Below, one piece after another: positions 1 to 54,178 of a DNA stretch of 54,178 nt (within the stretch, counting starts at the first letter, position 1; every line of letters starts with the position of its first letter). The notes beneath the pieces were generated by a model. It saw only the letters and a list, made by a program, of their open reading frames with translations, was not told where the DNA came from and searched no databases. Position numbers and translations under genes: made by a program. Source of the DNA: Ruminococcus sp. (GTDB lineage Bacteria; Bacillota; Clostridia; Oscillospirales; Ruminococcaceae). Location of the stretch: NCBI GenBank assembly GCA_015066925.1, contig SVNL01000003.1, forward strand, positions 6,408 to 60,585, given 5' to 3'.

Positions 1-21
1 AGAACCTGTAATAACTCTCAT
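1..21 (-). CDS. rsmD: 16S rRNA (guanine966-N2)-methyltransferase RsmD, first seven codons only
   Basis: Only the start of this gene lies in the window; it runs leftward off the edge. The seven visible codons read MRVITGS, which matches the usual RsmD N-terminus (MRVI-G-ARG). An SD sequence AGAGGTGA (26-33) sits five bases upstream, and a good promoter lies at 56-84. RsmD methylates G966 of 16S rRNA. Seven residues cannot prove the family, so the call rests on the start peptide plus a proper SD and promoter. The gene is divergent from the cyclophilin gene. Confidence 0.5.
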
Positions 22-55
22 AGCTTCACCTCTGAAATAAAATACATCTTTTATC

Positions 56-84
56 ATTATAACCGATTTTTTTTCATTTGTCTA
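56..84 (-). promoter_or_regulatory. sigma-A promoter for the leftward rsmD-like gene
   Basis: Read on the minus strand: -35 TAGACA (79-84), 17-base spacer, -10 TATAAT (56-61). Transcription would start about 30 bases before the ATG at position 21. Confidence 0.55.
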
Positions 85-176
85 CAATTTTTTCAAAAAA
101 TTAATGTTTTTTAACATCTTCCAAAAGGTTTCCTTTATATTTATGTGTGGTTTTAACGGATTTATTTTTCCATTCC

Positions 177-205
177 TTGACAAATGCGGTTTGATTTGCT
201 ATAAT
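177..205 (+). promoter_or_regulatory. consensus extended -10 promoter for the cyclophilin genes
   Basis: -35 TTGACA (177-182), 17-base spacer, -10 TATAAT (200-205) preceded by TG-C. This is a perfect sigma-A promoter. It rules out the upstream in-frame ATG at 204, which lies inside the -10 box, and supports the start at 249. Confidence 0.85.
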
Positions 206-248
206 GATATTGTATGCTTGTCCGAGTAAGAATATAAGGAGTTTTTTG

Positions 249-1064
249 ATGAATAATAAAAATAAGGTATTAAAAAGAATTGTATTTTTTACTCTGATAA
301 TGTCTATAATATGTTTGATTATTATGCTGGTCGGTACTTTTTTAACCCAGAAATCAAGATATGTTATTGACCTTAATACTATGGAGCTTGTTCAGCTTCA
401 GGAAATTGAAGACGGTAAGCCTATCGCTGTTATCAATACTTCCCTCGGTGAAGTCAGAGCTGTTCTTTATCCCGAATATGCTCCCGAAGCTGTGAAAAAT
501 TTTACTGAGCTGGCTCAAAACGGCTATTACAACAATACCTATGTCTTTCACTCTGAAAAAGGCGTCTATTCAGCCGGTGGCTGTCCAAATAAAGACGGCG
601 CTCTTTCAGAAGGCTTCGATAAATCAAAAGAGCTTATAAAACGTGAAACACATCAGAATTTATGGCCGTTTAAAGGTGCTTTGTGTTCGCTCACAACTAC
701 TTTTGACCAATCATTTATGCAGAAGCTTACAGGCGGCGGTACTTATTATTGCGGAAGCCGCTTTGCTATGCTCAATTCAGTTGAAATTACTGAAGAAGTA
801 AGAGATGAAATGTATAAACTGTCAGACAGTAAAGAACTTGCTGACGCTTTCTATAATAATGGCGGTATCCCCGCTTTCGCACAGAATATAACTATATTCG
901 GTCAGGTTTATAAGGGCATTGATGTCGTTGAAGCTCTTTCAAACCTCGAAACTGAGGAAAATACTGATATGGCTACAAAAATTCCTGTCGATGATGTTAA
1001 AATCATTTCTGTGGAAATCGGAACATATTCCGCTGCTGAAGAAGCTGCTTCTTCACAAAACTGA
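249..1064 (+). CDS. membrane-anchored cyclophilin-type peptidyl-prolyl isomerase with a degenerate active site
   Basis: The 271-residue protein has a short basic N-terminus, one membrane segment (about 11-33) and an extracytoplasmic cyclophilin-like domain (about 58-255). The start at 249 has AAGGAG at 236-241. Cyclophilins carry F-H-R in the catalytic strand; here it reads F100-H101-S102, so the catalytic arginine is missing and the FMIQGGD motif is replaced by VYSAGGC. Isomerase activity is therefore doubtful and a chaperone or binding role is possible. The next gene encodes a paralogue with an intact site, 56 bases downstream and probably co-transcribed. The fold assignment is sure; the activity is not. 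Confidence 0.8.
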   Translation: MNNKNKVLKRIVFFTLIMSIICLIIMLVGTFLTQKSRYVIDLNTMELVQLQEIEDGKPIAVINTSLGEVRAVLYPEYAPEAVKNFTELAQNGYYNNTYVFHSEKGVYSAGGCPNKDGALSEGFDKSKELIKRETHQNLWPFKGALCSLTTTFDQSFMQKLTGGGTYYCGSRFAMLNSVEITEEVRDEMYKLSDSKELADAFYNNGGIPAFAQNITIFGQVYKGIDVVEALSNLETEENTDMATKIPVDDVKIISVEIGTYSAAEEAASSQN

Positions 1065-1120
1065 TTTTCAGATATATCGCACTTTAAAGCTTAAAATTTA
1101 TATATAAGGAGCCTGAGACT

Positions 1121-1945
1121 ATGCTTTTTAAAAAATTATCAATAGCTGTTATGTGTGCGGCTGTTTTATCCGCCGGTCTTACTTCATGCGAAAAAAATGT
1201 TGACCTTGACGAAAATGCTGCTAAAACCTCATTTGCCTCAAGCGATAAAAAAGACAAGGATAAGTCTTCTTCAACCGATTCAGACAAGCCTCGTGCTGAC
1301 GAAATCGTTAATTTTACTGCTCCCCAAAAAGGCGAACAGATTGTTGTTATGAAGATTAAAAACTATGGCGAAGTTAAATTCAAGCTCTTCCCTGATTTAT
1401 GTCCTAAGGGCGTTGAAAACTTCGTTGAGCTTGCAAAAAAAGGATATTACGATGAACTGATTTTCCACAGAGTTATCAATGACTTTATGATTCAGGGCGG
1501 TGACCCAAAAGGAAACGGTACAGGTGGTACTTCTATCTGGGGCGAAAAATTCGACGGAGGTGTTTCTCCAAATCTCTGCCACGCCGCAGGTGCTCTCGCT
1601 TATGCTAACAGCGGTTCTACTGCTACTAACGGAAGCCAGTTCTATGTTGTTACAGGTACAGTTTATTCGGAAGATGACCTTCGTTCACTCGAAATGAGTA
1701 ACGGTGTGAATATGAATGAAAATGCAAGAGAAATTTATTCAACTGTCGGCGGTACTCCATGGCTCGACGGCGGATACACTGTTTTCGGTCAGGTTTTCGA
1801 CGGCCTTGATGTTATCTTTGAAATCCAGAAAACTGCTACCGACGAAAATGACAAGCCTTATGACGCTGTTGTAATTGAATCGGTTACAGTTACCGAATAC
1901 AACGGCGAGGATATCAAATGGTATATTTCAGACTATAACAACTGA
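1121..1945 (+). CDS. lipoprotein cyclophilin-type peptidyl-prolyl cis-trans isomerase
   Basis: A 274-residue lipoprotein. The signal peptide ends in the lipobox LTSC with Cys23, followed by a Lys/Ser/Asp-rich linker (about 30-60). The cyclophilin domain (about 72-265) has an intact catalytic motif FHRVINDFMIQGGD with Arg117 and the GSQFYVVTG strand. It should speed proline isomerisation in secreted proteins folding outside the membrane. SD AAGGAG at 1106-1111 fixes the start. It follows the degenerate membrane-anchored paralogue, with no terminator seen between them. Confidence 0.92.
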   Translation: MLFKKLSIAVMCAAVLSAGLTSCEKNVDLDENAAKTSFASSDKKDKDKSSSTDSDKPRADEIVNFTAPQKGEQIVVMKIKNYGEVKFKLFPDLCPKGVENFVELAKKGYYDELIFHRVINDFMIQGGDPKGNGTGGTSIWGEKFDGGVSPNLCHAAGALAYANSGSTATNGSQFYVVTGTVYSEDDLRSLEMSNGVNMNENAREIYSTVGGTPWLDGGYTVFGQVFDGLDVIFEIQKTATDENDKPYDAVVIESVTVTEYNGEDIKWYISDYNN

Positions 1946-2098
1946 TTTTTACCATAATAACGTTTATATCGTTGCTTATAAAATAAAATATGTGTAACTA
2001 CTTCATCTGTACTTATTAATACAGACAAAAGAAATGAGTTCAGGAACAACAAAATAGACAGAAATATAAATTTTCCTGAAAAATAAGGAGAGAATGTT

Positions 2099-3400
2099 TT
2101 GGATAAGTTCATAATTAAGGGCGGTCGTCGTCTTGTCGGCGAAGTAGAAATCAGCGGTGCGAAAAATGCGGCAGTTGCTATTATTCCTGCTGTTATATTA
2201 TCCGACGAACCGTGCGTGCTCGAAAATGTCCCTGCTATCAGCGATGTTAATATCAGTATGCGTATTCTCAGAGAAATGGGTGCCGAAGTTACTCCTATTA
2301 CTGCCACTTCTTACAGAATTGACGCTACTAAAATAGAAAAATGCTGTGTTCCTTATGAAACTGCAAGAAAGATGAGAGCATCTTATTACTTCCTCGGTGC
2401 TCTTCTCGGCAAATTCGGTAAGGCACGTGTATCCATGCCGGGTGGATGTCCTCTCGGTGACAGACCTATCGACCAGCATCTTAAAGCTTTTGCGGCTCTT
2501 GGTGCTGAATACAAGGTTGACCAGGGTATGATTGACCTCACCTCCGATAAGCTTCGTGGAAATCAAATCTTCCTCGACGTTGTTTCTGTCGGTGCTACTA
2601 TGAATGCTATGCTCGCTGCTGTTAAGGCTGAGGGGCTTACTGTTATCGAAAATGCTGCTAAGGAACCTCATATAGTTGACCTCGCAAACTTCCTGAACTC
2701 TATGGGTGCTAACATCATGGGTGCAGGTACTGACGTTATCAAAATAAGAGGCGTAGAATCTCTCAGAGGTGCTACCTATGCCGTTATTCCTGACCAGATT
2801 GAAGCAGGTACTTTTATGGTGGCTGCTGCTGCTACTAACGGTAATGTACTTATAAAAAATGTTATCCCGAAGCACCTTGAATCAATTACTAAAAAGCTTG
2901 AGAAAATCGGTGTTAATATCGAACAGTTTGATGACAGTATCAGAGTTTCGGTTGATGGTCCTCTTGTTAAAACAAGCATTAAAACTACTCCTCATCCGGG
3001 ATTTCCTACCGATATGCAGCCTCAGATTGCTACACTTTTAACCCTTGCCGAAGGTACAAGTATCGTTACTGAGGGCGTTTGGGAACAGCGTTTCAGATAT
3101 GTTGATGAGCTTCGCAGAATGGGTGCTGACATTTCTGTTGACGGAAAGGTTGCTGTTATTGAAGGTACAGGTAAGCTTATGGGTGCTCCCGTTAAGGCTT
3201 GCGACCTCAGAGCAGGTGCGGCTCTTATTATTGCAGGTCTTGCCGCAAGCGGCGTTACTGAAATTGAGGATATTTTCCATATCGAGCGTGGTTACGATTG
3301 TATGGAGGGTAAGCTCAGAGCTCTCGGTGCTGATATCGAGAAAAAGAGCTTTCCTGATGAAATTACCTCAAGTGAAAAGAAAAAGGCAATTATTGCGTAA
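2099..3400 (+). CDS. murA: UDP-N-acetylglucosamine 1-carboxyvinyltransferase MurA
   Basis: MurA catalyses the first committed step of peptidoglycan synthesis, moving enolpyruvate from PEP to UDP-GlcNAc in the cytosol. The 433-residue length is typical. Lys22-Asn23, the reactive Cys117 in the loop PGGCPLGDRP and Asp305 in FPTDMQPQ are all present; Cys rather than Asp in the loop is the form normally inactivated by fosfomycin. The start is TTG with AAGGAG at 2085-2090; a nearby ATG at 2094 is out of frame. The C-terminal tail (about 415-433) is charged. Confidence 0.97.
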   Translation: MDKFIIKGGRRLVGEVEISGAKNAAVAIIPAVILSDEPCVLENVPAISDVNISMRILREMGAEVTPITATSYRIDATKIEKCCVPYETARKMRASYYFLGALLGKFGKARVSMPGGCPLGDRPIDQHLKAFAALGAEYKVDQGMIDLTSDKLRGNQIFLDVVSVGATMNAMLAAVKAEGLTVIENAAKEPHIVDLANFLNSMGANIMGAGTDVIKIRGVESLRGATYAVIPDQIEAGTFMVAAAATNGNVLIKNVIPKHLESITKKLEKIGVNIEQFDDSIRVSVDGPLVKTSIKTTPHPGFPTDMQPQIATLLTLAEGTSIVTEGVWEQRFRYVDELRRMGADISVDGKVAVIEGTGKLMGAPVKACDLRAGAALIIAGLAASGVTEIEDIFHIERGYDCMEGKLRALGADIEKKSFPDEITSSEKKKAIIA

Positions 3401-3422
3401 GGTTTAACATAATATTAATTAA

Positions 3423-3447
3423 GGGTGTCCAGTTACCTCGGACACCC
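3423..3447 (+). terminator. hairpin between murA and pth, weak terminator or attenuator
   Basis: A perfect 8-bp stem GGGTGTCC (3423-3430) / GGACACCC (3440-3447) with a 9-base loop. It is followed by TATTCG, not a T run, so termination would be partial at best. pth begins 23 bases later. Confidence 0.5.
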
Positions 3448-3470
3448 TATTCGTGTGAAAAGGAGTTTTT

Positions 3471-4094
3471 ATGAGTATTTTTGATTTGTTCGATAAAATT
3501 TCAACATCCTCATCTTCTTCGGGTGGAAAAATCGAATACGTTATCGTCGGATTGGGAAATCCGGGCTTGCAGTATGAGAATACACGTCATAACGCAGGCT
3601 TTATGGCTATCGACAAGCTTGCTTCTTCTCTCGGAATTAAAATAGACAAAATGAAATTCAAAGGACTTTATGCTGACGCTTCTGTCAACGGAGTACGCTG
3701 TCTGCTCCTTAAACCTACTACTTATATGAATAACAGCGGTGAATCCGTTGTTCAGGCACTTGATTTCTACAAGCTTTCACCAGAAAATCTTATCGTTATT
3801 TACGACGATATTTCTCTTGAACCGGGAAAGCTCAGAATTCGCAGAAAAGGCAGTCATGGCGGTCATAACGGTATGAGAAGCATTATTGATTTGCTTGGAA
3901 GCGATGAATTTCCACGAGTAAAGGTCGGCGTCGGCAAAAAGCCTCATCCCGATTATAACCTTGCCGACTGGGTTCTCGGACATTTCAGCTCAGATGATGC
4001 CGCACTTATGAATACCTCTGTCGAAAATGCCTCTGAAGCAGTTAAATTGCTCGTTCAGGGCAAAACCGATGAGGCTATGAACAAGTTTAATTGA
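3471..4094 (+). CDS. pth: peptidyl-tRNA hydrolase
   Basis: Pth cleaves peptidyl-tRNA released by stalled ribosomes and recycles the tRNA. The core has GLGNPG with Asn30, the catalytic His40 (NTRHNAG), Asn87 in TTYMNNSG and Asp112, matching N10, H20, N68 and D93 of the E. coli enzyme. At 207 residues it is slightly long because about 20 residues precede the first strand: an amphipathic start and a run of serines. The SD is AAAAGGAG (3458-3465) right before ATG. pth followed directly by mfd is the common Firmicutes order. Confidence 0.95.
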   Translation: MSIFDLFDKISTSSSSSGGKIEYVIVGLGNPGLQYENTRHNAGFMAIDKLASSLGIKIDKMKFKGLYADASVNGVRCLLLKPTTYMNNSGESVVQALDFYKLSPENLIVIYDDISLEPGKLRIRRKGSHGGHNGMRSIIDLLGSDEFPRVKVGVGKKPHPDYNLADWVLGHFSSDDAALMNTSVENASEAVKLLVQGKTDEAMNKFN

Positions 4095-4113
4095 TTTTAT
4101 TCAAGGAGTAGCT

Positions 4114-7100
4114 ATGCAGCTTTTCAAAAATGTTTTCTGTGAGCTTTCAGGCTTTAAACAGATTTCAGATTCAATCAATAAAAACATCTCGCCTGTTTCT
4201 GTAACAGGCCTTTCGCATATACACAGGGTTCAGCTTCTTTATGCTTTGGAAGAGAAAAATAAAATCTCTCTTGCCATTGTAGGTACTGACGCTGACGCAA
4301 AAAAGCTCTGTGACGATATAAATCAAATGGCAGGAAGCGACATTGCCGCACTTTTTCCCTCAAAGGAACTCATTCTCACTCATGCCGAGGGCGCAAGCAA
4401 CGAATATGAGCAAATGCGTATTTCTGCTCTTGCAAGAGCATTGAACAACGAATGTCGTATCATAGTTGCAGGAATTGAGGGTGTTATGCAGCCTTGTATT
4501 CCGCCGGATATCCTCAAAAACAGCAATATCACCATTGAAGCCGGCTCCGAAATTGATATTGCAGACCTATGCAGAAGGCTCTCTCTTTGCGGATACGAGC
4601 GCTGTGAAAAGGTTGAGGGTGCAGGACAGTTTTCGGTAAGAGGCTCTATTGTAGATATTTTCCCTGTTCAATACGAAAATCCTGTAAGAATTGAACTCTG
4701 GGGCGACGAAATTGACTCTGTTTCATTTTTTGATACTCAGTCACAGCGTAGAGGAGATTCACTCGAAAAAGCATATATTTCTCCTGCAAGCGAGGTCTTG
4801 TTCGATAACAACTCTCTTGCTGATTCCATAGAAAAAATGCTCTCTAAGCTTCGTGGTAAAAGGGCAGAGCTTGTCCGCGAAAAGCTTGGAAGTGATGTAA
4901 ACCGTCTGAGAAGCGGAGAAGTTTTACTGAATTGCCATAAATATTATCCGCTTGTTTATGATGAATATGCCACTGTTTTTGATTATATAAATGGTGTAAT
5001 TTGCTTCTGTGAATATTCTGATATCGCTGATAACGCTTCGGGCGTTATGGCTCATCACAACGAGGATATTAAAATTCTCATCGAGGACGGTCAGCTTTGC
5101 AAGGGACTTGACTCTTATTATCTTGACCTGCCACAGGTTCTTTCTATCGCAAGCCGCTTTAATCAGCTGTTTATAAGCTCGTTTATGCAGGGCGGTGAAC
5201 GTATTGAATATAAACGCCTTATAAGCTTTGAAGCACTACAGACTGCTCCGTGGAGTGGCGATATGGCTCAGCTTATTGAGGACCTTGAGGTCTATTCAAA
5301 TAACGGTTATCGCATTATATTAATGGCAGGAACAGAAAAAACTCTGCCTATCCTCAAAAAAGACCTCGAGGATAAAGAGTTTTACTGCGAATTTGCAGAA
5401 AAAACTACTTCTCTTGTAAAGGGACAGATTTGTCTTTTGTCCGGAAGTATAGGCGGTGGCTTTGACTATCCCGAAAATAAAACCGTACTTATTTCACAGG
5501 GTAAAGCCGCAAAATCCTCAAAAAAACTGAAAAAACGCAAAAAAGGTGAGGAAATACGAAGCCTTTCAGATATGTCTGTAGGAGACCTTGTCGTTCACGC
5601 TTCTCACGGTATCGGACGCTTTATAGGTATCCGAAAGCTTGAATTCGACGACGTCGTTAAAGATTACATCACCATTCAGTATGCGGGTACGGATAAGCTT
5701 TATATTCCCGTTACTCAGCTTGATATGGTTTCAAAATATATCGGACCACAGGACGATTCTTCTGTTAAGCTTAACAAGCTTTCATCAAATGACTGGCAGA
5801 AAACACGTAATAACGTTAAAAGAGCTGTTAAGGATATGGCTAAAGAGCTGATTGCGCTATACGCTAAACGTGAACAGAGCAAGGGCTTTGCTTTCTTTTC
5901 AGATGACGAAATACAGCGTGATTTTGAAGAGCGTTTCCCTTATGTTGAAACTGATGACCAGCTTCGCAGTATAAACGAAATAAAAGCTGATATGGAACGT
6001 ATTCGTCCTATGGACAGACTCCTTTGCGGCGACGTAGGCTTTGGTAAAACAGAGGTTGCGCTTCGTGCGGCTATGAAGTGTATTCTAAGCGGCAAGCAAT
6101 GTGCAATTTTAGTTCCTACTACTGTTCTTGCATGGCAGCATTATCAGACTGCTTTACGCCGCTTTGAGCATTTCCCTGTCAATATTGAGCTTCTTTCTCG
6201 TTACAGAACTCCTAAACAGCAGACAGAAATTCTTTCAAAGCTGAAAAAAGGTTCTATAGACCTTCTTATCGGTACTCACAAAATTATCCAGAAAAACGTT
6301 ATTTTCAAGGATTTAGGTCTTGCCATTATCGACGAGGAACAACGCTTCGGTGTTGCTCATAAGGAAAAATTCAAGGAAACCTTTTCAGGCATAGACGTTC
6401 TTACTCTATCCGCAACACCAATCCCCAGAACACTTAATATGGCTATGAGTGGTATCCGTGATATGTCGGTTATAGAAGAGCCTCCTCAGGACAGACATCC
6501 CGTTCAGACCTACGTTATAGAGTATAACCAAGGAATTATCCTACAGGCGATTACACGAGAGCTTAAACGTGGCGGTCAGATTTACTATATTCATAACAGA
6601 GTTGAAACTATTCAGTCATGTGCCGCAAATCTCTCTCAGCTTCTGCCTGACGCTCGTATCGCCTATGCTCACGGTCAGATGCCCGAAGAAAAAATGTCGG
6701 ATATCTGGCGTCAGCTTGTAGATCAGGAAATAGATATTCTCATATGTACCACCATTATCGAAACAGGCGTTGATGTTCCTAACGTAAATACGCTTATAAT
6801 TGAAGACTCCGACCGTTTCGGACTTTCTCAGCTATACCAGCTAAGAGGACGTGTAGGACGTTCAAACAGACGTGCTTACGCTTATTTTACGTTCAGAAAG
6901 GATAAGGTTCTTACCGAAATTGCTACAAAGCGTCTTAATGCTATGAGAGAGTTTACTCAGTTCGGAAGCGGCTTCAGAATTGCTTTGCGTGACCTCGAAA
7001 TACGTGGTGCAGGCAGTATTCTTGGTGGTAAACAGCACGGTCATATGGAAGCTGTCGGATATGATATGTATCTCAAACTGCTCTCTGAAGCTATCGCGGA

Positions 7101-7587
7101 AGAAAAAGGCGAGGCTCCGGAAAAGGTACTTGAATGTACTGTAGATATTCAGATTGACGCTCATATTCCCGAAAACTATATTTCAAGCCTTAATCAGAGA
7201 ATTGACATCTACCGCAAGATTATCCTCGTTACGAACGATAACGAAAAGCTTGAGCTTATTGACGAGCTTATCGACCGTTACGGTGAGCCTCCTAAGTCTG
7301 TTATAGGACTCATTGATGTTTCTCTGCTTCGAAATATGGCTTCACATCTTTGTATTTCTGAAATAAATCAGCGAAACGGTTCGATGTATTTTTATATCGA
7401 GCGTCCGACAATGTCTCAGATTTACGCTCTTTCTGCCGCTTATAAGGGCAGAATTACCTTTAACAGTCTTTCAAACCCTTATATTGCTATAAAAATTACT
7501 CCTAAAACTCGTCCGTTTGATATGATGAAGGAGGTTATTGAAATTATGCATAAAAATAAGGATAACGATAATGTTAATCCCCTGTAA
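4114..7587 (+). CDS. mfd: transcription-repair coupling factor Mfd
   Basis: Mfd is an ATP-driven DNA translocase that removes RNA polymerase stalled at lesions and recruits UvrA. The full-length 1157 residues contain a UvrB-like N-terminal module (about 20-250), the RNA polymerase-interacting CarD/Tudor-like domain (about 490-560), a RecG-like helicase core with Walker A GDVGFGKT (639-646) and DEEQ (740-743), the conserved QLRGRVGRS motif, and a C-terminal TRCF domain. The gene starts 19 bases after pth with AAGGAG and ends at a strong bidirectional terminator. Confidence 0.97.
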   Translation: MQLFKNVFCELSGFKQISDSINKNISPVSVTGLSHIHRVQLLYALEEKNKISLAIVGTDADAKKLCDDINQMAGSDIAALFPSKELILTHAEGASNEYEQMRISALARALNNECRIIVAGIEGVMQPCIPPDILKNSNITIEAGSEIDIADLCRRLSLCGYERCEKVEGAGQFSVRGSIVDIFPVQYENPVRIELWGDEIDSVSFFDTQSQRRGDSLEKAYISPASEVLFDNNSLADSIEKMLSKLRGKRAELVREKLGSDVNRLRSGEVLLNCHKYYPLVYDEYATVFDYINGVICFCEYSDIADNASGVMAHHNEDIKILIEDGQLCKGLDSYYLDLPQVLSIASRFNQLFISSFMQGGERIEYKRLISFEALQTAPWSGDMAQLIEDLEVYSNNGYRIILMAGTEKTLPILKKDLEDKEFYCEFAEKTTSLVKGQICLLSGSIGGGFDYPENKTVLISQGKAAKSSKKLKKRKKGEEIRSLSDMSVGDLVVHASHGIGRFIGIRKLEFDDVVKDYITIQYAGTDKLYIPVTQLDMVSKYIGPQDDSSVKLNKLSSNDWQKTRNNVKRAVKDMAKELIALYAKREQSKGFAFFSDDEIQRDFEERFPYVETDDQLRSINEIKADMERIRPMDRLLCGDVGFGKTEVALRAAMKCILSGKQCAILVPTTVLAWQHYQTALRRFEHFPVNIELLSRYRTPKQQTEILSKLKKGSIDLLIGTHKIIQKNVIFKDLGLAIIDEEQRFGVAHKEKFKETFSGIDVLTLSATPIPRTLNMAMSGIRDMSVIEEPPQDRHPVQTYVIEYNQGIILQAITRELKRGGQIYYIHNRVETIQSCAANLSQLLPDARIAYAHGQMPEEKMSDIWRQLVDQEIDILICTTIIETGVDVPNVNTLIIEDSDRFGLSQLYQLRGRVGRSNRRAYAYFTFRKDKVLTEIATKRLNAMREFTQFGSGFRIALRDLEIRGAGSILGGKQHGHMEAVGYDMYLKLLSEAIAEEKGEAPEKVLECTVDIQIDAHIPENYISSLNQRIDIYRKIILVTNDNEKLELIDELIDRYGEPPKSVIGLIDVSLLRNMASHLCISEINQRNGSMYFYIERPTMSQIYALSAAYKGRITFNSLSNPYIAIKITPKTRPFDMMKEVIEIMHKNKDNDNVNPL

Positions 7588-7593
7588 TTACAA

Positions 7594-7625
7594 AAAAGCT
7601 GATGTATTAAATTACATCAGCTTTT
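7594..7625. terminator. bidirectional terminator between mfd and the DUF4234 gene
   Basis: A perfect 13-bp stem (7594-7606 / 7613-7625) with a 6-base loop. The outer pairs are A/T runs, so it gives a U tract on either strand and can end both convergent transcripts. Confidence 0.85.
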
Positions 7626-7643
7626 ATTGTTTCGCCTATTCAA

Positions 7644-8018
7644 TTAGATGTTTGTCTTTGAATTTGCAATATTGTTAAGGTCGCTCTGAATGAGGCACAT
7701 ATTGATGTATGTTGTAATACCTACAAAGTACTGAGCTATACATAAAATAAGGTAAATTGTGCTTCTGTCTTCAATAGCAACGTTATTGTTATCGCCGGCA
7801 GCCTTCATTCTTGCGCCCATCTTGTAGAACCAGTAAATTTCATAGATACCACAAGTAACGATAGTAAGAAGTACAACCATACCACCTGTTGTTCCCTCAG
7901 AATCATTTGCTTCTGCTCTTGCTTCATCATTCATCTGTGCCATCCAAATCAAGCTGTAGATACCACAAGTAACGATAGTAAGAATAATACAAACAACAAT
8001 ATTTCTTTCCTTTGCCAT
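7644..8018 (-). CDS. DUF4234-type small membrane protein with internal repeat
   Basis: A 124-residue protein of unknown function with about three hydrophobic segments. The peptide LTIVTCGIY occurs twice, near residues 13-21 and 51-59, each followed by an aromatic/Trp turn; this doubled TCGIY pattern is typical of DUF4234 proteins. The DNA coding the two copies is identical over 28 bases. The start is fixed by a strong AGGAGG SD just upstream, and a good promoter lies at 8052-8080. It appears to be a single-gene transcription unit ending at the shared terminator. Confidence 0.8.
   Translation of the reverse strand: MAKERNIVVCIILTIVTCGIYSLIWMAQMNDEARAEANDSEGTTGGMVVLLTIVTCGIYEIYWFYKMGARMKAAGDNNNVAIEDRSTIYLILCIAQYFVGITTYINMCLIQSDLNNIANSKTNI
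7843..7870. repeat. 28-bp direct repeat, copy 1 (inside the DUF4234 gene)
   Basis: Identical to 7957-7984, offset by 114 bases (38 codons) and in the same frame, so both copies encode the same nine-residue peptide. Confidence 0.9.
7957..7984. repeat. 28-bp direct repeat, copy 2 (inside the DUF4234 gene)
   Basis: Exact copy of 7843-7870. Identity at synonymous positions suggests recent duplication or gene conversion rather than protein-level selection alone. Confidence 0.9.
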
Positions 8019-8051
8019 TAATTTAGTTCCTCCTTTAGTATTATTTTCATT

Positions 8052-8080
8052 ATTTTATCATATTTTTGACAAATTGTCAA
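8052..8080 (-). promoter_or_regulatory. promoter of the DUF4234 gene with palindrome over the -35
   Basis: Minus strand: TTGACA (8075-8080), 17-base spacer, TAAAAT (8052-8057) with TGA before it. A 15-bp palindrome with arms TTGACAA/TTGTCAA (8066-8080) covers the -35 box and could be an operator. Confidence 0.7.
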
Positions 8081-8101
8081 CCATAAAACTACAAAATAAT
8101 C

Positions 8102-8464
8102 CTAATTTCTTATTATTCGGTATAAGTTATATATCCATACACAAAATATTGTTAAAAAAAACAAAATTGTTATGACTTTCTCACGTTTTTTACTTCCAAA
8201 AAGCGGCTTTTTTCCGAAAGCCATATATGCAAACATAGGCAGTAGTATCGGAAAAAGCGGATGATATTCGAAAGCGGCTTTGAAATCAAGCCTTGCCGCA
8301 GCAAGATATGCTCTTGTTGCTCCGCATACGGGACACGGATATCCTGTTTTCTTCATAAACGGACAGACAGTTATTCCAAAATAACTGCATATAAGTATAA
8401 AAGCAACAAGCACAACAATAAGCAGAAGATTCTTCTTTAAAAATTCCTTGATTTTTTCTTTCAT
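8102..8464 (-). CDS. DUF2752 membrane protein
   Basis: A 120-residue protein with an N-terminal membrane segment (about 10-32) and two more hydrophobic segments. The signature GYPCPVCGATRAY, two Cys pairs followed by TRA, is that of DUF2752, a family of unknown function common in Clostridia and Bacteroidetes. The Cys-Pro motif faces a membrane segment and could bind metal or be redox active; that is inference. No clear SD is visible before the ATG at 8464. It lies just downstream of spoVM, separated by a hairpin. Confidence 0.75.
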   Translation of the reverse strand: MKEKIKEFLKKNLLLIVVLVAFILICSYFGITVCPFMKKTGYPCPVCGATRAYLAAARLDFKAAFEYHPLFPILLPMFAYMAFGKKPLFGSKKREKVITILFFLTIFCVWIYNLYRIIRN

Positions 8465-8492
8465 ATTACTATATACCCTAATAAATATGTAC

Positions 8493-8513
8493 GGCGGATT
8501 TTCCGCCTTTTTT
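8493..8513 (+). terminator. GC-rich hairpin next to the spoVM stop codon
   Basis: Stem GGCGGA (8493-8498) / TCCGCC (8502-8507) with a 3-base loop. Six Ts follow on the plus strand, the strong terminator direction. Read from spoVM on the minus strand, the hairpin follows the stop codon but has only a poor T tail, so it may end that transcript incompletely. Confidence 0.55.
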
Positions 8514-8595
8514 ACTGCTCTTCTTTTTTTATCTTAAAAATCATTCTGAATATTCCCGAAAGCATTTTAGGGCTTCTGATAACTACTATTTTCAT
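8512..8595 (-). CDS. spoVM: stage V sporulation protein M (SpoVM)
   Basis: A 27-codon gene with a strong SD (AAGGAGG, seven bases before ATG). The peptide starts MKIVVIRSPK and keeps the SpoVM pattern position by position: Lys2, Pro9, Lys10, Leu12, Gly14, Ile15, Arg17, then a basic tail. SpoVM is an amphipathic helix that binds the convex forespore membrane and anchors SpoIVA at the base of the spore coat; Pro9 keeps it shallow in the membrane. The position right after thiN at the end of the prpC-prkC-rsgA-thiN block is the same as in Bacillus. The small size hides it from normal gene calling. Residue pattern plus synteny make the call firm. Confidence 0.9.
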   Translation of the reverse strand: MKIVVIRSPKMLSGIFRMIFKIKKEEQ

Positions 8596-8617
8596 ATGTA
8601 TCCCTCCTTACACTTTC

Positions 8618-8646
8618 ATTATATTCAGTTCTGAAAAAAATGTTAT
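8618..8646 (-). promoter_or_regulatory. possible promoter just upstream of spoVM
   Basis: Minus strand: ATAACA (8641-8646), 17-base spacer, TATAAT (8618-8623). The -10 is perfect, the -35 is 4/6 and overlaps the thiN stop. I did not see a clear sigma-E-type element, which would be expected for spoVM in Bacillus. Confidence 0.35.
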
Positions 8647-9260
8647 TAATCCGAGCAGATTATAAGTGCCGTTCCCTCTTCAATTTCAATTACTGCTTCT
8701 TCGCTTTCTATCTCATTGCTTACACCAAGAGGAAAATCTACGTTTAACGCTGTATTTTCAAGCTCATACTTAACTCCGCTGAGCTTCTTTATTTTAAGCT
8801 CTCCGCCGTATGCAAAAACAGAAAGGTATTTCTTCTCGCTAAAAAGCCTGTGAACGCCCTCTGAGAGCATATACGTCTTATTTTGGCTTTCCTCAAGGTA
8901 TGCTCTTACTCCATGCTCCATTGCATATTTCAGAGTCTGTACATTAGCTATAGTATGGTCGAAACGTCCGCCATATCCGCCATATATCATTATCTCGTCA
9001 AAGCCTCTTGATATAGCCTGTTTTACTGCCATAAGAGTATCGGTATCATCCTTTTCGGGTTTGCAACTGATACATTCAGTATCTTGCGGAATGTCTCCCG
9101 AATATGAATCAAAATCTCCTATTACAAGGTCGGGAGCTATTTTCAATCTTTGAGCATGCTTTAATCCGCTGTCGGCACATATTATATAATCCGTATCCTT
9201 TATTTCGATAAAATTGTACTCTTCAAGCTCTCCGCCCGAAAATATACAGCATCTTTTCAT
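8646..9260 (-). CDS. thiN: thiamine pyrophosphokinase
   Basis: ThiN transfers pyrophosphate from ATP to thiamine to make thiamine pyrophosphate. The 204-residue protein begins MKRCCIFSGGE and has the family motifs DYIICADSG, PDLVIGDFDS and the KDDTDT loop, with GGRFDH in the centre. The start is the ATG at 9260, one base after the rsgA stop, with GGGAG inside the rsgA end as SD; a longer reading frame overlapping rsgA is not supported. The rsgA-thiN-spoVM order matches Bacillus except that rpe is absent. Confidence 0.92.
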   Translation of the reverse strand: MKRCCIFSGGELEEYNFIEIKDTDYIICADSGLKHAQRLKIAPDLVIGDFDSYSGDIPQDTECISCKPEKDDTDTLMAVKQAISRGFDEIMIYGGYGGRFDHTIANVQTLKYAMEHGVRAYLEESQNKTYMLSEGVHRLFSEKKYLSVFAYGGELKIKKLSGVKYELENTALNVDFPLGVSNEIESEEAVIEIEEGTALIICSD

Positions 9261-9261
9261 T

Positions 9262-10140
9262 TTAAAGCTCCCATTCCTTGATTTTCTTTGCTTCCTCATA
9301 CATTTCGCAATAGCTGCTGTGACGGCTTTCGGATATTTTTCCGTCATTTTTTGCGGCAATTACACTACAGCCCTTTTCGCAGATATGAGCACAATCGCTG
9401 AATTTACAGTCATCGGAATACTCTGCAAATTCTCTGAAACAGCCTGCTAAGTCCTCTTTAAAAATTATATCGTATTTATTCGTTTCAAATGTTGAAAATC
9501 CGGGAGTATCAGCGATATATCCTTCGCATATTTTATAAAGCTCTGCGTGACGAGTTGTATGACGTCCTCTTCCGAGCTTTTCGCTTATTTCTCCTGTAGG
9601 TATAGCAAGCCCTGCATCTATTGCATTCAGAAGTGTAGACTTACCTGCTCCCGAATTTCCTGTAAACGCACTTATTTTGCCCTTTAAAAGCTCCTTTACG
9701 CTTTCTATGGTACTGCTGTCGGAATAATCAACAGCTATAACCTTTATTCCTATTCTGCTGTATATCGACATTATATTTTCATAATCCGACAAGTCAGTTT
9801 TCGTTATTACTATTACAGGCTCGATTTTCTTATACTCTGCAATTGCTATGAATTTATCAAGCAAAAGAAGATTTGGCGACGGCTTACACGTTGATACTAC
9901 AAAAATAAGCCTGTCCAGATTTGCAAGCGGAGGTCTTATTATACAATTTTTTCTGTCGGAAATTTTAGTGATTACTCCGTCTGAAAACTCTACATAATCT
10001 CCGACATATGGACTTATACCCTTGTTTCTGAATACTCCTCTTGCTTTACACTCATATATACCGTCAGGGGACTCTATTGTATAGAGTCCCCCAAGACATT
10101 TGGTTATTATTCCTGTTTTGATTTTATTATCTACTGTCAT
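9262..10140 (-). CDS. rsgA: ribosome small subunit-dependent GTPase RsgA
   Basis: RsgA is a circularly permuted GTPase that checks late 30S assembly. The 292-residue protein has an N-terminal OB fold (about 8-65), the permuted G motifs in the order G4 TKTD (113-116), G1 GNSGAGKS (161-168), G3 DTPG (211-214), then the zinc site C245-x4-C250-x-H252-x5-C258. The ATG at 10140 with GGAG six bases upstream is preferred over a TTG ten codons earlier. The gene lies 35 bases after prkC, as in Bacillus where PrkC phosphorylates this GTPase. Confidence 0.95.
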   Translation of the reverse strand: MTVDNKIKTGIITKCLGGLYTIESPDGIYECKARGVFRNKGISPYVGDYVEFSDGVITKISDRKNCIIRPPLANLDRLIFVVSTCKPSPNLLLLDKFIAIAEYKKIEPVIVITKTDLSDYENIMSIYSRIGIKVIAVDYSDSSTIESVKELLKGKISAFTGNSGAGKSTLLNAIDAGLAIPTGEISEKLGRGRHTTRHAELYKICEGYIADTPGFSTFETNKYDIIFKEDLAGCFREFAEYSDDCKFSDCAHICEKGCSVIAAKNDGKISESRHSSYCEMYEEAKKIKEWEL

Positions 10141-10175
10141 AATTTCTCCAAATTTATAAGCAAACGACAATATTA

Positions 10176-12494
10176 TTATGCGGCATTATTCCATGGCTGA
10201 TTGGAATTCCAATACTGATTTTCATTCCAATACTGCTGCTGTACATTCCCCTGTGGCTGCTGTGCAGGTGCTTCTGTAGGAGCCTGTGTTGGCGGTGGAG
10301 GAGCCTGCGTTGGCGGCTCTGTCGGAGGTGGTGTAGGAGCCTGCGTTGGTGGCTCTGTCGGAGGTGGTGTAGGAGCCTGCGTTGGCGGCTCTGTCGGAGG
10401 TTCTGTAGGCGGTTCTGTCGGAGGAATATAAATTCCGTCAACTGCCGAGAACGCTCCTGCTATATCTTCGCTAAGTGTTCTGTAGCTCTTATTTGCAAAG
10501 TCAAATGTATATGTTCCAAGAGTTACTGTTTTGGAATTATTTCTGTTTGTAAGAGTTACTATTACATTTGCAGCCTCACCCTGTCCGGGTACTTCAACTG
10601 TTACCTGCGGCATCTGCGGAGCTATAATTGTTCCGCTTGATACTGAGCTTGGTTTGCCGTCAACGATAAAGTCAAGCTCAAATCTTCCCTCTGCATCGCT
10701 TGGAAGTTTAAGTGAGTATGATACAGCACCCTCAGGTATTACACCGTTACTTACATAAAGTGTAATTTCAGTACCCGATTCAACAACCTCATCAGGAGCG
10801 ATACTCTGTTCAAATACTATTCCCTCAGGCTCATAAGACGGTGCTTCAACAGGAAGTACCTTAAGGCCTCTGTACGAACAAAGCTGTTCTGCGTTTTCAA
10901 AGGTTTTTCCTACAAGGTTAACAACCTTTATCTGCTCTGTATTTTTACCCATACTTACAAAGAGAATAACCTTTGTACCAGGCTCAACAGGAGTACCTGC
11001 TTCAGGCTCAGTTCTTATAACCTGACCTTCTTCAAGCTCATCACTTGATTCCTCACGCTTTTCGGCGACAAGTCCAAGCTCTGTAAGACTTCTTTGTGCC
11101 AGCATAAAGTTCTGGTCAAATACATCAGGTACATTTACGGTTTTAAGTCCAAGACTTACCTTAACCTTAACCTGTGTTGCTTTATTTACAGGAGTATTCG
11201 GCTCAATGCTCTGTTCGAAAATACAGTCCTTCTGCATTTCGTTATACTCTGTACCCTCGTTTACGATTTTTATGGATTTACCGTATTTTTTAAGTGCTTC
11301 ATTGTAATCCATACCGATAAGTGACGGCATTTTTACTGAGTTACTGCTCTTGCTGTCACCTAAAATTGTTCCCTTTAAAAGTGCGAAAAGGAACACTACT
11401 GCTACGATAATTACTACGATTGTAACCGCTGTAAGTACAGGAACAAGCAATGATGAACGACGTTCCTCTTCCTCATCGTCTTCATCTTCATCGTATTCAT
11501 CATCATAGTAATCGCCGCTGTTTTTGTAATATTCCGAATCGTCATCTGCAGGCGGAAGCGGTATTTTATCATTTGTCTGTTCTTCCGAATTTATTGCCGC
11601 AAAGAATCGGGTTCTGTCGCTTTCTTCTTCCATAGCGTCCTCCGTATAATATCCGAAATTAATTTCAGGATTATTTTTAAAATCTTCGATGTCGCTTATC
11701 ATTTCAGATGTTGTCTGATAACGTTCGTCCGGAGATTTTTCCATTGCTTTAAGAATTATTTCCTCAAGTCCGTCAGGGATATTAGGATTTACTGCCTTAG
11801 GACGTTCAGGAATATCGTGCATATGCATTACAGCGATTGAAACAGGGTTATCTGTATCAAAAGGTTTCTTTCCTGTAAGCATTTCATAGAGCATTACGCC
11901 GACTGAGTAGATATCACTTCTTTCATCGGTAACATCGCCCTTTGCCTGTTCAGGACTTATATAATGCACGCTTCCGATTGCCTGGTCAGTAGCAGTTTTT
12001 CCTTCTTCTCTTGCAAATTTTGCAATTCCGAAATCCATGACCTTGATTGTTCCGTCGGTAAACATCATTATATTCTGTGGCTTTATATCACGATGTACAA
12101 CGCCTTTATCATGTGCATGCTGGAGTGCTCTTAAAATCTGTATTACAAAATGAACTGTATCCTTCCAGCTTAAAACCTTTTCTTCTTCGATATACTCTTT
12201 AAGCGTAATTCCGTCGATATATTCCATTATGATATACTGGATTTTATCTGAAAATCCGACATCATATATTCTTACGATATTAGGGTGCGAGAGAACGGCA
12301 ATTGCCTTTGATTCATTTCTGAAGCGTCTTAAAAACTCTTCATTCTCTGCAAATTCCTTTTTAAGAATTTTAATTGCAACAGGCTTATTATCAATTACAT
12401 CTGTACCCTTATAAACGTCCGCCATTCCGCCGACGCCTATAAGCTCGGTAATTTCATACCTGCCGTCAAGCTTTTTGCCTATGTTTTTATCCAT
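10176..12494 (-). CDS. prkC: PASTA-domain Ser/Thr protein kinase PrkC/Stk
   Basis: A membrane kinase that senses cell-wall fragments through external PASTA domains. The N-terminal kinase (about 12-275) has the glycine loop GVGGMADVYKG, Lys42, HRDIKPQN (Asp136) and DFG (Asp154). An acidic stretch (about 318-344) precedes a single membrane helix (about 349-373). Three PASTA repeats follow (about 388-450, 452-517, 523-585), then another beta-rich segment. The tail is unusual: a Pro/Thr/Glu/Gln repeat region and a final stretch rich in Trp, Gln and Asn. SD GGAGG lies upstream, and the gene is 18 bases after prpC, its cognate phosphatase. 772 residues is longer than the roughly 650 usual in Bacillus, due to the tail. 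Confidence 0.95.
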   Translation of the reverse strand: MDKNIGKKLDGRYEITELIGVGGMADVYKGTDVIDNKPVAIKILKKEFAENEEFLRRFRNESKAIAVLSHPNIVRIYDVGFSDKIQYIIMEYIDGITLKEYIEEEKVLSWKDTVHFVIQILRALQHAHDKGVVHRDIKPQNIMMFTDGTIKVMDFGIAKFAREEGKTATDQAIGSVHYISPEQAKGDVTDERSDIYSVGVMLYEMLTGKKPFDTDNPVSIAVMHMHDIPERPKAVNPNIPDGLEEIILKAMEKSPDERYQTTSEMISDIEDFKNNPEINFGYYTEDAMEEESDRTRFFAAINSEEQTNDKIPLPPADDDSEYYKNSGDYYDDEYDEDEDDEEEERRSSLLVPVLTAVTIVVIIVAVVFLFALLKGTILGDSKSSNSVKMPSLIGMDYNEALKKYGKSIKIVNEGTEYNEMQKDCIFEQSIEPNTPVNKATQVKVKVSLGLKTVNVPDVFDQNFMLAQRSLTELGLVAEKREESSDELEEGQVIRTEPEAGTPVEPGTKVILFVSMGKNTEQIKVVNLVGKTFENAEQLCSYRGLKVLPVEAPSYEPEGIVFEQSIAPDEVVESGTEITLYVSNGVIPEGAVSYSLKLPSDAEGRFELDFIVDGKPSSVSSGTIIAPQMPQVTVEVPGQGEAANVIVTLTNRNNSKTVTLGTYTFDFANKSYRTLSEDIAGAFSAVDGIYIPPTEPPTEPPTEPPTQAPTPPPTEPPTQAPTPPPTEPPTQAPPPPTQAPTEAPAQQPQGNVQQQYWNENQYWNSNQPWNNAA
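10280..10424. repeat. GC-rich direct repeats encoding the PrkC proline/threonine tail
   Basis: Tandem imperfect repeats in the prkC 3' part, encoding PPTEPP and PPTQAPTP units on the minus strand. The block is more GC-rich than its surroundings and would be prone to length change by slippage. Confidence 0.8.
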
Positions 12495-12512
12495 TATAAT
12501 TATCCTCCACTA

Positions 12513-13238
12513 TTAATCGGTAATTAAAGCAACTGTTATATTATCTCGCCCACCCTTACTGTATGCAAGCTTTACAAGCTCCTGTGCAACAGTTTCGAAA
12601 GGCGTATCAACTATTACCTCATATATTTCATCATTGCTGCTGTATCCGGAAAGTCCGTCTGAACATAACAACAAGCTGATTTTATCGTCATAATCAAGAA
12701 TAAATGTATCTATCTGAACTGTTTTATCCACACCCACTGCTCTTATAAGCATATTTTTCTGTGGATGATTTACAAGCTCATCTTCTGAAATTTTTCCCTG
12801 TTCATAGAGCAATGCGGCTACATTATGGTCTGTCGTAACCTGACAAAGGCCTTCTTCTGTTATAACATAGCATCTGCTGTCGCCTACATTTGCGATATAT
12901 GCGGCTTTTTCATTTACAAATGCCGCTACACAGGTTGTACCCATACCAAAGTTTTTATAATCAAAACGTGCTTTTGTATATATTACGGAATTTGCGGCTG
13001 AAATTGACGCTATAAGCAGCTTTCGTATTTCTTCGTCTTCAAGCTCTTCACTATATCCCTCGCTGAAACGGCTTATAACCTCTTCAATGGCAATTGCACT
13101 TGCTTCTTTGCCTGCTCTTTCGCCGCCCATACCGTCACACACGACTGCGAGGATATTTTCTCCGAAATACTCACATTTTACCATATCCTGGTTTTCATCT
13201 CGTCTTAAACCTATATCTGTTAAAGCTGTATGCCTCAA
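12513..13238 (-). CDS. prpC: PP2C-type protein phosphatase PrpC
   Basis: A 241-residue PPM-family phosphatase that removes phosphate from PrkC and its targets. Visible metal-site motifs are the N-terminal RxxNED-like segment LRRDENQD, CDGMGGERAGKEAS (about 34-47), VGDSR and LLCSDGLSG, with GGRDNITV near the C-terminus. The start is TTG at 13238: its TTGA overlaps the rlmN stop and GGAGGTG inside rlmN gives a good SD. Translational coupling with rlmN is likely. Confidence 0.94.
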   Translation of the reverse strand: MRHTALTDIGLRRDENQDMVKCEYFGENILAVVCDGMGGERAGKEASAIAIEEVISRFSEGYSEELEDEEIRKLLIASISAANSVIYTKARFDYKNFGMGTTCVAAFVNEKAAYIANVGDSRCYVITEEGLCQVTTDHNVAALLYEQGKISEDELVNHPQKNMLIRAVGVDKTVQIDTFILDYDDKISLLLCSDGLSGYSSNDEIYEVIVDTPFETVAQELVKLAYSKGGRDNITVALITD

Positions 13239-14290
13239 TCTTCCGCACCTCCGTTCTCTTTATTTTTTAATGCGTCACGTCTTAGCTGTCCGCACGCTGC
13301 TTCTATATCACTTCCGAGAGTTCTTCTTACAGTAGCATTTATACCTCTCTTCTGAAGATATTCGGCAAATTTTTCAACGCCCTCTCTTGCCGTCTTGAAA
13401 TTCCTCTCCTTAACCTTATTTACAGGGATAAGGTTAACGTGACAATTGATACCTCGTATAAGGTCAGCAAGCTTATCGGCATCTGCCTTTGATGAATTCA
13501 CATCATCAATTACGGCATATTCAAAAGTAACACGTCTGCCTGTTTCGTCGACATAATATCTGCACGCTCTAATAAGCTCGTTAATATTATATGTATTATT
13601 TACAGGCATTATTTCGCTTCTTCTGTCGTTATCGGCACTATGAAGCGATACTGAAAGCGTAAGCCCCAGTCTGAGCTTTGCAAGCTCATATATTTTCGGA
13701 ACTATTCCGCATGTTGAAACCGTAACGTGTCTTAAGCTCAGATTATTACCCTCAGGAGCAGAAATGAGCCTGAAAAATTTAACTACATTATCATAGTTAT
13801 CTAACGGCTCTCCGATACCCATAAGCACGATACCCGAAACACGTATTCCGGCATTTTTTTCTGTTTCATAAATCTGCATAAGAATTTCTGACGGTTCAAG
13901 GCTTCTTACATATCCTGCAATAGCGGACGCACAAAATCTGCATCCCATTTTACATCCAACCTGAGTTGACACACAAATACTGTAACCATAATTATATTTC
14001 ATCAGTACTGTTTCGACATAATTGCCGTCAGAAAGCCCATATAGATATTTTACAGTATTATCTATACAAGATTCAAGCCTTTTTGCTATAAATAGACTTT
14101 TTATACAAAAACATTGATTCAGCAAGCCACGCAATTGGACAGATATGTTAGTCATTTCATCAAAGTCAGATACTCTTTTCTGATGGAGCCATTGAAAAAT
14201 CTGTTTTGCGCGAAATTTCTTTTCGCCAAGCTTCACAAGCTCGTCCTCAAGCTCTGAAAGACTCAACGACATTATGTCAATTTTGCTCAA
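13235..14290 (-). CDS. rlmN: dual-specificity RNA methyltransferase RlmN
   Basis: A radical SAM enzyme that methylates C2 of A2503 in 23S rRNA and A37 in tRNAs. The iron-sulfur cysteines are C113-x3-C117-x2-C120 (CKMGCRFC), and the catalytic C-terminal cysteine is C333 in AACGQL. 351 residues is typical. The start is TTG at 14290 with AGGTG as SD inside and after the rsmB stop. Order rsmB-rlmN-prpC-prkC is conserved in Firmicutes. Confidence 0.95.
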   Translation of the reverse strand: MSKIDIMSLSLSELEDELVKLGEKKFRAKQIFQWLHQKRVSDFDEMTNISVQLRGLLNQCFCIKSLFIAKRLESCIDNTVKYLYGLSDGNYVETVLMKYNYGYSICVSTQVGCKMGCRFCASAIAGYVRSLEPSEILMQIYETEKNAGIRVSGIVLMGIGEPLDNYDNVVKFFRLISAPEGNNLSLRHVTVSTCGIVPKIYELAKLRLGLTLSVSLHSADNDRRSEIMPVNNTYNINELIRACRYYVDETGRRVTFEYAVIDDVNSSKADADKLADLIRGINCHVNLIPVNKVKERNFKTAREGVEKFAEYLQKRGINATVRRTLGSDIEAACGQLRRDALKNKENGGAED

Positions 14291-14294
14291 GCAA

Positions 14295-15602
14295 TCACCT
14301 TACTTTTCTGATTTTTGAGATAAAAAATCCATCTGAACCAAAATACTTCGGAAAAATCGAAGCATAAAAACTGCCAAACGGTTCGCCGAAATCCTCAAGA
14401 AAGCTTACACCCTCAATTTCCGGATGATTTTCAATAAGCTTCTCAATAACTCTTTCATTTTCCTCTTTACGCAGAGTACACGTTGAATAAACCATTTCTC
14501 CGCCAACTTCAAGATAATTAAGTGCATTTTCGGCTATTTTATATTGTATAGTCGGAAGTCCTTCAAAATCCGACGGATTTTTATATTTTATTTCGGGTTT
14601 GCGTCTTATTACTCCCAAACCTGAGCACGGAACGTCACAGAGTATTTTGCTGAACTTCGGAAGCTTTTCGTTATAGACCGATGCATCTGCCGCCATTGTT
14701 TTTATATTCTCAAGTCCAAGTCGTTTTGCACCATCAGCAATAAGCTTTACTCTTTTTTCATGAAGGTCGCAGGCATAAATCTCACCCTTACCGTTCATCA
14801 TCTCTGCCATTGTAAACGTTTTTCCTCCGGGTGCTGAACAAAGGTCAAGAACCTTATCGTCCGCTGTAGGATTCAGTGCGCGGCAACAAAGCTGTGAAGC
14901 CTTATCCTGAACGTGAAGCAGTCCGTTTTTGAATGCATCTGTTGCGGTTACATCTCCGCCGTCAAGCTCGTAGCAATTTTCAAGCAGTAAGCTCTTTTCT
15001 GCTTTTATATTTCCAAGCTGTGAAATTATTTCATCTTCTGTTGCTTTAAGCGTATTAAATCTTACCGTTACAGGTGGTTTCTTTAATGCGTCAGACAGCA
15101 AATCAGTCATATTCTCCATTCCGTAATCTGCAATAAAGCTGTCTATCATCCATACAGGTGCAGAATACTCTATTGAAGAGGAAATAAGTATATCCATAGG
15201 AATAGCATACTGCTTATCACGTCTGATTAAATTTCTGAGCACCGCATTGACCATTCCCGACGCACTTGCCTTTTTAAACTTTTTTGCAAGCGTTACACTT
15301 TCATTGACAGCGGCATTATCAGGAATATTATCCATAAAAAGAAGCTGATAAACTCCGCATCTTAATATATTCAGCACTGTTAAATCAAGCTTTTCTATCG
15401 GACGTTTAACAAGCTGTGAAATAATATAATCAAGCGTTATTTTACGTTCAATAACTCCGTAGTATATTACAGAGCAAAGACGCTTATCCCTATCGGACAT
15501 TTCAGATTTTTCAAGTCCGCTTCCAAGCTGTATATTTGAATAGCTGCCGCTTCTGAACGTTTTGTCCAGAAGCTGTACAGCGAGAAATCTGGGGTCTTTC
15601 AT
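14295..15602 (-). CDS. rsmB: 16S rRNA (cytosine967-C5)-methyltransferase RsmB
   Basis: RsmB methylates C967 of 16S rRNA with SAM. The 435-residue protein has a NusB-like helical RNA-binding domain (about 1-140) and a C-terminal Rossmann methyltransferase with the SAM motif DLCSAPGGKT, CDVPCSGLG (one catalytic Cys) and YSTCTL (second Cys). It starts one base after the upstream protease stop, whose last codons supply the SD AAGGCGG. Confidence 0.95.
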   Translation of the reverse strand: MKDPRFLAVQLLDKTFRSGSYSNIQLGSGLEKSEMSDRDKRLCSVIYYGVIERKITLDYIISQLVKRPIEKLDLTVLNILRCGVYQLLFMDNIPDNAAVNESVTLAKKFKKASASGMVNAVLRNLIRRDKQYAIPMDILISSSIEYSAPVWMIDSFIADYGMENMTDLLSDALKKPPVTVRFNTLKATEDEIISQLGNIKAEKSLLLENCYELDGGDVTATDAFKNGLLHVQDKASQLCCRALNPTADDKVLDLCSAPGGKTFTMAEMMNGKGEIYACDLHEKRVKLIADGAKRLGLENIKTMAADASVYNEKLPKFSKILCDVPCSGLGVIRRKPEIKYKNPSDFEGLPTIQYKIAENALNYLEVGGEMVYSTCTLRKEENERVIEKLIENHPEIEGVSFLEDFGEPFGSFYASIFPKYFGSDGFFISKIRKVR

Positions 15603-15603
15603 A

Positions 15604-16272
15604 TTACCGCCTTCTGTTTGCCATAAGAATAAGTCTTATAAGTGTTACAACAGCTGCGAAAAGTGCTGCAACGTAAGTCAAAGCTGCTGCTGTAAGAACC
15701 TTTCTTGCCTGTGCATTTTCTTCACCCTCGAGATATGCACATCCCTCAAGAGTCTTCAATGCTCTTGAGCTTGCGTTGAATTCAACAGGCAGGGTTACAA
15801 GCTGGAATACAACTACGGCTACATAAAGCCATATTCCTATTGTAGTAAAAATATTAAAGCCGCCCATTAAAAATCCTATTAATATAAGAGGATATGAAAG
15901 TGTTGAACCAAACTGTGTAACAGGAATAATAGCTGTTCTTATTTTTATCGGAGTATATTCCTGTGCATGCTGAACTGCATGACCACATTCATGAGCCGCT
16001 ACACCAATTGCGGCAACAGATGTCTGACCATAAACGGTATCTGAAAGTCTTACTACATTTTCTCTTGGATCATAATGGTCGCTGAGATTTCCGCTTACAC
16101 GTTCTATTCCTACATTATATAAGCCATTTTCGTCAAGTATTTTTCTTGCAACCTGTTCTGCTGTATATCCTCTGTTGCTGTAAACCTTGCTGTATTTCTT
16201 GAATGTACTTTTTACGTTGAACGATGCCCACATTGAAACTAAAAGTGCAATTAAAAGCAAAATAATATCCAT
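15604..16272 (-). CDS. YugP-like membrane zinc metallopeptidase
   Basis: A 222-residue protein of the neutral zinc metallopeptidase family (Zn_peptidase_2, YugP). It has an N-terminal membrane helix (about 2-20), the zinc motif AAHECGHAVQHA with HExxH, and hydrophobic segments at about 120-165 and 195-218. The substrate is unknown. Insertion between fmt and rsmB is not the Bacillus order but occurs in Clostridia. It starts 17 bases after fmt, with a GGAGGG-type SD. Confidence 0.88.
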   Translation of the reverse strand: MDIILLLIALLVSMWASFNVKSTFKKYSKVYSNRGYTAEQVARKILDENGLYNVGIERVSGNLSDHYDPRENVVRLSDTVYGQTSVAAIGVAAHECGHAVQHAQEYTPIKIRTAIIPVTQFGSTLSYPLILIGFLMGGFNIFTTIGIWLYVAVVVFQLVTLPVEFNASSRALKTLEGCAYLEGEENAQARKVLTAAALTYVAALFAAVVTLIRLILMANRRR

Positions 16273-16289
16273 AGTACCCTCCTAGATAT

Positions 16290-17228
16290 TTATCCCAGAA
16301 TTATTCCCTTTGTTAGTTTTTTTCCTCTAAGAAAATCTGCTGTTTTCATACGTTTGCTTCCTTCAAGCTGTATTTCTTCGAATGTTATAATTTTTCCGTC
16401 GCCGCATTTTACGCCAAAGCTTTCTGCATCTGTTATTTCACCGTTTGCGGCATTTGTATTTTCTGCCCCTGAAATCGTACTGCGATAAATCTTTAATCTT
16501 TTACCGTCAAGCATTGTAAAGCCTGTTATTCCTCTGATTATATTATGAATTTTCTCTGCAGACTCACTGAAATCAAGCTGACTCATTTCCTTTTTTATCA
16601 TTGGTGAATAACACGACAACTCGTCATTTTGTTTTTCGGGAGCTAATTTCCCTGCTTTAAGAGCAGTTATTGTTTCTGCAAGAAGCTCTCCGCCCATTAC
16701 AGAAAGTCTGTCCCAAAGCTCTTGAGCTGTTTCATTTTCGCCTATTTCAGTTTCTGATTTAAGGAGCATATCTCCTGTATCAAGACCTACGTCCATAAGC
16801 ATAGATGTCACGCCTGTTTTCTTTTCGCCGTTAAGTATACACCACTGTATAGGTGCGGCGCCTCTGTAACGTGGAAGAAGTGAGGCATGTATATTTATAC
16901 AGCCGTATTTAGGCAATGTAAGAATTTCTTTCGGAAGTATCTGACCATAAGCTGTAACAACAATCAAGTCAGGATTTATTTCTTCCAGAATTTTCATAGC
17001 CTCTGCCGCATCATCTCCATTTCTGAGTGAAAGAGGCTGATATACGGGTATTTCATATTCCTGTGCCGCTGTTTTTACAGGAGTTGGAATCATTTTATAG
17101 CCTCTGCCCTTTGGCTTATCGGGCTGAGTAAAAACTGCCGCAACATTATCCTCGCTCTCAGCAAGAACCTTCAGGCACGGTACTGAAAAATCAGGAGTTC
17201 CCATAAAAACAATATTAAGCTTACTCAT
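16290..17228 (-). CDS. fmt: methionyl-tRNA formyltransferase
   Basis: Fmt formylates initiator Met-tRNA. The 312-residue length is standard. The N-terminal Rossmann domain starts IVFMGTPDFS and carries the catalytic Asn112-His114 in INIHASLLPRYRGAAP and Asp150 in GLDTGD; the C-terminal OB domain follows from about 210. The ATG at 17228 overlaps the def stop by one base, so the two functionally paired genes are translationally coupled. Confidence 0.97.
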   Translation of the reverse strand: MSKLNIVFMGTPDFSVPCLKVLAESEDNVAAVFTQPDKPKGRGYKMIPTPVKTAAQEYEIPVYQPLSLRNGDDAAEAMKILEEINPDLIVVTAYGQILPKEILTLPKYGCINIHASLLPRYRGAAPIQWCILNGEKKTGVTSMLMDVGLDTGDMLLKSETEIGENETAQELWDRLSVMGGELLAETITALKAGKLAPEKQNDELSCYSPMIKKEMSQLDFSESAEKIHNIIRGITGFTMLDGKRLKIYRSTISGAENTNAANGEITDAESFGVKCGDGKIITFEEIQLEGSKRMKTADFLRGKKLTKGIILG

Positions 17229-17695
17229 TATTCATCATCTCCGGGAACAACAAATTCCTCTACTATTTCGGTAAAAACATGACCGTCGAGGTGGTCGTTT
17301 TCGTGGCATACGCACTGTGCGCCAAGCTCAGAAAATGATCTTTCAAACCATTTTCCGTTTCTATCCTGTGCTTTAAGTACGCATTTCATAGGTCTTCTGA
17401 CATATCCCCATGTATCAGGACATGAAAGACAACCCTCCATAACTCTCTGCTTACCTTTTGTTTTCAATATCTGAGGATTGATTGCTTCAATTACATCATC
17501 TTCATCAAGGTGCATTATAAAAAGTCTTCTGCATACTCCGACCTGTGGACCTGCAAGACCTACTCCCTGAGCCTTATCGAGTGTTTCGTGCATATCGTCA
17601 AGAAGCTGTCCAAGCTTTTCGTCAAAAGTCTCAACAGGCTTACATACCTTGTGAAGCAATTCGTCGTCCTGAGTTAAAATCTTTCTAAGTGCCAT
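17228..17695 (-). CDS. def: peptide deformylase
   Basis: Def removes the formyl group from nascent proteins. All three family motifs are present in 155 residues: GVGLAGPQ (44-51), EGCLS (87-91) with the metal ligand Cys89, and HENDH (131-135), with the catalytic Glu and the two His ligands. A Cys precedes the HExxH where Gln is usual. It starts 11 bases after priA with GGAGG as SD. Confidence 0.97.
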   Translation of the reverse strand: MALRKILTQDDELLHKVCKPVETFDEKLGQLLDDMHETLDKAQGVGLAGPQVGVCRRLFIMHLDEDDVIEAINPQILKTKGKQRVMEGCLSCPDTWGYVRRPMKCVLKAQDRNGKWFERSFSELGAQCVCHENDHLDGHVFTEIVEEFVVPGDDE

Positions 17696-17706
17696 AATTT
17701 CCTCCG

Positions 17707-20145
17707 TTATACACCGATATCTCCATTCATATCGGCATACATATTTATTTTAGCACACTCCTTCAATTTTGATGCGCAGGAAAGTATTTCTCTTACCGCA
17801 TTTCTTATCTCAGAAGTATTTTTGCATTTTATCATTATTCTATACCTGTATTTGCCGTTGATTTTACCGTATGAGCATTTTACAGGTCCGATTACTCTTA
17901 TTGGTGTTTTGGGATTATTATTATTAAAATATTCCGTCATCACATCTATTATTCTGTCTGCGGCAATTTTTGTTCCGAAATCACTTATTCCCGATATTCC
18001 GATAATGCACATATCGCATATCGGCGGAAACACCATTGCTCGTCTTATTGCAATTTCTTCATTATAGAAGCTTTTGTAGTCCTGCTCTGCGGCAAGGCAC
18101 ATTACATAATGGTCCGGCATAAAGGTCTGGAGATATGCTCTTCCCTGTTTCTGACCTCTGCCGCCTCGTCCGACAACCTGAGTTATCAGCGAAAATGTAC
18201 GCTCATAGCTTCTAAAATCTCCCGCAAAGAGTGACTTATCGACGGAAAGCACTCCAACCAGTGTTACATTCGGAAAATCAAGTCCTTTTCCTATCATCTG
18301 AGTACCAATCATTATGTCATACTCACCTTTCCCGAAGGCATTGAATTTTTCCTCATACGCATATCGTGAAAAGGTTGTATCTGCATCCATTCGAAGTATT
18401 CTTGCATCGGGAAAATACATTTCAAGCTCTTCTTCAAGACGCTGTGTACCAAATCCCATTTTTTTAAATCTGTCACCGCCGCACTTTTCGCACGTTTTCA
18501 CCATATCCGACGTATAGCCGCAATAATGGCACATAAGCTTTCCGTTCATTTTATGATACGTCATAGCAACCGTACAATTAGGACAGTAAACAGGCTCATT
18601 ACAGTCACAACAGCTTATGATTGTATGATAACCTCTTCTGTTGAGAAGTAGTATAGTCTGTTCTCTGTTTTGAAGATTAAGTCTTATTTCCTCAACAAGC
18701 TTTTGACTGAATTCTGTATTATTACCGTTTTGACGTTCAAGATTCATATCAACAATCTCAACCCTCGGCAACAAGTCAGAATGATACCTTTTTTTCATTT
18801 CAAGAAGCTTATACAAGCCTTTTTCGGCGTTATAATAGCTTTCTATCGTTGGTGTTGCCGAAGCAAGCACCAATGCGGAATTATTATTTCTGCATCTGAA
18901 TTTTGCTATATCAGAGGTATTATATCGGGGAGCACTGTCTGATTTATATGAACGCTCACCCTCCTCGTCCATAATAATAATACCTATATTATCAAGCGGA
19001 GCGAAAATTGCACTTCGTGTACCGATTACAATATCCGCTTCACCTCTTTTTATTCTTTTATATTCATCAAGACGCTGACCAAGCGACAAGCTGCTGTGAA
19101 TAACTGCTACTCTTTCTCCGAAAATTCCACGGAAGCTTCTTAAAATCTGAGGCGTAAGTGAAATTTCGGGAATAAGCAGAAGTGCCTGTCTGCCGAGTGA
19201 AATCGTCTTGTCAATAAGCTTTTCAAAAACTGAAGTTTTTCCGCTTCCAGTTACTCCGTGAAGCAAAAAATACTGATACTGCCTTTTTTCAATCACATCA
19301 GAAATACTGTCGAAAACACTTTGTTGTTCATCTGACAGAACAACATCTTCTATGTTACGCTTTTTACAGTCGCTGACGCCTACGCTTCGGAGAACCTCAC
19401 ATTCAAACTCCTCCGCCGCACCGTTTGCAACAAGTCTTTTTACAACCGTCAGCGTTACTCCGCACATATATGCAATTTCTTTTTCAGAAGCACAGCCGTA
19501 CTCCATAAGAAGCTCTGCTGTTTTTTTCTGCTTCGGAGTCAATTTGAACTCTTCAGGTGACTGAACATATTCCTCTGTAAGCCTTACCATTTTCACTGTA
19601 TTATCGCTTACAGCATTTCTGAATATATTCTCTGATATAATCGCACCTTTTTCTTTCAGCACAGCTATATCGTCTGAATTTTCGCTTATTAAGCTTTCAG
19701 CAGCATTTGCACCTGATACGGTAATGCATTCAAGCAATTCACGCTGAGCATCTGTAAGTTTATTATACGCTGAAAACGACGTATTGGCAGTTATTTTTTC
19801 GCTCACCCTCACATTCATTGCAGGTGGAAGCATTATCTTTATTGCCTCATAGTAAGTACAAAAAGCAGTATCACGCATATATCCGACAAGCAACAGAAGC
19901 TCATCGGACAAAACAGGCTCGCTGTCTATTTGTGAAACGATTTCTTTAAGCTTTGAGGCATCGCCTTTTCTGAGCTTCAACACCATACCTGTACGGCTTT
20001 TGTTTCCTCTTCCGAACGGAACCAGAACCCTGCATCCGTTTTTCAGTCGGTCAGCCATTTTTTGCGGTACAGCATAGCTGAAAAGGCAATCAAATGTATA
20101 CGCTGTATTGCTTACGGCTATTTCAGCAATCAAAGCCTCATTCAT
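17707..20145 (-). CDS. priA: primosomal protein N' (replication restart helicase PriA)
   Basis: PriA reloads the replisome at collapsed forks. The 812-residue protein has the 3'BD and winged-helix N-terminal part (about 1-260), a helicase core with Walker A GVTGSGKT (297-304), and the eight-cysteine zinc region between the helicase lobes (CDCNEPVYCPNC and MCHYCG-CEKCGG). Motif II reads DEEG (393-396) instead of the usual DEEH. The ATG overlaps the rpoZ stop by one base. Bacillus has coaBC between rpoZ and priA; here it is missing. Confidence 0.96.
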   Translation of the reverse strand: MNEALIAEIAVSNTAYTFDCLFSYAVPQKMADRLKNGCRVLVPFGRGNKSRTGMVLKLRKGDASKLKEIVSQIDSEPVLSDELLLLVGYMRDTAFCTYYEAIKIMLPPAMNVRVSEKITANTSFSAYNKLTDAQRELLECITVSGANAAESLISENSDDIAVLKEKGAIISENIFRNAVSDNTVKMVRLTEEYVQSPEEFKLTPKQKKTAELLMEYGCASEKEIAYMCGVTLTVVKRLVANGAAEEFECEVLRSVGVSDCKKRNIEDVVLSDEQQSVFDSISDVIEKRQYQYFLLHGVTGSGKTSVFEKLIDKTISLGRQALLLIPEISLTPQILRSFRGIFGERVAVIHSSLSLGQRLDEYKRIKRGEADIVIGTRSAIFAPLDNIGIIIMDEEGERSYKSDSAPRYNTSDIAKFRCRNNNSALVLASATPTIESYYNAEKGLYKLLEMKKRYHSDLLPRVEIVDMNLERQNGNNTEFSQKLVEEIRLNLQNREQTILLLNRRGYHTIISCCDCNEPVYCPNCTVAMTYHKMNGKLMCHYCGYTSDMVKTCEKCGGDRFKKMGFGTQRLEEELEMYFPDARILRMDADTTFSRYAYEEKFNAFGKGEYDIMIGTQMIGKGLDFPNVTLVGVLSVDKSLFAGDFRSYERTFSLITQVVGRGGRGQKQGRAYLQTFMPDHYVMCLAAEQDYKSFYNEEIAIRRAMVFPPICDMCIIGISGISDFGTKIAADRIIDVMTEYFNNNNPKTPIRVIGPVKCSYGKINGKYRYRIMIKCKNTSEIRNAVREILSCASKLKECAKINMYADMNGDIGV

Positions 20146-20348
20146 TACTTATTTTTTTCAGCCTCAACAATTCTGTATTTACCGCAGGCAAATTCCTCAA
20201 CAGCAGTCTTTACAGGCTTTTCAGGAAGCACCATATTCTGCTCATAAAGGTCTGTGGCAATTTCTCTTGCTCTTTTTGCAACTGCAATTACAAGTGAATA
20301 GCAGCTCTCATTCTTTGTAATAATCTGTGACACTGCAGGTCTAAGCAT
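20145..20348 (-). CDS. rpoZ: RNA polymerase omega subunit
   Basis: A 67-residue protein with the omega core: [10 protein letters not shown], then the helix YSLVIAVAKRAREI and the C-terminal PVKTAVEEFACGKYRI segment. Omega helps fold and hold the beta-prime subunit. The position immediately after gmk, overlapping its end by eight bases, is the standard Firmicutes arrangement. Confidence 0.93.
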   Translation of the reverse strand: MLRPAVSQIITKNESCYSLVIAVAKRAREIATDLYEQNMVLPEKPVKTAVEEFACGKYRIVEAEKNK

Positions 20349-20946
20349 TATTAATCACCTCATCTATAATTTCTTTTGCATTGGAAACTTTAAGTTCCTC
20401 TGCTTTTATAACAGCTCTGAAATCGCATATTGCGTCCTCAAGAGCATTGTTAACTACAACATAGTCATATTTTTCGGCAAACGCAAGCTCACCTTTTGCC
20501 TGTGAAACTCTTTCTGCGATTACCTCATCTGTTTCTGTTCCTCTTTTTCTTAGTCTGCGTTCAAGCTCGTTTACAGAAGGAGGAAGAATAAATACAAATA
20601 CTGCATCAGGGCAAATCTCTCTTACCTTCATTGCACCCTGTACCTCTATTTCAAGAAGCACATTCTTTCCCATTTCACGCATTTCTTCTATTTCTTTTTT
20701 AGGAGTTCCATAGTAATTTCCGCAATATTCGGCATACTCGAGCATCGCGTTGTTTTTTATACGCTCTTCAAAATCTTCTCTTGTAATAAAGTGGTAATTA
20801 ACACCGTTTTGCTCACCCTCACGAGGACTGCGTGTTGTTGCCGAAACTGAGTAATAAAATTTATCGTCCTTTAAAATTTCACCGAGTATTGTACCCTTTC
20901 CGCAGCCTGATGGTGCTGACACAACGATTAAAAGTCCCTTACTCAT
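20341..20946 (-). CDS. gmk: guanylate kinase
   Basis: Gmk phosphorylates GMP to GDP. The P-loop reads APSGCGKGT near the N-terminus; the GMP-binding [15 protein letters not shown] and the lid with LRKRGTET follow. I chose ATG at 20946 (MSKGLLIVV), giving about 201 residues. ATGs at 20955 and 20970 are in frame and cannot be excluded because the SD here (GAGG) is badly spaced for all of them. All candidates overlap the end of remA. Confidence 0.95.
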
Positions 20947-21196
20947 CTTCTTCATTTTCCTCGCTTTCATTTATTCTTGCCGCTACTGTATCTGTTATGA
21001 GCGATGATAATATTATGTGTCCGCTGTCCATTATTATAACGGCTCTTGTTTTTCTTCCGTATGTAGCGTCTATTGCATTTCCGCTATCTCTTGCCTCCTG
21101 CACAAGACGTTTTATCGGTGCGGACTCAGGGCTTACTATTGAAATTATACGGTTTGATGCAACCATATTTCCGTATCCTATATTTATAAGCTTCAT
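20939..21196 (-). CDS. remA: RemA family regulator (DUF370)
   Basis: An 85-residue protein starting [12 protein letters not shown], the DUF370/RemA signature. In Bacillus RemA is a DNA-binding activator of biofilm matrix and osmoprotection genes. The last residues are an acidic tail. It sits between yicC and gmk as in Bacillus; its role in this organism is not known. Confidence 0.92.
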
Positions 21197-21207
21197 ATCT
21201 AACCCCG

Positions 21208-22086
21208 TTATTCGATATTCTGAATTTGTTCTCTGATTTTTTCTATTTCAGATTTCATTTCAACTACAATTTTTGTAATATTTACGTCCTGACATTTTGA
21301 ACCGATTGTATTTACCTCTCGATTCATTTCCTGAACGATAAAATCAAGCTTTCTGCCGATTGCTTCATCTGAGTCAAAAAGTCCCTCAAGCTGTGAAACA
21401 TGACTTCTCAGGCGGACTGTTTCTTCATCAACAGCAATCTTGTCTGCAAAAATAGCCGCTTCGGTTAATATTCTCTGTGTATCGATGTCGGTTGATTCAA
21501 GAACCTCTTTTAGCTTCTGATAAAGACGGTTTCTGTAATTTTCAACAGTTTCTGGTGAAAGCTTTTCAACTTTCGCAACGTTTTCAAGAATATATCCGCT
21601 TCTTGTAAGTACATCTTTTTTCAGACGCTGTCCCTCAGCTTCACGCATTGAAATGAATTTTTCAAGAGCTTCTGATGCAACCTCTGAAACAGCGTTCCAT
21701 ATTTCTTCTTCATCATCAACGTTTTTCTGTATGTTAAATGTATCAGGAAATCTGAGAAGATTTGAAAGTGAAAGGTCATCACGAAGCTGTAATTCTTCAT
21801 TAACCTCTCTCAATGCGTCGATATATCCTTTAGCAATTGATTTATTCACCTTGATAAGAGCGTCCTTGCCCTCAATAATGTTTATTGTAACGGCAATTTC
21901 AACCTTACCTCTGTTTACCTTACCCTGCAAAAAACTTTTAAGCTTTTCGTCAAGATAGCCATACGCTCTTGGTACTCTTGATGAAAATTCGAAATATCTA
22001 TGGTTTACGGAACGAATTTCTACAAGAATATCTCGTCCGTCAATAATCTGCTGTGCTCTGCCGTAGCCTGTCATACTTTTTATCAA
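21208..22086 (-). CDS. yicC: YicC/YloC family endoribonuclease
   Basis: A 292-residue protein with the typical YicC start [11 protein letters not shown], the [13 protein letters not shown] motif, and the C-terminal segment [18 protein letters not shown]. The family has endoribonuclease activity acting on mRNA and small RNAs. It is the first gene of the block running to spoVM and has its own promoter at 22155-22183. Confidence 0.95.
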
Positions 22087-22154
22087 ATTATCGCCTTCCT
22101 TCTATTATTTTCCGATTATTTACCGCAAATGAGCATACTTATCTCAATTATATT

Positions 22155-22183
22155 ATTATAACACTTTTACACAATAATTGCAA
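22155..22183 (-). promoter_or_regulatory. promoter of the yicC-to-spoVM block
   Basis: Minus strand: TTGCAA (22178-22183), 17-base spacer, TATAAT (22155-22160) with TG-T before it. The start point would lie about 60 bases before the yicC ATG. Confidence 0.75.
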
Positions 22184-22220
22184 GCCTTTTTCCTATGAAA
22201 TAATTTGGATTTTCTCTTCC

Positions 22221-22249
22221 TTGACAGCATTATATATCTATGCTATAAT
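22221..22249 (+). promoter_or_regulatory. consensus promoter of the PEBP-like lipoprotein gene
   Basis: TTGACA (22221-22226), 17-base spacer, TATAAT (22244-22249) with TG-C extension. It is divergent from the yicC promoter 38 bases away. Confidence 0.85.
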
Positions 22250-22320
22250 ACTATTGCATTTTTCGGTATTCTCCCTTATAATGTTATATTGATGCATGCT
22301 GTATTCAGAAAGGATTATAT

Positions 22321-22980
22321 ATGAAAAAACTTAAAAAAATGGTATTTATTACTGTTCTCGGTGTATTTTCTCTTACACTCGCAGGATGTAACAATTCAGA
22401 AAAAAATACCGCCAACAGCTCTAATGAAAAAAATGAAAGCTCGGTTATGGAAGAAGCACAAACTGAAGCTACAGAAGCACCTACCGAAGCTGTTACTCAG
22501 CCTCAAGTCGTTACACTACAGGATTGTGATATTCCTACTTTCGAACTCACCTCCGAAAGTCTTAAAGACGGCGTATGGGATACATCTATCACCGATACAG
22601 AAAATGGTTCGAACCAGTCACCACAGCTCAGTTGGAATTCTGTTTCAGACGCGGCTCTATATTCAATTTATATGGTTGATACCTCTGCCGGTAACTGGAT
22701 TCATTGGATATCGCCAAATGTAACCGATACAACTCTTGCTCAGGGTTGGGCTTCCGAGGAGGAATATGTCGGTCCATATCCGCCAAGCGGAACTCATGAT
22801 TACGAAATATACGTTTTTGCTCTCAAAGAACAACCAAGCGAAGAAATATATGTGAATTTTAACAGCGGAAGCGGTGCTTTCTTCACAAACATCATGGCTT
22901 TAGATAAAAACAGCAACGCTGACAGCGGTAATATAATTTCATACGGTCATATCAAAGGTACATATACATATGGCGATTAA
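22321..22980 (+). CDS. PEBP family (YbhB/YbcL-like) lipoprotein
   Basis: A 219-residue lipoprotein with lipobox LAGC (Cys23) and a Glu/Ala/Thr-rich linker (about 30-62). The mature domain (about 65-219) has PEBP signatures: the SPQLSW strand, NWIHWIS, and the GPYPPSGTHDYEIYVFAL motif with the conserved ligand-site His. PEBP proteins bind phosphorylated or phospholipid-like ligands; bacterial roles are poorly known. AAAGG lies before ATG. It is a single-gene unit with its own promoter and terminator. Confidence 0.88.
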   Translation: MKKLKKMVFITVLGVFSLTLAGCNNSEKNTANSSNEKNESSVMEEAQTEATEAPTEAVTQPQVVTLQDCDIPTFELTSESLKDGVWDTSITDTENGSNQSPQLSWNSVSDAALYSIYMVDTSAGNWIHWISPNVTDTTLAQGWASEEEYVGPYPPSGTHDYEIYVFALKEQPSEEIYVNFNSGSGAFFTNIMALDKNSNADSGNIISYGHIKGTYTYGD

Positions 22981-22985
22981 TTTAC

Positions 22986-23014
22986 AACGGTGGTAATTCA
23001 TACCACCGTTTTTT
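22986..23014 (+). terminator. intrinsic terminator of the PEBP lipoprotein gene
   Basis: A 10-bp perfect stem AACGGTGGTA (22986-22995) / TACCACCGTT (23001-23010) with a 5-base loop and a following T run. Confidence 0.9.
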
Positions 23015-23021
23015 GTACCTC

Positions 23022-23050
23022 TTGACAAAAACGCCTAATTATAATACAAT
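23022..23050 (+). promoter_or_regulatory. promoter of the GH25 lysozyme gene
   Basis: TTGACA (23022-23027), 17-base spacer, TACAAT (23045-23050), starting eight bases after the previous terminator. Confidence 0.75.
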
Positions 23051-23090
23051 TTAATTAATACTATTTTCAATTACACTTTAAGGAGTTATT

Positions 23091-24386
23091 ATGAAATTTA
23101 CCAAAGCAACCGCTTTTATATTATCCTTTTTATTACTTACAGGGTGCAGCAAGCCCGTTGCAAAGCCTGCCTCCGCCCCTGTTTCGACAACAACTTCACC
23201 GACTACTACCAATGTATCTCAGACCTCTGTAACCGTTGCCACAGAAGCAGTTGCAACTCAGCCTGCTACTACCACAATGGCAGTTTCAGAGCCTCCCGCT
23301 GAAGCCCTGATTGAAGGAAAGGATTCCATCGAAGTCTATTCCGAAACTTCTATCAACGATTTCATCGTCAACACAAATGTCGAACTTTTAAACGGGGACG
23401 AGCTTATTGATACGTCACAAACAGGTGTTGTTGAATTTCCGCTTACATATATTTACAACGGCACAACCTATAATCAGTCGTTTGAGTGCCTTGTTCAGGA
23501 CACAATCGCTCCTACACTTCTGAATTCAGGCGGAAGCGCTATGATTGAAACGGGCGAAGCCTTTGAACTCACAAACGTTGTCGGGGTTGCAGATAATTAC
23601 GACAGAAATGTAAGGCTTACATACGAGGGTACGGTAAATTCTTCCGTTGCAGGAAAATATCCCATCCACGCCTATGCTACCGACGCTTCCGGAAACTGTA
23701 CCGATTGGAATCTTACCGTTACAGTTACAGATGAAATTCCTCAAGCCGAAGATAATAATTCCCGTCTTTCATTTGAAAGTTTCCAAGCTAATTATGGCGG
23801 TGAAAATCGCAAACTCGGTATAGACGTTTCAAAATGGCAGGGAGATATCGACTTCAACGCTGTTAAAAATGCAGGCTGTGATTTCGCTATTATGCGTATC
23901 GGAACCTATTACGATGAACACTCTATGGACAAGTTCTATCAGGATAACATAAGAAAAGCCAAAGAAGCAGGACTCGAAGTCGGCGTTTATCTCTATACAA
24001 CAGCAAATACCGAAGCCGAAATAAAAGAAAATGCAAAATGGATTGCCGACCAGCTTGGCGGTCAGAAGCTCGACTTCCCTGTTGTATTCGACTGGGAAAG
24101 CTTCGGAAATTTCCAGCAGTACGAAATGAGTATACACGACCTTAACAGCTACTTTGAGCTTTTTAACTCCGAAATGGAAAATTATGGTTACTCCGCTATG
24201 CTATACAGCAGTAAAAATTTCCTTAACAATTTCTGGTACGTCAAAAATGATTATCCCGTATGGCTTGCACACTACACCGACAGCACCGACTACGTTGGCG
24301 ATTACGATATGTGGCAGATGAGCTGCTATGGCAAAATAGACGGAATAAACGCTGATGTGGATTTGAATATCCTATATACAGACTGA
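23091..24386 (+). CDS. GH25 lysozyme-like lipoprotein with Ig-like domain
   Basis: A 431-residue lipoprotein with lipobox LTGC (Cys19) and a long Thr/Pro/Val linker (about 22-75). A bacterial Ig-like segment (about 135-210) precedes the GH25 muramidase (about 240-431). The catalytic barrel shows DVSKWQG (Asp245) at its first strand and the DWE motif (Asp334, Glu336). It should cut the MurNAc-GlcNAc bond of peptidoglycan from the outer face of the membrane. The lipid anchor suggests a role in its own wall remodelling rather than attack on others; that is inference. Confidence 0.93.
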   Translation: MKFTKATAFILSFLLLTGCSKPVAKPASAPVSTTTSPTTTNVSQTSVTVATEAVATQPATTTMAVSEPPAEALIEGKDSIEVYSETSINDFIVNTNVELLNGDELIDTSQTGVVEFPLTYIYNGTTYNQSFECLVQDTIAPTLLNSGGSAMIETGEAFELTNVVGVADNYDRNVRLTYEGTVNSSVAGKYPIHAYATDASGNCTDWNLTVTVTDEIPQAEDNNSRLSFESFQANYGGENRKLGIDVSKWQGDIDFNAVKNAGCDFAIMRIGTYYDEHSMDKFYQDNIRKAKEAGLEVGVYLYTTANTEAEIKENAKWIADQLGGQKLDFPVVFDWESFGNFQQYEMSIHDLNSYFELFNSEMENYGYSAMLYSSKNFLNNFWYVKNDYPVWLAHYTDSTDYVGDYDMWQMSCYGKIDGINADVDLNILYTD

Positions 24387-24398
24387 TTGAGGCTGACT

Positions 24399-25343
24399 AT
24401 GCGTAAACGTATTTTTGATATTATTCAGATTGACAATAAAAATGACATTCCAAGCCGTATTTTCGATTTTTCACTTACATCGGTAATCATTATAAATATT
24501 CTTGTAATATTACTTGAAACCTTTGATTATCTCTCAGAATACCGAACTTTTTTTCATATCGTTGAAGCAATTACTACTTTCCTCTTCTGCGTTGAATATA
24601 CATTAAGACTCTGGACGGCAGACTTTCTCTATCCAAAAAGCTCTAAAATCGGAGCAAGGTTTCGATTTATCTTTTCATACGACGGTATTGTAGAACTGTT
24701 TACAATTCTTCCATTCTTCTTCCTTTCAGGATTTATCGCTTTCAGAATATTAAGGGTTGTCCGTATTTTCAGACTTTTCCGCATCAATACACAATATGAC
24801 TCTTTCAATGTTATTACTTCCGTCATTTTCGAAAAGAAAAACCAGATTTTATCCTCGATTTTCATTATTCTTATTCTTATGCTTGCTTCATCGCTCGGTA
24901 TTTACAATGCTGAACATAACGCTCAGCCCGAAGCTTTTCAGAATGCGTTTTCGGGACTATGGTGGAGTCTTTCAACTATGCTGACAGTCGGTTACGGCGA
25001 TATTTATCCGATTACTACTATCGGAAAAATTATGGCTATGTTTATTGAGCTTCTTGGTGTAGGTGTTGTTGCTATACCAACAGGTATTATAAGCGCAGGT
25101 TTTGTTGAACAATATACAAAAAAACAAAACTGCGATACAAAATTTATTGAAATGTCTGAAATAGGCGAAATCCTTGTTGACGACAGTTCAAAGCTTCTTG
25201 GAAAATCAATAACAGATATACAAAAAGATTATGACTTGAAAATTTTCGTAATCCTGCGCAGCGGACTTACAATTGTTCCAACCGAAAATCTCACGCTTCT
25301 TGCAAATGATATTCTGATTGTTCAATCAGACAAGCTTAAATAA
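24399..25343 (+). CDS. voltage-gated potassium channel family protein
   Basis: A 314-residue membrane protein with six predicted helices (S1-S6): S4 carries repeated arginines in FRILRVVRIFRLFRI, and the selectivity filter is TVGYGD (196-201). The C-terminal cytosolic part (about 245-314) resembles a TrkA-C/RCK ligand domain. I start it at ATG 24399, with GAGG six bases upstream, 12 bases after the lysozyme stop, so the two are probably co-transcribed. The functional link to the lysozyme is unclear. Confidence 0.92.
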   Translation: MRKRIFDIIQIDNKNDIPSRIFDFSLTSVIIINILVILLETFDYLSEYRTFFHIVEAITTFLFCVEYTLRLWTADFLYPKSSKIGARFRFIFSYDGIVELFTILPFFFLSGFIAFRILRVVRIFRLFRINTQYDSFNVITSVIFEKKNQILSSIFIILILMLASSLGIYNAEHNAQPEAFQNAFSGLWWSLSTMLTVGYGDIYPITTIGKIMAMFIELLGVGVVAIPTGIISAGFVEQYTKKQNCDTKFIEMSEIGEILVDDSSKLLGKSITDIQKDYDLKIFVILRSGLTIVPTENLTLLANDILIVQSDKLK

Positions 25344-25350
25344 AAAAACA

Positions 25351-25379
25351 AGGGTATCGAGTTTATCACTCGATACCCT
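25351..25379. terminator. bidirectional terminator between the channel gene and rplA
   Basis: A perfect 12-bp stem (25351-25362 / 25368-25379), 5-base loop. T runs follow on both strands, seven Ts on the rplA side and five on the channel side. Confidence 0.9.
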
Positions 25380-25433
25380 GATTTTTATACAGACATTCTT
25401 AAAGAATTTCCGTTATAATATCTTTAATTAAAA

Positions 25434-26129
25434 TCAAACGCTGTACTTGCTTGTTGCAACAGGAACGCCTGGGCCCATTGTTGATGTTACAGTACATGAC
25501 TTGAGGTAAGTACCCTTTGCAGCAGCAGGCTTAGCTTTTACGATAGCTTCCATAAGTGTTGTGAAGTTTTCTTCAAGCTTAGCAGCACCAAATGATGCCT
25601 TGCCAATTGGACAGTGAATGATATTTGTCTTGTCAAGACGGTATTCAATCTTACCAGCCTTTGCTTCTGTTACAGCCTTTGCTACATCAGGAGTAACTGT
25701 ACCAGCCTTTGGGTTTGGCATAAGTCCACGTGGACCGAGAACCTTACCAAGACGTCCTACAAGACCCATCATATCAGGTGAAGCGATTACTACGTCGAAA
25801 TCCATCCAGTTTTCCTTCATAATCTTGTCAACGAGATCCTGTCCGCCAACAAATTCTGCACCTGCTGACTGAGCAGCTTCGTACTTATCTTCTTTACAGA
25901 ATACGCAAACTCTTACCTTTTTACCTGTTCCGTTTGGAAGTACAACTGCACCTCTAACCTGCTGATCAGCGTGTCTTGAGTCTACACCAAGACGAACGTG
26001 AGCTTCAACAGTTTCATCAAACTTTGCCTTTGCATTCTTGCAAACCAAGTCAAGAGCCTCTACAGACTCATAAAGCTTTGAATTATCAACAGCCTTTGCG
26101 CTGTCAACATATTTCTTGCCGTGTTTCAT
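25434..26129 (-). CDS. rplA: 50S ribosomal protein L1
   Basis: L1 binds 23S rRNA at the stalk near the E site and can repress its own operon. The 231-residue protein has the family signatures GKKYVDSA near the start and [19 protein letters not shown] followed by [13 protein letters not shown]. It is the last gene of rpmG-secE-nusG-rplK-rplA; rplJ-rplL, usual next genes, are not here, since a terminator follows at once. A structured leader with a GTGGGAG element precedes it. Confidence 0.98.
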
Positions 26130-26148
26130 TATATTTCCTCCTATTTAA

Positions 26149-26202
26149 GTGGTAATACCGTATTGCTTATAGCTAATACGATTAGCGGAATGTTCCTCCC
26201 AC
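26149..26202 (-). promoter_or_regulatory. structured leader before rplA, probable L1 autoregulatory site
   Basis: On the minus strand GTGGGAGG (26195-26202) is followed by a small GGAA/TTCC hairpin, then an A/T-rich stem-loop, then TTACCAC (26149-26155) pairing with the GTGG. The rplA SD comes right after. The same frame, GTGGGA-hairpin-GC-TTACCAC, precedes rplK, which suggests an RNA element recognised by L1 or another ribosomal protein. Confidence 0.5.
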
Positions 26203-26255
26203 CATTGAGAAGTCAGAATCGGGATATTATCCCTTTCATCATTCAATAATTTTAA

Positions 26256-26681
26256 TTAGTCAACAACTACAATGCCCATTGAACGAGCTGTACCTGCTAT
26301 CATACTCATAGCTGCTTCAAGTGAACCAGCGTTGAGGTCTGGCATTTTCTGTTCAGCTATCTTCTGAACCTGTTCTTTTGTAATATTAGCAACCTTTGTC
26401 TTATTTGGAACACCTGAAGCTGTTTCGATGCCGCAAGCCTTCTTGATAAGAACCGGTGCAGGTGGAGTCTTTGTAACGAATGTGAATGAACGGTCTGCGT
26501 ATACTGTGATTACAACAGGGATGATAAGACCGATATCATTCTTAGTTCTTTCGTTAAATTCCTTTGTGAATGCCATAATGTTTACACCGTGCTGACCGAG
26601 TGCAGGACCAACAGGTGGTGCAGGAGTAGCCTTTCCTGCTGCGATTTGAAGCTTAATGTAGCCAACTACTTTCTGTGCCAT
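26256..26681 (-). CDS. rplK: 50S ribosomal protein L11
   Basis: L11 forms the base of the L7/L12 stalk and is needed for factor binding and the stringent response. The 141-residue protein has the N-terminal [20 protein letters not shown] signature, the linker TKTPPAPVL and the RNA-binding C-terminal domain ending with SMGIVV. SD GGAGGTG precedes the ATG. Confidence 0.98.
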
Positions 26682-26702
26682 TATATTCGCACCTCCATAA
26701 AT

Positions 26703-26742
26703 GTGGTAAATGGCGAGATAATGATTATTTTATCTCTCCCAC
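26703..26742 (-). promoter_or_regulatory. structured leader before rplK, second copy of the L1-type motif
   Basis: Minus strand: GTGGGAG (26736-26742), an inner hairpin GAGATAA/TTATCTC, then TTACCAC (26703-26709) closing on the GTGG. The SD follows about seven bases later, so protein binding could block initiation. It matches the element before rplA in sequence frame but not in the inner hairpin. Confidence 0.5.
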
Positions 26743-26773
26743 TGAAGCTTTTCGAGCTTCTTTTTGACCTAAA

Positions 26774-27301
26774 CTAATCCTCAACACTTACTACCTGACT
26801 GAGTGGTAGTGTTGTTGGGGTTTCACGACCGAACATTGATACGAGCACATCAACTGTCTTGTCGTCGATATTAATTTTCTGTACGACACCGACGAAGCCG
26901 TCCATAGCTGTTCCTGAAATCTGAACTCTGTCGCCTTCCTTGAAGTTAACCTTAACTGATGAAAGGTCTATTCCAAAGAGTGACTCTACCTCTTTATCAG
27001 AAAGAGGAGTTGGCTCTGATGCAGGACCAACAAAGCCTGTACAACCTCTGGTATTTCTTACGACATACCATGAATCATCGGTACATACCATTTTCAGCAA
27101 AACATAACCCGGATAAGTTTTACGCTCAACCTCTTTAGTTTTGCCGTCGGTGATTTCTGTCACCTTTTCAGTAGGAACTCTAACTTCCTGGATAAGATCG
27201 TGAAGCTTGCGGTTTTCTACAACCTTTTCGATATTTTGAGCCACCTTATTTTCATAGCCTGAATAGGTGTGAATAACATACCACTTTGCTGCTTCTGACA
27301 T
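26774..27301 (-). CDS. nusG: transcription termination/antitermination factor NusG
   Basis: NusG binds RNA polymerase and links it to Rho or the ribosome. The 175-residue protein has the NGN domain (about 5-105), with AKWYVIHTYSGYE and YPGYVLLKM, and a C-terminal KOW domain (about 125-175) beginning EGDRVQISGTAMDGF. Lies between secE and rplK, the universal order. Confidence 0.97.
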   Translation of the reverse strand: MSEAAKWYVIHTYSGYENKVAQNIEKVVENRKLHDLIQEVRVPTEKVTEITDGKTKEVERKTYPGYVLLKMVCTDDSWYVVRNTRGCTGFVGPASEPTPLSDKEVESLFGIDLSSVKVNFKEGDRVQISGTAMDGFVGVVQKINIDDKTVDVLVSMFGRETPTTLPLSQVVSVED

Positions 27302-27326
27302 TTCAAATCCTCCTTAGATTCCCTGT

Positions 27327-27560
27327 TTAGTGATTATAGAAAAATTTTACTAATTCGTAAAATCCCAAGTCGAGAGCCCCTACAAAAATACTTGTAACAA
27401 CAACTGTTGCAAGTACAACGATTGTATTGTTAACAACAGCTTTACGGCTTGGCCATGTCACTTTTTTAATTTCGCTTTTTAAGTCCTTAAACCATTTTAC
27501 AACACGGTTTGGCTTTTTCTGCGACTTATCCGAGGTCTTCTTTTCTTTATCCTTAGCCAT
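27327..27560 (-). CDS. secE: preprotein translocase subunit SecE
   Basis: A 77-residue protein with a basic N-terminus, the amphipathic motif FKDLKSEIKKVTWPSRK that defines SecE, and a single membrane helix (about 45-68). It clamps SecY in the Sec channel. SD GGAGG upstream. The order rpmG-secE-nusG confirms the call. Confidence 0.95.
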   Translation of the reverse strand: MAKDKEKKTSDKSQKKPNRVVKWFKDLKSEIKKVTWPSRKAVVNNTIVVLATVVVTSIFVGALDLGFYELVKFFYNH

Positions 27561-27574
27561 TTTCCGACCTCCGC

Positions 27575-27724
27575 TTACTTAGTTTCTCTGTGAAGAGTAT
27601 GCTTTCTGCAGAATTTGCAATGCTTGTTCATTTCAAGTCTGTCAGGGTCATTCTTCTTGTTTTTCTTAGAAACATAGTTGCGCTGCTTACATTCTGTGCA
27701 AGCTAAAGTAACCTTTACTCTCAT
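27575..27724 (-). CDS. rpmG: 50S ribosomal protein L33
   Basis: A 49-codon gene in the gap before secE. The protein starts [12 protein letters not shown] and has the L33 zinc ribbon with Cys9, Cys12, Cys36 and Cys39 plus the [17 protein letters not shown] segment. All four cysteines are present, so this is the zinc-binding (C+) form. SD AGGAGGTG lies just upstream. First gene of the rpmG-secE-nusG-rplK-rplA operon. Confidence 0.96.
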
Positions 27725-27829
27725 ATCGGCACCTCCTGAAAAAATACTTCTTTCGCTTAACGAAAGGTAGGTTGTTTGCCTCCCTCAGAAAAAGGGACAA
27801 AAAAATAAGCCCCTAAACGAGGTATTTTC

Positions 27830-27858
27830 ATTATATCACACCTATTCTCCAAAGTCAA
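27830..27858 (-). promoter_or_regulatory. promoter of the rpmG-secE-nusG-rplK-rplA operon
   Basis: Minus strand: TTGACT (27853-27858), 17-base spacer, TATAAT (27830-27835) with TG-A extension. It leaves a leader of about 100 bases that includes a CTTTCG/CGAAAG hairpin before the rpmG SD. Confidence 0.85.
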
Positions 27859-27931
27859 GCATTTTTTCGCCATATTCTTACGATTTTGGTATTTTTGTAG
27901 TTTTTGTGCATAACTGCATATAAAAATACAA

Positions 27932-27961
27932 AGGCTGCATAGATAATTACCTATGCAGCCT
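27932..27961 (-). terminator. intrinsic terminator of the first GH9 gene
   Basis: A perfect 11-bp stem (27932-27942 / 27951-27961), 8-base loop, then a T-rich tail on the minus strand. Confidence 0.85.
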
Positions 27962-27998
27962 AATATTATTTATAATTTCTTATAAATTCAGTTTGTCA

Positions 27999-30900
27999 TC
28001 AAACAGGAAGTTTGTCAATCATCTTGAGAGCATACTTCTGGATTGCGAGACAGTCCTGAGCATTGAGGCCGTTACCTGTGCTCTGAACGTCAGCATTTGC
28101 AAGACCCTGTTCTGAGATTGAGTACTTTGTACCATTGATGAGGTAGCACTTAACGAGAACTGTATCAGCAAGATCAACTTCACCATCGCAGTTAGCGTCG
28201 CCAGCCTTTGTAACTGTTATAGTGCCTGTAGTTGGCTTTGTTGTACCAGGCTGTGTTGTTGTTGGAGGAGTTGTTCCACCTGCATCAGCAGCTTCGTCCT
28301 GAAGGAATGAAACGATCCAAGCAAGTGGTGAGTTCCAGTTAATTGTAACTTCGTTTGTTGACCAAGCTTCGATTGAGTCAACATAGCATCTCTGTGATGG
28401 GTTAGTTGCTACACCTGGAACAAATCCGAGTGCACGAACGTATGGATCCTGAAGACCTGCGTTAGGACCACCTGAGAGAACACCGTCCGGAGCCATTGGG
28501 AGAGTATCATCAAGCTCATATGACCAATATCTGTGGTGTGGATACTGAAGCTTGTACTGTCCGTAACCTGAAACGTATGAGAATGAAAGTGGGTTACAAC
28601 CGAGGAGGTAGTCCATAGCTGTAATAACACCATTCATATAGTTAACATCGCCGCCTGTAAGGTCATAAGCGTAAGCCATAACGATACAGTTGTTGATTAC
28701 CATTGAGTTTGAACCCCATTCGTAACCATTGATAATGATATCAGGCTTGAGGTTGTTAGGATCGTTGTAGCCTTCACCGTCATATGTGTAAGGAATACCG
28801 TAACCCTGTTTGTTTTCCATTTTGATGTATTCATCAGCAGCAGCAATGATTGTTTCCTTTACCTTTGCATTTTCTGAATCTGAAAGGAGATCTGAGTGAA
28901 GAGCAAGTGAAAGTGTACCAGCTGAAGCTGTATTACCCCAGTTAAATGAAGTAAATGAACCGTCCTTGTTTTCACCACCGACCATTCTTGTTTCACACTT
29001 ATATGCGTATTTAGAATCGTCAATTACCTGCTTGAATTCAGCAGCATCAGCATCGCCCATTTCTACAGCAGAAAGGTAGATTTCACAAGCTGCCCAGTAA
29101 GCATCATCAAGAGCGTTATCGTCACCGTAAGGACCGCCGCCCTTTGCCTGCCACATTGGAGCATAGAGTGACTTTTCATTTATTTCTTCCTTAGCACATT
29201 TTGTGTCAAGTGTTGGATGCTGAGTTTCTGTCTTGTCGTAAGCATACCAGTGCTTTTCATATGCCTTGAAAGCTTCCTTAGCTGTTTCGAGGTATTCTTC
29301 AGCCTTAGCCTTGTCATATGGAGCCCAAAGTCTTGCAGCCTGACCAGCACATGCAGCATAGTTAAGTGTAGCTGTGAACGTTGGTGGCTTAACTATACGA
29401 GTAGTTTTCCATTCTGTTTCGTAGCCGTCAGGTCTTGTAGCAAGACCTGTCCACTTATGGTCGTGAAGCTTGTGGTAGTAAAGGCCTTCATACTTGCCCC
29501 ATGTTGGTTCGTCAGCTTCAACCTTCATCTGCTTGATGAAGTCGAGTTCATATGCAGTTTCATTGAGAATATCAGGAACATCATCGCCTGCTTCCGGAAT
29601 TACCATTGTATCTGCACCGTCTGCAAACTTTGCAACACCTTCTTCAGTCTGGATAGCTCTTTCATACATATTCTGGAGTGTCCAAATTGAAATACCGCCG
29701 TTAACTACGTATTTACCGTGGTCACCTGCATCATACCAACCACCGTTAGCAGTGATTTTTGATGAACCGTATTTGCCTGTAGCTTCGTCAATGCTTGCAT
29801 ATTCATTCTGCCACTGTGTCTGAACTGTAGCTGTATCTGTCTTATGACCGCCCTTATGAGCAAGAGTGCTTGTATCGCCAGATGTGATGTACTTAGCTTC
29901 AATATCAATACCTGAACGGTTCTGATAGAAGTAGTTCAGAGCGTTTGTGAGCATGTTATGTGAATCATCTGAATAAATGTGATCGTTGATATTGAATTCC
30001 ATTGATCTCCAGTCTTCACCCTTAATGCGGAGGTAGTAGGTACCCTGCTTTTCGAAGTCTGAGAAATCGAGTTTGCAAACGTTATCATCTGAATCAGCGT
30101 CATAGAACTTCTTGCCTGATGTACCCTCGTAAACAACATCGCCTGAGCTTGCATCTACGAGTTCAAAGTCATATGTATCCTTGCTGAGTGTAATCTTTGA
30201 TGCACCGTAAAGGATATCACCCTGGTTATCGCCGAGTGTAGCAACCTTAGCAAGGTTTGGATAGTAACCGATCTGGTTAACTGAAATGTAGTTTACGAGC
30301 GTGCCGCCCTCCTTCATTTCAGGAACGAAGATAGCACTGTTGTCACGGTTTGTAGCACCGAATGTTCTGCCTTCTTCACCACAATTTGTACATGTCTGAC
30401 ATTCGATAGACATTTCATCGAACCAGATTTCGTCGCCTGCCTTAGCATTACCTCCATGCTGGTTACCCTTTGCATAGTGGAAAGCCCATTCTACGCCCTT
30501 AAGATCCTTTGTAGGTGTAAATGTACCTTCAGCTGTCTGATAAGAGCTTGACAATGTCATTGCTGAACCCCACTGACCATTGCCCATGTGTGGTCCCATC
30601 TGCATCTTATCAACGTTAAGAACGAAATATTCTTCGTCACCCTTGATGTTACCGATCTTTGAGAAAAGCTGTAAGCCGGATGAACCTTTTACTTTAAAAC
30701 TTACCTTGTACTCATGACCAGCTGTGAAGTTAAGATTTCTGTGTCTGAACTGAAGATCCCATTTTTCGCCGTCGCCACCATTTGGATTATCGATTTTAAC
30801 GTGGAATGTTCCATCTTCAATTGAGAAGTCCTGCTTAGCAGGGCTTGTTTCACAGGTATGCCAAGGAAGTGCCTTATACTCGAAGCTTGTTTCACCGAGG

Positions 30901-31010
30901 ACCTGAGCCTGAGCAGAAGCATTCATTGGCACAACGTTAGCAACTGTTGGTGCAACCATTGCAGCAGCCATAAGGCTTCCGGCGATTGCTCTAGAAATTT
31001 TCTTGTGCAT
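27999..31010 (-). CDS. secreted GH9 cellulase with CBM4, Ig-like domain and dockerin
   Basis: A 1003-residue cellulosomal endoglucanase or cellobiohydrolase. Order: signal peptide (about 1-34), CBM4-type carbohydrate-binding module (about 40-205), CelD-type Ig-like domain (about 240-335), GH9 catalytic domain (about 345-900), short Thr/Pro linker, dockerin (937-1003). The catalytic aspartates are Asp427 and Asp430 in WYDAGDHGKY and the acid is Glu887 in STNEVTINW. The dockerin has two calcium-loop repeats, the first GDANCDGEVDLAD, and would dock to a cohesin of a scaffoldin. This is the CBM4-Ig-GH9 theme of Clostridium CbhA/CelK-like enzymes. SD GGGAGGG; own promoter and terminator. Confidence 0.96.
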   Translation of the reverse strand: MHKKISRAIAGSLMAAAMVAPTVANVVPMNASAQAQVLGETSFEYKALPWHTCETSPAKQDFSIEDGTFHVKIDNPNGGDGEKWDLQFRHRNLNFTAGHEYKVSFKVKGSSGLQLFSKIGNIKGDEEYFVLNVDKMQMGPHMGNGQWGSAMTLSSSYQTAEGTFTPTKDLKGVEWAFHYAKGNQHGGNAKAGDEIWFDEMSIECQTCTNCGEEGRTFGATNRDNSAIFVPEMKEGGTLVNYISVNQIGYYPNLAKVATLGDNQGDILYGASKITLSKDTYDFELVDASSGDVVYEGTSGKKFYDADSDDNVCKLDFSDFEKQGTYYLRIKGEDWRSMEFNINDHIYSDDSHNMLTNALNYFYQNRSGIDIEAKYITSGDTSTLAHKGGHKTDTATVQTQWQNEYASIDEATGKYGSSKITANGGWYDAGDHGKYVVNGGISIWTLQNMYERAIQTEEGVAKFADGADTMVIPEAGDDVPDILNETAYELDFIKQMKVEADEPTWGKYEGLYYHKLHDHKWTGLATRPDGYETEWKTTRIVKPPTFTATLNYAACAGQAARLWAPYDKAKAEEYLETAKEAFKAYEKHWYAYDKTETQHPTLDTKCAKEEINEKSLYAPMWQAKGGGPYGDDNALDDAYWAACEIYLSAVEMGDADAAEFKQVIDDSKYAYKCETRMVGGENKDGSFTSFNWGNTASAGTLSLALHSDLLSDSENAKVKETIIAAADEYIKMENKQGYGIPYTYDGEGYNDPNNLKPDIIINGYEWGSNSMVINNCIVMAYAYDLTGGDVNYMNGVITAMDYLLGCNPLSFSYVSGYGQYKLQYPHHRYWSYELDDTLPMAPDGVLSGGPNAGLQDPYVRALGFVPGVATNPSQRCYVDSIEAWSTNEVTINWNSPLAWIVSFLQDEAADAGGTTPPTTTQPGTTKPTTGTITVTKAGDANCDGEVDLADTVLVKCYLINGTKYSISEQGLANADVQSTGNGLNAQDCLAIQKYALKMIDKLPV

Positions 31011-31043
31011 TGTTATACCCTCCCAAAATTTTAAAAATAAATA

Positions 31044-31078
31044 TATAACGCAATGTCAGTGCAAACACTGCGGTTATA
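31044..31078. promoter_or_regulatory. inverted repeat in the 5' leader of the first GH9 gene
   Basis: TATAAC (31044-31049) pairs with GTTATA (31073-31078), and inside it CAGTG (31057-31061) pairs with CACTG (31066-31070) over a CAAA loop. It lies between the promoter and SD, so it could be an operator or an RNA hairpin controlling cellulase expression. Confidence 0.5.
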
Positions 31079-31149
31079 GCAGATTTTTCTGCGTAAGCAA
31101 TGATGGAAAAATTACACAACGTAAGCACCTTTTACCACCCTTCAAATTT

Positions 31150-31178
31150 ATTATATTATATTTGCAATTGATTGTAAA
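31150..31178 (-). promoter_or_regulatory. promoter of the first GH9 gene
   Basis: Minus strand: TTTACA (31173-31178), 17-base spacer, TATAAT (31150-31155). It predicts a leader of about 130 bases. Confidence 0.65.
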
Positions 31179-31296
31179 GCGATTTTAAAATTTTCAGTTA
31201 TTCTTATAATTAAGGGGATATTTTTTTGTAAATCTTGCACAACACCAAATTAAAGCATAGCAGTAAATCCGCCATTTATCAAGTCTATTCACATAT

Positions 31297-31322
31297 AAAA
31301 AGGACGCCGAAGCGTCCTTTTT
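31297..31322 (-). terminator. intrinsic terminator of the second GH9 gene, UUCG tetraloop
   Basis: An 11-bp stem (31297-31307 / 31312-31322) closing a C(TTCG)G loop on the minus strand, with a T run. It begins ten bases after the stop codon. Confidence 0.92.
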
Positions 31323-31332
31323 CATTATTTTT

Positions 31333-33729
31333 TTATTCAACAGGAAGTGTGCCCATTTTAAGAGTTGCTTTCTGAATTGCAATAGCGTCCTGAACGTTAA
31401 TTCCGTTACCAACATTCTGAACGTCACCATTCACCATACCCTGTTTTGTGATTGAATATCCACCTGCATTAATAAGGTGACATTTTAAGAGTACAACGTC
31501 TGCGATATCAGTTTCGCCGTCACAGTTTACATCACCGTATTTAACTTCTGTCGGCTCTTCTGTTGTAGGAGGTGTTGTAGGTGTTGTTGTAGGCTCCGTT
31601 GTAATAGGTGGAGTTACAGTCCCCTGATTTTCAAGGTCAGCACCCGGAACAGCCTTTGTGCCATCAGGCTCTTCACCCCATACAAGATTTCCGTTGATAT
31701 ACATTGGAATATGCTTGTTGTAAGATGCAGGGTCTTTAAGGCTGTCTGTAGCAGTTACACCCTCGTATGACCAGTCATTTGTAGGATCCCATGCACCCTT
31801 TGTAGGTGTACCGTCAATTGCGTCAGGGATTGATACTCTGAACTGAACTTCATCTCTGTGTTCGCTCTGACCTGTTGGCTGAATAGCTCTGCCGTCCTCA
31901 AACTTGATTTCTGCATAGTATATGTTGCCTGATGATTCGCCCTCATACTTATAAGGACCTGAAACTGTAGCATAGCCCTGTTCGCCTGCTGAATACTGCT
32001 GTGATTTTCCCTCTACCTTTAAGATATCAACTGAATATCCTGCTTCAATAAGCTCTGATACATCAAAATAGTAACGATATGAGATATCCTGCTGAACTCT
32101 TGCAGGCCAAGCTGTATGATTCATAGCCCAAGCCTTGATTTCTGTGTAGCTGTCGCCCTTACCATTGAGTACAGCGCCAACCTTCCATTCATCCCACTTA
32201 GGAGTTTCAACAGGTGGGAAATTAGCAAGCTTCTCGCCGCCCTCATCATCAATCATTGCACACATTGCAGCTGTAAAGCCTGCATTGTAGTCAATAGCAA
32301 CCTCTGAATATTCATACTGAGCAACGCTGTTTGTATACTCACCTGACTGGTTAGGACCACCGACTAATGCACCATAGAGAGTATGTGCATATTCTGTCTG
32401 CCAGCCCTCGTTGCTTCCCGCCTGACCAAGGTCGTTCCAGTGGTCGTCATGAACACCTGATGTTGTTCTGTGGTGGATAGCTGTCGGATTCTTCTCACCC
32501 ATACCGAGAACATAACAAAGTCCGAGATTATTGTCACCAAACATATAATCAAGCTGTCCCTGTGCCCAGTTATTATACTTTGAAGCAAGTGAAGCGTCAT
32601 CCTTGAAAATAGTATCAGCCGCAAGCTTAGCAATCCATACTGTATTTGCTGAGTGACGGTTTGCACCCCAGTTCATAAGCCATGCAAGACCATCAGGAGT
32701 ATAAGTTACTCTTTTTCCGCCGTATCCCTCATCCCAGTAATCAAGGTGATGAGCGATATGGTCAATCCATTCCTGCTTTCCTGTATTCATAGCATAGAGG
32801 AGAGCAGCTGCCTGTGTTGTATCATCCCAGCAGAAACCCCATGTATACTTCCAATCTGTTGACTGGCTTTCTGTAGGGAACTGTGGAATATAATCAGATT
32901 CAATCTTATCGAGATAGCTCTTGTCGCCTGTTGCCATATAGAGCCAGTTTGCGGCGTACATACAGTCATCTACCCATGAGCTTGGATTATACATCGTGCC
33001 CATTGCTCCGTTTTCGTTAGCTCTGATTGAATCAGCTGTTTTAAAATACTTCTTTGCCTGTGCAAGATATTCTTCTGCCTTATCAGGCTGTTCATCCTTG
33101 AAGATGATATAGCCCTGTGCAAGAGCAGCAGCACAAAGTGCAATTGTTGTTGAGTCAGCAATTTCGTCATAAGGACGCTCCCAATCGCCGTTATTGAGAT
33201 GATGCTTTCTCAGATATACTTCAGCGCTGCACCAGATATTGTGGTCTGTTGAACCGCCTGTAAAGTCACCGATTGTACCGATAACCTTGTCGCCTCTGTC
33301 ACACTGGAGAACGTAATCAAGTCCCCACTGCACGTTGTTGCGGTAAGTTTCACCAAGACCTGCCTTATCAACAGCGTCTTTATACTGGATATAGCCCCAT
33401 GCAAGAACTGATGCGGAATAAGCGTTTGTCAGAGTGAACTTGAAGTGGTCACCTGCGTCAAACCAACCGCCAGGAATAATGTCTGTTTCGACACCCTCTT
33501 CGTTCACCATCGAATCAGCTCTCCAAGGAACACTGTTCCAATCAGGAAGAATACCTGACTGCTGTACTTCATAGAAGAACAGTGATTTCTGCAAAGCCTC
33601 GGCATAGTTAACATCAGAAGCGGCAGAAGCCTTTATAACGCTTTCATTTTCCTTTACAGGAAGTGCATTGAAGCCTGACGCTGTAACAACAATAGCCGAA
33701 ACAGTTGCTATAAGCTTTTTAATCTTCAT
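31333..33729 (-). CDS. secreted GH9-CBM3c processive endoglucanase with dockerin
   Basis: A 798-residue cellulase: signal peptide (about 1-37), GH9 catalytic domain at the N-terminus (about 40-505) with Asp91 and Asp94 in FDAGDHFKF, then a CBM3c module (about 520-695, WAMNHTAWPARV to KHIPMYINGNLVWGEEP), a Thr/Pro linker, and a dockerin (732-798, GDVNCDGETDIAD). GH9 fused to CBM3c is the Cel9A/CelZ theme, in which the CBM feeds a cellulose chain to the active site for processive cutting. The dockerin is of the same type as in the neighbouring GH9 gene. SD GGGG-type. Same strand but separately transcribed. Confidence 0.96.
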   Translation of the reverse strand: MKIKKLIATVSAIVVTASGFNALPVKENESVIKASAASDVNYAEALQKSLFFYEVQQSGILPDWNSVPWRADSMVNEEGVETDIIPGGWFDAGDHFKFTLTNAYSASVLAWGYIQYKDAVDKAGLGETYRNNVQWGLDYVLQCDRGDKVIGTIGDFTGGSTDHNIWCSAEVYLRKHHLNNGDWERPYDEIADSTTIALCAAALAQGYIIFKDEQPDKAEEYLAQAKKYFKTADSIRANENGAMGTMYNPSSWVDDCMYAANWLYMATGDKSYLDKIESDYIPQFPTESQSTDWKYTWGFCWDDTTQAAALLYAMNTGKQEWIDHIAHHLDYWDEGYGGKRVTYTPDGLAWLMNWGANRHSANTVWIAKLAADTIFKDDASLASKYNNWAQGQLDYMFGDNNLGLCYVLGMGEKNPTAIHHRTTSGVHDDHWNDLGQAGSNEGWQTEYAHTLYGALVGGPNQSGEYTNSVAQYEYSEVAIDYNAGFTAAMCAMIDDEGGEKLANFPPVETPKWDEWKVGAVLNGKGDSYTEIKAWAMNHTAWPARVQQDISYRYYFDVSELIEAGYSVDILKVEGKSQQYSAGEQGYATVSGPYKYEGESSGNIYYAEIKFEDGRAIQPTGQSEHRDEVQFRVSIPDAIDGTPTKGAWDPTNDWSYEGVTATDSLKDPASYNKHIPMYINGNLVWGEEPDGTKAVPGADLENQGTVTPPITTEPTTTPTTPPTTEEPTEVKYGDVNCDGETDIADVVLLKCHLINAGGYSITKQGMVNGDVQNVGNGINVQDAIAIQKATLKMGTLPVE

Positions 33730-33755
33730 TGTAATTAGCCCCTCTCATTTTTATT

Positions 33756-33775
33756 GGTACATATCTATCCGTACC
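33756..33775. promoter_or_regulatory. inverted repeat in the leader of the second GH9 gene
   Basis: GGTAC (33756-33760) and GTACC (33771-33775) separated by ten bases, just downstream of the candidate promoter. Possible operator; no sequence match to the repeat at 31044-31078. Confidence 0.35.
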
Positions 33776-33786
33776 TATACATTTTA

Positions 33787-33815
33787 ACTTTATAACATTT
33801 TTAATAGTTTGTCAA
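33787..33815 (-). promoter_or_regulatory. candidate promoter of the second GH9 gene
   Basis: Minus strand: perfect TTGACA (33810-33815). The -10 is either TAAAGT (33787-33792, spacer 17) or TATAAA (33789-33794, spacer 15). Both are imperfect, so a weak or regulated promoter is likely. Confidence 0.5.
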
Positions 33816-33889
33816 GCACATCATAATTATTTTACAATTATTTGTCAGCTTGTATAATCAAACAGCATATTTATTGGGCATAAAATCAA

Positions 33890-33923
33890 AAAGCAGTTAT
33901 CAGAGTAAACCGATAACTGCTTT
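33890..33923 (-). terminator. terminator of the ispH-S1 gene
   Basis: A 12-bp stem (33890-33901 / 33912-33923) with a 10-base loop and a T-rich tail on the minus strand. It ends the long gene cluster that starts at tepA. Confidence 0.85.
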
Positions 33924-33938
33924 AACTTTAATATTAGA

Positions 33939-35921
33939 TTATTCAGCGTCTTCTGCTGTTTCTTCAACAGCTTCTTCAGCTTCTGCTTCTTCCTCGTCAT
34001 TTACGAGAAGTGCACGGATTGAAATGCTGATTCTTTCCTTTTCCTCGTCGATGTCGATGATCTTAACATCAACTTCCTGACCAACAGAAAGGATATCCTT
34101 AACATTTTCAACCTTCTTATCAGCAATCTGTGAGATGTGGATAAGTCCGTCAATACCGTCGATAATCTGAGCAAAAGCACCGAATGATGTGATTGAAACG
34201 ATAGTTGCCTTAACAACGTCGCCAACATTATACTGTGACTTGAAGATTTCCCATGGGTTGTCCTCTGTCTTCTTGTAGCCGAGAGAAATTCTGTTCTCTT
34301 CCTTGTTGAGATCCTTGATGTAAACTTCAAGAGTATCACCAACGTTTACAACTTCACTTGGGTGCTTAATTCTCTTCCATGAAAGCTCTGAAATGTGAAC
34401 CATACCGTCGATTCCGCCGAGGTCAACGAATGCACCGAAGCTTGTGAGTGACTTAACTGTACCCTTGAATACATCGCCAACGTTAGCAGCTTCCCAGAAC
34501 TTAGCCTTAGCTTCTTCCTTTTGAGCATTGAGAACAGCCTTCATTGAACCAACAGCTCTCTTGCGGTTTTCTGCAACCTCAAGAATCTTGAACTGAACCT
34601 TCTTCTTGAGAAGCTGGTCAAGCTCTGCACCTCTTGGAAGACCTGTCTGTGATGCAGGAATAAATACTCTTACGCCGAAGCATGAAACAGTAACTCCGCC
34701 CTTAACAACGTGCTGGATTGTACCTTCAAGAACAGTTTCTTCTTCCTTAGCCTTCATAACCTTTTCAAAGCCGGCCTGTTCGTCAATCTTTCTCTTAGAA
34801 AGAGCAACAGTACCTTCGCTGTCGTTAACCTTGATAACGATAAGTTCAATCTCATCGCCAACGCTTACGATGTCAGCAGGTGTTTTTGTTGGGTCATCTG
34901 TGAGGTCGTCAAGTGAAACATAGCCTGTGTGCTTTGTGCCGAGGCTAACGATAGCTTCGTTCTTATTTACGGCTTCAACATAAGCCTTAACCTTTTCTCC
35001 TGTATGTATTTTCTTAAAGGACTGATCGAGCATCTCCTCGAAATTGATGTCCTCTTCCAGATTATTATTCTGAATCTCTGTCATAGTGGTTTGTACCTCC
35101 TTAATTATATAAGCCGGCGTAGAAGCGCCTGCAGTAATGCCGATATGTTCAGCAGCGGGCAGATTTAAAGCTAAAAGCTCGTCCCCGTTTTCAATATGAT
35201 ATGTTTTGCAATTTTTACTGCAAACGTCATAGAGCTTCACAGTATTTGAGCTGTGTTTTCCGCCCACGACAATCATAAGGTCAGCTTCTTTCGACAGCTT
35301 TTCCGCATCTGACTGTCTTGCTTCGGTTGCATTGCAAATCGTATCAAAGATAACAATATTAGGATCGTCTTTAGGGATTATCTTTAAACAATCTTCCCAT
35401 ACTACTATATTATACGTCGTTTGAGCAACAATTGCAACCTTTTTTTGCAAATTTTTATAATTTTTTTCAAAAAAGCTTTTTAGCTCAGTTTTATCCTTAA
35501 AAACAAGACAATTTTCGTCACAATGACCAACAATTCCTTGAACCTCAGGGTGAGTTGCATCTCCTGCAATGAGAACAAAGTATCCCTCAGCAGCTTTCTC
35601 TGAAACAATTTTATGTATTCTTGCTACGAACGGACAGGTTGCGTCAACCATTCTGTTCCCGCTTTTTTCAATCTGCTCGTATACATCTCTGCCGACACCG
35701 TGTGAACGTATAACAACAAGCTCATCCTTTTCAAGCTCATCAACCGAGTCAACAATTCTCGCGCCCTTGCTTTTCATATCGCTTACCACATCGGTATTAT
35801 GAATTATCGGTCCAAGAGTTGCTACACGCTGATTTTTCTCAAGCTCACTGTACACCATTTTTACTGCTCTGTCAACTCCGAAGCAGAAGCCTGCCGATTT
35901 AGCGACTGTAATTTTTTTCAC
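33939..35921 (-). CDS. ispH: IspH (HMBPP reductase) fused to four S1 RNA-binding domains
   Basis: A 660-residue fusion. The N-terminal 280 residues are IspH, the last enzyme of the MEP isoprenoid pathway, with iron-sulfur cysteines Cys13, Cys96 and Cys196 and the catalytic Glu126 in THPEVQG. Four S1 domains follow (about 307-376, 396-463, 480-549, 565-635), then an acidic tail; they resemble ribosomal protein S1. This fusion is known in Clostridia. The start is GTG at 35921, with its AAGGAG SD formed by the last codons of plsC. The order cmk-plsC-ispH/S1 is conserved in the group. Confidence 0.96.
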   Translation of the reverse strand: MKKITVAKSAGFCFGVDRAVKMVYSELEKNQRVATLGPIIHNTDVVSDMKSKGARIVDSVDELEKDELVVIRSHGVGRDVYEQIEKSGNRMVDATCPFVARIHKIVSEKAAEGYFVLIAGDATHPEVQGIVGHCDENCLVFKDKTELKSFFEKNYKNLQKKVAIVAQTTYNIVVWEDCLKIIPKDDPNIVIFDTICNATEARQSDAEKLSKEADLMIVVGGKHSSNTVKLYDVCSKNCKTYHIENGDELLALNLPAAEHIGITAGASTPAYIIKEVQTTMTEIQNNNLEEDINFEEMLDQSFKKIHTGEKVKAYVEAVNKNEAIVSLGTKHTGYVSLDDLTDDPTKTPADIVSVGDEIELIVIKVNDSEGTVALSKRKIDEQAGFEKVMKAKEEETVLEGTIQHVVKGGVTVSCFGVRVFIPASQTGLPRGAELDQLLKKKVQFKILEVAENRKRAVGSMKAVLNAQKEEAKAKFWEAANVGDVFKGTVKSLTSFGAFVDLGGIDGMVHISELSWKRIKHPSEVVNVGDTLEVYIKDLNKEENRISLGYKKTEDNPWEIFKSQYNVGDVVKATIVSITSFGAFAQIIDGIDGLIHISQIADKKVENVKDILSVGQEVDVKIIDIDEEKERISISIRALLVNDEEEAEAEEAVEETAEDAE

Positions 35922-35923
35922 GT

Positions 35924-36553
35924 TTATTCTCCTTTTTCAGCGATAACCTTTACAGCGTCCTCGCCCTCTACCATTCTTTTTATCTCATACATAAATGCAT
36001 TTTTCAGCTTTACAAGCTCTCTTGGGTTAGGTTCTTTGCTGTCCGTGATATAATCAGCAGGGTCAATCGGCTTTCCGTAAATAACCCTGATTTTACTTCT
36101 GAAACGAAGCTTTGTGCCCTCGAACACTATTCCTACAGGTACAACCTTTGCTCCTGACATTGCCGAAACAAGTGCCGCACCTGTTTTTCCTTTGCCTACC
36201 TTACCGTCCTTAGATCGTGTACCCTCAGGGAAAATAACAAGATTTCTTCCGCTTTTCAATTTTTCGACGGAAGTGTCAATAGCCGAGGTATCACCTTTTC
36301 CTCTTGATACGGGAAACGCACCCAGACTGCTTATAAGCCATGCAAAGAGTTTATTTTTGAAAAGCTCTTCCTTTGCCATAAATGAAAAGCGTCTTTTTAC
36401 TCCCAGAACGATAAGCGGAGGGTCAGCGTATGTTCGATGATTTGAAGCATAAATTGCACTCTCATCCTTCGGTACATTTTCTTTTCCCTCAAATTTTATA
36501 TTGTACCATATCAGATACGCAAATCGCACAAGATATATTGCTACATAATACAT
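35924..36553 (-). CDS. plsC: 1-acyl-sn-glycerol-3-phosphate acyltransferase
   Basis: A 209-residue acyltransferase of phospholipid synthesis, converting lysophosphatidic to phosphatidic acid. The HX4D motif is in NHRTYADP and the substrate motif is FPEGTRSKDG; a hydrophobic N-terminal helix anchors it to the membrane. It starts two bases after cmk with a GGGGTGA SD and is two bases from the ispH fusion. Confidence 0.93.
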   Translation of the reverse strand: MYYVAIYLVRFAYLIWYNIKFEGKENVPKDESAIYASNHRTYADPPLIVLGVKRRFSFMAKEELFKNKLFAWLISSLGAFPVSRGKGDTSAIDTSVEKLKSGRNLVIFPEGTRSKDGKVGKGKTGAALVSAMSGAKVVPVGIVFEGTKLRFRSKIRVIYGKPIDPADYITDSKEPNPRELVKLKNAFMYEIKRMVEGEDAVKVIAEKGE

Positions 36554-36555
36554 CT

Positions 36556-37227
36556 TTACTTCACCCCTGTTTTGTCAAGAATTATTTTCTTTATTGTTTC
36601 AACAACCTGCTCAAGACTAAGTGTTGTAGAATCAACAAGAACGGCGTCATCAGCCTGCTTCAGCGGAGCTATCGGACGATTCATATCGTTATAATCCCTC
36701 TCGATAATATCCTTGAGGATTTCATCATAGCTCGGACAATCAGGCTTGAGAGCAAGCTCTTTATAACGGCGGTTTGCACGTTCTTCCGCAGAAGCTGTGA
36801 GAAATATCTTAACGTCCGCATCAGGAAGCACAACTGTTCCGATATCACGTCCGTCCATTATAACATCATTTTCCTCTGCCATTTTTTTCTGAACATTGAA
36901 AAGATGCTCTCTTACCTCGGGAATTGCAGATACCTTTGAAGCTCCCATTGAAATTTCAGGCTTTCTTATATCTTCTGAAACATCTCTGTCACCAAGAAAT
37001 ACTCTCTGCTGTCCGTCGATATATTTAAGACCTACCTCACATTTATCGAGTGCATTTATTATATCCGCTGTTTCACTCATTCCGTTTTCATTCATATAGA
37101 GTGCTATTGTACGGTATAATGCTCCTGTATCAACATAAATATACCCAAGCTCACTCGCAACGCTTCTGGCAATTGTACTTTTTCCTGCTCCTGCAGGTCC
37201 GTCTATGGCAATATTTACTGTTTTCAT
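36556..37227 (-). CDS. cmk: cytidylate kinase
   Basis: Cmk phosphorylates CMP and dCMP. The 223-residue protein has the P-loop DGPAGAGKST near its start, YVDTGALYR, and the GRDIGTVVLPDADVKIFLTA segment with the lid. SD GGAGG precedes the ATG. It starts 12 bases after the flavoprotein gene. Confidence 0.97.
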   Translation of the reverse strand: MKTVNIAIDGPAGAGKSTIARSVASELGYIYVDTGALYRTIALYMNENGMSETADIINALDKCEVGLKYIDGQQRVFLGDRDVSEDIRKPEISMGASKVSAIPEVREHLFNVQKKMAEENDVIMDGRDIGTVVLPDADVKIFLTASAEERANRRYKELALKPDCPSYDEILKDIIERDYNDMNRPIAPLKQADDAVLVDSTTLSLEQVVETIKKIILDKTGVK

Positions 37228-37239
37228 TTTTATCCTCCG

Positions 37240-38463
37240 TTACATATTTAATCCTGCGCTGTATGCGGTTGAAAATGCTATCTGCAAATTAAATCCGCCT
37301 GTATACGCGTCAACATCTATTACCTCTCCTGCAAAATAGAGTCCTGAAACAAGCTTCGACTCCATTGTTTTAGGATTTATTTCCTTTACCGATACGCCTC
37401 CGCTTGTAATAATCGCTTCATCAATAGGTCTGAAATCGGCAATTGTAATCGGAAACGCTTTTATCAGCTCTGCAAAAGCTTTTCTCTGCTCCTTGGTTAT
37501 TACATTAACCTTCTGCTCCGCAGGAATTCCCGAAAGCCTTACTGCAATCGGTATGAGCTTTGCAGGAAGAAGCTTTCTTATTGCATTTATAAAATCACGA
37601 TTTTGATTTTCACTGAAATCACGCTGTATTCTCATATCAAGCTGTTTCATATCGAGTGCGGGCTTTAAGTCAATTTTTATTTTATAGCGTCCTCGCTCCA
37701 TTTTTCTTATATGAGAGCTTGCACTGAGAATAAGCGGTCCCGATACTCCGAAATGTGTAAAAAGCATCTCGCCCTGCTCGTTATATATAAGCTTTTCTCC
37801 GTCATAGAGCTTTACAGCTACATTGCGCAGTGAAAGTCCCATCATTTCAGAGCAGTATTTCTCAACCGAAACAAGCGGAACAAGTGAGGGATATATCGGA
37901 GTTATCGTATGCCCCACGCTCTCGGCAAGCTTATAGCCGTCGCCTGTTGAGCCTGTATTCGGGTACGATTTTCCTCCTGTTGCAATCAGTACGGACTGAG
38001 AGTTATACTCCTTTCCGCCTGCGATGACTCCTGTACACACTCCGTCGTCAACAAGAATTTTTGTTACACGGCAATTTATTACTCTTGCTCCAAGCTTTTT
38101 AAGCTCTTTTTCAAGTGCGTCAACTACATCCTGCGCATTATCACTTACAGGAAACACTCTGTTTCCACGCTCTGTTTTAAGCGGAACACCAAGCTGTTCA
38201 AAGAAGTCTATAACGTCCTGTGAATTAAATCCCGAAAAAGCGCTGTATAGAAATCTCGGATTTACAGGAACATTATTCATAAGCTCTTCATTTGTGCAGT
38301 TATTTGTGACGTTACAGCGTCCTTTTCCTGTTATACGAAGCTTTCGTCCTATTCTCTCGTTTTTTTCAAAGATTATAACGCTTCTTCCCATTCGTGCGGC
38401 TGTTATTCCTGCGACAGCTCCTGCCGCACCTCCGCCGATTATAATTATATCACTGTTTGTCAT
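37240..38463 (-). CDS. HI0933/YtfN-like FAD-dependent oxidoreductase
   Basis: A 407-residue flavoprotein. The Rossmann FAD motif GGGAAGAVAGITAAR is at the N-terminus, followed by IGRKLRITGKGRCNVTN, typical of the HI0933/BaiN family, and the C-terminal GLYFAGEVIDVDAYTGGFNLQ. The true substrate is unknown for most members. The ATG overlaps the DUF3006 stop by four bases, showing coupling. Confidence 0.92.
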   Translation of the reverse strand: MTNSDIIIIGGGAAGAVAGITAARMGRSVIIFEKNERIGRKLRITGKGRCNVTNNCTNEELMNNVPVNPRFLYSAFSGFNSQDVIDFFEQLGVPLKTERGNRVFPVSDNAQDVVDALEKELKKLGARVINCRVTKILVDDGVCTGVIAGGKEYNSQSVLIATGGKSYPNTGSTGDGYKLAESVGHTITPIYPSLVPLVSVEKYCSEMMGLSLRNVAVKLYDGEKLIYNEQGEMLFTHFGVSGPLILSASSHIRKMERGRYKIKIDLKPALDMKQLDMRIQRDFSENQNRDFINAIRKLLPAKLIPIAVRLSGIPAEQKVNVITKEQRKAFAELIKAFPITIADFRPIDEAIITSGGVSVKEINPKTMESKLVSGLYFAGEVIDVDAYTGGFNLQIAFSTAYSAGLNM

Positions 38464-38681
38464 TCTTCTCTCTTCTTCCTTAGGCGGTTTCTATACATTG
38501 AAGCTAGCTTCTCTTTTCTTGCGGCAGTTGCTTCTGAATCGACTATGTATTTGCCGTCTGATTCTTTGAGGACATCGCCCCCCTTTGCATTTTCCGCAAG
38601 CTCGGAGATATGTACTTCAATTATTTTATCGTCTGCTTCTATTACAGCGATATCGTTTTCTATTCTGTCAAGAATAAGCAT
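38460..38681 (-). CDS. DUF3006 small protein
   Basis: A 73-residue protein with an N-terminal beta-rich part (LILDRIENDIAVIEADD) and a basic helical C-terminus rich in Lys and Arg, matching DUF3006. The family is often coded next to ComEC-like metallo-beta-lactamase-fold proteins, and one lies nearby at 39145-40080. Function unknown. SD AGAGG. Confidence 0.8.
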   Translation of the reverse strand: MLILDRIENDIAVIEADDKIIEVHISELAENAKGGDVLKESDGKYIVDSEATAARKEKLASMYRNRLRKKREE

Positions 38682-38782
38682 ATTTCTACCTCTTTATAAT
38701 TTTATATACTTTAACATTATCTCAATCGTAAAATATATCAGTATATGATTTTCATTCCTCTGTATACAACATCCACCAACAG

Positions 38783-39127
38783 TCAACAAGAATAATCGAC
38801 ATAATGATAGTAATTACTAAAATAAGATAATACCACCATTTTTTTATAATTTATAAATCCCAAAATCATATTTGCGGCATTTATAATCGTTGCTATTGGC
38901 ATTGTCCATTCGGGGATACTATATGTTAAATCATAATATATGTTTTTTATTGCAGAACTATTGCGTACAAATTTATCATATATCGCTCTTGACAAATCAG
39001 GCATAAATGTTCCCGCATAACAAAGACAATATGTAATGATACATGTCGGCATATAGCAAATAAAATAAGCGAAAAAGCATAACAAACCAAAAACAAATAT
39101 ATACTTGAAAATCTTTTTGTTTTTCAT
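38783..39127 (-). CDS. uncharacterised small membrane protein
   Basis: A 114-residue protein I do not recognise. It has a basic start, two close hydrophobic segments (about 8-42) rich in Cys, Tyr and Phe, and another hydrophobic stretch around 76-95. SD AAGGTGATAAT supports translation. Its base composition is more A/T-rich than its neighbours, and it separates the MBL-fold gene from DUF3006, which are often adjacent. It may be a recent insertion in the operon. Confidence 0.6.
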   Translation of the reverse strand: MKNKKIFKYIFVFGLLCFFAYFICYMPTCIITYCLCYAGTFMPDLSRAIYDKFVRNSSAIKNIYYDLTYSIPEWTMPIATIINAANMILGFINYKKMVVLSYFSNYYHYVDYSC

Positions 39128-39144
39128 ATTATCACCTTATATCA

Positions 39145-40080
39145 CTATCTTTCGGTTTTTACATCTATCCCCTCACCGTCAGATACTACGACAACCGTTC
39201 CGGATAAATCGGTACGATATATATTCTTTTTATCGGTGTATTTTCCTATGCGGCTTACAGCTTCATCCTCGGGATGATTGTAGGAATTGCCCTCACCACA
39301 CATTATCACAGTATAATCAGGTCGAAGCTTTGCCATAAGCTCTTCGCTTGAAGAGGTACTGCTTCCATGATGACCTGCTTTATAAACCGTACATTTATCA
39401 ATAAGTCCGCTTTTAATAAAATGCTTCTCAGCCTTTTTTTCAGCGTCACCCGTAAAAACAAAGCTGTTTCTGCCGTGATTTAAAATTACTCCGACAGAAT
39501 AATTGTTTAAATTACTGCATTTTTCTTCCGGCGCAAGCAATACAGCCTCTGCTTCTCCGAGATTTATTTCTGCTCCTGTTTCAGCTTCTGTAATTTCAAT
39601 ATCGGCTTCGTCCAGAGCTGTGAGGAAATCCTCGAAGTAGCGTGTTGTCGGAATATCCTCGTCGGGCAAATATGGCATTATAACTTCACCTATATCTACC
39701 TGTGAAATGATTTCTCCCATACATCCCATATGGTCCGAATGAGGATGAGTTGCTACCACAAAATCAAGCTTCTTTATATTTTTGTTTTTCAGATAGCTCA
39801 GAACGGTTTCACTCTTATCCGTTTCACCGCAGTCGATAAGCATATTTTTATCGGGAGTTCGAATTAGAATACAATCTCCCTGTCCGACATCTATATAATG
39901 CACCTCAAGATTTTCGGTACACTCATCGGCTATGCCAAGAAGCTTTTTAAGCTCCCATGGCAAGTCATATCCCTTTGATTCCGCCGCGGACATTGCAATC
40001 AGTATAATCGTAAAAATTATACCGATAAAAAATCCTACTTTTTTATTTTCCTTTGTGTTTTTTTGTTTTGCCCTTGCCAT
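39145..40080 (-). CDS. ComEC/Rec2-like metallo-beta-lactamase-fold protein
   Basis: A 311-residue protein with an N-terminal membrane anchor (about 17-33) and an external MBL domain: the HYIDVGQGDCILI strand, the metal motif THPHSDHMG, and later GDAEKKAE and KAGHHGSS. This is the stand-alone version of the ComEC C-terminal nuclease-like domain, with no channel domain. Its start lies 46 bases inside the ygiQ end, with a strong AGGAGG SD. DNA or phosphodiester cleavage is possible but not shown. Confidence 0.9.
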   Translation of the reverse strand: MARAKQKNTKENKKVGFFIGIIFTIILIAMSAAESKGYDLPWELKKLLGIADECTENLEVHYIDVGQGDCILIRTPDKNMLIDCGETDKSETVLSYLKNKNIKKLDFVVATHPHSDHMGCMGEIISQVDIGEVIMPYLPDEDIPTTRYFEDFLTALDEADIEITEAETGAEINLGEAEAVLLAPEEKCSNLNNYSVGVILNHGRNSFVFTGDAEKKAEKHFIKSGLIDKCTVYKAGHHGSSTSSSEELMAKLRPDYTVIMCGEGNSYNHPEDEAVSRIGKYTDKKNIYRTDLSGTVVVVSDGEGIDVKTER

Positions 40081-41936
40081 GCTTTTCCTCCTGATTTCTT
40101 AGCGGAGTTTTTACTGTTCTTCATAAAAGGTTTATTTTCAGTCTTTTTATCTTCGTCAACAAGGCATTTCGGTGATTTTCCTATCAAATCATGTCTGCCT
40201 GCTTTTTTCAGTGCTTCAAGCACAAGCTCTTTATTCTGTGGCTTGAAATACTGGAGCAGTGCTCTCTGCATTGCCTTTTCCTTAGCTGTTTTAGGTACAT
40301 ACACCTTTTCCATTGTATAAGGATCAAGCTCTGTATAGAACATTGCTGTTGAAATAGTTCCCGGCGTCGGATAGAAATCCTGAACCTGCTCGGGACGTAT
40401 TTTATTGTCACGCAGGAACAATGCAAGGTCTATCGCTTCTTTCAGCGTGCTTCCCGGATGCGAAGACATAAGATACGGAACAAGATACTGCTCCTTATCC
40501 ATTCCCTTTGTAATCTCGTAAAAGCGTTTCTGAAACGCCTTATATGCCTCTATATGCGGTTTCCCCATTTTATCAAGCACAGCCGCTGAGCAATGCTCGG
40601 GAGCAACTTTAAGCTGTCCGCTTATGTGGTGCCTTATGAGTTCACGCATAAACTCGTCGTTTTTATCCTCCATAAGATAATCATATCTTATTCCCGAACG
40701 AATAAAAACCTTTTTTATTCCTTTGATTTTCCTCAGCTTTCTGAGCATCTGAAGATATTCTGTATGGTCAACGTCAAGAGCTTTACACGGAGTTGGTGCA
40801 AGACACTTCTTTCCCTTACAAAGCCCATGTTCAAGCTGTTTCTTACATGAAGTATGACGGAAATTAGCTGTCGGTCCTCCAACATCATGGATATATCCCT
40901 TGAAATTAGGCATTTGCGTAAGCTTAGCTGCCTCTTCAAGTACGGATTTTTCACTTCGACAGGTTATTTTTCTGCCTTGATGAAGTGCTATTGAACAGAA
41001 ATTACAATATCCGAAACATCCTCTGTTATGAGTTATCGAAAACTGTACTTCCTCAATTCCGGGAACACCGCCAAGTGCTTCATACGACGGATGAAACGCT
41101 CTCATATATGGAAGACTGTATATTTCATCAAGCTCCTCCGTTGTAAGACTATATGCAGGAGGATTTTGTACCAGCATAAGCTTTCCATGACGCTGAATTA
41201 CGATTTTTCCGTAAACCTCGTCCTGCTGGTCATATTGTATTCTCGTTGCTTTGGCATATGCTGTTTTGCTTTCGCTTACCTGCTCAAAGCTCGGACATTC
41301 TGCCGCACCGATTGGTGTATTTATCGGTTCTGTAAGATAGCAGGTTCCTCTTATATCGTGGATTTCGCTTATTTTTTCGCCGTCTGAAAGTCTTTTTGCA
41401 AGCTCTGTAATCTGATGCTCGCCCATACCATACATAAGCAAATCAGCCTTACTGTCTGCCAGCACCGATTTTCTTACCGCATCATCCCAGTAATCGTAAT
41501 GAGCAAAACGCCTCAGTGAAGCTTCAAGTCCTCCGATTGCTATTGCAACGTCACCATATATTTCACGAAGTCTTTGGCAGTACACTATAACGGCTCTGTC
41601 AGGACGTTTTCCTGCAACTCCGCCTGCTGTATATGCGTCGTCGGAGCGTTTTCTCTTTGCGGCTGTATAATGTGCAACCATGGAATCAATATTACCTGAT
41701 GTAACAAGAAATGCAAGCTTTGGTTTACCAAAGCGCATAAAATCTCTGTCGCTTCTCCAATCAGGCTGTGAGATTATTCCGATTGTATATCCAAGCGATT
41801 CTATCAGTCGGGATATTATCGCAACTCCGAAGCTTGGGTGGTCTACATAGGCGTCGCCCGTTATGTATATAAAGTCGAACTGCTCTATCCCAAGCTCGTC
41901 CATTTCTTTTTTTGTAGTCGGTAAAAATCCGTTCAT
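40035..41936 (-). CDS. YgiQ family radical SAM protein
   Basis: A 633-residue protein of the YgiQ (UPF0313) family. It has an N-terminal domain (about 10-280), the radical SAM cluster motif C307-x3-C311-x2-C314 (CFGYCNFC), the DVGGPTANFRHTSC segment typical of the family, and a basic Lys-rich tail (about 595-633). Function unknown. It is eight bases after ftsK with GGAG as SD. Confidence 0.93.
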   Translation of the reverse strand: MNGFLPTTKKEMDELGIEQFDFIYITGDAYVDHPSFGVAIISRLIESLGYTIGIISQPDWRSDRDFMRFGKPKLAFLVTSGNIDSMVAHYTAAKRKRSDDAYTAGGVAGKRPDRAVIVYCQRLREIYGDVAIAIGGLEASLRRFAHYDYWDDAVRKSVLADSKADLLMYGMGEHQITELAKRLSDGEKISEIHDIRGTCYLTEPINTPIGAAECPSFEQVSESKTAYAKATRIQYDQQDEVYGKIVIQRHGKLMLVQNPPAYSLTTEELDEIYSLPYMRAFHPSYEALGGVPGIEEVQFSITHNRGCFGYCNFCSIALHQGRKITCRSEKSVLEEAAKLTQMPNFKGYIHDVGGPTANFRHTSCKKQLEHGLCKGKKCLAPTPCKALDVDHTEYLQMLRKLRKIKGIKKVFIRSGIRYDYLMEDKNDEFMRELIRHHISGQLKVAPEHCSAAVLDKMGKPHIEAYKAFQKRFYEITKGMDKEQYLVPYLMSSHPGSTLKEAIDLALFLRDNKIRPEQVQDFYPTPGTISTAMFYTELDPYTMEKVYVPKTAKEKAMQRALLQYFKPQNKELVLEALKKAGRHDLIGKSPKCLVDEDKKTENKPFMKNSKNSAKKSGGKAWQGQNKKTQRKIKK

Positions 41937-41944
41937 ACAAACTC

Positions 41945-44488
41945 CTAATTCAACTTATTTGCTCTTCTCTCTTCAAACTGCATACGTGACATAAGAACCT
42001 TTCTCGGCTTTGCTCCCTCACTTGGACCTATTACGCCAATCTCTTCAAGCTCATCCATAATTCTTGCGGCTCTCGCATAGCCAAGCTTGAGCTTTCTCTG
42101 GAGCATTGATGTTGAAAGCTGTCCGTTTTCAACTGCTACAGCAATTGCTTTTTCGACATAGTCCTCATCACTTCCGACGGATATGGCTCCCTCGCTGTCC
42201 GAAGTGCTCTTTTCGGATTTAGATACAGGAATACAGCTTTCAACTGCCTGAATAATATCATTGTCAAATTCAAATTCACTCTGTGATTTTACATAATTTA
42301 CTGTAGATTCAACGTCCTTTGATGAAGCAAAACAGCCCTGTATTCTGACAGGCTTTGATGAGCCTATCGGTAAATACAGCATATCACCGTTTCCGAGAAG
42401 CTTTTCTGCTCCTGCCATATCAATAATTGTTCTTGAGTCAATCTGCGACATAACAGAAAGTGCAATTCGGCTTGGGATATTAGCCTTGATAAGTCCTGTA
42501 ATTACATCTGTTGTCGGACGCTGTGTTGCTACAACAAGGTGCATACCTGCCGCACGTCCCATCTGTGCAAGACGGCATATTGAGTCTTCAACCTCTTTTC
42601 CCGCAACAAGCATCATATCCGCAAGCTCGTCTATAAATATTACAATCTGCGGCATTTTTTCTATATCAGGATTGCTTTCAGCCATTGCATTGTATGATTT
42701 AAGGTCGTTTGCACCGTCCTCAGCAAAGATATTATATCTGCGCATCATCTCGGTTACTGCCCATGCAAGTGCACCTGCCGCTTTTTTCGCTTCGGTCACT
42801 ATCGGAATAAGCAGATGCGGAATTCCGTCAAAGACCTTGAATTCAACAATCTTCGGGTCTATAAGTATAAGCTTTACCTCATCCGGAGTAGCATTATAGA
42901 GTATACTCATTATAATCGACCTTGTACATACCGATTTACCTGAACCTGTTGTACCTGCTATTATAACGTGAGGCATTTTTGCTACGTCACCAAGTATTAT
43001 ATTTCCCGCAATATCCTTTCCGACAGCAAATGTAAGCTTGCTCTTGTTGTTTCTGAATTCAGATGATGAAAGGATTTCTCTTAACGTTACCATATCCTTT
43101 TTAGCGTTAGGTACTTCAATTCCCACAGCAGATTTGCCGGGAACAGGCGCTTCTATTCTTACGCCCTGAGCAGCAAGATAAAGTGCGATATCATCTTCAA
43201 GGCTTTTTATTTTCGAAACCTTAACGCCTGCACCTGGCTGAATTTCATAACGTGTTATAGAAGGTCCTCTGTAAATATCGCTTATGCGGACAGTTACACC
43301 GAAGCTGCTTAATGTATTTACAATTACATCAGCCTTTTCACGCATTTCAGCAGAAGCGTCTGCTGAATTTCCTTTATTGTCAGCAAGCTCAAGCAGACTA
43401 AGTGACGGCATTGTATAAAGCGGCTTTGGCTTATCGGCATACTCACTTGTATCAACAAGCTCACTTTTTCTTTCACTTTTCTGAAGCTGTTTTTCCTTTT
43501 CGTCAACAGCCTTATTTATAAGTGCATCAAGACTTTTATTCTCGTTTTTTGAATCCGGTGAATTGTTTTCGCTTTTTTCTGTTTCAGTTTTATGTGGTGG
43601 TTCTTCCTTGATTGAGTTAGTCTGCTGTATTTTATCTGTTGGAAGAGGAATATCAAACAGGAAATCAGGCTCCTGCGTTGTTTTCTTCTTATTACTACTG
43701 CTTTTTATCGTTTTTTCAGCTGAATGGCTGTTTGCAAGCTCGATTGCCTCCATTTCGGCTTCTAAATCATCGGCTTCATCGTCATCGTCGAATGCGTCCT
43801 CAAAATCGCCGCCTGTGAGTATATTCTTTACGCCAATAAAGCATTTTCCAAGCCATATAAACGGCTTGGTAAGCATTTCAAAGAATTGGAGTATTCCCAT
43901 ATTCGTCAGAAGCATTATAAATACAAAGAACATTATAGCGGCTATTATTTTAGCGCCTGTTTCTCCGAAAACCGCCATAAGCGGTCCTGCTATTATCATA
44001 CTTAATACGCCGCCGCCTTTAAGCTCTTTACCTGCACTGTATAGATGTGCAATTTGCTTTGGCAGAGATTTGCCTTCTATTTCTCCGACGAAAACTATCT
44101 GTATTACCGAGCTTGTCAGAAGCGTTAAAGCTCCACCCCATACGGCTCTTCCCGTTACACATTTCTGACTCTTTTCCATTCCTATAAGTATTGATGTATA
44201 AATGAGAATTACCGGCACGAAAAATACTGCCGCACCAAACATTCCAAGCAGAAAATTATGTATTTTATTCCAGCCTGATGTTCCCTCTATCAACGTCATC
44301 AATATTATCAATATTCCTATTGCAAAAAGTAATATTGACCAGAACTGATTTTTTTCGTTTTTAGGTTCGACTGCCTTTCCCGCTTTTTGTCCTGTTGATG
44401 ATTTTTTTTCGGTTTCCTGAGCCTGAGACTGATTTTTTTTCTGACCTGCTGTGGCTTTTGAAGAACTGTTTTTTTTCTGTTCAGCCAT
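41945..44488 (-). CDS. ftsK: DNA translocase FtsK/SpoIIIE
   Basis: A septal DNA pump that clears chromosome ends during division or moves DNA into the forespore. The 847-residue protein has a Lys/Gln/Ser-rich start (1-45), four membrane helices (about 48-200), a charged linker (about 230-375), the RecA-like motor with Walker A GTTGSGKS (512-519), DELADMM and GAEKLLGNGDML, and the winged-helix gamma domain at the C-terminus. The tepA neighbour recalls the Bacillus spoIIIE region. It could be FtsK or SpoIIIE in role. Confidence 0.95.
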   Translation of the reverse strand: MAEQKKNSSSKATAGQKKNQSQAQETEKKSSTGQKAGKAVEPKNEKNQFWSILLFAIGILIILMTLIEGTSGWNKIHNFLLGMFGAAVFFVPVILIYTSILIGMEKSQKCVTGRAVWGGALTLLTSSVIQIVFVGEIEGKSLPKQIAHLYSAGKELKGGGVLSMIIAGPLMAVFGETGAKIIAAIMFFVFIMLLTNMGILQFFEMLTKPFIWLGKCFIGVKNILTGGDFEDAFDDDDEADDLEAEMEAIELANSHSAEKTIKSSSNKKKTTQEPDFLFDIPLPTDKIQQTNSIKEEPPHKTETEKSENNSPDSKNENKSLDALINKAVDEKEKQLQKSERKSELVDTSEYADKPKPLYTMPSLSLLELADNKGNSADASAEMREKADVIVNTLSSFGVTVRISDIYRGPSITRYEIQPGAGVKVSKIKSLEDDIALYLAAQGVRIEAPVPGKSAVGIEVPNAKKDMVTLREILSSSEFRNNKSKLTFAVGKDIAGNIILGDVAKMPHVIIAGTTGSGKSVCTRSIIMSILYNATPDEVKLILIDPKIVEFKVFDGIPHLLIPIVTEAKKAAGALAWAVTEMMRRYNIFAEDGANDLKSYNAMAESNPDIEKMPQIVIFIDELADMMLVAGKEVEDSICRLAQMGRAAGMHLVVATQRPTTDVITGLIKANIPSRIALSVMSQIDSRTIIDMAGAEKLLGNGDMLYLPIGSSKPVRIQGCFASSKDVESTVNYVKSQSEFEFDNDIIQAVESCIPVSKSEKSTSDSEGAISVGSDEDYVEKAIAVAVENGQLSTSMLQRKLKLGYARAARIMDELEEIGVIGPSEGAKPRKVLMSRMQFEERRANKLN

Positions 44489-44559
44489 TCTTTAGCCTGC
44501 TCCTTTCACGTTTTGTTGTTTTATTTAAGCGGCAATTAAGCTTTTGCCTTATTCTGTAA

Positions 44560-45402
44560 TTATGCTATCTTCTGATACACCTCATAACCTATTACCGTAA
44601 TTCCGAGAATAAGAGTGTATATAGAGAAAATTGTGAATTTATTTGATTTTACTATCCAGCTTACCATTTTTATTGCGCATATTCCTACTACTGCCGCAAC
44701 AATAAAGCCTACTATGTACGGCAATACACTGCCGAATTGTTCAGATTCCGAAATTGCGTCCTTAAGCTCAAGAAGACAGCCTGCGAGTATTGTAGGCATT
44801 CCGAGGATAAATGAATATTTTACTGCTGTATCACGAGTAAATCCGCTGAAAAGTCCGCCTGAGATTGTTGAACCTGAACGTGATACTCCCGGAAAGAGTG
44901 CTATTGCCTGAAATATTCCGACTGCAAGTGCGTTTTTCCATGTGATATCACCTGCGGTTTTAGTTCCCTTAACGCACTTGTCAGACAAAAACAGTATAAG
45001 TGACGTATACAGGAAAAGACATCCGAGAGCTATCATATATGTTGTTGAAACCATTTCAATTGTATCCTTCAGCGGTATACAAGGAACAAGTACAAGACAT
45101 GATATGATAAGCATTACTATCATACGTCTTTCGGGATTCATTTTTGTTTTAAAGAGCTTTCCTTTAAAAAGGTCTGCACACATTGAACCTGCTTCCTTGA
45201 TAAGAGCTATAACGTCCTTACGGAATGCGATAAAGGTTGCAAGAAGTGTTCCGAGGTGTAGGATTGCTGAAAAGAACAAGCCCGAACTCTCGGACTTTCC
45301 GAAATAATTCTGATAAAGAGCAAGATGCCCTGAGCTTGAAACAGGTAAAAACTCTGTTAAACCCTGTATAATTCCCTGTATAATTGCGTCAAAAATACTC
45401 AT
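44560..45402 (-). CDS. uppP: undecaprenyl-diphosphatase
   Basis: UppP (BacA) recycles the lipid carrier of cell-wall synthesis by removing a phosphate from undecaprenyl diphosphate; overproduction gives bacitracin resistance. The 280-residue membrane protein has the signatures QGLTEFLPVSSSGHL and PGVSRSGSTISGG, and about eight helices. GGAGG is upstream. It lies 20 bases after tepA and 71 bases before ftsK. Confidence 0.96.
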   Translation of the reverse strand: MSIFDAIIQGIIQGLTEFLPVSSSGHLALYQNYFGKSESSGLFFSAILHLGTLLATFIAFRKDVIALIKEAGSMCADLFKGKLFKTKMNPERRMIVMLIISCLVLVPCIPLKDTIEMVSTTYMIALGCLFLYTSLILFLSDKCVKGTKTAGDITWKNALAVGIFQAIALFPGVSRSGSTISGGLFSGFTRDTAVKYSFILGMPTILAGCLLELKDAISESEQFGSVLPYIVGFIVAAVVGICAIKMVSWIVKSNKFTIFSIYTLILGITVIGYEVYQKIA

Positions 45403-45422
45403 AAATACCTCCGCTATAATAA

Positions 45423-46169
45423 TCAGTCAGCATATCTTTTTTCACTTGTTTCAATAAGCTCATAAAGACTTTCAATTGCGTCACTTAATCCGCCCAGTCT
45501 GTCAATCAGACCTATTTCAACAGCTTTTTCACCTTCTACAACGCTTCCTACATCCATAACAAGCTCTTTTGTATTCATCATAAGACGGCGGAATGTCTTT
45601 TCATCCACCTTACTGTTATGCGTAACAAAATTTATAATTCTGTCCTGCATTTTATCGAAATATGAAAGCGTCTGAGGAACACCCAGAACAGTTCCGTTCA
45701 TTCTTACGGGGTGAATTGTCATTGAAGCTGAGGGAACTATAAATGAACGCTTGGCACACACTGCAAGCGGAACGCCGATTGAATGTCCGCCTCCAAGCAC
45801 AAGTGAAACTGTCGGGGTTTTCATACTTGCGACAAGCTCTGCTATTGCAAGACCTGCTTCAACATCTCCACCGACAGTATTTAAAATTATCACAAGCCCC
45901 TCTATACTTCTATCCTGTTCAATAGCGACAAGCGACGGAATAATATGCTCATACTTCGTTGTTTTATTCTGTGACGACAGAACATAGTGTCCTTCTATCT
46001 GTCCTATAATACTAAGGCAATGAATGAGGTGCTTTGAATTTCTTGAAACAATTTCGCCAGTTTTCTCGATAAGCTCTGCTTCATCGAGCTGTAAATCTAC
46101 TTCGTTTTCTTCCTGAGGCTCATGCTCATTAAAATCAATATTTTTTTCCTGATTATTATTAGTTATCAT
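45423..46169 (-). CDS. tepA: ClpP-like protease TepA (translocation-enhancing protein)
   Basis: A 248-residue cytosolic ClpP-fold protease. An acidic N-terminus (about 8-35) precedes the core; the nucleophile is Ser130 in GGGHSIG and the catalytic His is His153 in MTIHP. The start at 46169 has GGAGG eight bases upstream; a longer frame to 46205 lacks this. In Bacillus tepA is near spoIIIE, and here it opens the cluster that includes ftsK. A good promoter lies at 46255-46283. Confidence 0.9.
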
Positions 46170-46254
46170 AAATTTATCCTCCGCTTTAAGCATAAGGCGA
46201 TACACCTTATTATATTACTATTATGCTTTTCAAGCGAAAGGATATACATATATT

Positions 46255-46283
46255 ATTATAAACAATTTTTTTCTTAAAGTCAA
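46255..46283 (-). promoter_or_regulatory. promoter of the tepA cluster
   Basis: Minus strand: TTGACT (46278-46283), 17-base spacer, TATAAT (46255-46260). Confidence 0.75.
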
Positions 46284-46371
46284 CCACAACCCAAACTTTT
46301 CTACGTTAAACCGCAAACTCTCTAAGATTTTATCTCTTTCTTTAATCTTATTTAAAAATGCATAAAAGGAC

Positions 46372-46400
46372 TTGACAAATAGAAACAAATGTTCTATAAT
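46372..46400 (+). promoter_or_regulatory. consensus promoter of the small-protein/HTH/decarboxylase operon
   Basis: TTGACA (46372-46377), 17-base spacer, TATAAT (46395-46400). The spacer contains AAAC-4 bases-GTTC, an imperfect LexA-like box touching the -10. Confidence 0.85.
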
Positions 46401-46427
46401 ATATTTCAAGGAAAGAACGTTTGTTCT
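46383..46427. promoter_or_regulatory. LexA/DinR-like operator pair
   Basis: The perfect palindrome AGAAC-GTTT-GTTCT (46414-46427) matches the Gram-positive LexA form GAAC-N4-GTTC. A second, imperfect site AAAC-N4-GTTC lies at 46383-46394, overlapping the promoter spacer. Binding would block RNA polymerase, so the operon may be induced by DNA damage. This is inference from motif and position. Confidence 0.55.
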
Positions 46428-46541
46428 AAATTCGCTGCCAGATTTCTTTTTTTCCGGCATCCCCGTTCCGGCTTTTTCATCAACCTATTCACTTAAAAAG
46501 GCTTTAATTTCGCCTTTCAATTTAAAGGAGGAGTTTTTTCT

Positions 46542-46769
46542 ATGACTGACCTTATACCCATTTATCTTCTTAGCTGCAAAATGGCTGAAAAACATATCGC
46601 CTTACTTACGGCAAGGCTTAACCTTCTTAAAAAGAACGGAGGTGAAGCTTCACCTGAATTCGCTGAGCTGAAAAGACGTATACATCTTTTATACATTGAA
46701 CGTGCTGATATGATGATTATTATTAATACTCTCTCTTCTTATCCCGACAGGAGAAATGCTGATGAATAA
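46542..46769 (+). CDS. small helical protein, first gene of the putative SOS operon
   Basis: A 75-residue protein I do not recognise. It is predicted mostly helical, with an amphipathic N-terminal half (LLSCKMAEKHIALLTARLNLLKK) and a second helix rich in Ile, Met and Arg. The strong AGGAGGAG SD is clear. Its coding end overlaps the HTH gene by eight bases, so the two are translationally coupled and may act together, for instance as a partner of the sigma-like protein. Confidence 0.7.
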   Translation: MTDLIPIYLLSCKMAEKHIALLTARLNLLKKNGGEASPEFAELKRRIHLLYIERADMMIIINTLSSYPDRRNADE

Positions 46770-47052
46770 TCGTATTGCACGTGATTTCTTTCAAGGCGAT
46801 TTCGACGAGGAGTTTCGCAGAATTCTTGAAAAGGACATTGCAAGCCCACAATCAAAAATAAAAAAAATTATGCTAAAAGCTATAAAAAATGAACTAACTG
46901 CAAGACAAAGTGAAATTATTATGTTATACTATTTTAAGGGGATGAATATTTCTGAGATTTCCGAAAAGCTCGGGATTACTCATTCAGCTGTTTCTATAAC
47001 CATGAGAAGAGCCAGAAACAGACTCTTTAGAATATTAAAATACACATTATAA
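46762..47052 (+). CDS. sigma-70 region 4-like HTH protein
   Basis: A 96-residue protein whose C-terminal half matches sigma region 4: LTARQSEIIMLYYFKGMNISEI, then the helix-turn-helix LGITHSAVSITMRRARNRL (about 62-88). There is no region 2, so it is not a complete sigma factor; it may bind -35-like DNA or act with RNA polymerase. I start it at ATG 46762, eight bases after AGGAG; an ATG at 46756 is too close to the SD. The N-terminal 40 residues are acidic then basic and unassigned. Confidence 0.8.
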   Translation: MNNRIARDFFQGDFDEEFRRILEKDIASPQSKIKKIMLKAIKNELTARQSEIIMLYYFKGMNISEISEKLGITHSAVSITMRRARNRLFRILKYTL

Positions 47053-47066
47053 TCAGAGGAGTTTTT

Positions 47067-48398
47067 ATGAATACACCTGTTTTCGATTTTCTTTCAGATT
47101 ACCGTAAAAGCAATACCGCCCGTATGCATATGCCCGGACATAAAGGACGTGCTCCCATATCTGAGCTTGAACACATCTACTCATTTGATATTACCGAAAT
47201 AAAAAATGCCGATAGCCTTTTTGAAGCCGATAGTATTATTGCTGAAAGTGAAAAAAATGCTTCTTCACTTTTCGGTTCTGCCGCAACTGTGTATTCAGCC
47301 TCCGGCTCAACTCTTTGTATTCAGGCTATGCTTGCACTTATGAAACAGGAGAACCGAACTGTTATTGCTGCACGCAATGTCCACAGAGCCTTTATCAATG
47401 CTGTCGCTTTACTTGATATTGACGTTAAATGGATTTATCCCGAATACTGCGGTGGTATACTGACGGGTGAAATTATTCTTTCTGATATAGAAAAAGCTCT
47501 TTCAAGCATTAAGACTCCCGCCTGCGTTTATCTGACCTCTCCTGATTATACAGGAAAAACTGCTGATATTTCTTCTGTTTCGGCTCTTTGCAAAAAATAT
47601 GACGCTCGATTGCTTGTTGATAATGCTCATGGTGCTCATCTTGCTTTTATGCCTGATTATAATATACATCCTATTTCTCTGGGTGCTGACCTATGCTGTG
47701 ATTCGGCACATAAAATGCTTCCTGCACTTACGGGTGCCGCTTATCTGCACACCTCTTGCAGTGAATACGCCTGCAAGCTTAAACAGGCTATGACGCTTTT
47801 TGCTTCAACAAGTCCCTCTTATCTCGTTCTTATGTCGCTTGACCTTTGCAATAGATATATTTCCGATAAAATTACGTCTGACCTTAATAATGTGATTTCT
47901 CAAATAAACAATATACGTCAGAAATTCAGCGGTAAAATTCCATTTACTGACTCTGAACCGCTTCATCTTACAATCAAAGCCTTTGAAGCAGGCTTCTGCG
48001 GTAACGATTTTGCTGAGCTTCTTCGCAAATACGGTGTTGAATGTGAATACTCCGACCGCCAATTTGTAGTTTTACTCTTTTCACCTTATGAGCCTGCTGA
48101 AAATTTCAAGAAATTATCTTTAGCATTGGAAAATTCACTTAACGAGGTTCCTGCGTTTACTCACAAAAATGCTGATTTTCATTTACCTGTTCTCGAACAG
48201 ATAATGTCAGTTCGTGAAGCTGTTTTTTCAACAAGCGAGCTTATTGATGTTGAAAACTCCGAGAACAAAATCAGTGCAAGCGTTAATGTTCCATGTCCTC
48301 CTGCAATTCCTATCGCTGTCAGCGGTGAACGTATTAATCGTGAGTGTGTTGAAATATTCAAGGAATATGGCATTAATAAAATAAATGTAGTTAAATAA
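47067..48398 (+). CDS. Orn/Lys/Arg decarboxylase family PLP enzyme
   Basis: A 443-residue fold-type I PLP enzyme. MPGHKGR near the start and the PLP lysine Lys216 in DSAHKMLPALTGAAYLH are diagnostic of the short Firmicutes Orn/Lys/Arg decarboxylases (YaaO/SpeA-like); NVPCPPAIPI near the C-terminus is also typical. The exact substrate (arginine, lysine or ornithine) cannot be told. It lies 14 bases after the HTH gene with GAGGAG as SD, so it probably shares the LexA-box promoter. A terminator follows. Confidence 0.92.
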   Translation: MNTPVFDFLSDYRKSNTARMHMPGHKGRAPISELEHIYSFDITEIKNADSLFEADSIIAESEKNASSLFGSAATVYSASGSTLCIQAMLALMKQENRTVIAARNVHRAFINAVALLDIDVKWIYPEYCGGILTGEIILSDIEKALSSIKTPACVYLTSPDYTGKTADISSVSALCKKYDARLLVDNAHGAHLAFMPDYNIHPISLGADLCCDSAHKMLPALTGAAYLHTSCSEYACKLKQAMTLFASTSPSYLVLMSLDLCNRYISDKITSDLNNVISQINNIRQKFSGKIPFTDSEPLHLTIKAFEAGFCGNDFAELLRKYGVECEYSDRQFVVLLFSPYEPAENFKKLSLALENSLNEVPAFTHKNADFHLPVLEQIMSVREAVFSTSELIDVENSENKISASVNVPCPPAIPIAVSGERINRECVEIFKEYGINKINVVK

Positions 48399-48406
48399 TC
48401 TCTTTT

Positions 48407-48441
48407 CAGGTGATATTGCTTTGGTATCACCTGTATTTTTT
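48407..48441 (+). terminator. terminator of the decarboxylase operon
   Basis: A 9-bp perfect stem CAGGTGATA (48407-48415) / TATCACCTG (48425-48433), 9-base loop and a T run. It separates the decarboxylase from the germination operon. Confidence 0.9.
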
Positions 48442-48479
48442 TGAAAATTGCGTCAATAATATGCACAGAGGTGATTTTT

Positions 48480-49940
48480 ATGAAAAACAATGATTATTAT
48501 TATACTCCTCTTAATCCAAGTCTTTCAGAAAATATTAAAAATATCAAGGAAATTTCAGGCGGCTCTTCCGATGTACTTGTAAATGAATTCGAGGCGGGCG
48601 GTGTGAAGTGTGCATTGCTATGCTGTGAGGGTATGGTCGCTATGGGAATTATAAGCGAGCTTGTCTTTCGTCCCATTACTCATATCACTCTTGAAAATAA
48701 AAACTCTAAGGCTCTTTTTGAGCATATAAATAATAAGCTTCTGCTTTCCGCTGACCGTATCAAAGTAATTAACTACGGAAATCTTTTCAGAACTCTTAAC
48801 TCGGGTTTTGCCGTACTTATTGCTGAGGGAGCTGATACAGCTCTTGCTTTCGGTGTTCAGGGATATGCTATGCGAAGCGTTAACGAGCCTTCGGGTGAAG
48901 CTAACATTATGGGCTCTCACGACGGTTTTGTTGAGGTTATACGTGCCAATATGTCACTCATAAGACGCAGGTTAAAAAGTCCGTCGCTTGTTCTCGAGCT
49001 TTCTGTTATCGGAAGCAAAACCCAGACAGATATATGCCTTTGCTATATGCAGGATAGAGTTCCTAAGTCGCTTCTTGACAAAATTAAAAAATCTCTCGAT
49101 AAAATCGACCTTGAGTCCGTACTCTCAACAGGTTATATACGTCCGTTTCTTGAAAGCAGACGTCTTGAAATATTTAATTCAACAGGTACTACCGAGCGTC
49201 CCGATGTTTTATGCTCAAAGCTGATTGAGGGACGTGTTGCTATTCTTATTGACGGTATTCCTTTTGCTATCGTTATACCAAAGCTGTTCTGCGAAAGCTT
49301 TCAGACTCTCGATGACTACGCTTTCAAGCCTTATTATGCATTTTTTATCCGCTGGATTAAATATTTCGCTTTTCTTATAGCAATTTTACTCCCTTCACTT
49401 TATGTTGCGATTTCTTTGCACCACCCTGAACTACTCAACTCCTCCTTGCTGATGATTCTTGCAGAGGCTGAGGAAAAAGCTCCTGTTTCGCTTCTTGTAG
49501 AGGCTATGGGTGTTCTGCTTCTTTATGAGATAATACGTGAGGCAGGTCTTAGACTTCCAAAGGTTGTAGGTGGAGCTGTAAGCATTGTTGGTGGTCTTAT
49601 TATCGGTGACTCTGCCGTCCAGTCAGGTCTGGTAAGCACTCCTATGCTGACTATTATTGCTCTTGCTGTTACAAGCGGATTTGTAGTACCCGAAATTAAC
49701 CAGAGTATAACTATTCTCCGCTTTGTTTTTCTTATTGCAGGAGGCTGGCTAGGACTTTTCGGTATAAGTCTTGTTGCCTGCGTTGTGCTTGTGAATATAT
49801 GTGCTACCGAGGATTACGGTTTTCCGTTTACTGCACCGATTTCTCCTTTTAAACCTAAGGCTATGAGGGATACTCTCGGTAGAATAGGCTTTAGAAAAAT
49901 GCAAAAGGGTAATTTTACCGTGGAGGAATATTATGAATAA
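48480..49940 (+). CDS. gerAA: GerA family spore germination receptor, A subunit
   Basis: The A subunit of a nutrient germinant receptor in the spore inner membrane. The 486-residue protein has a cytosolic N-terminal domain (about 1-275), with the DRVPKSLLDKIKKSLDKID and EGRVAILIDGIPFAIVIP segments conserved in the family, and five or six C-terminal membrane helices with the PEINQSITILRF motif. The start at 48480 has AGAGGTGA upstream; a longer frame to 48441 lacks an SD. It overlaps the B gene by eight bases. No sigma-G-like promoter could be identified. Confidence 0.93.
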   Translation: MKNNDYYYTPLNPSLSENIKNIKEISGGSSDVLVNEFEAGGVKCALLCCEGMVAMGIISELVFRPITHITLENKNSKALFEHINNKLLLSADRIKVINYGNLFRTLNSGFAVLIAEGADTALAFGVQGYAMRSVNEPSGEANIMGSHDGFVEVIRANMSLIRRRLKSPSLVLELSVIGSKTQTDICLCYMQDRVPKSLLDKIKKSLDKIDLESVLSTGYIRPFLESRRLEIFNSTGTTERPDVLCSKLIEGRVAILIDGIPFAIVIPKLFCESFQTLDDYAFKPYYAFFIRWIKYFAFLIAILLPSLYVAISLHHPELLNSSLLMILAEAEEKAPVSLLVEAMGVLLLYEIIREAGLRLPKVVGGAVSIVGGLIIGDSAVQSGLVSTPMLTIIALAVTSGFVVPEINQSITILRFVFLIAGGWLGLFGISLVACVVLVNICATEDYGFPFTAPISPFKPKAMRDTLGRIGFRKMQKGNFTVEEYYE

Positions 49941-50913
49941 AATCTCTGTTGCACAGCTTTCAGCCTTGCTTCTTTCGTGTGATGTCTTTGTTCTTGTATG
50001 TCTGACATCTTCAATTACACTTACAACTCTACTCGGCTTTTCAATCGGTACGGCAATTCAGCTTATCATTGCTGTTCCTGCACTTTTTTGCCTTTCAAGA
50101 GGTGAGAAAATTTCGTTCTCAATTGCAAATCGCTGGATATTCCTCATCTATTCAATTATATGGGGCGGACTTATTTTTATTCGAATATGGCAGACTTCTG
50201 AGGTCATTTATATTCCGCCTAATAATATTTTTTCGGAAAAACTGGTCATTACTGCCCTCGTAGGTCTTGTCTGTCTTTATATATCCTCAACAGGTCTTAA
50301 ACCTCTTGCAAGAAGTGCAGTTATTGTCGGCGGATTTGGAGTAATCTGCCTTGTCGTGATAATTCTTGGTGCTCTGAGCAAGGCTGAAATATCACATATC
50401 ACACCAAAAAACGCCTCGCTTGAAAATGAAATTTTCACAGGCCTTGCAATGAGTGGAAATATAGGCACTTTTATACTTCTTGCTGAAAATATAAATTATA
50501 AGAAAATTAAAACTACTGCGCTGTATTTCCTTTTCAGAGCACTTCTTATCGCTCTTATCGGGTTTATTTCCATTCTCGTTGCGGGAAAAATTAACACACG
50601 CTTTCCTGTAATTATGGCAGTACAGCTCTCACAGCCGATTAAATCACAGCGAATTGACTCTGTATTCATTCTCATTTTTGTTGTACTGGCAATAATTTCT
50701 CTTGCACTACAGGCAATTGTTTCTGCTGAGCTTCTGAAAAAAATCTTTCCTAAATTTCTGCGATACCGTACTACTGTATCACTTTTGCTTATGACACTTG
50801 CCGGACTTTGCCTCTCAGACACAAATCTTTATTCTTCATTCTACGCAATCACTTTTATTATTGCTTTTGTTGTTTCGTCACTTATTACGCTAGTCGGACA
50901 GAAAGGAGATTAA
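49933..50913 (+). CDS. gerAB: GerA family spore germination receptor, B subunit (permease)
   Basis: A 326-residue membrane protein of the APC-type endospore germination permease family, with about ten hydrophobic helices starting AQLSALLLSCDVFVLV. The B subunit is thought to bind the germinant amino acid. Bacillus members are around 365 residues, so this one is slightly short. SD GGAGG; translationally coupled to gerAA. Confidence 0.88.
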   Translation: MNKISVAQLSALLLSCDVFVLVCLTSSITLTTLLGFSIGTAIQLIIAVPALFCLSRGEKISFSIANRWIFLIYSIIWGGLIFIRIWQTSEVIYIPPNNIFSEKLVITALVGLVCLYISSTGLKPLARSAVIVGGFGVICLVVIILGALSKAEISHITPKNASLENEIFTGLAMSGNIGTFILLAENINYKKIKTTALYFLFRALLIALIGFISILVAGKINTRFPVIMAVQLSQPIKSQRIDSVFILIFVVLAIISLALQAIVSAELLKKIFPKFLRYRTTVSLLLMTLAGLCLSDTNLYSSFYAITFIIAFVVSSLITLVGQKGD

Positions 50914-50916
50914 TCG

Positions 50917-51432
50917 TTGAAAAAAATAATATTGGCATTTTTGGCGTGTTTCGTCCTCACAGGATGTTCTACGAAACAGGTTCACGATAAATATTACCTT
51001 AAAACAGTTTATATCAGCCAAAAAAAAGACGTCCTTTATTCTAAAATGAATTTCTATAACGAATCAGCAAATGAGGTTTCCGCTAAGGGAATTACGTTTG
51101 ACGAGATTATCGAAAAAAGTGAGCTTTCCTGCGGTAAATCTATTTTTACAGGTCATACTGAGCTTATAATTCTAAACAATTGTGATGTGGGGGATACTCT
51201 TGAACACTTTCTTGAGGTCTGGAAGGTTTCTCCCTCTTGCAAGGTCGTTCTTGGAAGCGACAAACTTAATATTTCTTCGATTACCTCTGATGTTATTGAT
51301 GTTGCAATTGAACAGAAAAAAGCCCCGAAATGTGATATCGTCACTATTCTAAGTGATATTAACACAGACGAGGCTCATACTGTTTATTTTAATTCCGATT
51401 CAAGCTTTCAGCAAGCTATTATAAAGGATTAA
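50917..51432 (+). CDS. gerAC: GerA family spore germination receptor, C subunit, short lipoprotein form
   Basis: A 171-residue lipoprotein with lipobox LTGC (Cys17). The body resembles the N-terminal domain of GerC, including the AKGITFDEIIEKSELSCGKSIFTGHTELIIL part. GerC proteins are normally about 370-400 residues with three domains; this one stops after the first. No frameshifted remainder is visible downstream, where the convergent gene begins at once. Start is TTG at 50917 with AAAGGAG. It may be a natural minimal form or a worn-out gene. Confidence 0.8.
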   Translation: MKKIILAFLACFVLTGCSTKQVHDKYYLKTVYISQKKDVLYSKMNFYNESANEVSAKGITFDEIIEKSELSCGKSIFTGHTELIILNNCDVGDTLEHFLEVWKVSPSCKVVLGSDKLNISSITSDVIDVAIEQKKAPKCDIVTILSDINTDEAHTVYFNSDSSFQQAIIKD

Positions 51433-51608
51433 ATCTGATGACGTACTACGCCGTATTCATCGTCAAGCTTAAAATACGGACATTCAAAATTTGCTCCCGA
51501 TAAAAATCGGCACATTTCGTCCTCATCCAGATTTACCATGCAAACATAACATTGCATATCGTCGTCGTAAATGTAGTTGCTGCAGCTTTCACAATTTGTT
51601 CTGTTCAT
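51429..51608 (-). CDS. small cysteine-rich protein (DUF6472-like)
   Basis: A 59-residue protein beginning MNRTNCESCSNY with Cys pairs CESC and CYVC and a later single CPYF, plus the acidic NLDEDEMCRFLSG. It resembles a family found in many Clostridia with no known function; the cysteines may bind zinc. The ATG at 51608 has GGAG nine bases upstream. Its stop overlaps the gerAC stop by three bases (convergent). Its SD directly follows the T tract of the scaE terminator. Confidence 0.75.
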   Translation of the reverse strand: MNRTNCESCSNYIYDDDMQCYVCMVNLDEDEMCRFLSGANFECPYFKLDDEYGVVRHQI

Positions 51609-51628
51609 TTCATATATCTCCAAAAAAA

Positions 51629-51651
51629 ATGCGGTTACTGAGTAACCGCAT
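51629..51651 (-). terminator. intrinsic terminator after scaE
   Basis: Perfect 10-bp stem (51629-51638 / 51642-51651), TGA/TCA loop, then seven Ts on the minus strand leading straight into the SD of the next gene. Confidence 0.85.
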
Positions 51652-51663
51652 AATTTTTATTTT

Positions 51664-51678
51664 AGTTCGTTTCGAACT
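51664..51678. repeat. small palindrome downstream of scaE
   Basis: AGTTCG-TTT-CGAACT, a 6-bp perfect stem with a 3-base loop. Second of three hairpins in this 3' region. Confidence 0.6.
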
Positions 51679-51686
51679 TAACTGTT

Positions 51687-51707
51687 ATTTAAATCAATGA
51701 TTTAAAT
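51687..51707. repeat. A/T palindrome overlapping the scaE stop
   Basis: ATTTAAATC-AAT-GATTTAAAT, a 9-bp perfect stem that ends at the last base of the scaE stop codon. Confidence 0.6.
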
Positions 51708-52627
51708 TAGTCGTTCTTCTTTCTAAGTGCAAATGCAGCACCAGCAGCAGCAACGAGACCAGCAACAGCAACGCCTACGCCAGGAACGCCTGTTGGAGGA
51801 GCATCTGTCTTAGATGTTGTTGTAGCAGCAGCTGTTGTTGTAGGAGCCTTTGTTGTTGTAGCAGGAGCTGCTGTAGCAGGAGCAGCTGTTGTTGTTGCTA
51901 CAATAGCAGGAGTTGTTGTAGGTGCAGGAGTTGTTGTAGGTGCAGGAGTTGTTGTAGGTGGTTCAGGAGTTGTTGTAGGTGCATCTGCAACGATCTTGAT
52001 TGTACCTTCAATATCAGCAGCAACGCTTGCGAAAACTGATTCCTGCATAGCCTTATCGCCATCGATGTTTGTGAACTGGTCCTTGTCCTGTGGCTTAAGG
52101 TTGAAGTTGAATTCGTCGCCAGCCACAGCTGTGTTTGGAACTGAGAATGTAAATGTGATAATATCACCGTTTGTACCGAGGTTTTCTGTACCCATTGTAG
52201 CGTAGAACACACCGTTTGTTCCATCGCCTGGAAGAGCGTCTGCTTCCATCATTAATACTTCCCAACCAGAAATATTTTCACTAGCAACACCTTCTTCATA
52301 ATTAACCTTTGTACCTGAACCTACCTTCTTTGTAGAAATTGTAAGATCTTCGTCAAAGAAAAGGTGAATACCTGATGCACACCAGTAGTAATCGTCCTTA
52401 ACGCCATTATCAACAGAAATTGTTGCCTTAACTTCTACTGCCTTGTCTTCTGCAGCAGCAGCTTTGATTGCTGATTCCTTGATTTCAATAACTTTTCCAC
52501 TAGCTGAACCTGAGTCAAGTCTGAATGACATTGTTGGCTCTGCAGCAAATGCGTTTGTAGCTACAGCAGTTGAAGCTACTGCTGAAATAGCTAATGTAGC
52601 ACAAAGTGCTTTTAATGAATTTTTCAT
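51707..52627 (-). CDS. scaE: single-cohesin cell-surface anchoring scaffoldin (ScaE-like)
   Basis: A 306-residue exported protein. The signal peptide (about 1-29) is cut after AFA; one cohesin domain (about 31-215) follows, then a Thr/Pro/Ala linker (about 216-275) and a C-terminal sorting signal: PPTG (277-280), a hydrophobic helix and the basic tail LRKKND. In R. flavefaciens ScaE binds the X-dockerin of ScaB or CttA and ties the cellulosome to the wall through sortase. The gene follows an X-dockerin protein, as in the sca cluster. The sorting motif lacks the Leu of LPXTG. Confidence 0.82.
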   Translation of the reverse strand: MKNSLKALCATLAISAVASTAVATNAFAAEPTMSFRLDSGSASGKVIEIKESAIKAAAAEDKAVEVKATISVDNGVKDDYYWCASGIHLFFDEDLTISTKKVGSGTKVNYEEGVASENISGWEVLMMEADALPGDGTNGVFYATMGTENLGTNGDIITFTFSVPNTAVAGDEFNFNLKPQDKDQFTNIDGDKAMQESVFASVAADIEGTIKIVADAPTTTPEPPTTTPAPTTTPAPTTTPAIVATTTAAPATAAPATTTKAPTTTAAATTTSKTDAPPTGVPGVGVAVAGLVAAAGAAFALRKKND

Positions 52628-52670
52628 TGTTTTAGTTTCCTTTCAGATTTTTATTTATTTTTATTTTATG

Positions 52671-52696
52671 TCTGCCGTATCGTTAAATACGGCAGA
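52671..52696 (-). terminator. hairpin between cttA and scaE
   Basis: Perfect 10-bp stem TCTGCCGTAT (52671-52680) / ATACGGCAGA (52687-52696), 6-base loop. No T run follows on the minus strand, so it looks like an mRNA-stabilising or attenuating hairpin rather than a full terminator. Confidence 0.55.
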
Positions 52697-52716
52697 TTAA
52701 AATATTGTTTATTTTA

Positions 52717-54178
52717 TTAAGTTTCTGCCTTCTTAACTACATCAGCCCAAGTTACATCTTTACTTGTTGATGAACGTGCATAGTATGCAAGTATCCATGA
52801 GGCGTCTGAAGCATTGATATCATTTCTTCTATCACTTTCTGTCTTCTTCCAGTTGTCAACTGAATATTCATCTTCGCTAACATCACCAAGGAAGCATACT
52901 AAGTTTTCAATAAACTGATCACCATTTTTACCAGGAAGCATTTCAATGTTTGCATCAGATGTATTTACTGATGCGCGAGCATAATATGATAATACTCTTG
53001 AAGCGTCTAACGCGTCAACATTATTATCAAGTGTAACGTCACCCTTAACACCGATGTATGCATCTACTGTGAAAGGAATAACATTTTCATCTGAAAGCTC
53101 AATCATATCTTCGCCACTGCCTACATAAACGTTAACAGCGTACTTGTTGCCCTTTGCAGGATCAAATACTGACTTAGGTGTCTGTGTACCAAAACTATAA
53201 TCGATTACACCGCCGAGCTTAGCAATCATATCTGCTTCGTCAAGGAGGTTAACGCCTGGGATTTCTTGTCCGTTCTTTGCTACAGCTGTAACAACGAGCT
53301 TTTTAATCTGAGCCTTGTTGAATGAATTTGTATCGTGTGAGAAGTAATAACCTTCTGTTGCTTCAAATCCGTCAACACCATTCTGTGTGTTTATGTAACA
53401 ATCATTGAAGTCAAATACCTGTGGAGTTGTAACGATTGGTCCTGTTGTACCAGGTTCTACTGTTGTAGTAATAACATCGCCTGTTGTTGTGCCAGGTTCT
53501 GCTGTTGTTGTAACAATTTCTTCTGTTGTTGTACCAGATTCTGCTGTTGTTGTACCAGGTTCTGCTGTTGTAGTAACAATATCGCCTGTTGTTGTGCCAG
53601 GTTCTGCTGTTGTTGCAACTACATCTGGAGTTGTTGTACCAGGTTCTGCTGTTGTTGCAACTACATCTGGAGTTGTTGTACCAGGTTCTGCTGTTGTTGC
53701 AACTACATCTGGAGTTGTTGTACCAGGTTCTGCTGTTGTTGTAACAACTTCCTCTGTTGTTGTACCAGGTTCTGCTGTTGTTGTAACAACTTCCTCTGTT
53801 GTTGTACCAGGTTCCGCTGTTGTTGTAACAACTTCTTCTGTTGTTGTACCAGGTTCTGCTGTTGTTGTAACAACTTCTTCTGTTGTTGTAGTTGCCGGAG
53901 TTGTTGTTGTTGTTACATCATTTGCTGTAAATTCTCTTGTGATGCTATTAATCGTAAACTCGCCATCACCCTTATACATTGCTTCAATATCAATGGTAGC
54001 TTTAATCTTCTTTACAGATGAAGTGATTGCAAGAGTGTTTTTATATTCATTAACGAGTTCATCATACTGATCATCTTCAAATGTTGCTGTAAATGTAGCT
54101 TTACCTGATTCATATGAAACAACAACGTTGCTAAGACCTTCTGCAAATTCACATGCATCAGCAAGTGTAACTGCTACT
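52717..54178 (-). CDS. cttA: X-dockerin cellulosome protein (CttA-like), C-terminal part
   Basis: The gene enters from the right edge; 486 residues are visible and the frame is open to the end of the window. The order is a beta-rich domain end (about 1-80), a long Thr/Glu/Pro/Val repeat linker, an X module (about 255-345) and a dockerin with two calcium loops, GDVTLDNNVDALDAS and RNDINASDASW, separated by an unusual insert. This is the R. flavefaciens X-dockerin type that binds ScaE. Its place directly before scaE favours CttA, the cellulose-binding adhesin; ScaB shares the same C-terminus and cannot be excluded without the N-terminal part. Confidence 0.75.
   Translation of the reverse strand, partial: VAVTLADACEFAEGLSNVVVSYESGKATFTATFEDDQYDELVNEYKNTLAITSSVKKIKATIDIEAMYKGDGEFTINSITREFTANDVTTTTTPATTTTEEVVTTTAEPGTTTEEVVTTTAEPGTTTEEVVTTTAEPGTTTEEVVTTTAEPGTTTPDVVATTAEPGTTTPDVVATTAEPGTTTPDVVATTAEPGTTTGDIVTTTAEPGTTTAESGTTTEEIVTTTAEPGTTTGDVITTTVEPGTTGPIVTTPQVFDFNDCYINTQNGVDGFEATEGYYFSHDTNSFNKAQIKKLVVTAVAKNGQEIPGVNLLDEADMIAKLGGVIDYSFGTQTPKSVFDPAKGNKYAVNVYVGSGEDMIELSDENVIPFTVDAYIGVKGDVTLDNNVDALDASRVLSYYARASVNTSDANIEMLPGKNGDQFIENLVCFLGDVSEDEYSVDNWKKTESDRRNDINASDASWILAYYARSSTSKDVTWADVVKKAET
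53449..53889. repeat. 42-bp tandem repeats coding the Thr-rich linker
   Basis: Ten 14-residue units of type TTTxxxVxTTAEPG (for example TTTEEVVTTTAEPG, TTTPDVVATTAEPG) plus one half unit. Neighbouring units are almost identical at the DNA level, so copy number may vary between strains. Confidence 0.9.

Follow-up and report, generated by a model that had tools for sequence, protein, structure and literature searches.

A small gene pair under an apparent SOS-repressor operator is probably a DNA-damage switch in Ruminococcus

Introduction

The SOS response is usually pictured as LexA acting directly on repair genes. Xpf of PBSX and UviA of Clostridium perfringens are sigma-like regulators linked to DNA damage, and an isolated sigma region 4 can bind −35-type DNA and the β-flap but cannot melt a promoter.

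Several described systems come close to the locus analysed here. The GAACN4GTTC core matches the B. subtilis box, and it recurs in LexA operators of C. difficile that have been assayed by surface plasmon resonance (both PMC4234289). In SigO-RsoA of Bacillus subtilis, region 4 is separate from region 2 and lies beside a small partner (PMC8103513). The motif ExxxSxxRxxxQxxxD of RsiG, the partner of the sigma factor WhiG, is taken from PMC7288161. For pairs of an XRE protein and a peptidase, responses to DNA damage or to related stress are described in Deinococcus and in mobile elements (PMC10233336 and PMC8072749). We found no literature on the DNA-damage response of the rumen and gut bacteria considered below.

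Here we analyse a 54-kb stretch of Ruminococcus DNA (54,178 nt; hereafter the window) in which a gene pair, encoding a predicted helical hairpin and a stand-alone sigma region 4, stands under an apparent SOS-repressor operator. Since the operator and the gene arrangement are kept in many relatives, we propose that the pair is probably a DNA-damage switch.

Results

Architecture of the window locus

The features of the locus, in window coordinates, are these.

46372–46400, + strand: sigma-A promoter, TTGACA-17-TATAAT, matching the consensus at 12 of 12 positions
46383–46394, no strand: LexA-like box 1, AAACAAATGTTC, one mismatch, in the −35/−10 spacer and abutting the −10 element
46415–46426, no strand: LexA-like box 2, GAACGTTTGTTC, no mismatches, 14 bases past the −10 element and 32 bp after box 1
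46542–46769, + strand: ORF of a 75-residue protein with a predicted two-helix hairpin fold
46756–47052, + strand: ORF of a 98-residue stand-alone sigma region 4 protein (Pfam Sigma70_r4; predicted fold)
47067–48398, + strand: third operon gene, for an Orn/Lys/Arg decarboxylase-fold PLP enzyme (Pfam OKR_DC_1, 3.6e-35)
48407–48433, + strand: intrinsic-terminator-like hairpin, a 12-bp stem followed by a T run, the apparent operon end in the window's own genome (1.81 Mb, 79% complete)

An earlier note on this DNA had described a perfect promoter overlapping an imperfect LexA-like box, with a perfect GAAC-N4-GTTC palindrome 14 bases downstream, and both observations stand: one GAACN4GTTC element with a single mismatch overlaps the promoter and a perfect one lies just beyond it, as in a LexA operator. 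Box 2 is the sole perfect GAACN4GTTC in the window; versions with one mismatch occur there at chance level (21 found versus 17.9 expected), so that the window alone proves little and the evidence for the boxes is comparative.

The two small ORFs overlap by 14 nt, as had been noted; the length of 96 residues then given for the second protein applies only from its second ATG (98 from the first), and the operon has a third gene, whose decarboxylase-fold product has 443 residues. A GerA-type germination gene (Pfam) lies downstream of this gene and of the terminator-like hairpin (one found versus 0.3 expected). Both small ORFs show dN below dS in all six pairs compared, and by this measure they behave as genes under purifying selection. 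The five Pfam-scanned neighbours (44560–46172 and 47067–50910) are non-phage, in keeping with the earlier view that phage genes are absent nearby. On the minus strand, 52717–53979 encodes a protein with what we take, by eye, to be Thr/Pro-rich tandem repeats and a dockerin-like end.

A predicted helical hairpin and a stand-alone sigma region 4

The 75-residue protein had been called helical and unrecognised, and both descriptions fit: it is predicted to form a two-helix hairpin (AlphaFold2 mean pLDDT 90.5; helices 2–31 and 38–66) and finds no family at E 0.01 in Pfam or PHROGs, the best Pfam match, FCD, being sub-threshold at E 0.075. Among 45 hairpin members run against the same two collections, no family is common to more than one. 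An ORF matching the window hairpin is present at 65 of 80 loci, these being the best 80 of the 115 relatives that a scan of named genomes gave for the region-4 protein; most of the 80, and the closest of the named relatives, are Ruminococcus, and the locus is present in Ruminococcus flavefaciens FD-1 and 007c. The RsiG motif, sought in each helix, occurs in 0 of 69 hairpin ORFs, a set that includes a few doubtful ones, with a best score of 4 of 5 positions in two of the 69. By analogy with RsiG, the hairpin could be an inhibitor or an assembly partner of the region-4 protein.

The 98-residue protein matches Pfam Sigma70_r4 at 46 bits (cut-off 24.1) and has no region-2 match in Pfam, which bears out the claim that it carries sigma region 4 only; a region-4 fold is also seen in its structure prediction. 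Of the solved structures, WhiG region 4 matches the family best in sequence, and no PDB entry reaches E 0.001 in Foldseek (best 0.0098). Sigma70_r4 matches all 65 region-4 members scanned, and we replace the earlier reading as a truncated sigma factor with that of a conserved stand-alone region-4 family. A complete sigma-70 factor is ruled out by the length of 98 residues, the match to region 4 alone and the missing region 2. Since region 4 alone cannot melt a promoter, we infer that the protein most likely works together with the resident sigma factor, as an activator, a repressor or a co-factor.

Two other assignments of this protein have to be weighed. It exceeds the gathering score of Pfam UPF0122 (29.6 versus 22.7 bits), a model matched by 61 of the 65 members, which would suit a YlxM/p13-type helix-turn-helix protein with no role in transcription initiation; however, Sigma70_r4 scores higher and in every member, and the NCBIfam YlxM equivalog model gives 29.9 bits where its cut-off is 80, leaving this assignment very improbable. 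The protein might instead be a domesticated phage late-gene activator or Q-like antiterminator, SOS-responsive and kept for prophage or mobile-element control. A prophage-like region of G019 (L059/L026/L346) does hold a 40% identical copy beside genes that look, by eye, holin-like and lysozyme-like, 12 of the 65 members give weak Phage_antitermQ matches, and XRE/ImmA-type pairs, found at some relatives, are common in mobile elements (PMC10233336 and PMC8072749). Yet the window protein scores only 19.3 bits with Phage_antitermQ, far under its 46 bits with Sigma70_r4, its gene has chromosomal neighbours, and scans return one relative in IMG/VR and four partial matches in phage records; we consider a phage-derived role quite unlikely.

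Conservation of the box upstream of the region-4 gene

In 60 of 77 relatives the 520 bp upstream contain an exact box (three of the 80 loci, with less than 350 bp upstream, are excluded), whereas 200 trials of a Markov null averaged 0.44 and never gave more than 3; the 77 are mostly of one genus and thus not independent. The earlier note had named conservation of GAAC-N4-GTTC upstream of orthologous genes as an observation on which its proposal would stand or fall, and the box is conserved there. Over the 80 loci, 85 exact boxes lie in 43 kb upstream of the region-4 gene versus 5 in 570 kb elsewhere, a 223-fold difference in density. With the window included, promoter and box overlap in 60 of 78 regions. 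Allowing up to one mismatch, 67 regions contain at least one box, 61 at least two and 11 none. Spacing between adjacent boxes is 34–35 bp in 40 of 73 pairs (window included), and the position of box 1 holds an exact box in many relatives. Across 61 aligned promoters the segment from −35 to −10 is conserved and the leader beyond it is not, so the conservation of the box exceeds what mere relatedness would give, although these loci do not count as independent.

A subgroup of five loci (L129, L150, L152, L158 and L173) keeps a TTGAC...TACAAT promoter, with the palindrome replaced by GTTGA or GCTGA, A/T-rich sequence and usually TTC; this is perhaps a changed operator. Two contigs titled Alistipes (L132 and L167) show the Ruminococcus-type gene order and are probably misnamed or misbinned.

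Genome-wide, two patterns differ in how closely they track the gene. The pattern GAACAWWTGTTC is matched in 8 of 17 family genomes, with exactly one site, at the region-4 gene, in five (G206, G126, G173, G256 and G172), three sites in G005, six in G193 and two in G145, neither of these two at the region-4 gene. It is not enriched across 80 congeneric genomes (60 sites versus 169 for the reversed control), where 23 of its 58 loci are at the region-4 gene and 35 elsewhere. The composite GAACN4GTTY-TATAAT is far more specific to the region-4 gene: it occurs at 44 places, spread over 41 of 100 congeneric genomes, against 5 in all for the reversed pattern, and 38 of the 44 lie at the region-4 gene, 262–387 bp before the region-4 match. 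The exact composite is absent from the other 59 genomes, the window's own included. Four of the remaining six places resemble chance. The other two (L194 and L223), both at contig ends in G324, carry nearly identical LexA-box promoters and suggest a repeated, perhaps mobile, SOS-controlled element.

Gene order downstream of the pair

By motif, the gene after the pair encodes a decarboxylase-fold protein in 68 of the 80 loci (the best 80 of 115 relatives), UvrC in 10 and neither in 2; the downstream genes of relatives were in many cases identified by eye. The presence of uvrC directly next to the pair in these 10 loci, and of genes further downstream in several relatives that we take, from sequence only, to encode DarA, HolB, RicT and QueH, would fit a LexA promoter that serves downstream repair and replication genes such as uvrC and holB, with the small proteins as minor leader products or autoregulators. 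Against this, the window operon seems to stop after the decarboxylase-fold gene, both small proteins are under purifying selection, and in five genomes where the gene order is lost (G172, G156, G459, G606 and G646) the exact box stays before the region-4 gene with other genes downstream; an account built on the downstream genes is in our judgement unlikely. The box kept where gene order is lost suggests instead that the hairpin/region-4 pair is the constant target of the operator.

LexA and other SOS genes

The window's own genome encodes a LexA (TIGR00498, 176.8 bits; cut-off 110.95), and 15 of 17 genomes searched have a LexA over the cut-off. Classical targets are less regular. Within 350 bp of the 15 best over-cut-off lexA genes, an exact box is found in 0 of 15 and a one-mismatch site in 2; in the window's own genome recA follows another gene and has no box before it. 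With exact boxes absent from lexA and from the genome's own recA, the network does not follow the classical autoregulated SOS plan.

Some repair genes do carry versions of the box. Exact boxes precede Y-family polymerases in four genomes (L092, L222, L225 and L233); among ten Y-family loci, two of them from one genome, a box with at most one mismatch lies within 400 bp in six and is missing from four, and the own Y-family gene has tandem one-mismatch boxes 31 bp apart. In one genome (L232) an exact box adjoins what is presumably ruvC. At uvrB, a one-mismatch box occurs in 14 of 28 genomes (about 3.6 expected; two partial matches, L318 and L319, left out), 11 of the 14 at −74 to −95; an exact box occurs in 0 of 28, and the own uvrB has no box in the just 175 bp of upstream sequence at hand.

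These observations bear on whether another repressor, a CI/HdiR-like S24 or an XRE protein, binds the palindromes in place of LexA. Such a repressor would account for the lack of an exact box at lexA itself and for G193, where six GAACAWWTGTTC sites coexist with LexA-like proteins that all fall below the cut-off, and an XRE repressor adjoins the region-4 gene in other genomes. However, the palindrome associated with XRE is a different one, ACACN5GTGT, and both types occur separately in G172; GAACN4GTTC is the published Firmicutes/Clostridium LexA box (PMC4234289), versions of it stand at some uvrB and Y-family polymerase genes, and over-cut-off LexA is present in 15 of the 17 genomes. We judge a non-LexA repressor improbable; LexA is the best candidate for the box-binding protein, in what appears to be an unusual network.

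A second operator type and spread beyond the genus

In a family-wide sample, region-4 relatives occur in 18 of 297 genomes at E values up to 1e-12. Of 17 chromosomal family loci with full upstream sequence (truncated L013 and prophage-like L026 omitted), 15 carry a box that departs from the pattern at one position at most, and in 10 of them it is exact; the remaining two are G145, of the XRE type, and G016, with neither operator. An order-wide sample gives region-4 relatives in 26 of 295 genomes. Among 24 further order-level loci, 11 have a LexA-like box (5 exact), 4 an ACACN5GTGT palindrome and 9 neither; by our estimate, about 5 loci with a box of up to one mismatch and 0.2 with an exact box are expected by chance. 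All nine with neither operator belong to one family. In five loci of one Oscillospirales family with neither operator (L325, L327, L328, L330 and L334), the region-4 gene lies just before an rpoN-like (sigma-54) gene.

The four box-less order-level loci and G145 bear ACACN5GTGT in place of the LexA-like box, and the palindromes stand in or near the promoter of the region-4 gene. Six ACACN5GTGT loci (G172, G184, G579, G597, G060 and G145) have a divergent XRE repressor, and G172, G184, G579 and G060 also have an IrrE/ImmA-type peptidase. Pfam supports the XRE assignment in four loci and the peptidase in three; the others, namely the XRE proteins of G145 and G184 and the peptidase of G172, were recognised by motif or eye. 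In locus terms, XRE and peptidase genes lie beside the region-4 gene at L058, L355, L356 and L360, and XRE only at L351 and L053. G172 holds both operators, the XRE type in the promoter spacer and a LexA-like box downstream, and its region-4 gene, outside the housekeeping operon, retains the exact box. No XRE or M78 peptidase gene lies within 1.5 kb of the window gene (L001).

Discussion

We consider it likely that the window locus is a LexA-repressed operon whose products include a region-4 transcription factor and its hairpin partner. As long as the DNA is undamaged, LexA dimers would occupy the two boxes, one in the −35/−10 spacer and one just past the start site. DNA damage would lead to RecA-stimulated self-cleavage of LexA and free a near-perfect, presumably very strong promoter, and the operon would then yield the hairpin, the region-4 protein by translational coupling, and the downstream enzyme. 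The region-4 protein would most likely bind −35-like DNA and/or the β-flap of RNA polymerase and so redirect transcription, and the hairpin would be either its partner or its inhibitor. In other lineages the promoter would be blocked by an XRE repressor instead of LexA.

A broader proposal, which we put forward tentatively, is that the pair is an Oscillospirales-wide effector of transcription reprogramming after DNA damage, over which LexA or an XRE repressor with an IrrE/ImmA-type peptidase has been placed independently, and which in Ruminococcus would be the chief LexA output, giving a two-tier SOS response. If this is right, a further layer of genes under damage control is to be expected, and the exchange of LexA for XRE/IrrE-type control at one gene offers a natural experiment on which genes such a response has to control.

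Compared with the Firmicutes LexA regulon, the locus shares a GAACN4GTTC element overlapping a promoter, a LexA in the genome and related boxes at some Y-family polymerase and uvrB genes; unlike it, the best-conserved operator found here sits over the operon of a transcription regulator, not over a repair gene, and lexA and the own recA are without exact boxes. As in SigO-RsoA, a region 4 separate from region 2 is found beside a small partner, but the partner here is a two-helix hairpin without a region-2 match; a split sigma factor of that type, having a separate region-2 partner, was considered and rejected. The helices of the hairpin resemble the coiled-coil helices by which RsiG partners a sigma factor, whereas the c-di-GMP motif of RsiG is missing from 69 of 69 hairpin ORFs and the hairpin/region-4 pairing is a proposed one. 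The DdrO/IrrE and ImmR/ImmA pairs have counterparts in the XRE and M78-type peptidase genes beside the region-4 gene of four relatives, but at the window locus a LexA-like box stands in place of such a pair. Finally, Xpf and UviA are phage- or plasmid-borne, whereas the window regulator is chromosomal and lies in a housekeeping setting.
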